A stretch of 44,767 nt of DNA from a virus. Shown piece by piece: positions 1 to 44,767 of this stretch. The notes below the pieces were generated by a model that saw nothing but the letters and a program-made list of their open reading frames with translations, was not told where the DNA came from and ran no database searches. The DNA is taken from the IMG/VR virus record IMGVR_UViG_3300013131_000076, positions 1 through 44,767 of that record; one strand, 5' to 3'. Numbering within the stretch: the first letter of the stretch is position 1; the number at the start of each line of letters is the position of its first letter. Both the position numbers and the translations under genes were made by a program.

Positions 1-27
1 ATCTGTGATTGCAAAATCTATAAACAT
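1..27 (-). CDS. 5' end of a further minus-strand gene, cut by the window edge
   Basis: An ATG at 27-25 opens a frame of nine codons (MFIDFAITD) that runs off the left edge. It starts just after the stop codon of the ClpP-like gene, the same tight junction seen throughout this block, so it is probably the next gene of the operon. Too little is visible to name a product. Confidence 0.45.
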
Positions 28-28
28 T

Positions 29-712
29 TTATTTTTTCATCAAGTTTTTGATATAGTCTATGTTTGGATATTTTTTACTACCTAAAATACCATCTGCAAA
101 ACCATAATCAACAGCTTCTTCTGCTGTAAGAATCCAATCTCGTTTTGTCGCCAATTGAGTAACAATATGTTTTCTAACCATTAATCTTTTCCAGTTTTTT
201 TCTTTACAAATCTTACTATTCATACACTTTTCTGTGAATATATCAATCATCTTCTCGCTTTCTTTTTCGCTCCATTGAACCATGCTCAAGGCCGCTTTGT
301 GTTCATTATCCACACTAATAGAACCATAATGAATAAGAAAATTAGTATTAGGAGTAAGTATCCTAAGATGAGCAGCCTGTAGTAATACAGTGCTGCTGGA
401 TTCTACTTTAGCATTAGCAACAATTATAATTTTGCTTTTACTACTTTTAATAGTATCATATATGCCTAAACAATCTTGCCAATCACCTCCCGGCATATGC
501 ATGTGAACTAATATTGGTTCTAAAGAAAGTAGATTAAGATATCTTATATTTTTTTGAAATACTATTGCTGATCTATAATCCACACCAGATTCATTATCAT
601 CAGAAAAATAAGAATGTAAATATATTTCTCTATTTTCTACATCAATATTATATGAATGTATATCGTTAAGAGAATTATTACTATTATCAATTTTATTTTT
701 GTGACTCGTCAT
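29..712 (-). CDS. ClpP-like serine protease (S14 / head-maturation-protease type)
   Basis: A 227-residue protein with the ClpP fold signature. An MPGG motif lies at about residues 73-76. By eye alignment to E. coli ClpP, the catalytic triad is Ser105 (in VESSSTVLL), His128 (in FLIHYG) and Asp192 (in RDW), followed by the typical EEAVDYGFAD segment. All three catalytic residues are therefore present. ClpP-family proteins in phages act either as prohead proteases or as analogues of the host proteolytic subunit working with ClpX or ClpA. No adjacent capsid or portal gene is visible to decide for the prohead role. The N-terminal 25 residues are Asn/Ser-rich and not conserved with ClpP. The gene overlaps the upstream ORF by 20 bases. 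The family is sure; the role is not. Confidence 0.85.
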   Translation of the reverse strand: MTSHKNKIDNSNNSLNDIHSYNIDVENREIYLHSYFSDDNESGVDYRSAIVFQKNIRYLNLLSLEPILVHMHMPGGDWQDCLGIYDTIKSSKSKIIIVANAKVESSSTVLLQAAHLRILTPNTNFLIHYGSISVDNEHKAALSMVQWSEKESEKMIDIFTEKCMNSKICKEKNWKRLMVRKHIVTQLATKRDWILTAEEAVDYGFADGILGSKKYPNIDYIKNLMKK

Positions 713-1151
713 ACATTAAATTTATATGGTTATATATTATATCGTTAATATTCTTCATTACTTCTGAATCATTAAAACATTTACCAATAGCAATTCTAAA
801 ACGATATCTTGTAAAAATATCTAGTATCTCAATTCCGGGTATATTTTCTAGTATATTCTTAATTTGTTCGGAGATATTAAAATTACTATGACCCAGCCAG
901 AAATTAAAAATTTTACTAGATGCTGTATATTCATTATATGGAATTAAACCCATAGGAGAAGCAATAACTCTTATTGGAGATGAGGTTCTAATTTTAGGTT
1001 GATCTATATTTTCTTCATTATCTTCATCGTGATCAATAAAATCCGAATCTCCTATAGTATTATTATAGTCAGTCCATTTGGCTTCATCCATATCTCCACC
1101 AAAAGGATCATTCCATTTTTCCCATATTATTAATGGTTTAATTCTAGTCAT
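693..1151 (-). CDS. Hypothetical protein, 152 aa
   Basis: I do not recognise this protein. It begins with a Trp-rich segment (IIWEKWNDPFGG), has an acidic Asp/Glu/Asn stretch at about residues 35-50 and a more ordered C-terminal half. It has no membrane segment or metal motif. Its start codon overlaps the upstream gene's stop in a TAATG junction, indicating translational coupling. It lies between the ClpP-like gene and the sigma factor cluster. Confidence 0.7.
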   Translation of the reverse strand: MTRIKPLIIWEKWNDPFGGDMDEAKWTDYNNTIGDSDFIDHDEDNEENIDQPKIRTSSPIRVIASPMGLIPYNEYTASSKIFNFWLGHSNFNISEQIKNILENIPGIEILDIFTRYRFRIAIGKCFNDSEVMKNINDIIYNHINLMYDESQK

Positions 1152-1531
1152 TATTTACCAGAAAAACTAGTTGGTTTTATTACTGGAGAATTGGCACACT
1201 CATCAGATTTTTGTGTTTTTAAACTTGATAAGGTTTTAAGACTAATATCTAAATATGAGGATAAAGCATAACAAAACTGGTGATACTCTGGCCCCCTTTC
1301 AGATAATTCTTCAATGAGATCAGTTAGGTCTGTGTAATAGACCCCGTAGTGCAAAAATATCATTGCTTTAGCAAACTTTTCCGCTCCTTCCAAAGAAGTG
1401 TCATTAATATTGATTTGAATTTTAGGAATAGAAGCATCAGGTTCTATATACAGACTAAAACTATTAATGTGATGATGTTCTTGTTTAGAACCATTCTTCT
1501 TTTCAAAGAATTTAGCAAATATGTTCTTCAT
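1151..1531 (-). CDS. Hypothetical protein, 126 aa
   Basis: Unrecognised. The N-terminus is basic (NIFAKFFEKKNGSKQ). It is followed by a probable beta-rich segment and a helical segment with LTDLIEELSERGPEYHQFCYALSSYL. It overlaps the upstream 131-aa gene by four bases and is coupled to the downstream gene by TAATG, so it belongs to the same transcript. It has no signal peptide or membrane span. Confidence 0.65.
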   Translation of the reverse strand: MKNIFAKFFEKKNGSKQEHHHINSFSLYIEPDASIPKIQININDTSLEGAEKFAKAMIFLHYGVYYTDLTDLIEELSERGPEYHQFCYALSSYLDISLKTLSSLKTQKSDECANSPVIKPTSFSGK

Positions 1532-1923
1532 TGTAGTTTTTGAATTACTTCATAAAGTAGGTTATAATGAATAGAATCAACAATAGAATCCATAGATATC
1601 CAATAACTATTATTGATATTGTTTGTGTATTGAACAAAAAAACCATAAACTAGATCTATTGATTCTGTATTATCTAGTTGAGTTACTGAAATTAATTGCG
1701 GGATTAGATATATATAGTTAGTAATTATATGTTGTTTCAGAGTATCAATGATTTTTTCATTTATATTCAGAATATTATTGCTATAAATAGGTATTTTTGG
1801 AAATATAAGATTTTCTTTATCTAGAGATAGAATCTTGGTTGAATCTATGCTATTGGTATTGTTCTCAAAAGATATAACAACACAATTAGCATTAACCAAG
1901 AATTTATTACTATTTTCAGACAT
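1528..1923 (-). CDS. Hypothetical protein, 131 aa, beside the sigma factor
   Basis: Unrecognised soluble protein, Asn/Ile/Ser-rich, with no catalytic motif I can see. It overlaps the end of the sigma factor gene by eight bases, so the two are probably translated together. A regulatory partner of the sigma factor is possible, but only the position suggests it. Confidence 0.65.
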   Translation of the reverse strand: MSENSNKFLVNANCVVISFENNTNSIDSTKILSLDKENLIFPKIPIYSNNILNINEKIIDTLKQHIITNYIYLIPQLISVTQLDNTESIDLVYGFFVQYTNNINNSYWISMDSIVDSIHYNLLYEVIQKLQ

Positions 1924-2575
1924 TTACAGCATTCCTAATGATATCTATAGCCTTATTCAAGCCCTGTCTCACAGCCTCTCTTGTTATACCATATTTTTGG
2001 CCAATTTTTTCAAAAGTGTATGACTCAAAATAATATAGTCGGATATAGTCTTTTTGTCTATCTGTTAGATAATCTGTTGATAAAAGTTTATCAATAAGAT
2101 CGGTCAAATTCTGTTTATTTTCATTTTCTATAGAAATTTCTTCTGGATCTTTTACCCTAGTGTCTTCTGTTAAATCATGAGCCGATGAACTATCATGGCT
2201 CTCATCTAGCATAAAATCAAGTGAGTATGTTTTTATGTGTTTTTTATTCAGTTTCTTGTTCTTTGTTACTAAAGTTTGAATTGCCCACAACGCACACTGA
2301 TTACGATATGAGTATTTTGTTTTTTTGGTTCCTTTCTCATTTTGGTAATTATCATCCCAACGCCAATCCGCCATCATAATAGCATTAGCCACAGAAGCAA
2401 TAGCATCCTCATCTTTTAGCATTTTTGTTGCTAGACCATTATAAAATTGATTAGCAAATTTTGAAATAGCTTTTTTTGCTAATAATAAATAGGTTTCTAG
2501 ACTATCAAACTCAATCGAATTATGATCCTTGTAGGCAATCTTATGATTACCTACTCCATGTATTTGTAATAGCAT
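1916..2575 (-). CDS. Phage RNA polymerase sigma factor (sigma-70 family, regions 2 and 4)
   Basis: A 219-residue protein. Residues about 55-105 resemble sigma region 2 (SVANAIMMADWRWDDNY, then SYRNQCALWAIQTLV). Residues about 155-215 form region 4: LTDRQKDYIRLYYFESYTFEKIGQKYGITREAVRQ, the helix-turn-helix that contacts the -35 element. Regions 1.1 and 3 are absent or very short, which is typical of phage-encoded and ECF-like sigma factors of about this size. An AGAGGAC ribosome-binding site sits two bases before the ATG. The likely role is to redirect host RNA polymerase to phage promoters, probably middle or late. This fits the lack of host-type promoters in the left 23 kb. Confidence 0.85.
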   Translation of the reverse strand: MLLQIHGVGNHKIAYKDHNSIEFDSLETYLLLAKKAISKFANQFYNGLATKMLKDEDAIASVANAIMMADWRWDDNYQNEKGTKKTKYSYRNQCALWAIQTLVTKNKKLNKKHIKTYSLDFMLDESHDSSSAHDLTEDTRVKDPEEISIENENKQNLTDLIDKLLSTDYLTDRQKDYIRLYYFESYTFEKIGQKYGITREAVRQGLNKAIDIIRNAVNV

Positions 2576-2607
2576 ATGTCCTCTATAATGTGTCCTAAAA
2601 AAAATAA

Positions 2608-3336
2608 TTACTTAGTTAACTTTTTCCACTGTTCTGTATCTGGTCTATCCTTATCTCCTGGTTTAGCGGGTTTGTACCTTTTCCCCATTCTTTCTTTTTT
2701 CTTACGAATATTTTCCCATAAGCCTGGAAGATTTTTTCCTGCTTCTGCTCCTTCTGTATCGGTTTCGCTTTCACCGAACATGAGAAAATTGTGAATGGTC
2801 AGCATGTAATCTTCTGTTACTGCGATTTTACCTTGTAACCAACTTTCTGTCAAGCCTTCTTTTACGGATGGATTGTCTATAGCATCCACTATTGCTTGAG
2901 CGTGTATCGCTATAGATTTGATAGATCCTAGACTCATTTCATAAAAATCATACTTGTACTCCATCAATTCCATCTCTGGACTTTCTTCTTCCATATCCTC
3001 AACCTCTGTAAAATCACCATCTTCTGCTTTAGTTGTAATACCTAATTGATCTTTTGTGGCTTTCGGTAAGGCAGCAACAAACTCTGGACCTTTACGCTTA
3101 GCCATATTATATAACTTTTTTAGAAATGCATCATAAGTCATTGGGCCTTTCATGCGACCAAAATTACTAATAGCATCTGGTATATCTGCTGGTGTTACAA
3201 TTGGAAAAGATCGTGTTTCAGGAAAAAGGAAATCGCTATCTTTGAGTTCACTACGTTTTTTTCCCTTATAAGTCTTTTGAGCGGCGCTAACGAGTTCGTC
3301 ATTAACTGCATTTAAAATATCATTTATACGATCCAT
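2608..3336 (-). CDS. Hypothetical protein with a LPETRSFPI-type substrate/fibre-associated motif, 242 aa
   Basis: Soluble protein of unknown function. Residues about 30-100 contain LKDSDFLFPETRSFPIVTPA followed by DIPDAISNFGRMKG and a helical segment ending in FVAALP. This resembles a short domain found C-terminally in phage structural and prohead-protease-like proteins (DUF6582-like, from memory). An acidic linker follows at about 105-125. The C-terminus is strongly basic (IRKKKERMGKRYKPAKPGDKD). It overlaps the PAP2 phosphatase gene by 17 bases. A structural or assembly role is a guess from the motif. Confidence 0.7.
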   Translation of the reverse strand: MDRINDILNAVNDELVSAAQKTYKGKKRSELKDSDFLFPETRSFPIVTPADIPDAISNFGRMKGPMTYDAFLKKLYNMAKRKGPEFVAALPKATKDQLGITTKAEDGDFTEVEDMEEESPEMELMEYKYDFYEMSLGSIKSIAIHAQAIVDAIDNPSVKEGLTESWLQGKIAVTEDYMLTIHNFLMFGESETDTEGAEAGKNLPGLWENIRKKKERMGKRYKPAKPGDKDRPDTEQWKKLTK

Positions 3337-4009
3337 TATATTGCCTCTTTAATCTAGGATGTAAAACCTTAAAAAGATAATCACTTAAAAGTATACCAGC
3401 ATCACAATCCGATTGATAGTGAACCCCTTGCATAATTCTTGATTTGGTTGTTTCTCCAACTATTTGTGATAATAAATATTTATATTGAGGATACATATCG
3501 GCTAAAATATTAGCACCAAGATTAGTATACACCACATGGCCAGAAGGATATGATGGGGTGTGGTGAGTTTTTGTTTGTATAACATCAATATCCAAATTAT
3601 AAATTTGGGCCAAATTATATGGTCTAATTCTATTAAAGTAGAATTTAGTGTTAAAAATAAAGGGCTTTACAATATTGTAAAATTCTTTGAAATAATTGAA
3701 TGGAAACTGTATCCCGAGTTTATCTACTAAATTATATATAAGATAATTAGGACTATCGTCTATATCATAGATAAGTTTAATACTGTCTGTGGAACGATTG
3801 TGTGTCTGCTTAACAACATAATTAAGTTCTCTAAATGTGGATGAACTAGAGTTCAATAAAGGAGGATCTAATATGTTCTTCCATTCGATATCTTTGGCAA
3901 TATCGGGAATAGTATATTCTATATTGTAGTCAACATAAACTAGACTATCAATATCTTTAGAAATATATATTTGATTAATTTCTGATAATATTTTATAGTG
4001 GCGATCCAT
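3320..4009 (-). CDS. PAP2-superfamily acid phosphatase
   Basis: A 229-residue protein with all three signature motifs of PAP2/vanadium-haloperoxidase-like phosphatases. These are K122-x6-R129-P130, P155-S-G-H158, and S190-R191-x3-G-x-H197-x3-D201. The two histidines and the flanking Lys/Arg residues form the phosphate pocket, so the protein should be an active phosphomonoesterase or lipid phosphatase. I see no clear signal peptide or transmembrane helices, which points to a soluble class A-like enzyme acting on small phosphorylated substrates. It lies between the 242-aa gene and the bacterioferritin-like gene, with single-base or short overlaps on both sides. The substrate is unknown. Confidence 0.85.
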   Translation of the reverse strand: MDRHYKILSEINQIYISKDIDSLVYVDYNIEYTIPDIAKDIEWKNILDPPLLNSSSSTFRELNYVVKQTHNRSTDSIKLIYDIDDSPNYLIYNLVDKLGIQFPFNYFKEFYNIVKPFIFNTKFYFNRIRPYNLAQIYNLDIDVIQTKTHHTPSYPSGHVVYTNLGANILADMYPQYKYLLSQIVGETTKSRIMQGVHYQSDCDAGILLSDYLFKVLHPRLKRQYNGSYK

Positions 4010-4545
4010 TATACTTGAATGCTAAGGAAATTATCTAATCCCATTTGTTCAATTAGTTTTAGATAAGACTCATATAATACAATTCCGTCTTCACTCCCTT
4101 GAAGTAGTGGTATCATTATATTTGCTGTCATTTCATCTCCAACTGCTCTCGCAGCAACAATTGTTTCTCTTTCAGCAGCAGAGGCTTCTCTGACAGAATT
4201 AAGATTATATTGAATCAGAGCAACCATATCGTGTCTTGTCCAACTTGGGGCAGAGATGGTTAGGGGTTGATAATCCACATCGAAAAATTCTAGTCTTTTT
4301 ACATTTTCCATAGCGTGTTGATGTTCTTGTTCAGCATCGGCTTTGATTATATCTGCTAATTTTTTGTAACCCCATCTTTCTAGATGAATAGCCTGGGCAG
4401 TTAATACGGTTGTTTGTTGCCAATGAATATTTAATGATTTCTTTAGGCATTCAATAACAGTATTACTAGAATAACCATCAATATTTTGGGCTTTACTTTG
4501 CATTTTAACCTCTGATTGCTTTAATAAATCATTAATAGTTGTCAT
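4009..4545 (-). CDS. Bacterioferritin-like four-helix protein with altered ferroxidase site
   Basis: A 178-residue ferritin-like protein. The C-terminus IEQMGLDNFLSIQV closely matches the end of bacterioferritin, and the helix A end LERWGYKKLADI and helix B segment AEQEHQHAMENVKRLEFFD also match. By eye alignment to E. coli Bfr, the E51/H54 pair is kept (E72, H75). E18 becomes His41, E94 aligns to Val, E127 becomes Ser151 and H130 becomes Gly154. The haem-ligand Met52 is Gln73. The dinuclear iron site and haem site therefore look lost. About 22 extra residues precede helix A. Possible roles are a structural cage or decoration protein, or a dominant partner of host bacterioferritin. Confidence 0.8.
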   Translation of the reverse strand: MTTINDLLKQSEVKMQSKAQNIDGYSSNTVIECLKKSLNIHWQQTTVLTAQAIHLERWGYKKLADIIKADAEQEHQHAMENVKRLEFFDVDYQPLTISAPSWTRHDMVALIQYNLNSVREASAAERETIVAARAVGDEMTANIMIPLLQGSEDGIVLYESYLKLIEQMGLDNFLSIQV

Positions 4546-4559
4546 GATCTCTCCTTATA

Positions 4560-5228
4560 TTACCATGCTTTGCAAGACCAGTATCTTGCTTTCCATTTTG
4601 GACCAGGATTAGCACAATTATGTCTTGCCCTAAATGAACGTCTTCTTTCTGGAATATTTTTTTTGATTTTCATATTCGGATCACCAAAATTTACTTTAAC
4701 AATATTTCCTTTTTCATTTTTTACATAAACGCTAAATTTCTTAGGGCCGTCTGGAGTTCTAAATGGTTTGTTCAGGGTTACTTTTCTACCCTGATATTCA
4801 GAGGCCCTACCTTGATAAACTAAATATCTTTCATTTTTCTTATAATTACCTAGTCTGTCAAAATAGAACAATTCAAAAGTTTTTGGATCCATGTAAGTGA
4901 ATTTGGCATCGCTATCTAGATCTGATAAATCTATTATCTCTACTTCTTCTTCGGTATCTATGTACTGATTGCTTTCTGGAATAATAATATTTGATGCAGT
5001 TACCTCTTCAACAGAGCCACAATCGTCACAATCTTCGAAAGCAATAGAAAAACCTAAAATATCTAACACATGATCCAGTAAAGAATTTTTAGACTTACGG
5101 GTTTGTCCAATACAGATTGCAACTCTTTGCTTTGAATCTGGATATTCTTTTTTCATAGTTTCGTTTCCCATGCAACGAGAAACAAATTTTTTCTTATCTT
5201 CATTTTTTTCTGGATTAGGAATTGGCAT
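4560..5228 (-). CDS. Probable structural/assembly protein with FRARH...WSCKxW C-terminal motif
   Basis: A 222-residue protein. The N-terminus (PIPNPEKNEDKKKFVSRCMGN, then YPDSKQRVAICIGQ) is a module commonly seen at the start of phage capsid-associated and maturation-protease proteins. The centre is acidic. The C-terminal 40 residues contain NFGDPNMKIKKN, RRRSFRARHNCANPGPKWKARYWSCKAW, a Cys/Trp/Arg-rich motif I recall from phage virion proteins. It overlaps the glycosyltransferase gene end by 14 bases. Function is inferred only from these motifs. Confidence 0.7.
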   Translation of the reverse strand: MPIPNPEKNEDKKKFVSRCMGNETMKKEYPDSKQRVAICIGQTRKSKNSLLDHVLDILGFSIAFEDCDDCGSVEEVTASNIIIPESNQYIDTEEEVEIIDLSDLDSDAKFTYMDPKTFELFYFDRLGNYKKNERYLVYQGRASEYQGRKVTLNKPFRTPDGPKKFSVYVKNEKGNIVKVNFGDPNMKIKKNIPERRRSFRARHNCANPGPKWKARYWSCKAW

Positions 5229-6300
5229 GATAGCTATTATTTAGTAATAAGGTTTCGTTAATAATATTAGCAGTATTAGTCCAGCTATATTTCTGTGCTG
5301 TAGCTAATCCTCCTGGATTTGATCTGATGTTATTCTGATACACATATTTCATATAATGCACAGTTTGTTCTAGTTGATCGTCTCCCAATTTGGCCCAATT
5401 ACCTTGACCAAAAAACCATTTTCCATCATTAGCTGGTTCTGTTTCATCAACAGAAATTAAAAAAGCATTATTATCATTACAATATTCTGTATGAGCAGAA
5501 TAGAAGGTCGTGATGATTGGTTTATCTAAAGCCATACTTTCCAGAATTTCATTGTTCCAGCCCTCTGCTCTAGATAGGAAAACACCACAATCGCACCTAT
5601 ATATAAATTCAGCCAAATGATATTGTGTGGGTAGTTTACTATATACTTTAATTTTATCTTTTAGTTTAGATTGTTCTACCAAATTTAGCCACTGATTAGT
5701 TTCTTCATCGTTCAAAAATGGGTTGTGAGGCAATAACCATAATTCTACATCGTCCTGTTCATTAAACGATAAATCAAAAGCCTTTATTAGGAGATCGTGA
5801 CCTTTTCTTAGTTCCCATTTACCAATATGAAAAAATATATACTTATTATTATTGAATCTAATTTTTGGTGGACTATTAAAGATTGTCAAATCAACCGCTA
5901 AAGGAGACACATAAATCGGAGTGTTTATACCGTTGTTCTCTAGTATTGTTTTACCCCATGTCGATGCTGTAAAAATAAAATCAGGATATTTTAAATGATG
6001 TTTTTCTCTATCTGTAAAAGTATCCAGTTCGAAAAATGGAAACGCATAATAATGCCCCTTACCTATTCTGGAAGCAAGATCATGTTGGTGCCATATTTTT
6101 AAACACGGGGCATCATAATCGAATTCGCTACTATTTTTCAGATAATTTTGTACAATAGACTTATCTGTTTCTGAATTAACTTCGACATTTGTTCCTATGG
6201 GGAATAATGCTATATTATTATTGAGATTCTTCATAATGTTTAGTGAAGTAATCCCATACCCAGTACTATTAATTGGACAATTTAAATTAAGATTTTTCAT
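5215..6300 (-). CDS. Glycosyltransferase family 4-type (GT-B fold)
   Basis: A 361-residue GT-B glycosyltransferase. The C-terminal donor-binding domain shows FFHIGKWELRKGHDLLIKAF, VYSKLPTQYHLAEFIYRCDCGVFLSRAEGWNNEILESMALDKPII. The EGWNNEILE segment corresponds to the nucleotide-sugar E-x7-E motif of GT4 enzymes. I chose the ATG at 6300 (MKNLNLNCPINSTGYG) rather than 6351, because the earlier start would overlap the GMP reductase by 65 bases and adds sequence unlike a GT N-terminus. It probably transfers a nucleotide-activated sugar in the surface-glycan block; the acceptor is unknown. Confidence 0.88.
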   Translation of the reverse strand: MKNLNLNCPINSTGYGITSLNIMKNLNNNIALFPIGTNVEVNSETDKSIVQNYLKNSSEFDYDAPCLKIWHQHDLASRIGKGHYYAFPFFELDTFTDREKHHLKYPDFIFTASTWGKTILENNGINTPIYVSPLAVDLTIFNSPPKIRFNNNKYIFFHIGKWELRKGHDLLIKAFDLSFNEQDDVELWLLPHNPFLNDEETNQWLNLVEQSKLKDKIKVYSKLPTQYHLAEFIYRCDCGVFLSRAEGWNNEILESMALDKPIITTFYSAHTEYCNDNNAFLISVDETEPANDGKWFFGQGNWAKLGDDQLEQTVHYMKYVYQNNIRSNPGGLATAQKYSWTNTANIINETLLLNNSYHANS

Positions 6301-7390
6301 ATATTTTATTGTGAGTGTTGTTAACTTGAATGAATGTTGTTTTTTTACCAAAGTCTTTAATTTTATTTGCTCCTATGTATGTACAAGCGCTACGAATGCC
6401 ACCATAAATATCTTGTATAATTTCTGATACTAATCCTTTGTATGGTACAATAACAGATTTACCTTCTGCTGTTCTATAATTTGCAACTCCATCATGGTGT
6501 TTATCCATAGCGTCTTTACTACTCATTCCATAGTATTTTAAGGATATCTTTCGCTTTATATTATTATCTTGAGGATCTATTGGTTGCCAAGTTCCTAGAC
6601 TAGTTTTATATTCATAAAACCATTCTCCTTCACATTCGTCGCATCCTGCAAACATACTTCCTAACATTACAAAATCACTATTCGCTCCAAACGCTTTACA
6701 AACATCTCCAACGGTTTTGCATCCTCCATCGCTGCAAATGTGTCCACCAAGACCATGAGCAGCGTCCGTACATTCCATCACAGCGCTCAGTTGAGGATAT
6801 CCCACGCCCGTTTTTAAACGAGTGGTGCATACGCTACCTGACCCTATACCAACCTTGACTATATCGGCCTTGCCGTGAATAATAAGTTCTTCCACCATTT
6901 CAGGCGTTACCACATTTCCTGCCATTATAATAATTTCTGGAAATAGTTTGCGAATATGTGCGGCTGTTTTCACAAATTGTTCGGTATATCCATTTGCAAC
7001 ATCCAAACACACATTGGGAATATAGCCTCTGCTAAGTTCTACGGTTTTAAAAACACGCTCTAGTTTTTCTATATCTTTTTTGGATGTGCCTGTTGAATAC
7101 CAAATATAATCAGTTCGTTTAAGAAATAAATTAACTAATACGTCTTCATCATAGTGTTTGTGTAAGCACGTTATCGCTTTATGAACCAATAATGATTGCG
7201 CCATATTAATGGTTCCAACAGTATCCATGTTGGCCGCAATGATTGGAACACAACTTAATTCTCGGGGACTATGAACAAATCTGAATGAACGATGTAAATC
7301 AACTTCTGATCGACTCTTTAATACTGAGCGCTTTGGTCGAATCAAAACATCATCAAAATCTAACTTAATTTCATTAATTATTTTTTGCAT
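6287..7390 (-). CDS. guaC: GMP reductase
   Basis: A 367-residue (beta/alpha)8 enzyme converting GMP to IMP with NADPH. It is close to the length of E. coli GuaC (347 aa). The active-site loop GSGSVCTTR carries the catalytic Cys188. It is followed by the GMP-reductase-type segment TGVGYPQLSAVMECTDAAHGLGGHICSDGGC and by FVMLGSMFAGCDECEG. N-terminal LDFDDVLIRPKRS and ANMDTVG also match the IMPDH/GMPR family. GMPR rather than IMPDH is indicated by the VGYPQLSAV segment and the absence of CBS domains. It overlaps the 179-aa deoxyribosyltransferase-like gene by 17 bases, pairing two purine or nucleoside enzymes. Confidence 0.95.
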   Translation of the reverse strand: MQKIINEIKLDFDDVLIRPKRSVLKSRSEVDLHRSFRFVHSPRELSCVPIIAANMDTVGTINMAQSLLVHKAITCLHKHYDEDVLVNLFLKRTDYIWYSTGTSKKDIEKLERVFKTVELSRGYIPNVCLDVANGYTEQFVKTAAHIRKLFPEIIIMAGNVVTPEMVEELIIHGKADIVKVGIGSGSVCTTRLKTGVGYPQLSAVMECTDAAHGLGGHICSDGGCKTVGDVCKAFGANSDFVMLGSMFAGCDECEGEWFYEYKTSLGTWQPIDPQDNNIKRKISLKYYGMSSKDAMDKHHDGVANYRTAEGKSVIVPYKGLVSEIIQDIYGGIRSACTYIGANKIKDFGKKTTFIQVNNTHNKIYEKS

Positions 7391-7913
7391 TGAAGAAATA
7401 CCATCTATTGTGAGAATTTATTTCTGACCATGAATTAATATGTATTACATACTCTTTGACTTGATCCCACGAAGAAAATATCATTTCATGAGGAATAGTT
7501 CCAAATAGCCAATCTGGAGCGTGTTGCTTACCCTGCACCATATGTATGATAATAGGTTTTTTCTGTCTATTTGCCCAAAAAATTTCTTCGTATGTGCCAC
7601 ACGGATGAATATCTAGATCTAAATTAACTATTAAAAAATCACTAATATCTACGAGTCTTAAGTCTACGGATCGTATAACTTTCATTAACTGGGACAGTTC
7701 ATCATAGTTTTTTTCTAGTTTGAGTTTGATCTTGTGTTTATGGGTTTGTTCATCTTCTTGACCAACAATAGTAGGTTTTTTAATAGGATTGAAAACAATG
7801 ACTCCTAAATCTTGTAAGAATGGAGTAATATCATCTCTCCATCCACTCCCCCTATCATGAACACGATCCATAGCGCCAGCTAAATAGACTCTTTGATTTT
7901 TTAAACGATTCAT
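7374..7913 (-). CDS. Nucleoside 2-deoxyribosyltransferase-like protein
   Basis: A 179-residue protein of the nucleoside 2-deoxyribosyltransferase/DUF4406-like fold. The N-terminal strand RVYLAGAM is followed by GWRDDITPFLQDLGVIVFNPIKK. A second motif is SDFLIVNLDLDIHPCGTYEEIFWANRQKKPIII, where the CGTYEEI glutamate aligns with the catalytic Glu region of the family. The family exchanges bases on deoxynucleosides or cleaves nucleoside monophosphates. The neighbouring GMP reductase supports a role in purine or modified-nucleotide metabolism. Substrate unknown. Confidence 0.8.
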   Translation of the reverse strand: MNRLKNQRVYLAGAMDRVHDRGSGWRDDITPFLQDLGVIVFNPIKKPTIVGQEDEQTHKHKIKLKLEKNYDELSQLMKVIRSVDLRLVDISDFLIVNLDLDIHPCGTYEEIFWANRQKKPIIIHMVQGKQHAPDWLFGTIPHEMIFSSWDQVKEYVIHINSWSEINSHNRWYFFNAKNN

Positions 7914-7916
7914 ATT

Positions 7917-7985
7917 TTACTTGTTAATCTGTGCCAAACCATTAAAGATACCAACTATTATAGCTAAAGCAACTAGAATTGTCAT
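7917..7985 (-). CDS. Possible 22-aa hydrophobic peptide
   Basis: A short frame (MTILVALAIIVGIFNGLAQINK) fills the gap between two longer genes. Its ATG overlaps the TGA stop of the upstream glycosyltransferase (ATGA), the coupling style used all over this window. It is essentially one membrane helix. It could be a real single-span micropeptide or chance; length alone cannot decide. Confidence 0.3.
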   Translation of the reverse strand: MTILVALAIIVGIFNGLAQINK

Positions 7986-8860
7986 GCGACACTCTCTATG
8001 TGTTCTGATGAAAGTAACATAGTTTGAGAGGGATTTAGAAAAAGATTAAAATTGTTATCTTTAGAAAATATATCGTGATGAAACATCACATGCTCACAAT
8101 CATGTCCACTATAATTACCCATTAAAAAAAAATTAGTTTTATAGATCGCCATGCCTCCAAATCCACTATTTATTCTAATAGGATCGGAACCGACCGGCAA
8201 GATATGTATTCCAAACCACATCATTGGGTCATATCTGATATCTGCGCCGTTATGTGTTTGTAGGTTATTCCACCAAGTTCCCCTATAAGCCCAAGAGTCA
8301 TAATTCCATAATGATTTATGTTCTTTAGAAAATATATGTTTGTATTCAAAACTATTGCCACATATTGCTCCTATAGTTGGTATTGATGCTAACCAGCCAA
8401 AAGAATTATAGATACCATTAAGACTAATACTTTCAAAATCAGTATCTGTTACAATTACATAATCATAATTAGCATACTGTTCTTGAATATACTGTTTTAG
8501 TTTATTTCTATATTCAGATAATGCTTTTGTCCTCTCTGTAGATTGTACTTGACCAAACTGAGGTCTGTTATATTGTTCAGAAATGAGGGAGATATTAGGA
8601 TTGTTTTTGATTCTATTTTCAATAGTAGTTTTAGTATGATCTGTGGAATCATTTTCGAATAATACTATTTTGTAGTTTTTGGCATTTGAACCAATATTTA
8701 CAAATGTATTAAGAGTATTATCGATAATATTAGCTGTATTTCTAGTTAAACCAACTATACAAATATTTTGTGTTTGTAGGTATTTTATGCCTCTTTTAAT
8801 ATAAAAGTGGTATTTACTGACAAACTCCCTGGTTGGGCGCAACAATTCTTCTATGTTCAT
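7982..8860 (-). CDS. Glycosyltransferase, CMT1/GT69-like (GT-A)
   Basis: A 292-residue GT-A-type transferase. The N-terminal part has NICIVGLTRNTANII, FENDSTDHT and ALSEYRNKL, followed by YDYVIVTDTDF with a DxD metal/nucleotide-sugar motif. Later segments are SLWNYDSWAYRGTWW and INSGFGGMAIYK. The EYRN and TDTDF arrangement resembles the mannosyltransferase CMT1 family. It sits just downstream of GDP-mannose 3,5-epimerase, so a GDP-hexose donor is plausible. It ends coupled to a tiny hydrophobic ORF. Confidence 0.8.
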   Translation of the reverse strand: MNIEELLRPTREFVSKYHFYIKRGIKYLQTQNICIVGLTRNTANIIDNTLNTFVNIGSNAKNYKIVLFENDSTDHTKTTIENRIKNNPNISLISEQYNRPQFGQVQSTERTKALSEYRNKLKQYIQEQYANYDYVIVTDTDFESISLNGIYNSFGWLASIPTIGAICGNSFEYKHIFSKEHKSLWNYDSWAYRGTWWNNLQTHNGADIRYDPMMWFGIHILPVGSDPIRINSGFGGMAIYKTNFFLMGNYSGHDCEHVMFHHDIFSKDNNFNLFLNPSQTMLLSSEHIESVA

Positions 8861-8887
8861 AGAATAATCATTTCTATGTCAAAAAGA

Positions 8888-9886
8888 TTATTTGTTAACA
8901 TTTATTTGTTCTTCTATCCAATGATATGTTTTTGTTAAACCATCAATTAAACTCAATGATGGTTTCCATCCTAATTTTTCTCCTATTAGATTATTATCAG
9001 AATTTCTTCCATTTACCCCAACAGGTCCATCAATATTATTGATTAAGATATTTTTACCAGATATTGTAATAATCATTTTGGCAAAATCATTGATACTCAC
9101 CATTTCTTCTGAACCAATATTAACTGGTCCAGTGAAGTTTGATCTCATTAATCTTATTGTTCCTTCCACACATTCATCAATATATAGAAAAGATCTAGTT
9201 TGTGTGCCACTACCCCATACCTCAATACTAGAATTATCTTGTGCTAGAATAACTTTTCTACAAAGTGCCGCCGGTGCTTTTTCTCTGCCTCCATCATAAG
9301 TTCCTTCTGGTCCAAAAATATTATGATATCTTGCAATTCTAATTGTTAAATTATAGTTTCTAGCAAATGCCATAAACATTCTCTCGCTTAGTAGTTTTTC
9401 CCAGCCATACTCACTATCTGGTGCGGCAGGGTAGGCGCTATCTTCATTACATTTTGGATTATCTGGATCCTCTTGATTATATGCCGGGTATATACAAGCA
9501 CTACTACTATAAAATAATCTTTTAACAGATTTCTTAACTGCTTCGTGCGCAACATTAAGATTGATTAGTGCGGAGTTGTGCATCACATTAGCATCGTTAT
9601 CTCCTGTAAAAATATATCCTGCTCCACCCATATCAGCAGCTAATTGATATACTTCATCAAAACCATTATCTTTATTTTGTTCTGTGACTTGATTTGGAGC
9701 AAGCATAATACTAGCCACAACACTTGGATCTCTTAAATCTCCTAACACCATATCATCCGCTACAGAAGGCGAAAAATCTGGAAGTTTAATATCAACAGCC
9801 CTTACCCAAAAACCTTCATTTTTTAATCTTCTAACTAAATGAGATCCGATAAATCCACCACCACCCATAACTAATGCTGTTTTCAT
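8888..9886 (-). CDS. GDP-mannose 3,5-epimerase-like short-chain dehydrogenase
   Basis: A 332-residue extended SDR. It has the Rossmann motif GGGGFIGSH at residues 8-16. Diagnostic GME stretches follow: AADMGGAGYIF, SSACIYPAY, SEYGWEKLLSERM (Tyr/Lys pair), RYHNIFGPEGTYDGGREKAPAALCRK, QTRSFLYIDECVEGTIRLM, PVNIGSEEMVSINDFAKM and GRNSDNNLIGEKLGW. The match runs end to end, so the enzyme probably converts GDP-D-mannose to GDP-L-galactose (and GDP-L-gulose). It lies between two glycosyltransferases that could use the product. Confidence 0.92.
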   Translation of the reverse strand: MKTALVMGGGGFIGSHLVRRLKNEGFWVRAVDIKLPDFSPSVADDMVLGDLRDPSVVASIMLAPNQVTEQNKDNGFDEVYQLAADMGGAGYIFTGDNDANVMHNSALINLNVAHEAVKKSVKRLFYSSSACIYPAYNQEDPDNPKCNEDSAYPAAPDSEYGWEKLLSERMFMAFARNYNLTIRIARYHNIFGPEGTYDGGREKAPAALCRKVILAQDNSSIEVWGSGTQTRSFLYIDECVEGTIRLMRSNFTGPVNIGSEEMVSINDFAKMIITISGKNILINNIDGPVGVNGRNSDNNLIGEKLGWKPSLSLIDGLTKTYHWIEEQINVNK

Positions 9887-9907
9887 TTTTAATTATCTTT
9901 CTATTTT

Positions 9908-11512
9908 TTAGTGCCATGCTTCGCCATAAATAGGTAGATCAGCATGATAGGCGATTGATCCTCTATCCATAAAAACTTTACCACCATTCGCTCTCAGAGC
10001 AGCACAAACTGTAAAATGATCAGTAAAACATGGATGATCTTCATACTGAACTTTATCTTCATTAACTTTATGGTTTGTAACACCCGCTATATTAAAAGTG
10101 TCTATGAGTTCATTTTTCATATCTCCATACGATAATGAAAAAACTTTTGATGGTACAACATATGTGCATCCGACACAATCAATTTCTACTAACCTTGAAT
10201 TATCATCAACATATGGGGGCGTTAAATTGAAGTTTCGTTCTTGAACAGAGAGGTTCTTTATATATTTCCCATAGGGTCCATATAAGGATGTATTCCCCTT
10301 CTTTTGAAATCCACACCAATCATAAAACACTATTGAATTTTGTATCAATGCTACTGGTGCTGTTATACCTTCAGGATTTAGTCCTATGGCTCTTGTTAAG
10401 AAATTATGGGGATAGTCTATCATATCACTATCTATAATGTAGAGATAGTCATAATTAGATATTGGATATTTTTCTATCATCATATTGCGTATTCGTTTTA
10501 CTCTTGACCAAGGTGTATAATCCGTTGGTTCTTTACCTACTCTATCATTATCTAGAGCAAAATCTATATTTAAATTACGATTAACTTCTTTAAGTTTTTC
10601 ACAATGATAGAGCATAGTATTTAAGAAATAGGGGTTTTGAGTTTCTAGATATGCTATCATCACTAATACTGATGGTTTTTTATTAAACTTACTGAATGTT
10701 TTTGCTATTTTCTGTTCTTCTTCATTTTTATCAATGGACGTTAGATCTGATAAATAGTTAATAAATTTTTGAGACTCGTTTTCTTTTACATAATTATAAG
10801 CAATATCTTTTTCTTGAACGCTTAATAAACGTCCAACAATTCTGATACTAAAGTACGAAATAAAAAAATCTTGTACACTATCAATCAATTCCTTGAAAGT
10901 TTTTAATTTAGGATTTAGAGACTCTACAAATGTTTTTGTTCCGCAGGTATTAACTTGTTTATTAAATAATGTTTTCCATATGTTGGATATAGTCATATAG
11001 ATAATATAGTATTGTAAATTTTTGATATTTTTGATAGATTCATTAAATTTATCTGTATTGAAACAATATTCTAGATGAGGAAATATTGTAAATGGTAAAT
11101 TATTTGTACCTATATGAATAAGAGATTTTTTAACTGTATTTATTCTAGCTATTAGCTGATCTTTAGTATAAGAATCATTATCAATTTTAATTATTAATTC
11201 TATTAAATTTGTTAGTAATTCTTTGTATGGAGAATTATCAATTATAGATAAATCATCTGATTTTATATAGGCTACTCTATCACCAGTCAAGGAATTGAAG
11301 TTCTCAGCATTAATTATTTTTAGGTATTCTTCTGATGATAAAAGTTGATTCTCTATATATATATGCCCATTAGGACGGTCTAGTTCCTTTATATATGTTG
11401 CTATTCCAGACGGATCAGCATCTCTTTTGAGAATTTTATTATATATGACATTTAATTGAGATAATTTCTTAAGGCGATTTGCTAATTCTATTTGCTGTGT
11501 AGTTGTAGACAT
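9908..11512 (-). CDS. Two-domain glycosyltransferase with N-terminal DUF4214-like domain
   Basis: A 534-residue protein. Residues about 15-70 (VIYNKILKRDADPSGIATYI, then LLSSEEYLKI) resemble DUF4214, a small domain found in bacterial surface and glycan-linked proteins. A poorly conserved helical middle follows. The C-terminal GT-A domain, from about residue 275, contains SVLVMIAYLETQNPYFL, YDYLYIIDSDMIDYPHNFL with a DSD motif, and DDNSRLVEIDCVGCTYVVP. The end (MDRGSIAYHADLPIYGEAWH) has terminal histidines that could bind metal. It probably adds a sugar in the same pathway as the GDP-mannose epimerase. Confidence 0.8.
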   Translation of the reverse strand: MSTTTQQIELANRLKKLSQLNVIYNKILKRDADPSGIATYIKELDRPNGHIYIENQLLSSEEYLKIINAENFNSLTGDRVAYIKSDDLSIIDNSPYKELLTNLIELIIKIDNDSYTKDQLIARINTVKKSLIHIGTNNLPFTIFPHLEYCFNTDKFNESIKNIKNLQYYIIYMTISNIWKTLFNKQVNTCGTKTFVESLNPKLKTFKELIDSVQDFFISYFSIRIVGRLLSVQEKDIAYNYVKENESQKFINYLSDLTSIDKNEEEQKIAKTFSKFNKKPSVLVMIAYLETQNPYFLNTMLYHCEKLKEVNRNLNIDFALDNDRVGKEPTDYTPWSRVKRIRNMMIEKYPISNYDYLYIIDSDMIDYPHNFLTRAIGLNPEGITAPVALIQNSIVFYDWCGFQKKGNTSLYGPYGKYIKNLSVQERNFNLTPPYVDDNSRLVEIDCVGCTYVVPSKVFSLSYGDMKNELIDTFNIAGVTNHKVNEDKVQYEDHPCFTDHFTVCAALRANGGKVFMDRGSIAYHADLPIYGEAWH

Positions 11513-11516
11513 TGAA

Positions 11517-11753
11517 TTACCATTTATTAATAGGACATTTTTGATCGGACCACGCTAATTTATTGAGAAATTGTTTTTTTTGATTAATATTACATCCGCA
11601 CATATTACATAACTGATTTATAGTATCATATTTTTCACACCTTATACATATATCATATCTTCTATATATCTCTTTTTGTGTGCTTTTTGGCAGTCCTCTC
11701 GATATATGCCAAAATAAAGATTTAAGAAAAGTTTGAAACCTAATAAATATCAT
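11517..11753 (-). CDS. Small cysteine-rich protein (DUF6171-like zinc finger)
   Basis: A 78-residue protein with four to five cysteines in a zinc-site pattern: CIRCEKY, then CNMCGCNINQKK, then SDQKCPINKW at the C-terminus. The Arg-Tyr-x-x-Cys start and the CGC...CPxxKW end resemble small proteins often found among phage structural and glycan genes. The N-terminal 25 residues are basic and hydrophobic. The function is unknown; zinc binding is the only supported property. Confidence 0.7.
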   Translation of the reverse strand: MIFIRFQTFLKSLFWHISRGLPKSTQKEIYRRYDICIRCEKYDTINQLCNMCGCNINQKKQFLNKLAWSDQKCPINKW

Positions 11754-11974
11754 GTTTTTGGAGTTACTTTTATAGGTATGACATTGTTATCTTTATCTAA
11801 ATAATAGATTGGATTAATATCTATAACAACATTAGGTTTTAACCAGAATGGGTTTCCGTTATCCAATCTATAAGATAATCTATCTCCACTCTTCTTAAAA
11901 TCTGTTGTTAAGATAAATAATTTATTTTCAAATACAAAACAATCACCGGGACTAATTTCCTCCAAATATTTCAT
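11750..11974 (-). CDS. Hypothetical protein, 74 aa
   Basis: Small soluble protein. It begins LEEISPGDCFVFENKLFILTTDFK, which looks like a compact beta fold, and has DNGNPFWLKPNVVIDINPIYYL in the middle. This style is common in small phage proteins of unknown function. Four-base overlap with the downstream zinc-finger gene and a one-base junction with the upstream gene place it in the operon. Confidence 0.65.
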   Translation of the reverse strand: MKYLEEISPGDCFVFENKLFILTTDFKKSGDRLSYRLDNGNPFWLKPNVVIDINPIYYLDKDNNVIPIKVTPKT

Positions 11975-12162
11975 TAGTATTTCCCATAATAATCAATATC
12001 ATCTAGAATCTCATCCTCGATAATCTCTCTCATTTTATTCTTGAATGCTTTTTTAGCTTTATTGGCAAACTTTTGATCATCACTTATATGATCTTTATTC
12101 TTCTGTTTATTACCAATAGGTTTACGAGATTTTCTTTTATCTCTATCAAAATCATCGGCCAT
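11974..12162 (-). CDS. Hypothetical highly charged protein, 62 aa
   Basis: A Lys/Arg/Asp-rich protein. The first 45 residues are strongly basic (KRKSRKPIGNKQKNK) and the last 15 acidic (EIIEDEILDDIDYYGKY). It has no recognised domain. It could be a nucleic-acid-associated or virion-internal protein, but nothing in the sequence proves this. The start is set by the operon junction with the downstream gene. Confidence 0.55.
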   Translation of the reverse strand: MADDFDRDKRKSRKPIGNKQKNKDHISDDQKFANKAKKAFKNKMREIIEDEILDDIDYYGKY

Positions 12163-12218
12163 TTATACCATATCTCCGTTTTCTTTAATATAGGTGTGAA
12201 GACAGTTTCGGTCAAGTT

Positions 12219-12977
12219 TTATCGTTTTTTATTTTTTCGGATCCAGTCAATAAATCTAGATACTCTAGTATGACCAGACTCATCGCCGTATCCAGAGTTT
12301 GTATTTTTATCAGCGGCCATAACACAAGAATTTATTCCAACTAATTCATTGCCCCAATACATTGGACCACCACTATCTCCACTTGCTATGAGAAATTCTA
12401 GCGATGTTCTATTTGGATTATCATATCTAGAAGGAGAACATATTAACATATCTTTAAACACACCATCAATAACATTAGATCCTGCTCTTTTTTTACCATC
12501 ACAAGTTCTTTCGCTCCCAGTAAAAGTTCCAGTAAATCCGTATCCCGCTATTGAAACTGTTTGACCCACCTCATCATCTCCTTCATAAAGTTTTGGATAA
12601 AAATCCAATCTAAATGGTTTTTCTGAATAACCCAATGCTATATCTGCTATTCCAAAACTATCTTCATTATAGTTCTCGTGAATAATAATTTCAGAAATAC
12701 AGTATTTTTTACCATTTACCGTGAAGATACAATTACTAGCATTTGTCGCAACGTGAGCAGCGGTCAGAATATGGTGATCATCTATGGCAACAGCGGATGC
12801 TCCAAAAAATTTGAAAGTATCATCTCCGTAATTACCAGACAGTGTACCAGTATGAACAAATTGATTGCCATACTCTATATATTTTGAATCTGGTACGTTG
12901 GGGTCAATTGTTCCAGCAATACCGAATGGGATGATTGTGATAAATAATATTAACAGTATATATTTGAGTTTATACAT
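12219..12977 (-). CDS. Secreted chymotrypsin-fold (S1) serine protease
   Basis: A 252-residue protein. Residues 1-21 form a signal peptide with a hydrophobic core (YILLILFITIIPF) and a probable cleavage after GIA. The catalytic triad is complete: His75 in LTAAHV, Asp112 in IADIALG and Ser202 in GDSGGP. Several cysteines (83, 93, 159, 180 and one near 218) could form disulfides after export. The residue six before Ser202, the primary specificity position, is Leu rather than Asp, so trypsin-like cleavage after Lys/Arg is not expected. It is probably exported by the host Sec system during infection, or is a virion-associated protease. Confidence 0.9.
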   Translation of the reverse strand: MYKLKYILLILFITIIPFGIAGTIDPNVPDSKYIEYGNQFVHTGTLSGNYGDDTFKFFGASAVAIDDHHILTAAHVATNASNCIFTVNGKKYCISEIIIHENYNEDSFGIADIALGYSEKPFRLDFYPKLYEGDDEVGQTVSIAGYGFTGTFTGSERTCDGKKRAGSNVIDGVFKDMLICSPSRYDNPNRTSLEFLIASGDSGGPMYWGNELVGINSCVMAADKNTNSGYGDESGHTRVSRFIDWIRKNKKR

Positions 12978-12987
12978 CTTATCACCT

Positions 12988-13302
12988 TTAAGAAAAGCTA
13001 GGTTTATTTTTAACCTTATTTAAATACACTTTACAATCTTTTACTACGTCTTTATTCCAACTTTTATAATCCATTAAGTGGCCAAATAAGAAATGACAAG
13101 GATCATCACACAAAGTAATAAGATTAGTTGGGTCTAATTCCCTATCTGGATTACAATGAACCGGCTCTATATGGTGAACCTCTAATTTTTTATTTCTTCC
13201 ACAAGCCGCACAAGTTGGCTGACTATTGAGATGCTCTTTCCTAACGCTGCTCCATTTTGGAGAACGATACGCGAATCTTAGAAATTTTTTAAATCCAAAC
13301 AT
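12988..13302 (-). CDS. HNH endonuclease
   Basis: A 104-residue protein. It has the HNH motif: CAACGRNKKLEVHHIEPVHCNP, then LDPTNLITLCDDPCHFLFGH. The CxxC, HH, N and CxxxxH positions form the zinc and catalytic core. It is on the same strand as its neighbours, unlike the two homing-type nucleases elsewhere. It may be a packaging-associated or operon-resident HNH nuclease. It lies 10 bases after the protease gene start region and 6 bases below the actin-like gene. Confidence 0.85.
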   Translation of the reverse strand: MFGFKKFLRFAYRSPKWSSVRKEHLNSQPTCAACGRNKKLEVHHIEPVHCNPDRELDPTNLITLCDDPCHFLFGHLMDYKSWNKDVVKDCKVYLNKVKNKPSFS

Positions 13303-13308
13303 TGTTTT

Positions 13309-14310
13309 TTATAATACTTTGGATGCTATCAAACAACCCTTAGATACAGCGTGTAGTGGATCACTAGCATGGGCTACTTCTCTTATTGGTAGGGGAAAAT
13401 CGTTGTCTTTGAGTTTTGCTGTAAAATGTTCTATATATCCTTTGGCTTGTGATGTGCCTCCAGCAACCACAATTTTAAGCGGACTTTTGAATTTGGGCAA
13501 TGATTTATGATTGGTTAATGCAAAAGCTAATTGTTTAGCCGTATAATCTATAAGTCTTTCATAATAAGCAGACACGGCGGATAACACAGGATTATCATTG
13601 GGTTCACCGATTTTAAAATCGCCCCCCTCCTTCTCTGCCTGAACAACACTGTCTGGCTCCCCGGTTGCTACAGCGCTCATACGATCAATCCAGTCGCCGC
13701 TCTTGGTGGTACTAAAAACTACTGTTGGTTCGCCGTTAAGCATCACACAAACATTTGTCATACCAGCACCACAACTAATAGCAACGCCGGTATAATCATC
13801 GCTCTCTAGTTCCGCATAGCATAATGCTTCTGCTTCGTTGATTGAGCGAGCATCATAACCACACTCTGCTAATACAGTTTTTACCACATCCTCATGATAT
13901 CCCACATCAAAATCCTCATCTTCTTGGTCTACTGGTTGAGCAGGAACGCAGAACACTAACTTTTCTCCTGACTCCGATGCTGTTCCGACTACTTCTTTGA
14001 GAATAAAAGCAAGGATGCGTTTTGCATCTTTTTCTTTTGCTGATACAACACCCCTATACATGGGCCGTTTTGCCGCATCATTTCTTTCAACAGCTTTTTC
14101 TATAGCATCTTTACCCAGAATAATAAATGATCCGTCAGAATCTTTGATAAAAATCTTGCCAGACAAACCTTTCTCGATCATTTTGGTGGCTACTGGGGTG
14201 GTGGGTTTGATAATATAAAATGCGTCTCTAAAATCTTTGTATTGTATATTACCATCAACTTCTTGTGATAATACAATAAAACTTGTGCCCACATCTAATC
14301 CACGACTCAT
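13309..14310 (-). CDS. Actin/Hsp70-fold ATPase (ParM/MreB-like)
   Basis: A 333-residue protein. The phosphate-1 loop is GLDVGTS (4-10). The connect-1 segment is INEAEALCYA (157-166). The phosphate-2 region is AISCGAGMTNV (177-187), and the adenosine motif is VVAGGTS (281-287). The order and spacing match actin-like proteins such as ParM/Alp. The usual phosphate-2 Asp is replaced by Ser179/Cys180, so ATP hydrolysis may be weak. It starts five bases after the stop of the gene for a membrane protein with a basic, probably coiled-coil tail. That protein could be its anchor. Likely roles are filament formation for genome or virion positioning. Start chosen at MSRGLD with an AGAGG site. Confidence 0.82.
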   Translation of the reverse strand: MSRGLDVGTSFIVLSQEVDGNIQYKDFRDAFYIIKPTTPVATKMIEKGLSGKIFIKDSDGSFIILGKDAIEKAVERNDAAKRPMYRGVVSAKEKDAKRILAFILKEVVGTASESGEKLVFCVPAQPVDQEDEDFDVGYHEDVVKTVLAECGYDARSINEAEALCYAELESDDYTGVAISCGAGMTNVCVMLNGEPTVVFSTTKSGDWIDRMSAVATGEPDSVVQAEKEGGDFKIGEPNDNPVLSAVSAYYERLIDYTAKQLAFALTNHKSLPKFKSPLKIVVAGGTSQAKGYIEHFTAKLKDNDFPLPIREVAHASDPLHAVSKGCLIASKVL

Positions 14311-14314
14311 AATA

Positions 14315-14641
14315 TTACCTCTTTAAGTTTTTCAGTTTGTTGACCGAGTTAGAAATATTTTCTGTTGTTTGCTTGACATCTCCAAGATTATCGTATTTAC
14401 GCTCCATACCGTCTGTTTTAATATCTACCACAAATTTTTTATCATCAATAGATAAATTACTAATTATTTTTTCTGGTCTATCCTTTTGTTGTTTAAAAAA
14501 AGATTGTGGACTATTATATACACCTCTAGAGGTAAAGATTCCTATAAAATAGCCAATAAAACCACAAATCAGATTGATTATGATTAGTATAGAAACTATG
14601 ATAGCATCATTTGATAGATACATTTGATAACCATTGTTCAT
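14315..14641 (-). CDS. Single-span membrane protein, 108 aa
   Basis: One strong transmembrane helix at about residues 13-38 (AIIVSILIIINLICGFIGYFIGIF). It is followed by a soluble, charged C-terminal region ending in TTENISNSVNKLKNLKR, which looks helical. It immediately precedes the actin-like ATPase in transcription order, suggesting a membrane adaptor. It overlaps the thioredoxin-like gene by 35 bases; an internal Met7 start would shorten the overlap. Confidence 0.65.
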   Translation of the reverse strand: MNNGYQMYLSNDAIIVSILIIINLICGFIGYFIGIFTSRGVYNSPQSFFKQQKDRPEKIISNLSIDDKKFVVDIKTDGMERKYDNLGDVKQTTENISNSVNKLKNLKR

Positions 14642-15002
14642 ATTTTTTTCTTTCGTATCCTATTATAGAGGCTTTCTGTTTACCATCAACAATATATCTT
14701 GTATCTGGTAAACTCTTAATTTTATATTTATCTCTTAGTTCTTTTTCTTTAGTAATATCAATATAACATACAATTTTACTATCTAATAAAGTGAGAAAAT
14801 ATCCATCGTCTATATCCTGTTTTAAGAGTCCACAGGCAGAACAAGATTTTGCACCAAATATAAGCACTATTGGTTGATCAGTGGATTCTGATAGTGATTC
14901 TGCTATGTGTAAATCATTTACTACTGGAAAATCTGCGAATGATATTGGTATGGTAAGAGTTGATATAAAAATCATGATGCATATAAGTAATAACTTTTTC
15001 AT
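14607..15002 (-). CDS. Exported thioredoxin-like protein (CSAC)
   Basis: A 131-residue protein with an N-terminal signal peptide (residues 1-23, core LLLICIMIFISTLTIPI, cleavage near FA-D). A thioredoxin-fold domain follows, with the redox motif Cys54-Ser-Ala-Cys57 in FGAKSCSACGLLKQDI and a cis-proline region SLPDTRYIV. Thioredoxin-like proteins of this kind reduce or isomerise disulfides outside the cytoplasm. The exported S1 protease nearby has several cysteines and could be a client. That link is an inference. Confidence 0.82.
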   Translation of the reverse strand: MKKLLLICIMIFISTLTIPISFADFPVVNDLHIAESLSESTDQPIVLIFGAKSCSACGLLKQDIDDGYFLTLLDSKIVCYIDITKEKELRDKYKIKSLPDTRYIVDGKQKASIIGYERKKYEQWLSNVSIK

Positions 15003-15011
15003 AAAATCCCT

Positions 15012-15875
15012 TTAAGTTTGATTAGTTAATATATGTAATGGTTTATCAAAATAATGAAAATACATAGGATCATATTCTGGATTCCATAATCCTTCTTTTG
15101 ATGTGTGTCCCCAAGGATCAAAAAACAACTCATGATTATTTACTGAATAACAGTATTCATTCCAATATTTTTTTATCATATATGCTGGTGAAGAATGATA
15201 CCATGATATAAAACAAGATCTATTAAAATTTGCACCAATATAAGCATGATAGCTTTTTCTTGATATTTCGAAGATAAACAATCTATTATTTAGTGGTAAA
15301 ACAGATTTGTATAATGAACCATCTAGATTTTCATAAACACCAGTTCCGCCCCCATCGTTTTCAGTAATATTTTCTGGATGATCGAAATAATATAATAGAG
15401 CAACACTTCTACATAATTTATTAGTATTTGGTTGTAGATCCTGACTATCATCTTCGTATACACAATTAGGAGTCGCTATATCTGCATTCGTATTAGCAAA
15501 TGAACATATTGATAAGTCTCTATGTATAAAACCACTTTTGGATGGAGCTTTATGTAAATGTATAGCCGGTGCGATGTATGGTGATGTAATTATATCAAAC
15601 GTGTTTTCTACAAAACTTTTAAGAGTTTGAGATGCAAATAAATCAAATCCATTAATACATTCTTGTAATTTTAAACCCTTAATATATGCTTCATAATTAC
15701 TACTATTTCTAGTTGTTTGATTATATGGTATAGTGTTTTGTATTAGAAATGAAAAATATGGAATAATCTGATTGTATATATTATTTTTAAGTAGATTATC
15801 TATAATAATATGTTTATATGGCTTTGTATAATGCTTAACGTCCAGATTATCTGATATATGAGGATGATCTAGCAT
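15012..15875 (-). CDS. 2-oxoglutarate/Fe(II)-dependent dioxygenase
   Basis: A 287-residue protein of the prolyl-4-hydroxylase-like type. The iron triad is His118-x-Asp120 (GFIHRDLS) and His210 (SYHAY), with Arg219 as the probable 2-oxoglutarate ligand (NFNRSCFISWYH). The segment CRSVALLYYFDHPENITENDGGGTGVY matches the typical core before the second His. It sits in the sugar block, so hydroxylation of a glycan, nucleotide sugar or virion protein is possible. Substrate unknown. Confidence 0.8.
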   Translation of the reverse strand: MLDHPHISDNLDVKHYTKPYKHIIIDNLLKNNIYNQIIPYFSFLIQNTIPYNQTTRNSSNYEAYIKGLKLQECINGFDLFASQTLKSFVENTFDIITSPYIAPAIHLHKAPSKSGFIHRDLSICSFANTNADIATPNCVYEDDSQDLQPNTNKLCRSVALLYYFDHPENITENDGGGTGVYENLDGSLYKSVLPLNNRLFIFEISRKSYHAYIGANFNRSCFISWYHSSPAYMIKKYWNEYCYSVNNHELFFDPWGHTSKEGLWNPEYDPMYFHYFDKPLHILTNQT

Positions 15876-16500
15876 TTTTTACAGTCTCGATAGTATCGTG
15901 ATAAAATGTTATGCTTCTTATAGAAGTATCAAAATTAATATTTTCCAATAGACATTTAGAAAAATTTCTTACATGAGAATGAAAATGGTCGGGATATACT
16001 CTCTGATTGTTGTGTTTCCAATATATAATATTGTTTTCCTCATAAAATCTATTGGTATAGTCATTGCTTCCATATAATACACATGGCCTAAATATAAGTA
16101 CATTTTTTATATTTGTAGAGATAATTAAATTTTCGATCTCTTTTTTATTTTGACCATATGAGTATAGTGGATCATTAATTTCAAAACCACCAAATACTGC
16201 TAAAGTAGAAATAAAAATATATCTATGAAAAGATACAGTTTGTATAATGTTTAGGAAATGATTAATATTATAGCAAGAGAAGTCTATGATTGTGTCGTAG
16301 TATTTATTTCTTAATAACTGACATTTATGTATATCTTCTCTATCTAGTTTAATCCAATTTAAATAAGGAAATAGATTCTTATTTGTTAAACCCCTATTAG
16401 CGAGATCTGGATAAATATTATTCTCCATACATAATTCTACAAAATCTCTACCAACCATCTGTGTGCCGCCAAGAACCAGCATATGTTTATCATTTTCCAT
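15847..16500 (-). CDS. NAD-dependent epimerase/dehydratase-like protein
   Basis: A 217-residue short extended-SDR protein. The N-terminus has LVLGGTQMVGRDFVE, a GGTxxxG dinucleotide-binding variant. The YSYGQNKKEIE segment holds the catalytic Tyr-x3-Lys, and IFRPCVLYG is the usual post-catalytic strand. It is shorter than full sugar epimerases (about 310 aa), so the substrate domain is reduced. It overlaps the RuvB-like gene by 11 bases. It probably acts on a nucleotide sugar. Confidence 0.75.
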   Translation of the reverse strand: MENDKHMLVLGGTQMVGRDFVELCMENNIYPDLANRGLTNKNLFPYLNWIKLDREDIHKCQLLRNKYYDTIIDFSCYNINHFLNIIQTVSFHRYIFISTLAVFGGFEINDPLYSYGQNKKEIENLIISTNIKNVLIFRPCVLYGSNDYTNRFYEENNIIYWKHNNQRVYPDHFHSHVRNFSKCLLENINFDTSIRSITFYHDTIETVKNARSSSYIR

Positions 16501-17389
16501 TAGTGTGTCCTAATACCCTACCTTTCTGAGTTCTTAATACAAAACCCATACGAATAAGATATGGTTCTATACTATTCTCTATCGTTTCTAGTGCTATTCC
16601 AGTTACAGATGATATAGACTTTAATCCGAGTGGATTACCCCTATTCTTCTTTAGTACATCCAAGTATATTCTATCATAGGCATCCAGACCATTTTTATCA
16701 ATACCTTGAAGATTGAAAATATCGTCTACAGATGAATGTTTACCAGTACATGAAATATAGTTCTGATACCATTGTAATCTAGCATTTAAAATACGAGGAG
16801 TCCCTTTACTCCTTTGTGCTATTTCTAATAAATCAGAATCACTTATCATTAGTCCGAGCTTTTGGGCGTTCAATCCTGCTAGTTTGGCTAACTCATCGTC
16901 ACTATAAAAACTCAAATGTTCCTTGATAGTAAATCGGTCATAAAATGGTTGACTCAAACTACCACCACTAGTTGTTGCTCCTACTAGAGTAAATGCTGGA
17001 ATCTCTATTTCTTCTGGCTCTTTATCCATAACTATACTAAACTTGAAATCCTCCATCACAGGATAGAGAAATTCTTCAACCAGTTTGGGTAGTCTATGGA
17101 TTTCGTCTATAAAAAATACTGATCGTTTGGTCATCCTAAACATATAGGGCAAAATTGCTTTTACGCTTCTAAGATTAGCAGCATTTGCCGTATACAGATT
17201 AACATCCATCTCGGAGGCTATAGCACCCGCCAGGGTTGTTTTACCAAGGCCAGGAGGGCCGTCTATTAAAACATGAGGGAGGATGCTGTCGTTTTTTTTA
17301 CAGCCCGCTGTGCTTATCTTTAACCGGCTAATCACATCGTTCTGACCAATAATTTCATCAAAAGAAACTGGACGTTTTACCAATGTCAT
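16490..17389 (-). CDS. RuvB-like Holliday-junction AAA+ ATPase
   Basis: A 299-residue AAA+ protein very close to bacterial RuvB. It has RPVSFDEIIGQ at the N-terminus, Walker A GPPGLGKTTLA, Walker B FFIDEIHRL, LYPVMEDFKF, sensor 1 LVGATTSGG, the RSKGTPRILNARLQ arginine region and the C-terminal winged helix ending EPYLIRMGFVLRTQKGRVL. RuvB drives branch migration of recombination junctions. No RuvA or RuvC is visible here, but an endonuclease VII resolvase is encoded at 29.8 kb. The start at Met5 (17389) is preferred because GGAG lies six bases before it. Confidence 0.93.
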   Translation of the reverse strand: MTLVKRPVSFDEIIGQNDVISRLKISTAGCKKNDSILPHVLIDGPPGLGKTTLAGAIASEMDVNLYTANAANLRSVKAILPYMFRMTKRSVFFIDEIHRLPKLVEEFLYPVMEDFKFSIVMDKEPEEIEIPAFTLVGATTSGGSLSQPFYDRFTIKEHLSFYSDDELAKLAGLNAQKLGLMISDSDLLEIAQRSKGTPRILNARLQWYQNYISCTGKHSSVDDIFNLQGIDKNGLDAYDRIYLDVLKKNRGNPLGLKSISSVTGIALETIENSIEPYLIRMGFVLRTQKGRVLGHTNGK

Positions 17390-17401
17390 TGTATTCTCCA
17401 A

Positions 17402-17800
17402 TTAGTCGTTTTTATCTTTTACCCAAAACACAAAATCATTTGACTTTTCATCATAAGCCATATCAACCAGACCCTTTTTTACTAAGCCGTTAAGAATATT
17501 ACTAACCATTCGGCTATTTATTTTTTCCAGAACATCAGCAAATATTTTCTCGTTTAGAGTATATCTGGTTCGCTTTTTGTTTTTGCTGACCCGTATCTTA
17601 ACAGACTCTTTCACGATAAGCAAACACTCTTGGTGAGATATTATCTTATCAAATTCTGCTTGTTCGCTTTGCTTAACGGTATCTATAAGAGAATCTAATT
17701 CGTCCGCTTTATCCCATGCTCCAAAATTATTAAAGACTATTGCTCTAACTTTGTCTGTGAATTCATCTATATCGTTAATAATAAACCATTCTTCTTCCAT
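17402..17800 (-). CDS. Conserved hypothetical protein, 132 aa; paralogue of the 32.4 kb protein
   Basis: Unknown function. The C-terminal motif LVDMAYDEKSNDFVFWVKDKND matches the 140-aa protein at 32392-32814 (LIECAWDNDLNEMVFWAKDNQ), and both start with an acidic segment followed by IR..V/A..F. The middle is Lys/Arg-rich. The C-terminal half has the look of a winged-helix domain (MVSNILNGLVKKGLVDMAYD). It lies directly upstream of the RuvB-like gene, so a DNA-associated role is possible. Confidence 0.7.
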   Translation of the reverse strand: MEEEWFIINDIDEFTDKVRAIVFNNFGAWDKADELDSLIDTVKQSEQAEFDKIISHQECLLIVKESVKIRVSKNKKRTRYTLNEKIFADVLEKINSRMVSNILNGLVKKGLVDMAYDEKSNDFVFWVKDKND

Positions 17801-17809
17801 TTTCTACTC

Positions 17810-18193
17810 CTAGTTTAAGATATCGAATAACCCTTTGTAATATTTGGGCTGTTGTATAAAATGAGAAGCATTGGCTTGTATGTGTTGTTTATATTGGTTA
17901 TAGATAGGATCATAAACAAAATACTTGCTTTTCCATATACCTTCACCTAAATAATTGGATCCCAAATACTGGAACTTTTTATCGTTCACAGTATTGGGAT
18001 TCCAACTATTCACAGGAAACTCAACCGACGGAAAACTATTGATATTATTCATGATATCCGTCATCCATTCTGAGAACGGAGAATCATGTCCAAAATCAAA
18101 TGTAAAATACCATTTGTAGGGATCAACATTATTATCATAATCATGATCATCGTTGTATCCATCATCTTCATCATCATGATCTTGATCGCTCAA
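17810..18193 (-). CDS. Hypothetical protein with acidic N-terminus, 127 aa
   Basis: Unrecognised. The first 24 residues are an Asp/His/Asn-rich run (DQDHDDEDDGYNDDHDYDNN). The rest is aromatic-rich, with YKWYFTFDFGHDSPFSEWM and QYLGSNYLGEGIWKSKYFVYD, which could be a folded domain. It lies four bases after the primase-like gene in transcription order. Confidence 0.65.
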   Translation of the reverse strand: MSDQDHDDEDDGYNDDHDYDNNVDPYKWYFTFDFGHDSPFSEWMTDIMNNINSFPSVEFPVNSWNPNTVNDKKFQYLGSNYLGEGIWKSKYFVYDPIYNQYKQHIQANASHFIQQPKYYKGLFDILN

Positions 18194-18196
18194 TGT

Positions 18197-19354
18197 TCAC
18201 CCCACACAAAACTGATCACTAAGTTTCGCAGCCAAATCCTTTGCGGCACTACTCAGGAATCGGTTGTTGCTGAAATACAACGCTGTGGACGCTTGGTTGA
18301 GGTACTCCACGACCGTTTTTAAGAGTCTGGTCTGCTCACTGGTCAAGTTTAAACCATATAATCCACAATCGGTTGGCACACCATACGCTTTGGACTGAAT
18401 ATTAAGGTTGTCTTTTGGTAGATTACCATCTTCTTCATCACTATCATCATACAAATCAACAGATGGTAAACTATTTTTCTGACCACAAGCACCCCACTGT
18501 TTCCAAACATCGACTGATGTGTTGCTGATCTTAATATTCTGATTTTGTAGATCATTCAAAATACTTTTAGCAACATCAATTGATACTGGAACACCATTCT
18601 GGTCAGCATTTTTATATGCCTTAGCATAACCCTTGTACCAATCGTCGCTGCATTTAGATGGATCAATTGTTACTGTGGCTGGCTGACCAGTTAATGCACT
18701 CTGTAATTCTACCACATTAACTTTCTGCCCTGTTGATCCTTGAAGAATACTGGTAAAGTATGGAGCCTTTTTCTCCCAGTTCTTTCTCCACCAAGTATAA
18801 GGCACACGATAAATTTGATTGGCCTTGATCGCTCTTGGATCACCACTAAAGTAGTTGACTAACTTCTTTTGTAATCCATTCCAATAAGTCTTATTCTTAC
18901 CAATCATCTTCACTGACTGGTCATCAAAAATCCAATAGCATTGATAACCATTACGAGTATCCACAACCCAAGTTGGAGGAACAGCAAAATTATTGATCCT
19001 CTCTAGGAAAGTCTTTTTCTTTTGCATCACAACGCTAGGCTTAAAATACTTACCATCACTATCTCGACCAGCATCGATATCACAAAAACAGCAAGTAAAG
19101 TTATTGATTGCGTATAGTTTGCGACCACCATTTACATAGAAATAAACATCGGAACCACTATGAGCATTTGCTTCAATAGCAGTATCCAGAGTATCTGTAT
19201 GATTCATGCTACTAATCTTCTTACGAGGATTACCGTTGTAGCAAAATATGTGCTTAATACCAAAAGAATTAAGAAATTTTTCTCGCCTGGAAACAAATTT
19301 CGTTGTGCTAAGTTTGTTATCAAATGGATTGAATCCTAGATCATCATTAAACAT
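18197..19354 (-). CDS. Archaeo-eukaryotic primase (AEP/RepB-primase-like) protein
   Basis: A 385-residue protein. Its N-terminal 200 residues resemble primase-polymerase/RepB-type primases. The metal motif is CDIDAG (Asp92, Asp94). TWVVDTRNGYQCYWIF and GDPRAIKANQIYRVPYTWWRK carry the conserved Arg/Asn positions of the nucleotide-binding region. A conserved core His in the second motif is not obvious to me. The C-terminal part is less conserved, with an acidic stretch DDSDEEDGN. No helicase domain is fused. It may prime phage replication. Confidence 0.78.
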   Translation of the reverse strand: MFNDDLGFNPFDNKLSTTKFVSRREKFLNSFGIKHIFCYNGNPRKKISSMNHTDTLDTAIEANAHSGSDVYFYVNGGRKLYAINNFTCCFCDIDAGRDSDGKYFKPSVVMQKKKTFLERINNFAVPPTWVVDTRNGYQCYWIFDDQSVKMIGKNKTYWNGLQKKLVNYFSGDPRAIKANQIYRVPYTWWRKNWEKKAPYFTSILQGSTGQKVNVVELQSALTGQPATVTIDPSKCSDDWYKGYAKAYKNADQNGVPVSIDVAKSILNDLQNQNIKISNTSVDVWKQWGACGQKNSLPSVDLYDDSDEEDGNLPKDNLNIQSKAYGVPTDCGLYGLNLTSEQTRLLKTVVEYLNQASTALYFSNNRFLSSAAKDLAAKLSDQFCVG

Positions 19355-19416
19355 TTTTTTCCTTCGTCTAAATCCTATATTGGGACAGCAACCTCTACCG
19401 TCATTGTCAATATAAA

Positions 19417-19481
19417 AAAGGAATTAGGGGATCGAACCCTAAGAAATAGCACTAACTATTCTAGTCGCCAGACTATTCCTT
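19417..19481 (-). tRNA. Miniature tRNA-like element, 65 nt, anticodon uncertain
   Basis: On the minus strand a 7-bp acceptor stem (AAGGAAT with ATTCCTT) encloses a short D-like hairpin (AGTC, loop TGGC, GACT). Next come an anticodon-like hairpin (AATAG, loop TTAGTG, CTATT) and a perfect T-arm (TAGGG, loop TTCGATC, CCCTA). The missing positions 8-9, four-base D loop and six-base anticodon loop are not canonical, so the amino acid cannot be assigned. If the closing G-C opens, TAG could be the anticodon (Leu). A U6 tract follows, so it may also end transcription. It could be a decayed tRNA gene or a tRNA mimic. Confidence 0.55.
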
Positions 19482-19489
19482 TGCTTTAA

Positions 19490-20356
19490 TCAGCCAGGAT
19501 AAGAGTTGTCGTACTCATCCTCATCATCTTCATAATCTTCGTCGTCCTCGTCATCAAACTGATCCCAGTAATCATCGCGGATATCATAATCCTCGTCATC
19601 ATCCTCGTACTCGTCCTCGGAAAAATTAGCAGAGTAAAGAGGCTTGAGAAGTTCGCCTTGATACTCTCCAACAACTTCGTATTGGCAAGTGCGAAGTTTC
19701 TCACAATTACAATCACTAGGAACACTAACAACATCACGCGGATTAATCTTAACGATCACAATACGATCATGTGCTTCCACAGACCCATAACCAGCAACAT
19801 AGTTTAATGCTCCAGCATGAAGTCCATTTGAACAACCGCGACCACGATCATCATCAACCTTGGCTCTTTGCATCTTGCAAATCTTGCCAACACTATTATC
19901 AAACGTACCACGATACTTATCCATATAATCACTTCTCACAGCCTTGTAGGCAAGGAAATGACCATCCTCAGTAATGGGCAGATGCTCATGCTCAAGGAAA
20001 TCATAGAGTTCCTTTTGACTCTGCATACTAGGATTCTCCATAAGATTGTTGAGGAAATTAACAAGAGGCTGGAAAGGCAGACCCTTGCTCATAAACTCAA
20101 GAATACGCTTGCTGATACTGCCGTGAACTTCCTCACCCTCATACATCACCTTGCCATTCTTAATCTCCACCATACCATCGCTAAAAGCGGATACGGCTTT
20201 TTCCACATCAACAATATCCAAGAGTTCATCAGCAGTTGCGGTTGGCAACGCCTCAAGAATCATCTTATAATTAATATGATCCGGCAAAACCTGATAGGTT
20301 CTATTGTTAAGAACCAGAGTCAGATTACCATCAACCCACATAAACGGAACGCTCAT
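19490..20356 (-). CDS. rIIB: rIIB-like protein with acidic C-terminal tail
   Basis: A 288-residue protein. The core has KRILEFMSKGLPFQPLVNFLNNLMENPS, LPITEDGHFLAYKAV, DKYRGTFDNSVGK and GCSNGLHAGALNYVAGYG, the characteristic blocks of phage rIIB-type proteins. The last 45 residues are almost all Asp/Glu/Tyr, an unusual low-complexity tail. In T4, RIIA and RIIB are membrane-associated, affect lysis inhibition and exclude infection blocks by lambda Rex. The gene follows rIIA by 27 bases and has an AAGGAG site. Confidence 0.85.
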   Translation of the reverse strand: MSVPFMWVDGNLTLVLNNRTYQVLPDHINYKMILEALPTATADELLDIVDVEKAVSAFSDGMVEIKNGKVMYEGEEVHGSISKRILEFMSKGLPFQPLVNFLNNLMENPSMQSQKELYDFLEHEHLPITEDGHFLAYKAVRSDYMDKYRGTFDNSVGKICKMQRAKVDDDRGRGCSNGLHAGALNYVAGYGSVEAHDRIVIVKINPRDVVSVPSDCNCEKLRTCQYEVVGEYQGELLKPLYSANFSEDEYEDDDEDYDIRDDYWDQFDDEDDEDYEDDEDEYDNSYPG

Positions 20357-20383
20357 TATTTTTCTCCTTGTTTACCTGTGAAA

Positions 20384-23014
20384 TTAACCAAAAACTTTAC
20401 TAATTTGATCCCTAAACAAATCAACCTTATCTAACGTAACAAACCAACTAGATGATCTTCTCCAACTTTGACGGTCATCAAGTTGATTGAGAGGATCAAC
20501 ATCTCTGAGATTTCTCAAATTACCATCAACCGTGTTGGCACACATAATATACTTGAGCAGCGGGTTGCTGTCAAGAGTTGTCTTAATTGTTTTTCTTAGA
20601 TCGCTAATGGGTGATAGAGTATGTTTTTTGTCTCCATCATTCTTAGTGGAAATAAATTTCTTATATGTGTCCGAAGTATTCGGATACCAACTCTCTAAAA
20701 GACTCTTCATTGAGTTAAAGAGTAAGTTAGTATTCTTGATCTTCTTTACATCTAAGCCATTAATACCAATAGCATCAAGCAACTTGGCAATATGAGCATA
20801 GTAGTCTGTTTGCTTAAATCTTTTTAGATCATATCCATTACGATGAATAGTATCGGCAAAAAACTCCATTACAATCAGACTATCAATAGTGTTTACTAGA
20901 GTTTTGTCCGAGACATATTCTTCATAGTCCAGACCGAATATGTTCAGAATATGGTATACAAACTGTCTATCAATATAGCCTTCGTCATAATCATGATTCA
21001 TCTTGTCATCAGTGTTGTATTCTTTCTTACAGAATTCGATCACACTATTAATATCACGCACATCACTAAACTGTGAGGAATCAATAGTCTTGAGTCGATC
21101 TTTGAACCAAGAGTTAAAATCAATTAGGTTGTACCCGTCCTTAATTAAACGATCCACACTAGACTGTTTGATAGCATAGATATTTTCTCCACCAAACACA
21201 GAGTTATCCGTAATAATCTTATCCCAACGCTTAATACCTTCTATCTCTGGATAATTTTCAATAGACGCATATCGTAGAATAGGAATATAAACGATAGTAT
21301 CAGCATCCTCCAAATCATCCAAACGACTAGCACTAAGACTTCTCATATGAGAAGCATCATTGTAGCCATAATTCAATGCTGTGGTATCTTGTGCGTCTCC
21401 GTAAACCAGAAAAATATCTTGGTCACTAACGCTACCCTTGCTACCTTTACTTGCTCTAGTTTTTGGAGTTGACTTAATTAGATCACGATGATCCGAAACA
21501 TTAAGAATATTAGACTCTCCAACATCCTTGACTAGTGCTTTAAAACCATTGGTCACATCCTTATGATCTGTGGTATTAACCAACAGATAAGCAAAACAAT
21601 CATTCTGATTGCAATACTTGGTAACAATCTTTTTGGCTGTTTCCGCAGCACTCATATCACACCAGAAAAACTTCATTGAGTTAGTCTTTTTCTGATGATT
21701 CCAATAGTATTGACCCTTACCAGTTAGAGTTTCGTGATGAATCTTATCTGTAAGATAAATCATGCGTCGAGAACGATAACCCGCTGTTCTATAATTAAAC
21801 ACATAAAGGTTCTCATCCTTCTTGAGTTTATATTCCAGATCCTCACCAGAATTAATAGGATGATCTTTACCATCACTATCTTTCCACGATGCTCCAACAC
21901 CCCATCCACCAGCAAGATCATTCATGGTATAATATGTGGTGATTGCTTCTACTCTGTTTTTAGCAGATGCGATTTTGTCACTAAAATTCTTTTTGAGTTC
22001 CACATAAATTTCCTGGGTCTTTTCACGCAAAGACTTAATAACAGCCTTGGTATACTGCAAACCCTCTCGACTAACATCCATCTCAAGTTCGCCAATACCA
22101 AAATCCAACTCTAGATAAAGACCCTGTTCGATAATCTCGCTAACAAAACTCTTCCAAGATGCAATATCCGCCTTGTTAAAAGCACGATTCCACTTAGCAA
22201 TATGATCTGGAGTATCTGCCTTTTCTTCTCCGATCAAATTACTAGCCTGAACAGGATAAGCAATATTGCCCATGATAGCCACAATACCGCTATCAATATG
22301 ATGATGATTATTAGGAAAAAGATCGTTGGAATTTAGTCTGCAAACTCTCCAACCCTCACCATCAATAATAATATTGCGATTACTATACTGCTCACTAAAA
22401 TTGTAGTTAACACCACCAGTAATAGTGGGCCTACTCTTAAAGTAATGAAAAATCCTGACCGCTTTCTTACTAAATTCATGAAAGTCATGCTGCTTAACAG
22501 CAAAACTAATCTCTAGACCATTAGGTTCATCAGTATCACAACTATGAATAAGGTTCAGAGTAGGAACACCAGCATCATCAATAGCAGCAATATAAGTATA
22601 CTGCTTACCATTATAATAAGATGTTGTGGTAAAACTCTTGGTATAAGCAAAAGGACTCTTGCTACCTAGTCCAAGACAACCCACAAAATCATTACTATCA
22701 TTTTTGTTACTAGCACCATAAGTTGTATACAGATGTTCCATATCTTTCTGACTAAGACCAGTACCATAATCTCTAACAGTAAAGTTAGGATCAGCAGCAG
22801 TTGGCAACTTTACAAGAAAAGGATTCTTATTACCAGCACTAACATGAGAGTCAAAAGCATTAGTGCCAAGTTCACGAATAACTGCCATTACTTTGTCGGA
22901 ATATAAAGAGTCCGACAAGATTTTAAACATTTTGCTCGTTTGAGCAATAGTAAATTGATTAGCACTACTAATACCAGCACTATGAACTTCAACAGTTCGA
23001 TCCGCAAGTTTCAT
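20384..23014 (-). CDS. rIIA: rIIA-like protein (GHKL ATPase)
   Basis: An 876-residue protein. The N-terminal GHKL ATP-binding domain shows the N box AVIRELGTNAFDSH, the G1 box VRDYGTGLS and the G2-like GCLGLGSKSPFAYT, as in RIIA, Hsp90 and MutL. The rest is long and poorly conserved. The start at 23014 (MKLADRTVEVHS) is chosen over 23176. GGAG lies eight bases upstream of it, a promoter lies 33 bases upstream, and the extra 54 residues of the longer frame overlap the next gene and the promoter. It is transcribed together with rIIB. Confidence 0.88.
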   Translation of the reverse strand: MKLADRTVEVHSAGISSANQFTIAQTSKMFKILSDSLYSDKVMAVIRELGTNAFDSHVSAGNKNPFLVKLPTAADPNFTVRDYGTGLSQKDMEHLYTTYGASNKNDSNDFVGCLGLGSKSPFAYTKSFTTTSYYNGKQYTYIAAIDDAGVPTLNLIHSCDTDEPNGLEISFAVKQHDFHEFSKKAVRIFHYFKSRPTITGGVNYNFSEQYSNRNIIIDGEGWRVCRLNSNDLFPNNHHHIDSGIVAIMGNIAYPVQASNLIGEEKADTPDHIAKWNRAFNKADIASWKSFVSEIIEQGLYLELDFGIGELEMDVSREGLQYTKAVIKSLREKTQEIYVELKKNFSDKIASAKNRVEAITTYYTMNDLAGGWGVGASWKDSDGKDHPINSGEDLEYKLKKDENLYVFNYRTAGYRSRRMIYLTDKIHHETLTGKGQYYWNHQKKTNSMKFFWCDMSAAETAKKIVTKYCNQNDCFAYLLVNTTDHKDVTNGFKALVKDVGESNILNVSDHRDLIKSTPKTRASKGSKGSVSDQDIFLVYGDAQDTTALNYGYNDASHMRSLSASRLDDLEDADTIVYIPILRYASIENYPEIEGIKRWDKIITDNSVFGGENIYAIKQSSVDRLIKDGYNLIDFNSWFKDRLKTIDSSQFSDVRDINSVIEFCKKEYNTDDKMNHDYDEGYIDRQFVYHILNIFGLDYEEYVSDKTLVNTIDSLIVMEFFADTIHRNGYDLKRFKQTDYYAHIAKLLDAIGINGLDVKKIKNTNLLFNSMKSLLESWYPNTSDTYKKFISTKNDGDKKHTLSPISDLRKTIKTTLDSNPLLKYIMCANTVDGNLRNLRDVDPLNQLDDRQSWRRSSSWFVTLDKVDLFRDQISKVFG

Positions 23015-23046
23015 TTGTATTCTCCAAGGTTTCCTGTGATGCTCGT

Positions 23047-23074
23047 AGTATACATCGTCATTCCGCGTTGTCAA
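23047..23074 (-). promoter_or_regulatory. Sigma-70-type promoter for rIIA/rIIB
   Basis: On the minus strand: -35 TTGACA (23074-23069), 16-bp spacer, -10 TATACT (23052-23047). It lies between the 81-aa membrane protein and the rIIA start, leaving a leader of about 26 bases with GGAG. It belongs to the repeated promoter family described in the findings. Confidence 0.75.
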
Positions 23075-23316
23075 CCTTGATTTTTCTTTTGATTCACTCG
23101 TTGAATACTGATGTAACCAAAATAGATTGGTATTAATCCTATATACCATACTGGTAAGGCTAGAGAAGCAAACCAAAGTCCACTAACGATTGATAGTGCT
23201 GATAATATATAAACTATAAAAGATGGAAAATTTAACCTTAAGGTTAAGTATGCTAACGGTCCAATCAAAATAGTCACTAAAACTATTAACGATGCTGCTA
23301 ACGCTAAACTAGCCAC
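23071..23316 (-). CDS. Small membrane protein, 81 aa
   Basis: Two to three hydrophobic helices: residues about 2-27 (LALAASLIVLVTILIGPLAYLTL), 31-50 and 52-70. The tail is basic (SIQRVNQKKNQG). It has no known motif. It lies directly upstream of rIIA, whose T4 counterpart is membrane-associated. The last bases overlap the rIIA promoter. Confidence 0.65.
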   Translation of the reverse strand: MASLALAASLIVLVTILIGPLAYLTLRLNFPSFIVYILSALSIVSGLWFASLALPVWYIGLIPIYFGYISIQRVNQKKNQG

Positions 23317-23639
23317 TAGATTTCCTCTTCGTCATCTTGGTCTTTCCAATCATCTTTTGGAACCCATGTTTCATCAGTATCATCAATATTATAATTTTCT
23401 TCCAAATCCTCATCATCTTCTGCTAACATGATGGTGAAACTATTGAGTATTTCTAACATAGCATCAACTTTGTGAGCAATATCTCTAATCTCGCGTTTGA
23501 TTTCTGTTATGTCTTTTAGTATCTTGTCTTGGTTTTTACTAAGACCTTCTACATCCTTAGATAAAGAGTCGTCTTTTTTATATAAGTCCCGATATGATTG
23601 ATCAATTTTTTTATAGATATCATTAATATCTCTGGACAT
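23316..23639 (-). CDS. Coiled-coil protein with acidic tail, 107 aa
   Basis: Residues about 5-75 form a probable coiled coil (LSKDVEGLSKNQDKILKDI, then IKREIRDIAHKVDAMLEIL). The C-terminal 35 residues are strongly acidic with Trp (WVPKDDWKDQDDEEEI). It is coupled to the downstream membrane protein by a one-base overlap. Function unknown. Confidence 0.7.
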   Translation of the reverse strand: MSRDINDIYKKIDQSYRDLYKKDDSLSKDVEGLSKNQDKILKDITEIKREIRDIAHKVDAMLEILNSFTIMLAEDDEDLEENYNIDDTDETWVPKDDWKDQDDEEEI

Positions 23640-23648
23640 AACTACTCC

Positions 23649-23960
23649 TTATTTTGGGTTACGGTATTCTCGTAAATCTCCATTTTCATTAATTTTTTCA
23701 TCTTCATAGACTGAGGCAAGACGCCTGTAGAATTCTTGTTTAATATTCTCTAATACACCAGTTATCATAGCAATCTTCTTATATGAAACAGTCTTAATTA
23801 ACTGGCCTATTACCCTGCTAAAACAATAGTTTATTCTACCAAGGTAGATGCTAAGATCGTTTGGATCATCCAATCCGGTTCTTTTATTACGAATAGCACA
23901 AACCATTCCTGCTATAGTAGCATCTAATTCTTCTCTCTCGTTTTCTTCTATGTATGGCAT
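23649..23960 (-). CDS. Conserved phage protein (DUF6899-like), 103 aa
   Basis: Residues include MPYIEENEREELD, GRINYCFSRVIGQLI and MITGVLENIKQEFYRRLASVYEDEKINENGDL. This pattern (GxINY, a central helix, EFYRR, YEDxKxxENGD) is common in small phage proteins, which I recall as DUF6899. No biochemical function is known to me. It has an AAGGAGTA-like context in the neighbouring gene and no overlap. Confidence 0.75.
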   Translation of the reverse strand: MPYIEENEREELDATIAGMVCAIRNKRTGLDDPNDLSIYLGRINYCFSRVIGQLIKTVSYKKIAMITGVLENIKQEFYRRLASVYEDEKINENGDLREYRNPK

Positions 23961-24497
23961 TTAAACCTCGCTACATTTACATTGGTATTTTTTACAATAA
24001 CAGCATTTGGGACCAGCATCTCCCAATCCCCAGGCATTACATACTCTACTAAAACTTTCTTTGCCAGTATCTATACAAACAACACGATTTTTTTGTCCCC
24101 TTTTAACTAAACCAACATTGTACCAGTGGCAATCCCAAAATTTTAATCCTGTTTTTTCGTATATTTCTTCCACTAAATATTGAATATTTTGCATAGAGAT
24201 TTTGGAGTTGGCCTTACAGGTTTTAGCACACTCTGCTACATATCCCCAATCACTAGGTTCTGGTTGATAAACTTCATCCTCTGGTGCAAATTCTAGTCTA
24301 CAAATCCCACTATAAATTTTTGGTGCAAGATCAAATTTGGCTAACTTTTTATGATAAGAAAGAGCCTCCTGTGCTTTCTTCTTGCTCCTAAATTCTTTGA
24401 AGATCATGTGTTGATGATTTTTAATAGGATAAACCTGACAATACCCACCCTCATCAAACCAATCACTATAATTAATTTGATATTCAGTTGATATCAT
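23961..24497 (-). CDS. Protein-kinase-like fold protein, 178 aa
   Basis: A minimal kinase or aminoglycoside-phosphotransferase-like protein. It has a glycine-loop-like segment DEGGYCQVYPI (15-25), a candidate ATP lysine Lys34 (IFKEF) and a helix with Glu45. The catalytic-loop-like segment is FWDCHWYNVG (Asp122, Asn127), and VVCIDTG (Asp143) is the metal-binding DxG equivalent. The C-terminus CCYCKKYQCKC could bind zinc. It is far shorter than bacterial kinases (about 250 aa or more). The start at 24497 is preferred: AAGGTGG lies six bases upstream. Confidence 0.65.
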   Translation of the reverse strand: MISTEYQINYSDWFDEGGYCQVYPIKNHQHMIFKEFRSKKKAQEALSYHKKLAKFDLAPKIYSGICRLEFAPEDEVYQPEPSDWGYVAECAKTCKANSKISMQNIQYLVEEIYEKTGLKFWDCHWYNVGLVKRGQKNRVVCIDTGKESFSRVCNAWGLGDAGPKCCYCKKYQCKCSEV

Positions 24498-24813
24498 TTT
24501 CAACCACCTTATTACCACTCAGTTTTTCAACAATAAAGATAGCAGTTCTTAAATCATCGCCCTCAAAAATTTTAATCGGGCCTTTTGGTATATCCAATCT
24601 AAATGTTGCATAAACAGCATAGTATGGATCGCCAATTGCTTCTTCATCTAAATTGAAGTATTCTTCCAGAGTTTTTACTTCTTCTGGTATAGTGCCACCC
24701 TCATAATCAGGTAAATCTCTAATAGTAGATATAAGATAGTGAAGAATATGAGAACGTGGATTACCTTCATTAGAACACCAACCCTTAAACAATCTGTTGG
24801 GCGTGGAATTCAT
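24484..24813 (-). CDS. Hypothetical protein, 109 aa
   Basis: Unrecognised soluble protein, with PRSHILHYLISTIRDLPDYEGG and DPYYAVYATFRLDIPKGPIKIFEG. The second half looks beta-rich. It overlaps both neighbours slightly (14 bases downstream with the kinase-like gene, 4 upstream), so it is in the same translation-coupled group. Confidence 0.6.
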   Translation of the reverse strand: MNSTPNRLFKGWCSNEGNPRSHILHYLISTIRDLPDYEGGTIPEEVKTLEEYFNLDEEAIGDPYYAVYATFRLDIPKGPIKIFEGDDLRTAIFIVEKLSGNKVVENDIN

Positions 24814-25136
24814 AGTTGCTTTTTAAACTTGTTATAGAAGTTTTGAAATTCAACCCTATTAGAATAAAGTGGCACAAGATTAGTCTCATCAATATGAGGA
24901 TTGAGAGATGTTCTTAGATCATACAAATCTCCGCGACTATTAGTTTGTCCCCAAGCAACAGGAGCGGATAACAAATTTTTTAGAGTGGCTAATTCTTGTT
25001 CGCAACTCAACCATCTGTTGTTATCTTGTTGTAGTTTTCTCAATTCGTCTTTAGCATTGTTAACAACAAAACTATCAGCACCATTTGCCCAAGCAAATTC
25101 AATAAGAAACTCTATAGGATTAGCATTTTGATTCAT
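24810..25136 (-). CDS. Conserved phage protein with C-terminal VPLY motif, 108 aa
   Basis: The N-terminal half is helical (AKDELRKLQQDNNRWLSCEQELATLKNLL). The C-terminal half is PVAWGQTNSRGDLYDL...NLVPLYSN. The W-G-x-x-N-x-x-G-D...VPLY pattern recurs in small early proteins of many phages and has no assigned role. It follows tRNA-Leu in transcription order by 20 bases. Confidence 0.65.
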   Translation of the reverse strand: MNQNANPIEFLIEFAWANGADSFVVNNAKDELRKLQQDNNRWLSCEQELATLKNLLSAPVAWGQTNSRGDLYDLRTSLNPHIDETNLVPLYSNRVEFQNFYNKFKKQL

Positions 25137-25156
25137 AAAATCTCTTTCTTTTATAG

Positions 25157-25230
25157 TAGGAGCGGCGGGATTTGAACCCGCACTGTTTCGATTTTAAGTC
25201 GAATATCTCTGCCGGTTGGATTACGCTCCC
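25157..25230 (-). tRNA. tRNA-Leu (anticodon UAA), class I body
   Basis: On the minus strand: acceptor GGGAGCG with CGCTCCT, TA at positions 8-9, a D arm with GG in the loop, and anticodon stem TTCGA/TCGAA with loop CTTAAAA. A five-base variable loop (ACAGT) and T-arm GCGGG/CCCGC with TTCAAAT complete it. The discriminator is A; CCA is not encoded. The anticodon is UAA, read as Leu(UUA). Bacterial tRNA-Leu normally has a long variable arm, so the short one is unusual. A 17-bp helix ends five bases before the 5' end. Confidence 0.88.
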
Positions 25231-25235
25231 ATAAT

Positions 25236-25315
25236 GGTAATCGACTACAACAACTAAAGGTATGAGGTTGATTATTTGTGGGCCTCTCCCGTTTAAACTG
25301 TTGTAGCCGACTACC
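25236..25315 (-). ncRNA. Long-range RNA hairpin upstream of tRNA-Leu
   Basis: Arms 25299-25315 and 25236-25252 pair over 17 bp. As minus-strand RNA both non-Watson-Crick positions are G-U, so the helix is uninterrupted; as plus-strand RNA they would be A-C mismatches. The 46-base loop contains a small GGG/CCC hairpin at about 25280-25290. There is no U tract after it, so it is not a typical terminator. It may be a processing signal or a separate small RNA. Confidence 0.55.
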
Positions 25316-25335
25316 GTTTGATTTTATAAAGAGTC

Positions 25336-25617
25336 TCAGCCGTTGTTGTGAGCCTTTAGACGACGCACAATCTCGGCCATAGCCTCAACATTATCAACCG
25401 TCTTAGTGGGTTTTGCACGTTCCATACTAGGAAGATCAATACCCTTCTTAGCCAGAGCGGCCTTTGTACGAGCAAAACGAGCCATCGTACTAGCAACCTT
25501 CTGACCAGTTTTAGTAGCAATCTCGGCATAAGTCTTGCTAGAATAAACCGCCTCAAGAAAAGCCTCATCGCTGCAACGAACACGGGTCTGCTTCTCAAGA
25601 TTAGTAACTTCAGCCAT
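25336..25617 (-). CDS. Small helix-turn-helix-like protein, 93 aa
   Basis: Residues about 15-55 (SDEAFLEAVYSSKTYAEIATKTGQKVASTMARFARTK) have helix-turn-helix character, and the rest is basic and Ala-rich with KKGIDLPSMERAKPTK. It resembles small phage DNA-binding proteins with a Lys-x-Gly-x-x-Leu-Pro end. The start at 25617 has GGAGG seven bases upstream; the longer frame starting at 25641 would precede the ribosome-binding site. A strong promoter at 25692-25719 serves it. Local base use is less AT-rich than its neighbours. Confidence 0.75.
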   Translation of the reverse strand: MAEVTNLEKQTRVRCSDEAFLEAVYSSKTYAEIATKTGQKVASTMARFARTKAALAKKGIDLPSMERAKPTKTVDNVEAMAEIVRRLKAHNNG

Positions 25618-25691
25618 AATCAACCTCCAAACTTCTTCCAAACTTACTTCGCTGTTCAGTCACGCGACCGATTCACCAGCGTTGTATCCTC

Positions 25692-25719
25692 ATTCTATCA
25701 CGGGTTATCGACTTGTCAA
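25692..25719 (-). promoter_or_regulatory. Sigma-70-type promoter for the HTH-like gene and tRNA-Leu region
   Basis: Minus strand: TTGACA (25719-25714), 16-bp spacer, TAGAAT (25697-25692). The spacer includes the GATAAC element shared with other members of the family. It gives a leader of about 68 bases before the ATG at 25617. Confidence 0.72.
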
Positions 25720-25738
25720 CCCCGTCAACTTGAATTTT

Positions 25739-25915
25739 TCAGTCAGCACCAACCAGTTCCTCGTCTTTTTTGTCGCTAAAAAACGACAGAGCATCTGTTA
25801 AAATTTCATTATGAATTTCCAGATTATTAATGATAGCATTGGCTTGTTCTAGTGCTTTGGTTAGATGATAAACTTTATTAGCAAGTTCATCGGCCACATA
25901 GTTTTTCATAATCAT
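25739..25915 (-). CDS. Small coiled-coil protein, 58 aa
   Basis: A helical protein (ELANKVYHLTKALEQANAIINNLEIHNEILTDAL) with an acidic end. The start at 25915 is preferred over 26044: AAGGAG lies six bases before it, and the longer frame overlaps another small gene (25944-26054) that has its own GGAGG. Function unknown. Confidence 0.65.
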   Translation of the reverse strand: MIMKNYVADELANKVYHLTKALEQANAIINNLEIHNEILTDALSFFSDKKDEELVGAD

Positions 25916-25943
25916 GGTAGTCTCCTTGTTTTTAAGGACTCCT

Positions 25944-26054
25944 TTAATTACACTTTTTCTTTTTCTTGCCAAAAATCCTATTCCAATTTTTATCCCAGGT
26001 TTTTTGGTCAATATTGCGTGGTCGTCTTTTACTACCTTTACCATTCTGGCTCAT
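25944..26054 (-). CDS. Small basic conserved phage protein, 36 aa
   Basis: A 36-residue frame beginning MSQNGKGSKRRPRNID and ending NWNRIFGKKKKKCN. The GKGSxxRP...W...WxRIFG pattern recurs in short phage proteins. GGAGG sits five bases before the ATG. It lies between the 50-aa membrane protein and the 58-aa coiled-coil gene. Strong positive charge suggests contact with nucleic acid; no function known. Confidence 0.7.
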   Translation of the reverse strand: MSQNGKGSKRRPRNIDQKTWDKNWNRIFGKKKKKCN

Positions 26055-26101
26055 TTAATCCTCCAGCACAAAACTCCAGTAGCGACTATCATTCTTCTTA
26101 G

Positions 26102-26254
26102 TTATTTTATAAAGAATGTATTGTTAACCATAAATCCTAGGATAAATCCTATTGACAATAATGCTAAAAATAGATCGTGTGACCAAAAACAAGAAACCAT
26201 AAAAATAGCAGTAGCCCCATATAATATTATCAGTTTTTTTTCTTGTTTAGTCAT
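26102..26254 (-). CDS. Small two-helix membrane protein, 50 aa
   Basis: A 50-residue frame starting MTKQEKKLIILYGATAIFM, with two hydrophobic helices (LIILYGATAIFMVSCFW and LFLALLSIGFILGFMV). An AAAGGG site lies about six bases upstream, and a promoter-like pair is at 26276-26303. It fills the gap before the GIY-YIG endonuclease on the other strand. Confidence 0.6.
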   Translation of the reverse strand: MTKQEKKLIILYGATAIFMVSCFWSHDLFLALLSIGFILGFMVNNTFFIK

Positions 26255-26275
26255 GCCAATCCCTTTGATTCATAT

Positions 26276-26303
26276 ATAATATGCGATAGAGAATTTTGAG
26301 CAA
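26276..26303 (-). promoter_or_regulatory. Possible promoter for the small-protein cluster at 25.7-26.3 kb
   Basis: Minus strand: TTGCTC (26303-26298), 16-bp spacer, TATTAT (26281-26276). The -35 match is four of six. It fits the spacing of the other promoters, but the sequence is weaker and very AT-rich. A TATAAT on the plus strand overlaps it (26275-26280) and could serve the opposite gene. Confidence 0.4.
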
Positions 26304-26345
26304 ACTGAGTCTTATTTGGTGTATGTCTTAGGTATGGAGGACAGA

Positions 26346-27014
26346 ATGAAAAAGTGTGGAATATATAAAATTACTAATTTAGTCAATGGATATTTTTATA
26401 TTGGTTCAAGTGTCGATATAACTAGTCGATTTGGCAACCACAGACACACTTTGCGTAAAAATAATCATAACAATCCTAAACTACAAAACGCTTGGAATAA
26501 ATATGGAGAACAAAATTTTTCATTCGATATTATTGAATTATGTAATCCTAAATTGCTCTATAAAATAGAACAAAAATATTTGAATAAAATTAAAATATCT
26601 AATATGAGTTATAATTTAGTATTTATTGTGGGTGGTTTTCCTGATAGTTCTGGTAATAAAAATCCACGATGGATTAATGTAACCAAAAAACAAAAAAAAT
26701 TAATCAAAAATTATTGGCAAAAATTTCATACAATTAAAACTATGAAATTTATGAAAACTAGATTTGGTTATGGCGGGAGTATTGCTAGAAGAATCATCAA
26801 AGAAATCAAACAAGAACTTAATATTCCAAATAAAACCAAAGATAATACGATTTATCATTTTAAGAATATTCTTAATAATCAAACTTTTACTGGTACTAGA
26901 CAGCAATTCATTAATTATCATAATATCTTATATACAACAGCCAGTGAATTAATTCTTGGTAAAATATCTAAAACACGAACAGGATGGGTAATTGTTCAAT
27001 CTTCCAAAACATAA
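26346..27014 (+). CDS. GIY-YIG homing-type endonuclease
   Basis: A 222-residue protein on the strand opposite to its neighbours. The N-terminus is CGIYKITNLVNGYFYIGSSVDITSRFGNHRHTLRKNNHNN, the GIY...YIG catalytic module with its conserved Arg. YGEQNFSFDIIELC follows, and the C-terminal DNA-binding part includes FKNILNNQTFTGTRQQFINYHN. The start at 26346 has GGAGG seven bases before it. The stop overlaps the convergent glycosylase gene by 19 bases. Opposite orientation and independence from an intron mark it as a free-standing mobile endonuclease. Confidence 0.88.
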   Translation: MKKCGIYKITNLVNGYFYIGSSVDITSRFGNHRHTLRKNNHNNPKLQNAWNKYGEQNFSFDIIELCNPKLLYKIEQKYLNKIKISNMSYNLVFIVGGFPDSSGNKNPRWINVTKKQKKLIKNYWQKFHTIKTMKFMKTRFGYGGSIARRIIKEIKQELNIPNKTKDNTIYHFKNILNNQTFTGTRQQFINYHNILYTTASELILGKISKTRTGWVIVQSSKT

Positions 27015-27700
27015 GACCAATAACGAGAATCTTCTTTACTCTGCAAGTTATCCCAATAAGCACATCTAGCAACATATGATGGGATTTTATTTTTTCCGCA
27101 ATTAACCATCCAATGACGTTCAGCCTTTTTATAGGTGGTTGAGCCGCTCTTGCTCTTGTTATACTTCAAATGTTCCATATCATATAAACGAAGCATATGA
27201 ACATCCAAGCACAATACTCTTGCTTCATTGGGATGGATCATTTCCAAAGCAAAACTAACTTTTGCTAATCCAATCCCATTAATTTTACTAACAATACTAT
27301 CACGCTTCTTAACATGACCTTTTTGAGTAGTAAAATAAAAGTCTTTAGGATTGGCCCAAAACTTTGTGGCAAAATCCCAAATATATTTTGTACGATTGTT
27401 ATGAAGTCCAACTCCGCTTTTGTGAAGTTTATCTCTCAAGATATTCTCATCACTAATCCACTCATCAAAGTTCTTGATAGCATTATAGCCAGAGCAATTA
27501 CCTTTCCAAGTAGTGTGAACAGAACAGTAAGCAAAAAGATAACGCCTAAAAATATCGGATGTATTCTGTGGGCGTACACTTTCCCAATATTCCTTGTATG
27601 CTACAATCTTTTCTCGTGGAAATGTGGCGAAAAAAATATCTGCTTTAGTTTTATCAAGAGTAGTATTCTGAACTGGAATTACTGTGTTCTCAACAATCAT
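26996..27700 (-). CDS. Helix-hairpin-helix DNA glycosylase-like protein
   Basis: A 234-residue protein. The C-terminal half carries an HhH-GPD signature: SKINGIGLAKVSFALEMI followed by ARVLCLDVHMLRLYDM, where the LDVHMLR Asp aligns with the catalytic Asp of endonuclease III-type enzymes. The lysine of bifunctional glycosylases is not at the usual place (Ala-Lys shifted by one), so lyase activity is uncertain. It probably removes damaged bases. GGAGGA lies five bases before Met at 27700. The 3' end overlaps the GIY-YIG gene. Confidence 0.72.
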   Translation of the reverse strand: MIVENTVIPVQNTTLDKTKADIFFATFPREKIVAYKEYWESVRPQNTSDIFRRYLFAYCSVHTTWKGNCSGYNAIKNFDEWISDENILRDKLHKSGVGLHNNRTKYIWDFATKFWANPKDFYFTTQKGHVKKRDSIVSKINGIGLAKVSFALEMIHPNEARVLCLDVHMLRLYDMEHLKYNKSKSGSTTYKKAERHWMVNCGKNKIPSYVARCAYWDNLQSKEDSRYWSYVLED

Positions 27701-27725
27701 AGAGTCCTCCAATGTGTATTCTGCG

Positions 27726-27753
27726 ATTTTACACTACGGATCAGCGTTGTCAA
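27726..27753 (-). promoter_or_regulatory. Sigma-70-type promoter for the glycosylase-like gene
   Basis: Minus strand: TTGACA (27753-27748), 16-bp spacer, TAAAAT (27731-27726). It begins exactly after the stop of the sulfotransferase gene, leaving about 20 bases of leader with GGAGGA. Confidence 0.72.
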
Positions 27754-28410
27754 CTATCTACGAAAAAAACCTAAACTTTCCTCTAACGACCAATCAACAT
27801 TAGTATCTATAATATGTTTAATATTATCAGGAACATAATATGGATATTTATTTTCTAACACTGGTGCATCACCAATATTTTTTAGATGAAATCTGTGCGA
27901 GATAATATTAATATAGGAATAATAGTTTTTTATGAGCATATCATATGAAAATAAGATATAGTTAGAAGCAATAACAGGCATAATCTCATTGAGGTATCTA
28001 TACTTAGTAGTCCTCATATCGAATATGTTTTTGTATCTTTTTTTTGTTATTGGATTTCTATCTTCTGGTATTTCTCTAATTTCGATATCGGTAGAAAACC
28101 ATTCACTTAATAAGAATGTTTCCCAGTTTACCATTCTGTGATGATGGACATGATGAGGCATATTAATCATAGCCATGATCCAGTCATATGGATTTCTAAC
28201 TATACCTATAAACAGGGTATGTTTATCCTTATAAGAAATTGTTTCTGGTTTTGTCCATCCAAACCAGTGTTTATTACCGTAGAAATGAGTTCTAGTTAAT
28301 CCAAATTTTTGAGTAAATATTTTCTCTGTGAGATTTGTTCCAGAGTGTCTTTCTCCATAAATTACAAACTTATCAAAATATGATCTATACTCGGAACATA
28401 TTTGTAACAT
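27754..28410 (-). CDS. Sulfotransferase-like protein
   Basis: A 218-residue protein. It has the 5'-phosphosulfate loop VIYGERHSGTNLTEKIF near the N-terminus and the 3'-phosphate motif IGIVRNPYDWIMAM, both typical of PAPS-dependent sulfotransferases. The middle has a His-rich segment (MPHHVHHHRMV). It may sulfate a glycan or small molecule; the glycan block lies over 10 kb away in the same transcription direction. The GERHSGTN variant resembles the sulfotransferase-like proteins of carbohydrate loci. Confidence 0.78.
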   Translation of the reverse strand: MLQICSEYRSYFDKFVIYGERHSGTNLTEKIFTQKFGLTRTHFYGNKHWFGWTKPETISYKDKHTLFIGIVRNPYDWIMAMINMPHHVHHHRMVNWETFLLSEWFSTDIEIREIPEDRNPITKKRYKNIFDMRTTKYRYLNEIMPVIASNYILFSYDMLIKNYYSYINIISHRFHLKNIGDAPVLENKYPYYVPDNIKHIIDTNVDWSLEESLGFFRR

Positions 28411-28413
28411 TTG

Positions 28414-29727
28414 TCATATTTGTCTATTAGAACCATGTAGGATTTTAAATGTAGGAAATCTTAGACTGATACCACCATCTTGGTTTTCTGTTTCTTCAAA
28501 ATATTGAACAGTAATTATCTTACCAAGAATATGTTTCGGGTTCTTGTAAAAGTTTTGACGTTGTTCAATACTAAAGCCACTACCAACACGCACAGTATAT
28601 CCCTTATGATTAATAGTTACACAAGAAAGCATGGTTTCTTCATGTTCTTTACCATCTAGAACATATCGGAACGGACCCATTTCTGTGTCGATAACTTCGT
28701 ACTCGTCATCAAAAAATTTCTTAACCTTGAGCAAATCTTTGCTACGCTTTCCTTTGTAGGGTTCATCTGCTCGCAACACTACTCCTTCCCATCCATAATC
28801 CGTACCTCTTTTTACCCATTCTTGAAAATGATCATCATCTTTGATTCGGTCTTGTGCTAGAACACTAAGGCATGGACATTCATTCGCTTTCATAACCTCT
28901 TTAAGATTCTTGTATCGAATAGAGTATGATCGTCCAGATTCCCCCTTCTTACTATAAAATTCGTCATGCGTAATCATATCGAAAATCTTGTATGAAGGAT
29001 TAGGAATAGTATGATCCTTCTTACGAAGTTCCTTCATCACTCCCTGGAAATCCTCATTACCATCTTCATCTACCAGACAAAGTTCACCATCTAATACAAC
29101 CCCACGAAGATATGGTATTGCTTTAATACCTTCTGCCACAACGTCCAAGGTATCAAACACCTTGCCGGTTCGTGATAGGAATGTTGTATTACCCTCTTTA
29201 TCCACAACGGCGATACATCTGGCTCCGTCAATCTTCCTACTGACATACCATCCATCATTCCAATCAACCAATTTTGGCTCATACTTTTCAGCAAGAGCAA
29301 CACTAAATTCTGGAATCCAGTCTGGAATAGCCTTGTTGATGATCTTATCACCAGCACGGGTTTTCAAATCCTTGTCGATAACACAATGAATAAGTTCCTC
29401 ATATTCATCATTATGCTCAATGAAACTATTTACTGCCGCAATAGCGTCATGCCCAGTAATCACCCTAGCCTTTAGATCATCAAGAAGATCAAAAAAATTC
29501 TTATAAGCATTTTTTGCTACAAGATAACTCTTTTTCTTTAGGTTATCGCTGGTCACATTATACTGCCAAGACGGATGATAAGTATATCGTAGAATATTCT
29601 TGGTAAAATTTGCTGATGCTGTGTTATGATTGCAATAATCCTCAATAATACCTACCTTATCAATAGTGCTACTAGTAGCCCTAAGATCACGAACCATTCC
29701 CCAAACATAATTAAAATCGTGAGTCAT
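28414..29727 (-). CDS. ATP-dependent DNA ligase
   Basis: A 437-residue ligase. The adenylation motif I is Lys165-Ile-Asp-Gly in YVSRKIDGARC. Motif III-like is GVVLDGELCLV, then YKIFDMI, EGVVLRADEPY (motif IV) and LLKVKKF (motif V). The C-terminal OB-fold contains VRVGSGFSIEQR. It seals nicks during replication, repair and recombination. A promoter and an AGGAG site precede it, so it probably starts a transcript that continues into the sulfotransferase. Confidence 0.95.
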   Translation of the reverse strand: MTHDFNYVWGMVRDLRATSSTIDKVGIIEDYCNHNTASANFTKNILRYTYHPSWQYNVTSDNLKKKSYLVAKNAYKNFFDLLDDLKARVITGHDAIAAVNSFIEHNDEYEELIHCVIDKDLKTRAGDKIINKAIPDWIPEFSVALAEKYEPKLVDWNDGWYVSRKIDGARCIAVVDKEGNTTFLSRTGKVFDTLDVVAEGIKAIPYLRGVVLDGELCLVDEDGNEDFQGVMKELRKKDHTIPNPSYKIFDMITHDEFYSKKGESGRSYSIRYKNLKEVMKANECPCLSVLAQDRIKDDDHFQEWVKRGTDYGWEGVVLRADEPYKGKRSKDLLKVKKFFDDEYEVIDTEMGPFRYVLDGKEHEETMLSCVTINHKGYTVRVGSGFSIEQRQNFYKNPKHILGKIITVQYFEETENQDGGISLRFPTFKILHGSNRQI

Positions 29728-29753
29728 ACAAATAGTCTCCTGTGTTGCTACCC

Positions 29754-29782
29754 ATTCTACACTACTGTTATCGGCTTGTCAA
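29754..29782 (-). promoter_or_regulatory. Sigma-70-type promoter for DNA ligase
   Basis: Minus strand: TTGACA (29782-29777), 17-bp spacer containing CCGATAACAGTAGTG, TAGAAT (29759-29754). An AGGAG site lies between it and the ATG at 29727. Confidence 0.75.
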
Positions 29783-29783
29783 G

Positions 29784-30134
29784 TCACCGTTCTTGAATTT
29801 TTCTTTTTGAAAGTAGATAATTCATAGCGTTGGTTATTCCTTCTAAACTATCGTCGAATTTTCCTAATCCCGTGTTGCAGCGGTCGCACAACCATCCTCT
29901 AAAAGTATCATCACTATGATCGTGATCCATTGTCCATTTACGAGGAATCTTTTTGCAACATTCACAAACTTCTGGTTTTGGTGGAGCCTTTTTATGTAGT
30001 TTGTTTCTTATCTTGGTTTGCTTTTTAATACAACTTCTACATCTACTATCCAGATTATCTTTATGAGAAATATGTTTGGGAAAACTTTTTAAGTTCTTCC
30101 TTTGTTTACAATAAAGACAAATTTTTCTGGGCAT
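29784..30134 (-). CDS. Recombination endonuclease VII-like resolvase
   Basis: A 116-residue protein of the T4 gp49 (endonuclease VII) type. Two zinc CxxC pairs (CLYCKQRK and CRSC; CECCKK and CDRC) flank the catalytic stretch WTMDHDHSDDTFRGWLCDRCNTGLGKFDDS. The family cuts branched DNA, including Holliday junctions. With the RuvB-like ATPase it would provide branch migration and resolution. The gene is at the end of the transcript that includes tmRNA. Confidence 0.9.
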   Translation of the reverse strand: MPRKICLYCKQRKNLKSFPKHISHKDNLDSRCRSCIKKQTKIRNKLHKKAPPKPEVCECCKKIPRKWTMDHDHSDDTFRGWLCDRCNTGLGKFDDSLEGITNAMNYLLSKRKIQER

Positions 30135-30136
30135 AT

Positions 30137-30838
30137 TTAAGTGATAGAATCTTTATCTATCTTATTATAAGCATCTGATCTTTCTTGATTAGATTCTCCA
30201 GAGGACAAATCGGTATGATCATAATCCATAATATCTGTGTCTGGAGTTACCCATCTCATGTTTCTTTCAGCGGTCCATAGTGTGCTGTTGTATTTGCGAT
30301 GAATCACAAGATCTTTTTTAATTGTGAACGATGGATCGTGCATAACCAATCTATTGTTTGGTTGAATAGCAAAATTACCATTATCCATCATGATAAAATG
30401 ACCACACTTGTGTTGTGATGGAAATTCGCTCAGAGTAAAATCTGTATCCCCACTATCAGTAGAACTTGCCCAATCAAGAGTGAACAAATATCGTCCAGTA
30501 TATTCTACTCGTCGGCGTGAAATAAATTTGCAAGTATGATTTCGTAGTATAGGATACGAAGTTACCGAAACATGATAACTAAAAGAATCCCACAAGACTA
30601 ACTCATCTAACTCTTGTTGTTCACTATCTTCTTTCCAACAAAAAGCATGAATGGGCATCCTCCACCACAATCCACCATCCTCCATAATAAAATGGAATAA
30701 TGGTGCTTGTGCTGGTATAGAAGTCATACCAAAAATATAACACGGAAACTTTTTGTCAAAAGAATCTTCTTGATTGCGTAGAAAATTTCCACGCACATAA
30801 CCACTAACAACAGGAATTGGAATGTTTAAGTATGCCAT
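30137..30838 (-). CDS. Hypothetical protein, 233 aa, directly after tmRNA
   Basis: Unrecognised. Starts MAYLNIPIPVVSGYVRGNFL and has many aromatic residues (GGLWWRMPIHAFCW, TGRYLFTLDWASS, HFIMMDNGNFAIQPNN). This suggests a beta-rich fold. I chose the ATG at 30838; the earlier possible start at 30883 lies inside the tmRNA. It begins only eight bases after the tmRNA CCA end, so tmRNA processing would shape its mRNA 5' end. Confidence 0.7.
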   Translation of the reverse strand: MAYLNIPIPVVSGYVRGNFLRNQEDSFDKKFPCYIFGMTSIPAQAPLFHFIMEDGGLWWRMPIHAFCWKEDSEQQELDELVLWDSFSYHVSVTSYPILRNHTCKFISRRRVEYTGRYLFTLDWASSTDSGDTDFTLSEFPSQHKCGHFIMMDNGNFAIQPNNRLVMHDPSFTIKKDLVIHRKYNSTLWTAERNMRWVTPDTDIMDYDHTDLSSGESNQERSDAYNKIDKDSIT

Positions 30839-30845
30839 ATTATTT

Positions 30846-31203
30846 TGGTGGATGCGGCGGGAATCGAACCCGCGTCCTAGCATAAATCAAATTACATCTT
30901 CTACAAGTTTATTTTGTTCATGAGTTAAATAGGAATACAGAACAAACAAGATTCATCCTATCTTACCAACTGCTCTTAACCTACAACCCGTTGGATATTG
31001 TAAGTGCAGAGGGATTTAACATCAGACTTTTGATCGCTACCCTCATTCGCAATCGCAGTCTGTCACTGCCCTTTTTTGTCAGGCAGCAAGTGCTAACTGA
31101 TTATTGCCAGTTAAAGCATTTAGTAGACTTTTATAGTGGCCTGTCTACCAACCACTACTTGCTAACATAACTCTCCGTATGTAGTCGAAACCTTTACGCA
31201 CCC
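30846..31203 (-). ncRNA. ssrA: Transfer-messenger RNA (tmRNA), one-piece, tag ending LALAA
   Basis: Minus strand, 358 nt. The 5' acceptor GGGTGCG pairs with CGCATCC and CCA is encoded. The 5' part has the conserved TAAAGGTTTCGACTAC segment and the 3' part a T-arm with GGGTTCGATTCCC. The tag frame ends at 31079 with TGA and reads NALTGNNQLALAA for its last 13 residues (from 31120); the exact resume codon is not clear. The domains are in normal order, not permuted. tmRNA rescues stalled ribosomes and marks products for ClpXP-type proteases. It is preceded by tRNA-Ile and followed by a protein gene. Confidence 0.93.
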
Positions 31204-31295
31204 GTATTGTTTGTCCTAACTGTGATTGTCAATTACCAACGTACAAAGCCAAAAATAAAGGTAATAGCACCAGACAATATTTTATAGTTCAGAAA

Positions 31296-31368
31296 TAGGG
31301 CCGGGTAGAATCGAACCACCTTGACGAATTTATAAGATTCGCATCTTAGACCATTAGATGACGGCCCC
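31296..31368 (-). tRNA. tRNA-Ile (anticodon UAU)
   Basis: Minus strand, 73 nt. Acceptor GGGGCCG/CGGCCCT, D stem ATCT/AGAT with GG in the loop, anticodon stem CGAAT/ATTCG with loop CTTATAA, and T-arm GGTGG/CTACC. Anticodon UAU reads AUA, a codon that AT-rich genomes use often and many bacteria read with a modified CAU tRNA instead. Discriminator A, no encoded CCA. It lies between the promoter at 31400 and the tmRNA, probably on one transcript. Confidence 0.9.
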
Positions 31369-31399
31369 ATATTGTAAAAGATCAACCACCGACCAATAC

Positions 31400-31428
31400 A
31401 TTATACACTATCGACCAACCACTGTCAA
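31400..31428 (-). promoter_or_regulatory. Sigma-70-type promoter for tRNA-Ile and tmRNA
   Basis: Minus strand: perfect TTGACA (31428-31423), 17-bp spacer, perfect TATAAT (31405-31400), with TG one base before the -10. It overlaps the stop codon of the SLOG gene. The predicted start lies about 25 bases before tRNA-Ile. Confidence 0.82.
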
Positions 31429-31766
31429 CCCTTGAGTCTAAAATCCCAAATTTTCAAGTTGTATTCTTTGGCTAAATCAAACATCATCTGAGTTCCTTTT
31501 CCTCCAGTGAATAAAACGCAACCATCAGCATATTCTGCCATTTGTTTGTTTCGTAAGTATCCTGCTTTTTTGCCATAGGTTTTCCAATCAGCAGGAAAAA
31601 TTTTAATTGGAATATTATTTTTTCTAGCCCATAATTCTCCACAAGAGTCAACCCCTCTTGCTGCTCCACTAACTACTTGAGAAATGTTGCTTGATAGTTC
31701 ATCTAACTTTAGTATATCCTCATCGTTCAAATAGTAATCTCTCCCTCCAGCAATAATAGTTTTCAT
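31425..31766 (-). CDS. SLOG-family (YspA/DUF2493-like) nucleotide-binding protein
   Basis: A 113-residue Rossmann-like protein. The N-terminus is KTIIAGGRDYYLND, then VVSGAARGVDSCGELWARKNNIPIKIFPADW, GYLRNKQMAEYADGCVLFTGG and KGTQMMFDLAKEY. This is the short YspA-type SLOG domain thought to bind nucleotides or nucleotide-derived ligands. Such genes occur in phage and plasmid genomes, but their substrate is unknown. It is coupled by four bases to the SpoU methyltransferase. Confidence 0.88.
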   Translation of the reverse strand: MKTIIAGGRDYYLNDEDILKLDELSSNISQVVSGAARGVDSCGELWARKNNIPIKIFPADWKTYGKKAGYLRNKQMAEYADGCVLFTGGKGTQMMFDLAKEYNLKIWDFRLKG

Positions 31767-32296
31767 TTTGTAGACTCTATAAAATTTCTATACATAGCCA
31801 TAACGATTCCACTAGTAGTTCCCACATTTAATGAACGAACACTACCATAATTGGGTATGGTAAGAATAACATTCGCACGATCTAGAATTAGATTACTCAG
31901 TCCTTTGTTTTCCTCTCCAAAAATAAATATTGGCTCAAGAGTATTGATAAATCTGTAGTGAAAAAGATTGATTGTTTTATCTTCATATTCTGGAATATTA
32001 TTCTCTATTGCAATAAGAGTTCTTCCAGAACACTGGAGTAAGAAATATTCTTCATCCTTATGATGGTAAATGGGAGTATAGTGGTGAGTTCCAACACTAC
32101 CTCTTTTGTCCCACTTCTTTTTACCAACATAATGAACACTACGAAATCCAAAAAAGTTTGCATTACGAATCATTGTACTAAGATTAAAGTCTCCATTAAT
32201 ATTAATCATAGCAACACTAGCAGGAATACTAGTGCTATGACAATAGTTTTGAATATCTGGAATAGTGTAATCTTTAAGACTATCTATCACGTTCAT
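31763..32296 (-). CDS. SpoU/TrmH-family RNA 2'-O-methyltransferase
   Basis: A 177-residue SPOUT methyltransferase. It has the three motifs: NLSTMIRNANFFGF, FIFGEENKGLS and IPNYGSVRSLNVGTTSGIVMA, which build the knotted SAM site and the arginine/asparagine catalytic positions. Its size matches TrmL/TrmH-type enzymes that methylate tRNA or rRNA ribose. Being encoded 0.4 kb from tRNA-Ile and tmRNA, these RNAs are plausible targets. Confidence 0.9.
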   Translation of the reverse strand: MNVIDSLKDYTIPDIQNYCHSTSIPASVAMININGDFNLSTMIRNANFFGFRSVHYVGKKKWDKRGSVGTHHYTPIYHHKDEEYFLLQCSGRTLIAIENNIPEYEDKTINLFHYRFINTLEPIFIFGEENKGLSNLILDRANVILTIPNYGSVRSLNVGTTSGIVMAMYRNFIESTK

Positions 32297-32456
32297 TTTC
32301 CAAATCTCTTAGTTGTTGTTCCAAAGTTTCCAGTTGATTATACATAGAGATACAGTTGGTACAGAAGTCTGAACTAATATATTCTCTGGTATCAGCAATC
32401 CTGTTCTTTATTGCCCATATCTTTTCGTCTAGACTTAGGTTTGGATCGTTTAGCAT
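32280..32456 (-). CDS. Small CxxC protein with coiled-coil end, 58 aa
   Basis: A frame starting MLNDPNLSLDEKIWAIKN fills the gap between two longer genes. It has FCTNCISMYN and a helical end QLETLEQQLRDLENERDR. It starts inside the upstream paralogue gene and its stop overlaps the SpoU start, as tightly packed phage genes often do. No function recognised; a redox or zinc site is possible from the CxxC. Confidence 0.5.
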   Translation of the reverse strand: MLNDPNLSLDEKIWAIKNRIADTREYISSDFCTNCISMYNQLETLEQQLRDLENERDR

Positions 32457-32814
32457 TTGGCTTTTTCTCTTTCTTAGTCTGGTTGTCTTTTGCCCAAAAC
32501 ACCATCTCGTTCAGATCATTATCCCAGGCACATTCAATAAGGTCTTGACTAGCCAATTTTGCCAAACCAATATTATGAATCCAAACAGCAACATCTTCGT
32601 AAATACTTTCGTTGATAGTTTCATCAAGCATTGGTCGATCCATATCATCATATCCAATGCACTTTTGCTTGACCAAATTAATAATTTGACCAACTGAAAT
32701 ATAATTATCAAGATCATCCGATGGAGCATCAGAGAATGTTTTTGCTGCTGCACTTCTGATTTCTTGAGAATATCCATCCAAATTAGTGATAGCATAAACT
32801 TCTGGTTCTGACAT
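32392..32814 (-). CDS. Conserved hypothetical protein, 140 aa; paralogue of the 17.4 kb protein
   Basis: Shares the C-terminal motif (LIECAWDNDLNEMVFWAKDN) and the acidic N-terminal pattern with the 132-aa protein at 17402-17800. It ends with a strongly basic tail (KKEKKPNAKRSKPKSRRKD) missing in the paralogue, suggesting nucleic-acid contact. The start at 32814 has GGAG six bases upstream; the longer frame begins inside that site. Confidence 0.7.
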   Translation of the reverse strand: MSEPEVYAITNLDGYSQEIRSAAAKTFSDAPSDDLDNYISVGQIINLVKQKCIGYDDMDRPMLDETINESIYEDVAVWIHNIGLAKLASQDLIECAWDNDLNEMVFWAKDNQTKKEKKPNAKRSKPKSRRKDMGNKEQDC

Positions 32815-32826
32815 TGTATTCTCCAA

Positions 32827-33087
32827 TTATTGAATAAACTTAGATACACCACCGCCACTATGATCTTTGTCTCTAATTCGGTCAATAGTGTTTTGTAAAG
32901 TTAATTGTCCTCTAGGAAGCCACTTGGTATCATTATACAGGGCAGTCAATATCTGAGGAATCCAATGTTGATAAGCATCAGAATATTCTTTGGGAAAATT
33001 CTCTTTCAACAGAGTTTGCATAGCCCGAATATCTTTACTAATATTCTCTCGTAAATCAAGCAGAATATTGATATGATCGGTATTCAT
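32827..33087 (-). CDS. Hypothetical protein, 86 aa
   Basis: Mainly helical (INILLDLRENISKDIRAMQTLLKEN) with a Trp/Pro segment and an end IDRIRDKDHSGGGVSKFIQ. I chose the ATG at 33087, which overlaps the stop of the upstream zinc-ribbon gene (TAATG), rather than the longer frame starting at 33156. Function unknown. Confidence 0.65.
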   Translation of the reverse strand: MNTDHINILLDLRENISKDIRAMQTLLKENFPKEYSDAYQHWIPQILTALYNDTKWLPRGQLTLQNTIDRIRDKDHSGGGVSKFIQ

Positions 33088-33509
33088 TATGCAAATTCTC
33101 GGTTGGACACAACATCTTTCCTCTTGAGTTTCAGAATCTTGTGGCGAGTTTTCCATACTCCAGTTTCGGGATTTTGATGATCTGGACCCATATAGATATG
33201 GGCGAATCCAGTATTCTTATCAATACCCCAGGCTTGAATACCCTTGCTATCAATTTTCTCCACAATAAACTTACCCCTATAACCCATAGGAATAAGTTCG
33301 CCATTATGGATATAGTATGGACCGCCACCAACCTTAATCCTATCTCCTTTAGCAAGGTCTGTCCAAGTAAAATCCTTAATAACCTTCATAGTTTTCTTTT
33401 CGGTATTAGTTACCTTGAAAGAAAAGATATGATTACAATTCTTGCAAACATAGGCTCGCGGACCAGTAAGATTTCCGCAATCTGGACAAGTTTTTTTGCC
33501 TTTTGGCAT
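33087..33509 (-). CDS. Zinc-ribbon protein, 140 aa
   Basis: The N-terminus MPKGKKTCPDCGNLTGPRAYVCKNCNHIFSFK is a CxxC...CxxC zinc ribbon of a type common at the start of phage and ribosome-associated proteins. The C-terminal 95 residues are beta-rich with Gly and Lys (KGDRIKVGGGPYYIHNGE) and resemble an SH3-like barrel. A nucleic-acid-binding or regulatory role is likely but not shown. A strong promoter and GGAG precede it. Confidence 0.75.
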   Translation of the reverse strand: MPKGKKTCPDCGNLTGPRAYVCKNCNHIFSFKVTNTEKKTMKVIKDFTWTDLAKGDRIKVGGGPYYIHNGELIPMGYRGKFIVEKIDSKGIQAWGIDKNTGFAHIYMGPDHQNPETGVWKTRHKILKLKRKDVVSNREFA

Positions 33510-33538
33510 CGTGTTTCTCCGTTGTTAGTGATAACCCA

Positions 33539-33566
33539 AGTATACCACAGTTATCGGCGTTGTCAA
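33539..33566 (-). promoter_or_regulatory. Sigma-70-type promoter for the zinc-ribbon gene
   Basis: Minus strand: TTGACA (33566-33561), 16-bp spacer with CCGATAACTGTGG, TATACT (33544-33539), preceded by an extended -10 TG. About 24 bases of leader with GGAG follow. Confidence 0.78.
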
Positions 33567-33784
33567 GATGGATTCTTTAGCCCATCTACCAGTGTGAGTT
33601 TGCCAGGAATATAATGAGCAAAATAACTACTATGAATTTTTCGTTTGATTAAATTGTCCTGATAAGTCTCAATATAAATATTAATTCGATATCTATTATC
33701 CCACACATTAATAATCTTGGTCATTAGATGATTCTTGGGCTTTTCAACTTGCTTAAAAAGCAAACTTTCAATTTCAAGATCCAT
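33563..33784 (-). CDS. Hypothetical protein, 73 aa
   Basis: Small protein, probably beta-rich (MTKIINVWDNRYRINIYIETYQDNLIKRKIHSSYFAHY). It ends at the promoter of the next gene and starts with a one-base overlap to the upstream ORF. No family recognised. Confidence 0.6.
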   Translation of the reverse strand: MDLEIESLLFKQVEKPKNHLMTKIINVWDNRYRINIYIETYQDNLIKRKIHSSYFAHYIPGKLTLVDGLKNPS

Positions 33785-33981
33785 TAGTCGTTTTCTCCAA
33801 TTCTATCGGTATCAATAGACAAACTAATTTTTCCGTCTGGCATTTCAATAAAATCAGTATCAGAATACTGTAATGTTGCAAAATCGAAGACTTTTACTTC
33901 TTCTTGCCAGGGAAATTGCCCAAGATTTTTTAGATCGTTGGCTCTTTCATTTAGGAATTTAAAAAGATCAACCCATTTCAT
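33784..33981 (-). CDS. Hypothetical protein, 65 aa
   Basis: Small acidic protein (WVDLFKFLNERANDLKNL, then FIEMPDGKISLSIDTD). It overlaps the upstream zinc-finger gene by four bases and the downstream ORF by one, so it is the middle of a three-gene transcript from the promoter at 34217. Unknown function. Confidence 0.6.
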   Translation of the reverse strand: MKWVDLFKFLNERANDLKNLGQFPWQEEVKVFDFATLQYSDTDFIEMPDGKISLSIDTDRIGEND

Positions 33982-34196
33982 CTTGCTCTCCTATTCGCTC
34001 TATGAAGTTTACGAATAGTTTCAGTGGCATTAGATGGAACCATAACAAGACTAGGAGCAGTTTTGTGTCCCCAATCCATAAAGCCAATCGCTCTAGTTTC
34101 TCTAGAACAACTAATGCAAACCAGGGTTCTCCCCGTGTCATTAAGAAACTCTAATCTCGACTCTGGAATCGCACTATCACAATAAATACAATTCAT
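33978..34196 (-). CDS. Small DksA/TraR-type zinc-finger protein, 72 aa
   Basis: MNCIYCDSAIPESRLEFLNDTGRTLVCISCSRE is a CxxC-x(n)-CxxC finger with the RLEFL segment seen in DksA/TraR proteins. The C-terminal half, GFMDWGHKTAPSLVMVPSNATE followed by a basic helix, is a block I associate with phage proteins only. It could modulate host RNA polymerase, but it lacks the long coiled coil with its acidic tip, so this is weak. GGAGG precedes the ATG. Confidence 0.75.
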   Translation of the reverse strand: MNCIYCDSAIPESRLEFLNDTGRTLVCISCSRETRAIGFMDWGHKTAPSLVMVPSNATETIRKLHRANRRAR

Positions 34197-34216
34197 AGGT
34201 ATCCTCCGTTGGATGG

Positions 34217-34244
34217 ATTATACCATAGTATCGTCCGTTGTCAA
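34217..34244 (-). promoter_or_regulatory. Sigma-70-type promoter for the zinc-finger operon
   Basis: Minus strand: TTGACA (34244-34239), 16-bp spacer, perfect TATAAT (34222-34217) with TGG before it. A GGAGG site is in the leader. Confidence 0.82.
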
Positions 34245-34264
34245 GCGAACCTTTAAGGAAAGCA

Positions 34265-34813
34265 TCACTGTAAACTATTATAGACAGATAAAAATTTATC
34301 TATAAATACTGTGTGCATAGATTGTTTATAACACTGTTCAGCAAATATACCATCAGCATCTCTCATTGGTAATTTCCATTCCAAATTTTTGCAAATCTCA
34401 TAAGATACTAAAAAATTATGAGTATCAATATAATTAAGTTTAATTTGTTTTGATAATAACCTTACAGTACCGTCTTTCCATAATTGTTTAAACCATATGA
34501 AATCATATTTTTCTAAATCATAAATATTTTCCCATAGTTTTGGATGAATAATTGTGTCGTCATCATTAAAATAAACGTGTCCATATTCAACTTTTGACAA
34601 TCCATAATTTCTTTGAGCATTACCATAAACACTATTTTTATTTGTTGTGTAAAAAATATCAGTATTTTTTGATATTTTTGATATTTTTGTATGTATCTTA
34701 CTTGTATCTACAATAATAATCCAACGATAGTTCTTGGATGGAATATTAATACTATCAGCAATTTTAGATAGATTATCTGGTCTAGAACAAGGAGTTATGA
34801 TATTAAGAAACAT
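34265..34813 (-). CDS. Small GT-A glycosyltransferase-like protein, 182 aa
   Basis: Starts LNIITPCSRPDNLSKIADSI, the typical GT2 opening, then WIIIVDTS, SVYGNAQRNYGLSKVEYGHVYFNDDDTIIHP with a DDD metal motif, and DFIWFKQLW. At 182 residues it is a minimal GT-A domain. It is isolated from the main glycan block; the donor and acceptor are unknown. Confidence 0.75.
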   Translation of the reverse strand: MFLNIITPCSRPDNLSKIADSINIPSKNYRWIIIVDTSKIHTKISKISKNTDIFYTTNKNSVYGNAQRNYGLSKVEYGHVYFNDDDTIIHPKLWENIYDLEKYDFIWFKQLWKDGTVRLLSKQIKLNYIDTHNFLVSYEICKNLEWKLPMRDADGIFAEQCYKQSMHTVFIDKFLSVYNSLQ

Positions 34814-34815
34814 GA

Positions 34816-35229
34816 TTATAATCTAGTAAAAGAACCATCATCATTACTGTGATAGCAAGAATTTAAACCTACAGCATTTAATAGTTTATTACAATTTTCG
34901 CACGGTTTACTTCCGAGAATTAATCCTTTCCTGTTGATACGCAATACCACAATATTCCAATTAGGATCAATGGTATTATAGTTATCCAGCAAGTTGCTAA
35001 TAAGATGACTTTCAGCGTGAACAAAAGGATATTCGATATACTTGGGCAAATTAAATTGTTCACCAATTCTGTGTGCCTTGGCATTGGTTTTGATGGGATT
35101 ATTCTGAGCAAAACAAATCATCTTATTGCCATCAAATGCGGCAGCATAATGATAGCATCTAATCAGTTTGCTCGGTTTCCAATTTTTGTATGCTTTCCGA
35201 ATTGTTTTCCAAATTATTTTCATGATCAA
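34816..35229 (-). CDS. Cytidine/deoxycytidylate deaminase-like protein
   Basis: A 137-residue zinc deaminase fold. The HAE motif is in FVHAESHLI (zinc His and catalytic Glu) and the PCxxC motif in SKPCENCNKLLNAVGL (two zinc Cys), with the spacing of cytidine and dCMP deaminases. It may convert dCMP to dUMP, feeding the ThyX reaction encoded at 37.7 kb, or act on an RNA or nucleotide signal. It overlaps a 59-aa ORF by 71 bases in another frame. Confidence 0.75.
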   Translation of the reverse strand: MIMKIIWKTIRKAYKNWKPSKLIRCYHYAAAFDGNKMICFAQNNPIKTNAKAHRIGEQFNLPKYIEYPFVHAESHLISNLLDNYNTIDPNWNIVVLRINRKGLILGSKPCENCNKLLNAVGLNSCYHSNDDGSFTRL

Positions 35230-35338
35230 TATCTTTATGCCAAATATCTTCAGTTATTTCTTCAGGATATAATCTAATTTTTGTTGGTTCTTTGGTTCTT
35301 GGATTATTTGTAAGAGGAAATTTTGTAGGTTCTTTCAT
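35159..35338 (-). CDS. Hypothetical small protein, 59 aa
   Basis: Frame starting MKEPTKFPLTNNPRTKEPT, with an acidic end QKLETEQTD. The ATG overlaps the TGA stop of the SpeD-like gene (ATGA), indicating coupling, and it fills an otherwise empty gap. The long overlap with the deaminase start lowers certainty. Confidence 0.5.
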   Translation of the reverse strand: MKEPTKFPLTNNPRTKEPTKIRLYPEEITEDIWHKDIDHENNLENNSESIQKLETEQTD

Positions 35339-35745
35339 AAGTCACCAACAATATGATATTTCATTCCTCTTGGAATAAAATGTTCTTCGTATTGATCAAA
35401 ATCAAAATATTTACGAGCAAAATCAAACACAGTTTTAGGATCAAACTGAGAACACGAATAAACATCTAAACTAATAAATCGTTTGGGTTCTATAGCATGA
35501 ATTTGTATACCACTCTCAATTAAACCAACCCAACCACTAACACCATACTTATCTGGATATATCTCACGACCATTATCTGTGGGACCATGAACAACTACCG
35601 GCGGAGTCATTCGTGTCATTTTGATTTCATCAACAAGTTTTTCTAAAAAACGATAGATTAACTCTAGATCATCCGCACTACCAACCTTGGTATTATACAT
35701 ATCTAGAAAATAACTATATCCGAAAGGTTTGTTTTCTTGACTCAT
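35335..35745 (-). CDS. S-adenosylmethionine decarboxylase (SpeD)-like protein
   Basis: A 136-residue protein. GVSGWVGLIESGIQIHAIEPKRFISLDVYSC corresponds to the SpeD core. Glu77-Ser78 is the autocleavage site giving the pyruvoyl group, followed by His83 and Cys98. The end EEHFIPRGMKYHI also fits. SpeD makes decarboxylated SAM for spermidine. Related proteins occur in cyanophages. Sequence alone cannot tell whether it still decarboxylates SAM or has drifted to another amino acid. Confidence 0.82.
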   Translation of the reverse strand: MSQENKPFGYSYFLDMYNTKVGSADDLELIYRFLEKLVDEIKMTRMTPPVVVHGPTDNGREIYPDKYGVSGWVGLIESGIQIHAIEPKRFISLDVYSCSQFDPKTVFDFARKYFDFDQYEEHFIPRGMKYHIVGDL

Positions 35746-35755
35746 TTGAATATCC

Positions 35756-35899
35756 TCAGTGTGCTAAAATATATAGTCCGATATTAGAAAAAGCATAACC
35801 ACAATAAGCATAAAACATACCAATATTACCCTTATAGGCTTGTTCTAGAGCAACATAAAGATAAATCACACCAGTAAATGCTATTAACCAAGCACTCAT
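35756..35899 (-). CDS. Small membrane protein, 47 aa
   Basis: Two hydrophobic helices (AWLIAFTGVIYLYVALEQ and MFYAYCGYAFSNIGLYIL). The start at 35899 is chosen because the longer frame (from 35956) would contain the predicted promoter. Function unknown. Confidence 0.55.
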   Translation of the reverse strand: MSAWLIAFTGVIYLYVALEQAYKGNIGMFYAYCGYAFSNIGLYILAH

Positions 35900-35926
35900 A
35901 AATTTGTTTCTTTCTCTCTGCGGTGT

Positions 35927-35956
35927 ATTATAATTGTGGTATGTGCGAGATACCAA
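35927..35956 (-). promoter_or_regulatory. Possible promoter for the 47-aa membrane protein and SpeD-like gene
   Basis: Minus strand: TTGGTA (35956-35951), 18-bp spacer, TATAAT (35932-35927). The -35 is four of six. A TATAAT for the opposite strand lies at 35964-35969, so the region looks divergent. Confidence 0.5.
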
Positions 35957-35963
35957 CCTATAG

Positions 35964-36026
35964 TATAATAATCAGAAAACGCTCTCTCGGCAATTACTCG
36001 CACTAATTGTTGTTTGAGCGTTTTTT
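35964..36026 (+). promoter_or_regulatory. Plus-strand -10 box followed by terminator-like leader hairpin of the HNH gene
   Basis: TATAAT at 35964-35969 has no good -35. After it, 35976-35984 (AAAACGCTC) pairs with 36016-36024 over 9 bp, with an inner pair CAATTA/TAATTG, and six T follow on the plus strand (36021-36026). The hairpin sits just before the AAGG site and the ATG at 36043. It could act as an attenuator of the endonuclease, or a bidirectional terminator. Confidence 0.55.
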
Positions 36027-36042
36027 GTTATAAGGTCTGACA

Positions 36043-36624
36043 ATGAATTATACCAAAGTTTGCAAAGCGTGTCAAGAGGAATTTCCTGCGACTAGCGAAT
36101 ATTTTCACAAATCAAAAGGAAGTAAGTTTGGTTGTAGAAACAAGTGCAAAAAATGTGTTGCTAATACAACTGATAGAGAAGCAAGGAAAAAGTATTATAA
36201 GCAATATTATGAAAAAAATAAAATTAAAGTAATAAAGTCTCAATTAGAATATATTAAAAATAATAGAGATAAAGTTAATCAAAGACATAATAATAAATAT
36301 TACTCTGATATTAACTATAAAATGAAACACAATCTAAAAAGACGAATGAATAATGCTATCAAAGGACACTTCAAGGATTGTTCAACTTTAAAATTATTAG
36401 GTTGTGATTTAGAAACAGTAAGAAAACATTTAGAATCTAAATTTACCAAAGGTATGAGTTGGCATAATTATGGAAAGTGGCATATAGATCATATTATGCC
36501 TTGTGCTAGTTTTGATCTAAGCGATCCAGAACAACAGAGAAAATGTTTTCATTATTCTAATTTGCAGCCATTGTGGGAGGCAGACAATATCCGAAAAGGG
36601 GATAAAGTTCCCGATATTGTTTAA
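36043..36624 (+). CDS. HNH homing-type endonuclease
   Basis: A 193-residue protein on the strand opposite to its neighbours. N-terminal zinc-like cysteines (CKACQEEFPATSEYF, CRNKCKKC) precede a basic linker. The C-terminal nuclease block is LLGCDLETVRKHLESKFTKGMSWHNYGKWHIDHIMPCASFDLSDPEQQRKCFHYSNLQPLW, an HNH type widespread in phages. Its last 68 bases overlap the convergent UvdE gene, so the two coding regions share their 3' ends. This implies insertion next to, or co-evolution with, uvdE. Confidence 0.9.
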   Translation: MNYTKVCKACQEEFPATSEYFHKSKGSKFGCRNKCKKCVANTTDREARKKYYKQYYEKNKIKVIKSQLEYIKNNRDKVNQRHNNKYYSDINYKMKHNLKRRMNNAIKGHFKDCSTLKLLGCDLETVRKHLESKFTKGMSWHNYGKWHIDHIMPCASFDLSDPEQQRKCFHYSNLQPLWEADNIRKGDKVPDIV

Positions 36625-37510
36625 TAGCATAATCCTTCATTTTAACTTCATAGTCTAGATCAAACTCAAGACCGTAAGTATTAATTGGTTCAACAGCATA
36701 GTCTGAATGTTTGCGAGGATTATTTCCCGGTGCTGATTCACTATAATGAAATAGTGGCAAATTACATCCTGCGGTTAACCATGTTTCGTGACAACGATGA
36801 ATAGCCATTTCTTCACTCAAATTATCTGGATGACATTTGTGGTGAAGATAGTCGAAACAGATAGGGATACCTGTAATACGATGAAAAATATCTGTTAGTT
36901 GTTTTACGCTCCAACAATTAAGTTTATCATCACATTCTATCGTAATGCGTTTTTGACAATTTTCATCTAACTTTTTGAAATTATTATAAAACCTATGAGA
37001 TATTTCTTCTCTAGTTCCATTGTTGTTATGCACATGAAGATTCATCGGGTTGTTATAATTTGCTTCAAGACCAATTCTGTCGAAGAAACTGCTGTAGAAA
37101 TTGAGTTCTGTGATTGTTTTATCCACGGCTTTCTGGTTAGTGGAAGCGAGGACATTAAATTCACTAGGATGAGCAGAAACACGAACCCCAGTGCGGGAAA
37201 TAGTTTGTGCAATATTATCAAACTCGTCTTGAATAGCATCATGATTAGGTAAATCTTCTAGGCTAACATTAGCCTCGTCAAAAGTAATTAGAGGAAAAAT
37301 ATCGCTACTAACTCGGTAAACATAATTATTTTCAGCACAAAATTCAATAGTCTTATCTGTTACCATAAGATTGTTTTGAATTCTGCTACCAAGAATTTCT
37401 AGTGCTTCTTCTCTTGGTAAACTAGAAAAACGCTTATAGGTCATAGTCTGATGACTAAAACCATCCTCTTTAAGTTTGAGACTAATACAGCAAAGGCCGA
37501 GTCTGTTCAT
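36557..37510 (-). CDS. uvsE: UV damage endonuclease (UvdE/UvsE)
   Basis: A 317-residue TIM-barrel enzyme. Motifs include RLGLCCISLKL at the N-terminus, RVSSDIFPLITF, RVSAHPSEFNVLAS, NLHVHNNNGTREE, ITIECDDKLNCW, CFDYLHHKCHP and LFHYSESAPGNNPRKHSDY. These hold the metal-binding His/Glu/Asp residues. It nicks DNA 5' of UV photoproducts. The start MNRLGLCC at 37510 is preferred; the -10 box ends only seven bases upstream, so the mRNA may be leaderless. The 3' end overlaps the HNH gene. UV repair suits a phage in sunlit water, but that is inference. Confidence 0.93.
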   Translation of the reverse strand: MNRLGLCCISLKLKEDGFSHQTMTYKRFSSLPREEALEILGSRIQNNLMVTDKTIEFCAENNYVYRVSSDIFPLITFDEANVSLEDLPNHDAIQDEFDNIAQTISRTGVRVSAHPSEFNVLASTNQKAVDKTITELNFYSSFFDRIGLEANYNNPMNLHVHNNNGTREEISHRFYNNFKKLDENCQKRITIECDDKLNCWSVKQLTDIFHRITGIPICFDYLHHKCHPDNLSEEMAIHRCHETWLTAGCNLPLFHYSESAPGNNPRKHSDYAVEPINTYGLEFDLDYEVKMKDYAIKQYRELYPLFGYCLPPTMAAN

Positions 37511-37517
37511 GGGTGAA

Positions 37518-37545
37518 ATCATACCACAGTATCGTCAAAAGTCAA
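37518..37545 (-). promoter_or_regulatory. Sigma-70-type promoter for uvsE
   Basis: Minus strand: TTGACT (37545-37540), 16-bp spacer with GACGATACTGTGG, TATGAT (37523-37518). The predicted transcription start coincides with the ATG at 37510. Confidence 0.68.
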
Positions 37546-37733
37546 GCAGCGTCTTGAGAAATTTCTTCCGCACTATAAATTTTAAGCACAGCATATTCTG
37601 CATCTAAGCCTAGTTTGAATACCAGTTCTGCTAAGTTTGCATCGTCAGCATGAACCAATTCATTTACTAAAATTGTTTGTCTATATTGATCAGATTTTTT
37701 ATATATTTGTGCTGTTACATTAAACTGTTTCAT
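37542..37733 (-). CDS. Hypothetical protein, 63 aa
   Basis: Small protein, beta then helix ([19 protein letters not shown], then [25 protein letters not shown]). The start at 37733 has GGGGTGG four bases upstream and overlaps the end of thyX. Function unknown. Confidence 0.65.
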
Positions 37734-38370
37734 TTTTCCACCCCAAAGCCTCACTAGTAATAGGAAATTGTTCAGTAAAAATACGTTTACATTCTTTGGC
37801 TATGATTTGATGTTCTTTTTGAGTACCATTACTAGATCGTAGTTCAATATAGTGGAGCCATGAGCGAATTGATCCACTCATATAAAGTCGAGTGGGAGTT
37901 GCTAGTGGTAATATGAATCTGGCACACTCTTTTGCTATTCCATCACCTATCATACCATCATATAACGCTTTTGATCTAGCAAAATGCTCACGAATTTTAG
38001 TATTCCATTTTACTTTGGTTTCAACTTGTATATCATCTATGCTGTTTTGTCGATTTTTATTATCTTGACGACGAAGTTCAAACAATGGTATTTCTTCTGA
38101 TAATAATGTTGTATCAGCATATCGCTGAGAAAATTCTTGATAAGTAAAACTTCTGTGTCGTAGAATTTGAGCAGCAAGTCCTCTTGTGGTATTAATTTCC
38201 ACAGTCATAAATGCCATCTCAAAAATACTCCAGTGTTGATGGTCTATGCAGTATTTTAATAGTTTGGATATATTATCATTATTCTGATTGTTAGGATTGC
38301 TTACTCTAGCACAGTATGCTATGTGTTTTTCTGCATCTGGAGTAACGCTTACTAGTTTCACATTATCCAT
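37720..38370 (-). CDS. thyX: Flavin-dependent thymidylate synthase
   Basis: A 216-residue ThyX. The signature [14 protein letters not shown] matches the RHRxxSxNExSxRY motif with tolerated changes. Other blocks are [54 protein letters not shown] and AQKEH-like [10 protein letters not shown], carrying the FAD and dUMP contacts. It makes dTMP from dUMP with methylene-tetrahydrofolate. The start at 38370 (MDNVKLVS) overlaps the upstream stop. The deaminase at 34.8 kb could supply dUMP. Confidence 0.94.
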
Positions 38371-38620
38371 AATTACTATCACTAATATGAGCGTCTGTTT
38401 TTTCTAGATTGTTTTGATATTCTTTTTGGTATTCAACCCACTTATTATCTGTTATATGATTGAAAATCGCTCTAGCAAGTTTACTAACACTTGGAGCAAC
38501 ACCATTAGCATTAGGATCATTAGAATCCAATTTTGCCCAATAATACTGATTATCGTCCTTATCTTTAATAGTCTCATAGCCTTTATTCTTTGCCCAACTT
38601 TTAGTTTCTTTCCAAAGCAT
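38363..38620 (-). CDS. Hypothetical protein, 85 aa
   Basis: Small protein with W/K-rich N-terminus ([21 protein letters not shown]). [23 protein letters not shown] in the second half may be a DNA-binding helix pair. It is coupled to thyX and lies one base after the metallopeptidase-like gene. Unrecognised family. Confidence 0.65.
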
Positions 38621-38621
38621 A

Positions 38622-39233
38622 TTATGTTCCGTGCTTGTATTTTTGATAGAGTGAGTTTATTTTTCTAAAAACTTCTGGTGGGGTATTATCTACGATAAAT
38701 TTATCTTCATTATCTGTTATGTATGCTTGAAGTTCATCGTTTAATACATCGTTATTATAACCTTTGTCTAAGATAAACTGTCTTACCTTTTTCATTTTTT
38801 TCTTGTTGTTGTCTAATATAGAGTTAACTGTTCGTGCATATTGATCATTTGTGGAATACAAAGCATGACTTAATTCGTGTCTTAAAGTTGCATAATCTTG
38901 AGCGCCAATAATATAGAAGTTATCGTGTCTGTATCTAAAAAATTCTAGCAGATTAGTCTCGTATTCTGTTAGTGGATCAAATAAACCTTTTTTAAATAGG
39001 TCTAATACTTTACTTGGAAAATTAAAACCAATCCAATCTTTGTGATAAGTATCTCCACCATAAGTTAGAGAATACCATGCTCGTAATTGTCCAACTGTGA
39101 AAATTTTATCTCTAAAATCTGGATTAACACTCTCGTAATGCTCTTGAAAACGCATAAAGGATAGAGACAATTCTTCCTGAGAATCTGCTTTTATCCACAC
39201 GCTATTATGCGGTTGTTTTTGGATAGTGAGCAT
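38622..39233 (-). CDS. HExxH metallopeptidase-like protein, 203 aa
   Basis: Contains His119-Glu120-x-x-His123 in TLRHELSHALYSTND, with a downstream NDELQAY whose Glu167 could be the third zinc ligand (gluzincin pattern). Upstream segments include FTVGQLRAWYSLTYGG and LLEFFRYRHDNFYIIGA. No signal peptide. It could be a protease or a repurposed zinc protein; the substrate is unknown. Confidence 0.65.
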   Translation of the reverse strand: MLTIQKQPHNSVWIKADSQEELSLSFMRFQEHYESVNPDFRDKIFTVGQLRAWYSLTYGGDTYHKDWIGFNFPSKVLDLFKKGLFDPLTEYETNLLEFFRYRHDNFYIIGAQDYATLRHELSHALYSTNDQYARTVNSILDNNKKKMKKVRQFILDKGYNNDVLNDELQAYITDNEDKFIVDNTPPEVFRKINSLYQKYKHGT

Positions 39234-39430
39234 TAGTTATTGTCTTTACCAAGCCATTGAGGAAAATTGCTAATATCTAATGATCCTAACAAAAGCATAG
39301 ATGGTTTTTCTGCTAGATTACGAATAGCATAACACTTATTGTGATTAGAATCATAACCACAATCAATAATATCATACTCTGTTACACTATGCAACATTTG
39401 TATGAGAGTTTCAATATCGTTCATAATCAA
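39233..39430 (-). CDS. Hypothetical protein, 65 aa
   Basis: Small protein (LIQMLHSVTEYDIIDCGYDSNHNKCYAIRNLAEK). No family recognised. Both ends overlap neighbours by one to four bases, so it is in the same operon. Confidence 0.6.
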   Translation of the reverse strand: MIMNDIETLIQMLHSVTEYDIIDCGYDSNHNKCYAIRNLAEKPSMLLLGSLDISNFPQWLGKDNN

Positions 39431-39654
39431 GATGGAATTTGTTTATTCTCTGTGTTAGATAGGACATATTTGTTTAGTGTTGCTAGTTTACTATCGGCAC
39501 TATCTAACAAATCAACATATTTCTTCAACTCTAACAACAGATCAGAATGTTCACCAATTCCAACGGGTGAATTTAGGTATACTGATAATGTAGCAACCGC
39601 TTCGCTAATTTGAGCATTGTAATGATCCACAAGCGCTTTTGTAAAAGGATTCAT
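39427..39654 (-). CDS. Hypothetical protein, 75 aa
   Basis: Mainly helical (TKALVDHYNAQISEAVATLSVYL, then LLLELKKYVDLLDSADSKLATL), possibly a helical bundle. It overlaps the downstream ORF by four bases. Unrecognised. Confidence 0.6.
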   Translation of the reverse strand: MNPFTKALVDHYNAQISEAVATLSVYLNSPVGIGEHSDLLLELKKYVDLLDSADSKLATLNKYVLSNTENKQIPS

Positions 39655-39663
39655 ATTTTCTTT

Positions 39664-39888
39664 CTAGGTTTTAGGTTCGTAATAATTATTTTTGATGAGT
39701 TCCACAACATATCGTGAAGTGTCTGGCACGTTGTTACCACCCATATAATAACTAGCAACGAAATCAAACAAACGTAGTAATTTTTGTTTCTCAACATACT
39801 CAGCATGATATGATTCGTATTCTAATCCAATATATTCTCCAATACTGTTAGAGAATTTGATGATATTATCATATAATTGTTTGTTCAT
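39664..39888 (-). CDS. Hypothetical protein, 74 aa
   Basis: Helical protein rich in Tyr (YDNIIKFSNSIGEYIGLEYESYHAEYVEKQKLL). It overlaps the upstream gene by four bases. No family recognised. Confidence 0.6.
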   Translation of the reverse strand: MNKQLYDNIIKFSNSIGEYIGLEYESYHAEYVEKQKLLRLFDFVASYYMGGNNVPDTSRYVVELIKNNYYEPKT

Positions 39889-40118
39889 ATATTCTCGTAG
39901 TTGCTCCAGTTTTTCTCTAGATACTCCAGCGTTAGTCTAGTTGTACCATCGTCGTAGAAACAGTCAAGGTCTGTCTGAGTAATTTTTTTATATTCTATGG
40001 GCCAAGTGTGCCACAAAACATTCATAACTGATTGACCATATCTCATATCTTCGTGTGAACCATATGTTTCATCAACAAGATCAAGAAATTTATCGAATGT
40101 CATGACGGAAAATAACAA
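39885..40118 (-). CDS. Hypothetical protein, 77 aa
   Basis: Small acidic protein with Trp-rich centre (NVLWHTWPIEYKKITQTDLDCFYDDGTT). Overlaps the upstream zinc-type gene by 19 bases. Unrecognised. Confidence 0.6.
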   Translation of the reverse strand: MLFSVMTFDKFLDLVDETYGSHEDMRYGQSVMNVLWHTWPIEYKKITQTDLDCFYDDGTTRLTLEYLEKNWSNYENI

Positions 40119-40393
40119 CTCCCCTCTAGTGGATCGTTATCGTGAGGATATTTAAATGGACCCAATATTTTTTGTCGCTGATTCTTTATGAACGATAAAG
40201 TATCATTAAAACAGTTTTCGCACAGATGAATATTGAATTGCTGTCCATCTTGATCTGAGAAATAACCCCATGTAGCAATTAATTCAGCATACTCATGCTC
40301 TATTACTGGTTCAGTAATGCTACAAGATTCTCCACAACAATCACAGAGAATTGCATCAATTACTTTTTTAAGTTCTGTTTTATAAGTTCTCAT
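40100..40393 (-). CDS. Small putative zinc-binding protein, 97 aa
   Basis: Two Cys pairs, CDCCGESC near residue 20 and CENCFND near 60, are likely to bind one zinc. Between them is ELIATWGYFSDQDGQQFNIHL. Compact proteins like this, with one structural zinc, are found in early regions of many phages. Function unknown. Confidence 0.65.
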   Translation of the reverse strand: MRTYKTELKKVIDAILCDCCGESCSITEPVIEHEYAELIATWGYFSDQDGQQFNIHLCENCFNDTLSFIKNQRQKILGPFKYPHDNDPLEGSCYFPS

Positions 40394-40394
40394 G

Positions 40395-40586
40395 TTACCA
40401 ATGGAAAATAATGTTTGTTACTATAAATCCACACGTTATAAAATTAACTAGAATAATACTAATCTTGATCCAAAATGCTGTCCATGCTTCTGCTTGTGTG
40501 AGAATAGGAATATCTGGTTTATCATAATCATCTTTACCAACTCTGTGATCTATTGCTCTTGCTAAAATAAGCAAATACCTATTCAT
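40395..40586 (-). CDS. Small membrane protein, 63 aa
   Basis: A C-terminal transmembrane helix (WIKISIILVNFITCGFIVTNIIF) follows a soluble N-terminal 40 residues with RAIDHRVGKDDYDKPD. Unknown function; the topology predicts one anchor. Confidence 0.6.
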   Translation of the reverse strand: MNRYLLILARAIDHRVGKDDYDKPDIPILTQAEAWTAFWIKISIILVNFITCGFIVTNIIFHW

Positions 40587-40801
40587 AGAACGCTAATGCT
40601 TGTTGTGGGTTTCTGATTATTTTTATAGTTTTCTAGTTCTAGTTTGAGTCTCACACTAAACCTAATCCAAAATTCTATTTCTTCTTGCATATTTAATAAT
40701 TCGCACTGAACATCCATTAATAATTCTGGTTGAACGGAACCATATTCATTGACCCAACTATCAAATTTCGACCAAATGTTTTGTCGTCTTTGATTATCCA
40801 T
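40583..40801 (-). CDS. Hypothetical protein, 72 aa
   Basis: Helical protein (WSKFDSWVNEYGSVQPELLMDVQCELLNMQEEIEFWIRF) with Trp and Glu in heptad-like spacing. Coupled to the downstream membrane protein by four bases. Unrecognised. Confidence 0.6.
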   Translation of the reverse strand: MDNQRRQNIWSKFDSWVNEYGSVQPELLMDVQCELLNMQEEIEFWIRFSVRLKLELENYKNNQKPTTSISVL

Positions 40802-40805
40802 GAAT

Positions 40806-41519
40806 TTATGTCCATAAGTGATGTCGGATTTTGATCAATTCGATCAACATCTTTGTATCTTCCTCGTCGTATTCTTCTTCTAGTTCATAAACTTTCTTAT
40901 ATAACTTCTGTTTACTTTTAACTTGTTTTGTGTCTGTTATATCCTCAATACCCAATTCTGGATTATCAAAAGGATCTTTTCTTAGAGTACGTTTATATTT
41001 CCACCACTCATACAATTCTTTGATCTTGCGAGAACCTTTAGCCTGCTCTGTTAATCGACCTTGGTGCTTTAGGTGATTCGCCCACTGAAAATAATCGTCC
41101 TGTGCTTGTTGGCAACGACCTTTTACAAACTTGTATTTTTTACCACCACTAGAGGCTGAAAGTTCCAACTCTACAAAATCCACCAACTCATTAAATAAAC
41201 CATGAATTATACGATGATCAAGATCATAATACTCGCCGGGTTTTAGTCGAGTATGAAGATACTGAATCTTATCAATGTATCTGTTACGAATATAGATTTT
41301 TACTGTTCTATAAACATCTAGTGGAAAATAGATGATATCTTGTAGTTTGTTAAGAAACTTTTCACTCAACCAATATCTAAATGGATGAAGTTTTTTCTGA
41401 TCATCATGCCATTTGTCCCATTCGTTCCATTGTAGAGCAAGCGGTTTTTTATCGCCTCTAATCCAGTTGGCTAATCTTGAACTACTCCAGTAATGTATTC
41501 TACTTCTTATCAGTCTCAT
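40806..41519 (-). CDS. Large conserved phage protein of unknown function, 237 aa
   Basis: N-terminal half matches a widespread phage protein family: HYWSSSRLANWIRGDKKP, NEWDKW, RYWLSEKFLNKLQD, YIRNRYIDKIQYL, LKPGEYYDLDHRIIHGLFNELVDFVELELSA. The C-terminal half is charged (KYKRTLRKDPFDNPELGIED, then EEEYDEEDTKM). No activity is known to me. It overlaps the upstream gene by four bases. Confidence 0.78.
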   Translation of the reverse strand: MRLIRSRIHYWSSSRLANWIRGDKKPLALQWNEWDKWHDDQKKLHPFRYWLSEKFLNKLQDIIYFPLDVYRTVKIYIRNRYIDKIQYLHTRLKPGEYYDLDHRIIHGLFNELVDFVELELSASSGGKKYKFVKGRCQQAQDDYFQWANHLKHQGRLTEQAKGSRKIKELYEWWKYKRTLRKDPFDNPELGIEDITDTKQVKSKQKLYKKVYELEEEYDEEDTKMLIELIKIRHHLWT

Positions 41520-41857
41520 AAATCACCATTTATTCTGGGTTCGTATGGTTTCACGATCCATCCTAATCTTATAAGATCAAGACGAACCTCATCTGTAACA
41601 ACACTTTCTGGCACATATCCATTTTTTTTACTATATATGCCAGAACAATAGTAATCCATATAATCACCCTTGTTATCAACTAACTCTGCGACTAATCCTC
41701 CAGCGTAACGCCAAGAGCAAGTCCATTCATTGTCTCCGTAAAAAAATCTGTTATTACACAATGCAGCATATAAGTTTTGAGCATAAATGTTACTATTTTT
41801 GCATTTTGCTACAATTGTTTCACTAGAAAGTAGATCGTGTTCTAGGTCTGGTTTCAT
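41516..41857 (-). CDS. Hypothetical protein, 113 aa
   Basis: Contains NRFFYGDNEWTCSWRYAGGLVAELVDNKGDYMDYYCSGIY, a beta-rich block seen in some small phage proteins, and a C-terminal LDLIRLGWIVKPYEP. Four-base overlaps on both sides place it in an operon. Function unknown. Confidence 0.65.
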   Translation of the reverse strand: MKPDLEHDLLSSETIVAKCKNSNIYAQNLYAALCNNRFFYGDNEWTCSWRYAGGLVAELVDNKGDYMDYYCSGIYSKKNGYVPESVVTDEVRLDLIRLGWIVKPYEPRINGDL

Positions 41858-42297
41858 GATTTTTCTCTACAACTTTCACACAGGGTTGTTATCCATCCGC
41901 CTTTATTTGCTTTTCCTTTATTTCCACAAACTTCGCAAACTTTGTACGAAAATGCTTCGGCCATGCTCACAAGACCCTCCACATAATCATCGCCCCCACT
42001 AAAATATAGTCGGAGTCCACCATACTTTTCTTTAACTTGATCGAATTTTACGGGAAAATACTCTGGTTCAGAGGCTAGTCTTTCTGGTTCATTCTTTTCT
42101 AAGTATTCTTTTCTCCATCTTTTATTATCTTCGTGTTGTTGTATCATCCAACAAACACTACTGATAATTTCATACCAGCCAAAATTACACTCTATGCCAA
42201 AACTCATACAACTTTGCATAGGAGTTTTATTTCTATTCTGGAATAGATTTGGATATTTCTCGTAAAGAGAGTTCCAGTTTTTTGTTTCGTCACTCAT
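41854..42297 (-). CDS. Conserved phage protein with C-terminal zinc site, 147 aa
   Basis: The motifs FDQVKEKYGGLRLYFSGGDDYVEGLVSMAEAFS, then CEVCGNKGKANKGGWITTLCESC are shared by many phages. The four Cys bind one zinc. The N-terminus (WNSLYEKYPNLFQNRN) has a Trp/Tyr block. Role unknown. Confidence 0.75.
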   Translation of the reverse strand: MSDETKNWNSLYEKYPNLFQNRNKTPMQSCMSFGIECNFGWYEIISSVCWMIQQHEDNKRWRKEYLEKNEPERLASEPEYFPVKFDQVKEKYGGLRLYFSGGDDYVEGLVSMAEAFSYKVCEVCGNKGKANKGGWITTLCESCREKS

Positions 42298-42599
42298 TGT
42301 GAGTCTCCATAATTTTTATCTAATGGTTGAGATACTATCTTTTGAATTGAGTTTGTTATAGTTTTATCTATTTCAAGTCTGTTATTATGAAGTTTCACAA
42401 TATATTCTGCTGTTTCTTGATCCAATGATCCAGCATCCACAATAGAGTATTCATGTTTAACATCTGGACTTTCTGGATGGTTATAATAGATTGGCTCTAC
42501 AGGAACTATGATTCTGCACCAACAGTCTGGCCCGCTAAAACATTCCATAGTTTTCCACTTAACTAAAAAAGAAAGTTCTCTTGATTGTTCAAAGTTCAT
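42294..42599 (-). CDS. Hypothetical protein, 101 aa
   Basis: Small protein with CFSGPDCWCRIIVPVEPIYYNHPESPD and AEYIVKLHNNRLEIDKTI. The IVKLHN helix is found in phage proteins of unknown function. Coupled to both neighbours. Confidence 0.6.
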   Translation of the reverse strand: MNFEQSRELSFLVKWKTMECFSGPDCWCRIIVPVEPIYYNHPESPDVKHEYSIVDAGSLDQETAEYIVKLHNNRLEIDKTITNSIQKIVSQPLDKNYGDSQ

Positions 42600-43002
42600 G
42601 GCGATTCTCGTAAAGTTTAGGCATCCAAATTTTTAACCACTCACTATTACCACTTCGCCTTCCCAAGTCTAGATCAATGCTCTTTCGCTCATCATAACTC
42701 AACGCCCAATATCTGTCAATAGCGAATTTTTCCCACTCTCTAGCATCATAGTCACTAACAGCGTCTAAAAACTGAGAATCGTTTCTGGCTCGGTAGTTAT
42801 CATATAAATATTCAAATACGTCACGAACCGCAACAAATTTAGTATTACTATCAAGGTCATCCCAATAGGTTTTAATCCAATCTTGAACTGCTCCTGGCAC
42901 ATAAGTCATACGCCCAAGAGAGTATCTCAAAGCACAAGTAACCATAACGCCACCATTAACATCACAATTGAATGATGGTTTGTTATTTTTCTTGGTTTTC
43001 AT
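42589..43002 (-). CDS. Hypothetical protein, 137 aa
   Basis: Trp/Asp/Arg-rich soluble protein (MVTCALRYSLGRMTYVPGAVQDWIKTYW, then YDAREWEKFAIDRYWAL). The first block, ALRYSLGRxTYVP, recurs in small phage and prophage proteins. No function known. Confidence 0.65.
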   Translation of the reverse strand: MKTKKNNKPSFNCDVNGGVMVTCALRYSLGRMTYVPGAVQDWIKTYWDDLDSNTKFVAVRDVFEYLYDNYRARNDSQFLDAVSDYDAREWEKFAIDRYWALSYDERKSIDLDLGRRSGNSEWLKIWMPKLYENRHEL

Positions 43003-43208
43003 TCTAGCCCCAATTCTTGATCTAGTTCGCTTAGTTTTTCCAGAGCCTTATATCTTTGATAGTTCAACCCTGCCACAAAACCACATTCAAAATAGTAGTA
43101 ATCGTTCTTATCTCCCTCATTATCCATAGTTATCCAAATTTCTTTGGCTAATTGTCTGGCTTCGCTATAATGCTGTCTCATTTTATTTAGTAGTTCTTCG
43201 CTAGCCAT
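42999..43208 (-). CDS. Hypothetical protein, 69 aa
   Basis: Helical, charged protein (MASEELLNKMRQHYSEARQLAKEIW, then FVAGLNYQRYKALEKLSELDQE). The start at 43208 overlaps the stop of the upstream gene and avoids a 104-base overlap implied by the longer frame from 43304. Function unknown. Confidence 0.65.
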   Translation of the reverse strand: MASEELLNKMRQHYSEARQLAKEIWITMDNEGDKNDYYYFECGFVAGLNYQRYKALEKLSELDQELGLE

Positions 43209-43620
43209 TATCGTTACCCGTACTAAAATTAACCATCTTACCATCCCTAACAGTAAATACCTTAACTTGTCCAGATGATCTGATATAATCTCGCCCACCA
43301 TCAATCATATTACCATTATCAAAACTCTTATAATCGTGGCGACTCTGACTATACTCAAGACTTCCATCATCATTCTCTACCATACCAAAAGTAAAGTTCT
43401 CAATCTGGTCAGCATTACCAATATACGGAGTATCACCACGAAAAAAAATAGCAAAATATCTGTTACCAAAATCTGGATGCGGAGTTTCCCTATAAAAAAC
43501 ATCTGCCACAAAATCTCTAAACTCTGTGGTACAAACGTGTTTTACTGGAGTACCATCCTTTTCTGAATAGAGTTCCTCAACTTTTTTCGTATTGGTAAGT
43601 GGATAGTGTTTAATATTCAT
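43201..43620 (-). CDS. Hypothetical protein, 139 aa
   Basis: Soluble protein, probably beta-rich (FRDFVADVFYRETPHPDFGNRYFAIFFRGDTPYIGNADQ, then SGQVKVFTVRDGKMVNF). No known motif recognised. Confidence 0.65.
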   Translation of the reverse strand: MNIKHYPLTNTKKVEELYSEKDGTPVKHVCTTEFRDFVADVFYRETPHPDFGNRYFAIFFRGDTPYIGNADQIENFTFGMVENDDGSLEYSQSRHDYKSFDNGNMIDGGRDYIRSSGQVKVFTVRDGKMVNFSTGNDNG

Positions 43621-43823
43621 ACAACCAATCGTCCCAGTAGATTCTTAATAGTCTCACTAATATTCACACCATTCACAATCAAGTCAAGATCATATCTACT
43701 ACCGGGAAAATGCGGATCGGTTGGACTATGCTTTTCCACATAATCCATAGCCCTATTGTAACACCAGTAAATAGCGTATCGTTCATCCTCATTTAATACT
43801 GTAACAATCTTATCATCGCTCAT
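43617..43823 (-). CDS. Hypothetical protein, 68 aa
   Basis: Small protein (VTVLNEDERYAIYWCYNRAMDYVEKHSPTDPHFPGSRYDLD). The pattern resembles small early phage proteins. Coupled to both neighbours by one to four bases. Unknown function. Confidence 0.6.
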   Translation of the reverse strand: MSDDKIVTVLNEDERYAIYWCYNRAMDYVEKHSPTDPHFPGSRYDLDLIVNGVNISETIKNLLGRLVV

Positions 43824-44035
43824 CAGAACATTCTTTCGATCTTATGGGGTTTATTTTCCACAATCTCTATTATAACATCAACACAGCCTTTAATTTCATT
43901 CAGAGCATCAACAATAGTTTTATAATTATCGTTGCTAATCCTATTATCTTTGATCTTTACTTCACCAATAGTATGGGCAGAAGTTTTAATTATTTGTGCC
44001 AGTTCTAGCAAATCTTTTTTATCTAGTTCGTTCAT
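43823..44035 (-). CDS. Hypothetical protein, 70 aa
   Basis: Helical protein (DLLELAQIIKTSAHTIGEVKI, then KTIVDALNEIKGCVDVIIEIVENKP). It begins directly after a structured noncoding stretch that may lie in its leader. Unrecognised. Confidence 0.6.
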   Translation of the reverse strand: MNELDKKDLLELAQIIKTSAHTIGEVKIKDNRISNDNYKTIVDALNEIKGCVDVIIEIVENKPHKIERMF

Positions 44036-44177
44036 AATTTTTCTTTTGTATTGAAATCGCCCCCATTATTGAGCGTAATTCATCGGTGCGGGAAATCCCG
44101 ACTAATAGATGAACCAGAGGCTCAGGACGATACCATTAGCGATCAACCTAATGGTGGTTGTTGATTCAACTCTTGTT
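44036..44177 (-). ncRNA. Structured intergenic RNA-like stretch
   Basis: About 140 bases without a credible ORF. On the minus strand an 8-bp hairpin (44148-44155 with 44132-44139) is followed by a two-part stem. TTCATC (44113-44108) pairs with GATGAA (44084-44079), and inside it CGGG (44100-44097) pairs with CCCG (44092-44089) around a four-base loop. The asymmetric internal loops between the two stems look like ligand-binding or protein-binding sites. It lies in the leader of the 70-aa gene. No match to a riboswitch or ribozyme class I know. Confidence 0.5.
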
Positions 44178-44393
44178 TTATTGTATTTCCTTTCCTATCT
44201 CATAGCCATCTTCGTATCCATCAGAATATCCATTATCAATACCTTTATCATATGCTGCTTGTAGCCAAACCTTAATTTGCTGCCAGTTATCAACAGAGTC
44301 TTTAGGATTCACTACAAGGTCATCATAAATTCTCTCCATTCGTAAAGAGAATCCTTCAGTCTCATTTAACCACTCATCAAAAGTATCACTCAT
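44178..44393 (-). CDS. Hypothetical protein, 71 aa, repetitive C-terminus
   Basis: Acidic protein ending in a Gly/Tyr repeat (IDNGYSDGYEDGYEIGKEIQ). The YxxGYxxGY pattern is a common helical repeat in phage and bacterial proteins. The first part is WLNETEGFSLRMERIYDDLV. Four-base overlap with the 93-aa gene. Function unknown. Confidence 0.65.
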   Translation of the reverse strand: MSDTFDEWLNETEGFSLRMERIYDDLVVNPKDSVDNWQQIKVWLQAAYDKGIDNGYSDGYEDGYEIGKEIQ

Positions 44394-44671
44394 AGAGCCT
44401 CGTAATTCTTCTCGATAATATTTGCAATAGTCTTAAACTTTCGCCCAGTATCATTCAAGTCTGCTAGAGAATATTCACCCTCATTAAAAAAATCATTATT
44501 ATTAGTAATTTTAAGAGGAAACATACCAATACTATCCTGTATTCCAGACCACTTCATAACTTCTCTAGGAAGATCGTCCCTTTTTCCACCAAATCTACAA
44601 TACCCATGAGAAAAGTCCATATCGTTATCATAAACCTTTTCGGATAGAGTCTTTTTCTTACTCTTTCTCAT
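44390..44671 (-). CDS. Hypothetical protein, 93 aa
   Basis: Begins with a basic segment (RKSKKKTLSEKV), then MDFSHGYCRFGGKRDDLPREVMKW and a C-terminal helix. No family recognised. It starts only a few bases after a strong -10 box, so its mRNA may have no leader. Confidence 0.6.
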   Translation of the reverse strand: MRKSKKKTLSEKVYDNDMDFSHGYCRFGGKRDDLPREVMKWSGIQDSIGMFPLKITNNNDFFNEGEYSLADLNDTGRKFKTIANIIEKNYEAL

Positions 44672-44677
44672 ACTATC

Positions 44678-44683
44678 ATTATA
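44678..44683 (-). promoter_or_regulatory. Extended -10 box (TGTATAAT) upstream of the 93-aa gene
   Basis: Minus strand TATAAT at 44683-44678, preceded by TG, only six bases before the ATG at 44671. No good -35 exists 16-18 bp upstream. If used, transcription would start at or inside the start codon. Bases 44684-44767 hold no ORF; a GGGAAATACCC stretch on the minus strand could form a small hairpin. Confidence 0.45.
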
Positions 44684-44767
44684 CAGTTCGCAAAGAACCC
44701 CAAGACAACAATGTTGGGTATTTCCCTTGCTATTGTATTGCTTGAGAGTCCCATGACCCTGTTTAAA

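Follow-up and report, generated by a model that had tools for sequence, protein, structure and literature searches.

A conserved tRNA-like element follows rIIB in a clade of uncultured phages and may act as an RNA-processing signal

Plant mitochondrial t-elements are tRNA-like structures at the ends of mRNAs in which the CCA is not encoded; in the excerpt of the source used here they are cut by RNase P and RNase Z and are CCA-tailed, not charged (PMC11658184). According to the same excerpt they are homologous to recognisable tRNA genes (PMC11658184), whereas the tRNA-like element described below (TLS) lies in a DNA phage, is attached to one fixed gene, has no anticodon arm and forms a covarying family of its own, its cutting being predicted. 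The yjdF riboswitch is a further tRNA-like cis element of bacterial mRNA, with an elbow built from a D-loop GG and a T-loop, and the part of its description drawn on here has it as a leader, with a pocket for a ligand, placed 5' of its own gene (PMC9142559); the TLS, in contrast, follows and tracks rIIB. The tRNA-like domain of tmRNA likewise consists of the upper half of a tRNA without an anticodon arm, but the TLS receives no tmRNA call from Rfam or ARAGORN, and the phage has a separate tmRNA at 30846-31203. Mitochondrial tRNA punctuation and RNase P-cut phage RNAs such as C4 and M3 provide tRNA-shaped or hairpin cleavage signals in longer transcripts, and are, within the excerpt, real tRNAs or unrelated hairpins (PMC11143913), whereas the TLS is a conserved degenerate mimic. 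Excerpts also describe hairpins of acceptor, T-stem and T-loop as RNase P substrates and some mRNAs as cut by RNase P (PMC11143913), RNase P as measuring the acceptor/T stack from the elbow, and RNase Z as clamping the elbow and acting on CCA-less precursors (PMC4919913). No paper describing the TLS was found by title or abstract start in open PubMed Central, a collection that leaves subscription papers mostly outside.

The window, by which we mean the whole virus record of 44,767 bases, carries rIIA, rIIB, a primase-like gene and RuvB/clamp-loader-like genes around the TLS, all on the minus strand (Table 1). The initial annotation had described a 65-nt tRNA-like RNA with a small D arm, missing positions 8-9 and a six-base anticodon loop, and all of these can be read on the minus strand, a strand that the annotation left unnamed. 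Its placement of the element between rIIB and a primase-like gene, with a U tract after it, also agrees with the gene calls, rIIB being a PHROG 609 match and the neighbour a weak match to a DNA-primase PHROG. The TLS starts 8 nt 3' of the rIIB stop codon, and the spacer between acceptor and D-like stem is 0 nt. The GG of a tRNA D-loop pairs with the T-loop, and the same GG is retained in the D-like loop of the TLS.

Table 1. Positions of the TLS, its parts and the adjoining features in the window
Feature	Position	Strand	Description
tRNA-like element (TLS)	19417-19481	-	7-bp acceptor, 4-bp D-like stem with UGGC loop, middle hairpin, 5-bp T-stem with UUCGAUC loop, U tract
Acceptor stem, 5' strand (AAGGAAU)	19475-19481	-	Partner 19418-19424; compensatory changes among relatives
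Acceptor stem, 3' strand	19418-19424	-	CCA not encoded; U next
D-like arm (AGUC-UGGC-GACU)	19463-19474	-	Stem 19474-19471/19466-19463 (AGTC/GACT), loop TGGC
Middle hairpin	19442-19462	-	At anticodon-arm position, not an anticodon loop; tip TTAGTG; other arms or none in other relatives
T-arm	19425-19441	-	T-stem 19441-19437/19429-19425; T-loop TTCGATC 19436-19430
rIIB homologue	19490-20356	-	PHROG 609, E 1.7e-74; acidic C-terminus
Primase-like gene 3' of TLS	18197-19354	-	Weak PHROG 'DNA primase' match, E 2e-05; other genes there in many relatives
Second conserved RNA hairpin, leader of primase-like gene	19374-19415	-	Outer and inner stems of 7 bp each, separated by a 5x1 internal loop; terminal loop of 5 nt, mostly RNGKU

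ARAGORN and Rfam call tRNA-Leu, tRNA-Ile and tmRNA in the window and leave the TLS unreported. A relaxed-threshold Rfam search of 19300-19600 returned chance snoRNA matches only, and at the Rfam gathering score no match, to a riboswitch such as yjdF or otherwise, was found at the TLS site in the window or anywhere in the loci of 16 relatives selected from those collected. A reading as tmRNA finds no RF00023 match, no tag-peptide frame and no ARAGORN tmRNA call at the site. Measured against a functional tRNA, the TLS has a canonical T-arm and acceptor, and lacks a full cloverleaf with a 7-nt anticodon loop and a call by the tRNA finders. Promoter-like sites near the TLS of the window do not exceed those in shuffled sequence. 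The phage-encoded tmRNA of the window (minus strand) has counterparts in relatives (L184, L189, L520, L523, L529 and L530), with tag peptides that differ among them (GNNQLALAA, GNTQLALAA, ADTSVLALAA).

Folding of single sequences is not decisive for the TLS, whose significance comes from its relatives. The fold of the window TLS is only mildly unusual (z = -2.1 to -2.2, with 6-8 of 200 shuffles equally good), and lone folds of pieces from relatives gave z = -0.5 (L056) and -0.3 (L053, where the piece ended before the acceptor was completed). The cloverleaf was absent from the lone folds of L020 and of L032, the latter a piece incomplete at its end.

Relatives were first collected in two samples of the 80 nearest each, searched with the primase-like protein and with rIIB. 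The T-arm motif was present 3' of rIIB in 171 of the 172 rIIB-bearing loci compared at first; the exception, a contig ending at rIIB (L131), was dropped, and the remaining loci yielded 84 distinct regions. An explicit model, comprising an acceptor of 6-8 pairs, a 3-4 bp stem with a loop ending UGG or UGGN, a free middle and the T-arm, fits 80 of the 84. When the part 5' of the T-arm was dinucleotide-shuffled, the observed score was reached in 5 of 4800 shuffles of the 80 fitting sequences (245 of 5040 when the four misfits, for which each shuffle counts, are included). The misfits are L029, with one D-stem base off, L074 and L087, in which the D-like arm is unrecognisable, and L057, with two T-arms. 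Two T-arms at the TLS site were also seen in L034 and L060; in all three loci the second is followed by the acceptor 3' strand, possibly the result of an internal duplication.

The initial annotation's view of T-arm and acceptor as canonical holds across these 80 sequences. Each T-stem pair is standard in 79-80 of 80, and acceptor pairs 7 to 3 are standard in 76-80, pair 2 in 62 and pair 1 in 59, with 5-8 contiguous acceptor pairs in 67 of 80 (range 3-11). In the D-like stem, which takes the forms AGUC/GACU, CCGC/GCGG, GUU/AAC and AGC/GCU, all counted cells are standard; acceptor and D-like columns come from the best-fit parser and lean towards pairing, whereas the T-stem columns (for which the threshold is only 4 of 5 pairs) and the MAFFT-based counts are independent of the parser's choice of acceptor. 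At the third position of the T-stem G-C, U-A, C-G and A-U are all found (with one G-U), and this pair, which has undergone at least 21 changes on the rIIB protein tree, is intact in 80 of 80. In 77 of 80 the T-loop reads UUCGAUU or UUCGAUC, and in all 80 it fits UUCRAYY, the last being a search condition. Similarly, the D-like loop ends in UGG or UGGN in 80 of 80, as imposed by the model; in marine relatives it may end in AGG, and such cases were counted by the T-arm alone. The middle arm varies in length (2 nt in 7 sequences, 13-24 in 28, 38-44 in 42, and otherwise 5, 62 or 71). The first acceptor pair is mostly A-U, the base after a 7-bp acceptor is U in 72 of 80, and CCA is not encoded at the modelled acceptor end.

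The elements fall into several forms. The window falls in class A, and across the 11 sequences of this class double changes are seen at 11 of 24 predicted pairs. Class-B elements are about 86 nt long and have a middle arm made of a hairpin in two parts that covaries; over the whole structure both-side changes occur in 16 of 28 pairs and 95.5% of cells pair. None of 500 shuffles reaches any of five measures, and slid alignments pair in 38.6-48.2%, a further count giving similar results; this structure was drawn from the same sequences as were counted (alignment A2, 28 of 30 class-B sequences, leaving out L135 and L016). A class-B covariance model (R2) that did not have the window in its training finds the window TLS at E 1.2e-7 and 43.7 bits, vs 25.9 bits for the tRNA-Ile of the window. 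The smallest form (L056, about 43 nt) retains the acceptor, the D-like arm and the T-arm only. Class-C elements (L063, L071, L079, L110, L372) often have an extra hairpin of variable sequence, placed after the rIIB stop and ahead of a GGAAGAA-like motif that immediately precedes the acceptor. These sequence comparisons confirm the TLS as a real conserved element and support its reading as a tRNA mimic, with the shape of the upper half of a tRNA and without a working anticodon.

The position of the element is tied to rIIB. The acceptor begins 5-12 nt 3' of the rIIB stop codon in 69 of the 80 modelled sequences. Read-through of the stop codon was considered for this spacing and rejected, the frame behind the stop not being kept open. 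Three further samples were added, as the first two covered nearest relatives only and so hid those without a TLS. At a threshold of at least 60% rIIB identity, 415 loci reduce to 164 distinct regions (distinctness judged on the first 100 nt), with the TLS in 147 and absent from 17, among them L374, whose rIIB is 78.5% identical. The TLS is dispensable, given these 17 of 164 close-relative regions. A quick tree built from 162 rIIB sequences requires at least 9 changes of presence for the TLS vs at least 31 for the primase-like gene. Where the primase-like gene is missing the TLS stays, and the next start codon lies 5-28 nt behind it in 21 of 23 readable cases. Across these loci the TLS remains with rIIB as the gene behind it changes. 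In L016, L261 and L279 an insertion of about 600-700 nt, which in L016 reads like an HNH homing endonuclease gene, separates the rIIB stop from a TLS retained in place.

Some loci offer clues to where the rIIB transcript ends. In five marine loci (L377, L380, L393, L403, L426) the TLS is separated from the next gene by a promoter-like sequence, so the TLS would be at the end of the rIIB transcript unit there; the pattern behind the promoter label is loose, and of the seven rows with both TLS and promoter two (L470, L227) look spurious. An outgroup sample comprised 62 loci, with L291 and L298 being members of the same clade that carry the TLS; here a terminator-like hairpin and a promoter-like sequence often come after rIIB instead (judged by eye, uncounted). 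Therefore the TLS occupies the place at which the rIIB transcript seems to end in other phages. A terminator-like hairpin also follows rIIB in the isolate LR756511, isolates being barely sampled here (the downstream region of LR756511 and the gene table of phage T2).

The element is a single copy in each long record searched for it. When all viral contigs were scanned for the class-A/B signature, 99 stretches emerged, of which 98 were re-read: 83 adjoin rIIB, three are a TLS at a contig end or behind an insertion, seven are tRNA-Tyr (ARAGORN 7/7), and the remaining five are another uncalled tRNA-like stretch with CCA, in four of five cases near called tRNA genes. These five (L222 at about 1620-1710 on the plus strand, and L204, L225, L273 and L282), with AGTCTGGTGACT, a T-arm and CCA, lie near tRNA-Leu in four cases and have a tRNA-Pyl call in three, and their phages apparently form an unrelated group. 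A search of 12 long records (100-233 kb) for the T-arm word GGTTCGATYCC gave 25 occurrences: the TLS accounts for 12, one in each record, 11 are tRNA or tmRNA by ARAGORN, and two are uncalled (L180, L191), that of L191 having no tRNA context. In L180 (1490-1721, minus strand) the 3' half of a tRNA follows a sequence like the end of a group I intron, at the contig end and without an ARAGORN or Rfam call, and we read it as a tRNA probably split by a group I intron.

The TLS carriers are a clade of uncultured phages with T4-type rIIA/rIIB genes. The primase-like protein had 0 matches in 50,697 isolate phage records, a search of isolate phages with the DNA of the region gave weak, short matches only (3 records), and rIIB matched 2842 isolate records, all at less than 60% identity. 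One relative with the TLS (L372, rIIB 83%) is on a Chitinophagia MAG contig and one without it (L373) on a Flavobacteriales MAG contig, a hint of Bacteroidota as hosts, bin membership of phage contigs being a weak guide.

Between the TLS and the primase-like gene lies a second conserved hairpin, which has no Rfam match. In 41 aligned sequences 12 of its 14 pairs have double-sided changes and 97.9% of cells are paired, compared with 31-53% in slid controls and 0 of 500 shuffles reaching any measure; again the structure was drawn from the sequences that were counted (alignment A1, the window and 40 of 45 hairpin references, leaving out L122, L185, L158, L130 and L080). The corresponding model, R1, finds a single copy in 10 of 13 records, missing G003, whose form is divergent, as well as two records in which the primase gene is absent at this position (G011 and G012). 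The model also misses the divergent form of L030/L185, and did not find the hairpin in seven marine-clade records. The hairpin is absent in L125, and none was seen in L056/L122 despite the primase gene following. As judged from these occurrences, the second hairpin goes with the primase-like gene, not with rIIB. Our guess is that it may be a protein-binding or translational control site.

The initial annotation had offered a decaying tRNA, a tRNA mimic or a processing/termination element; the mimic is retained, processing appears on present sequence comparisons to be the best-supported function, and decay and intrinsic termination are set aside below. We tentatively favor a reading, by analogy with the known systems, in which the TLS is a tRNA mimic in the rIIB 3' UTR that would be recognised by host RNase P/RNase Z and define the end of the rIIB mRNA. 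The basis is that the retained features are those read by RNase P, RNase Z and CCA-adding enzymes, with the anticodon arm lost. The TLS would keep what the tRNA-maturation enzymes measure, namely the stack of acceptor and T helix, a T-loop of canonical form and a D-like loop that carries GG and is able to form the elbow, and would have dropped the part used for decoding. Host RNase P may cut the 5' edge, and RNase Z, or 3' exonucleases stopping at the TLS, may make the 3' edge, giving an rIIB message with a defined, stable end, separated from the next gene. The missing CCA and the following U suit RNase Z. Also in favor, only generic tRNA features (T-loop, GG) are fixed while acceptor sequence and middle arm vary freely, and, as in t-elements, a tRNA-like structure abuts the coding end of an mRNA (69/80; 147/164). 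The inconstant acceptor length (5-8 contiguous pairs in 67/80) counts against processing, and so does the absence of the TLS from 17 of 164 distinct regions. Bacterial RNase P favors a G1-C72 pair, and the usual A-U first pair of the TLS is a point against. The strict D-like arm asks more than RNase P does, because the D-loop is dispensable for that enzyme according to the excerpted source (PMC4919913). A broader proposal, in which the TLS is a dedicated anticodon-less mRNA punctuation mark cut by host tRNA-maturation enzymes, and the mini-RNA set free, bearing a CCA tail, may have a further effect in trans on host factors that bind tRNA, we consider doubtful.

Action in trans alone is unlikely. 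Such a TLS would be a free small RNA, perhaps CCA-tailed, serving as a decoy that occupies a tRNA-binding host factor or nuclease. The strong elbow features, the lack of an anticodon and the single, gene-like copy would all suit this role, but the element is bound to the position of the rIIB stop codon, and its acceptor sequence and following base have no synthetase-like identity, apart from the U tract. Nor was a moved copy seen in four long records that lack the TLS at rIIB (80-160 kb, possibly incomplete), in which the five T-arm matches comprise two tRNA-Leu, a tmRNA, an uncalled 3' end resembling that of a tmRNA, and one with a 1-bp stem.

Slightly less weight is given to a structural barrier that is not cut, shielding the 3' end of the rIIB mRNA from exonucleases or pacing transcription or translation at the end of rIIB. 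The fixed distance from the stop codon (5-12 nt in 69/80) and the replacement by the TLS of the terminator-like hairpin of many outgroup loci are consistent with a barrier; however, a plain hairpin would suffice, and the conserved T-loop and GG loop would be left unexplained.

It is rather improbable that the TLS boosts translation of the next gene, possibly in a ligand-dependent manner, as tRNA-like leaders and the yjdF riboswitch do. Support for such a role comes from the excerpted work in which cis tRNAs gave 2- to 6.3-fold more translation in vitro and the elbow GG mattered in yjdF (PMC9142559), and from some primase-less relatives in which the next ATG is only 5-8 nt 3' of the acceptor, without a clear ribosome-binding site. 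The position is nonetheless tied to the rIIB stop and not to the next start, the second hairpin intervenes where the primase gene is present, and an mRNA started at the promoter-like sequence behind the TLS in L377, L380, L393, L403 and L426 would exclude the TLS.

An intrinsic transcription terminator, the termination element of the initial annotation, is very improbable. The T-arm stem with its T-rich tail is the sole terminator-like site at 17000-23500 of the window, but the scan that found this one site gives a mean of 3.2 in shuffles, 37 of 147 relatives have a T run of 3 or less there, and the next gene of primase-less relatives starts 5-28 nt behind (21/23 readable), in some only 5-8 nt away. 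A decaying tRNA gene or a chance fold, to which the folding energy alone (z = -2.1) might point, is rejected with near certainty, since ARAGORN finds a full-length ordinary tRNA at the same locus in none of 60 relatives' loci selected from those collected, and since pairing has been kept by compensatory changes, indicating strong selection, in an element conserved in 147 of 164 distinct regions.

We thus report two undescribed conserved RNA families, the TLS and the hairpin before the primase-like gene, from a phage group well represented among viral metagenome contigs and for which no isolates with the primase-like neighbour gene were found. The TLS is a new RNA family that, by analogy with the described systems, most likely works in the manner of known tRNA-like processing signals. 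Ranging from about 43 to more than 100 nt, and with the middle arm swapped or removed, its variants form a natural deletion series of tRNA, which would show the parts of a tRNA that a tRNA-recognising machine needs once decoding is not required. If processing is the true function, the TLS would give bacterial viruses an equivalent of t-elements and tRNA punctuation and would provide a compact RNA-cutting signal.
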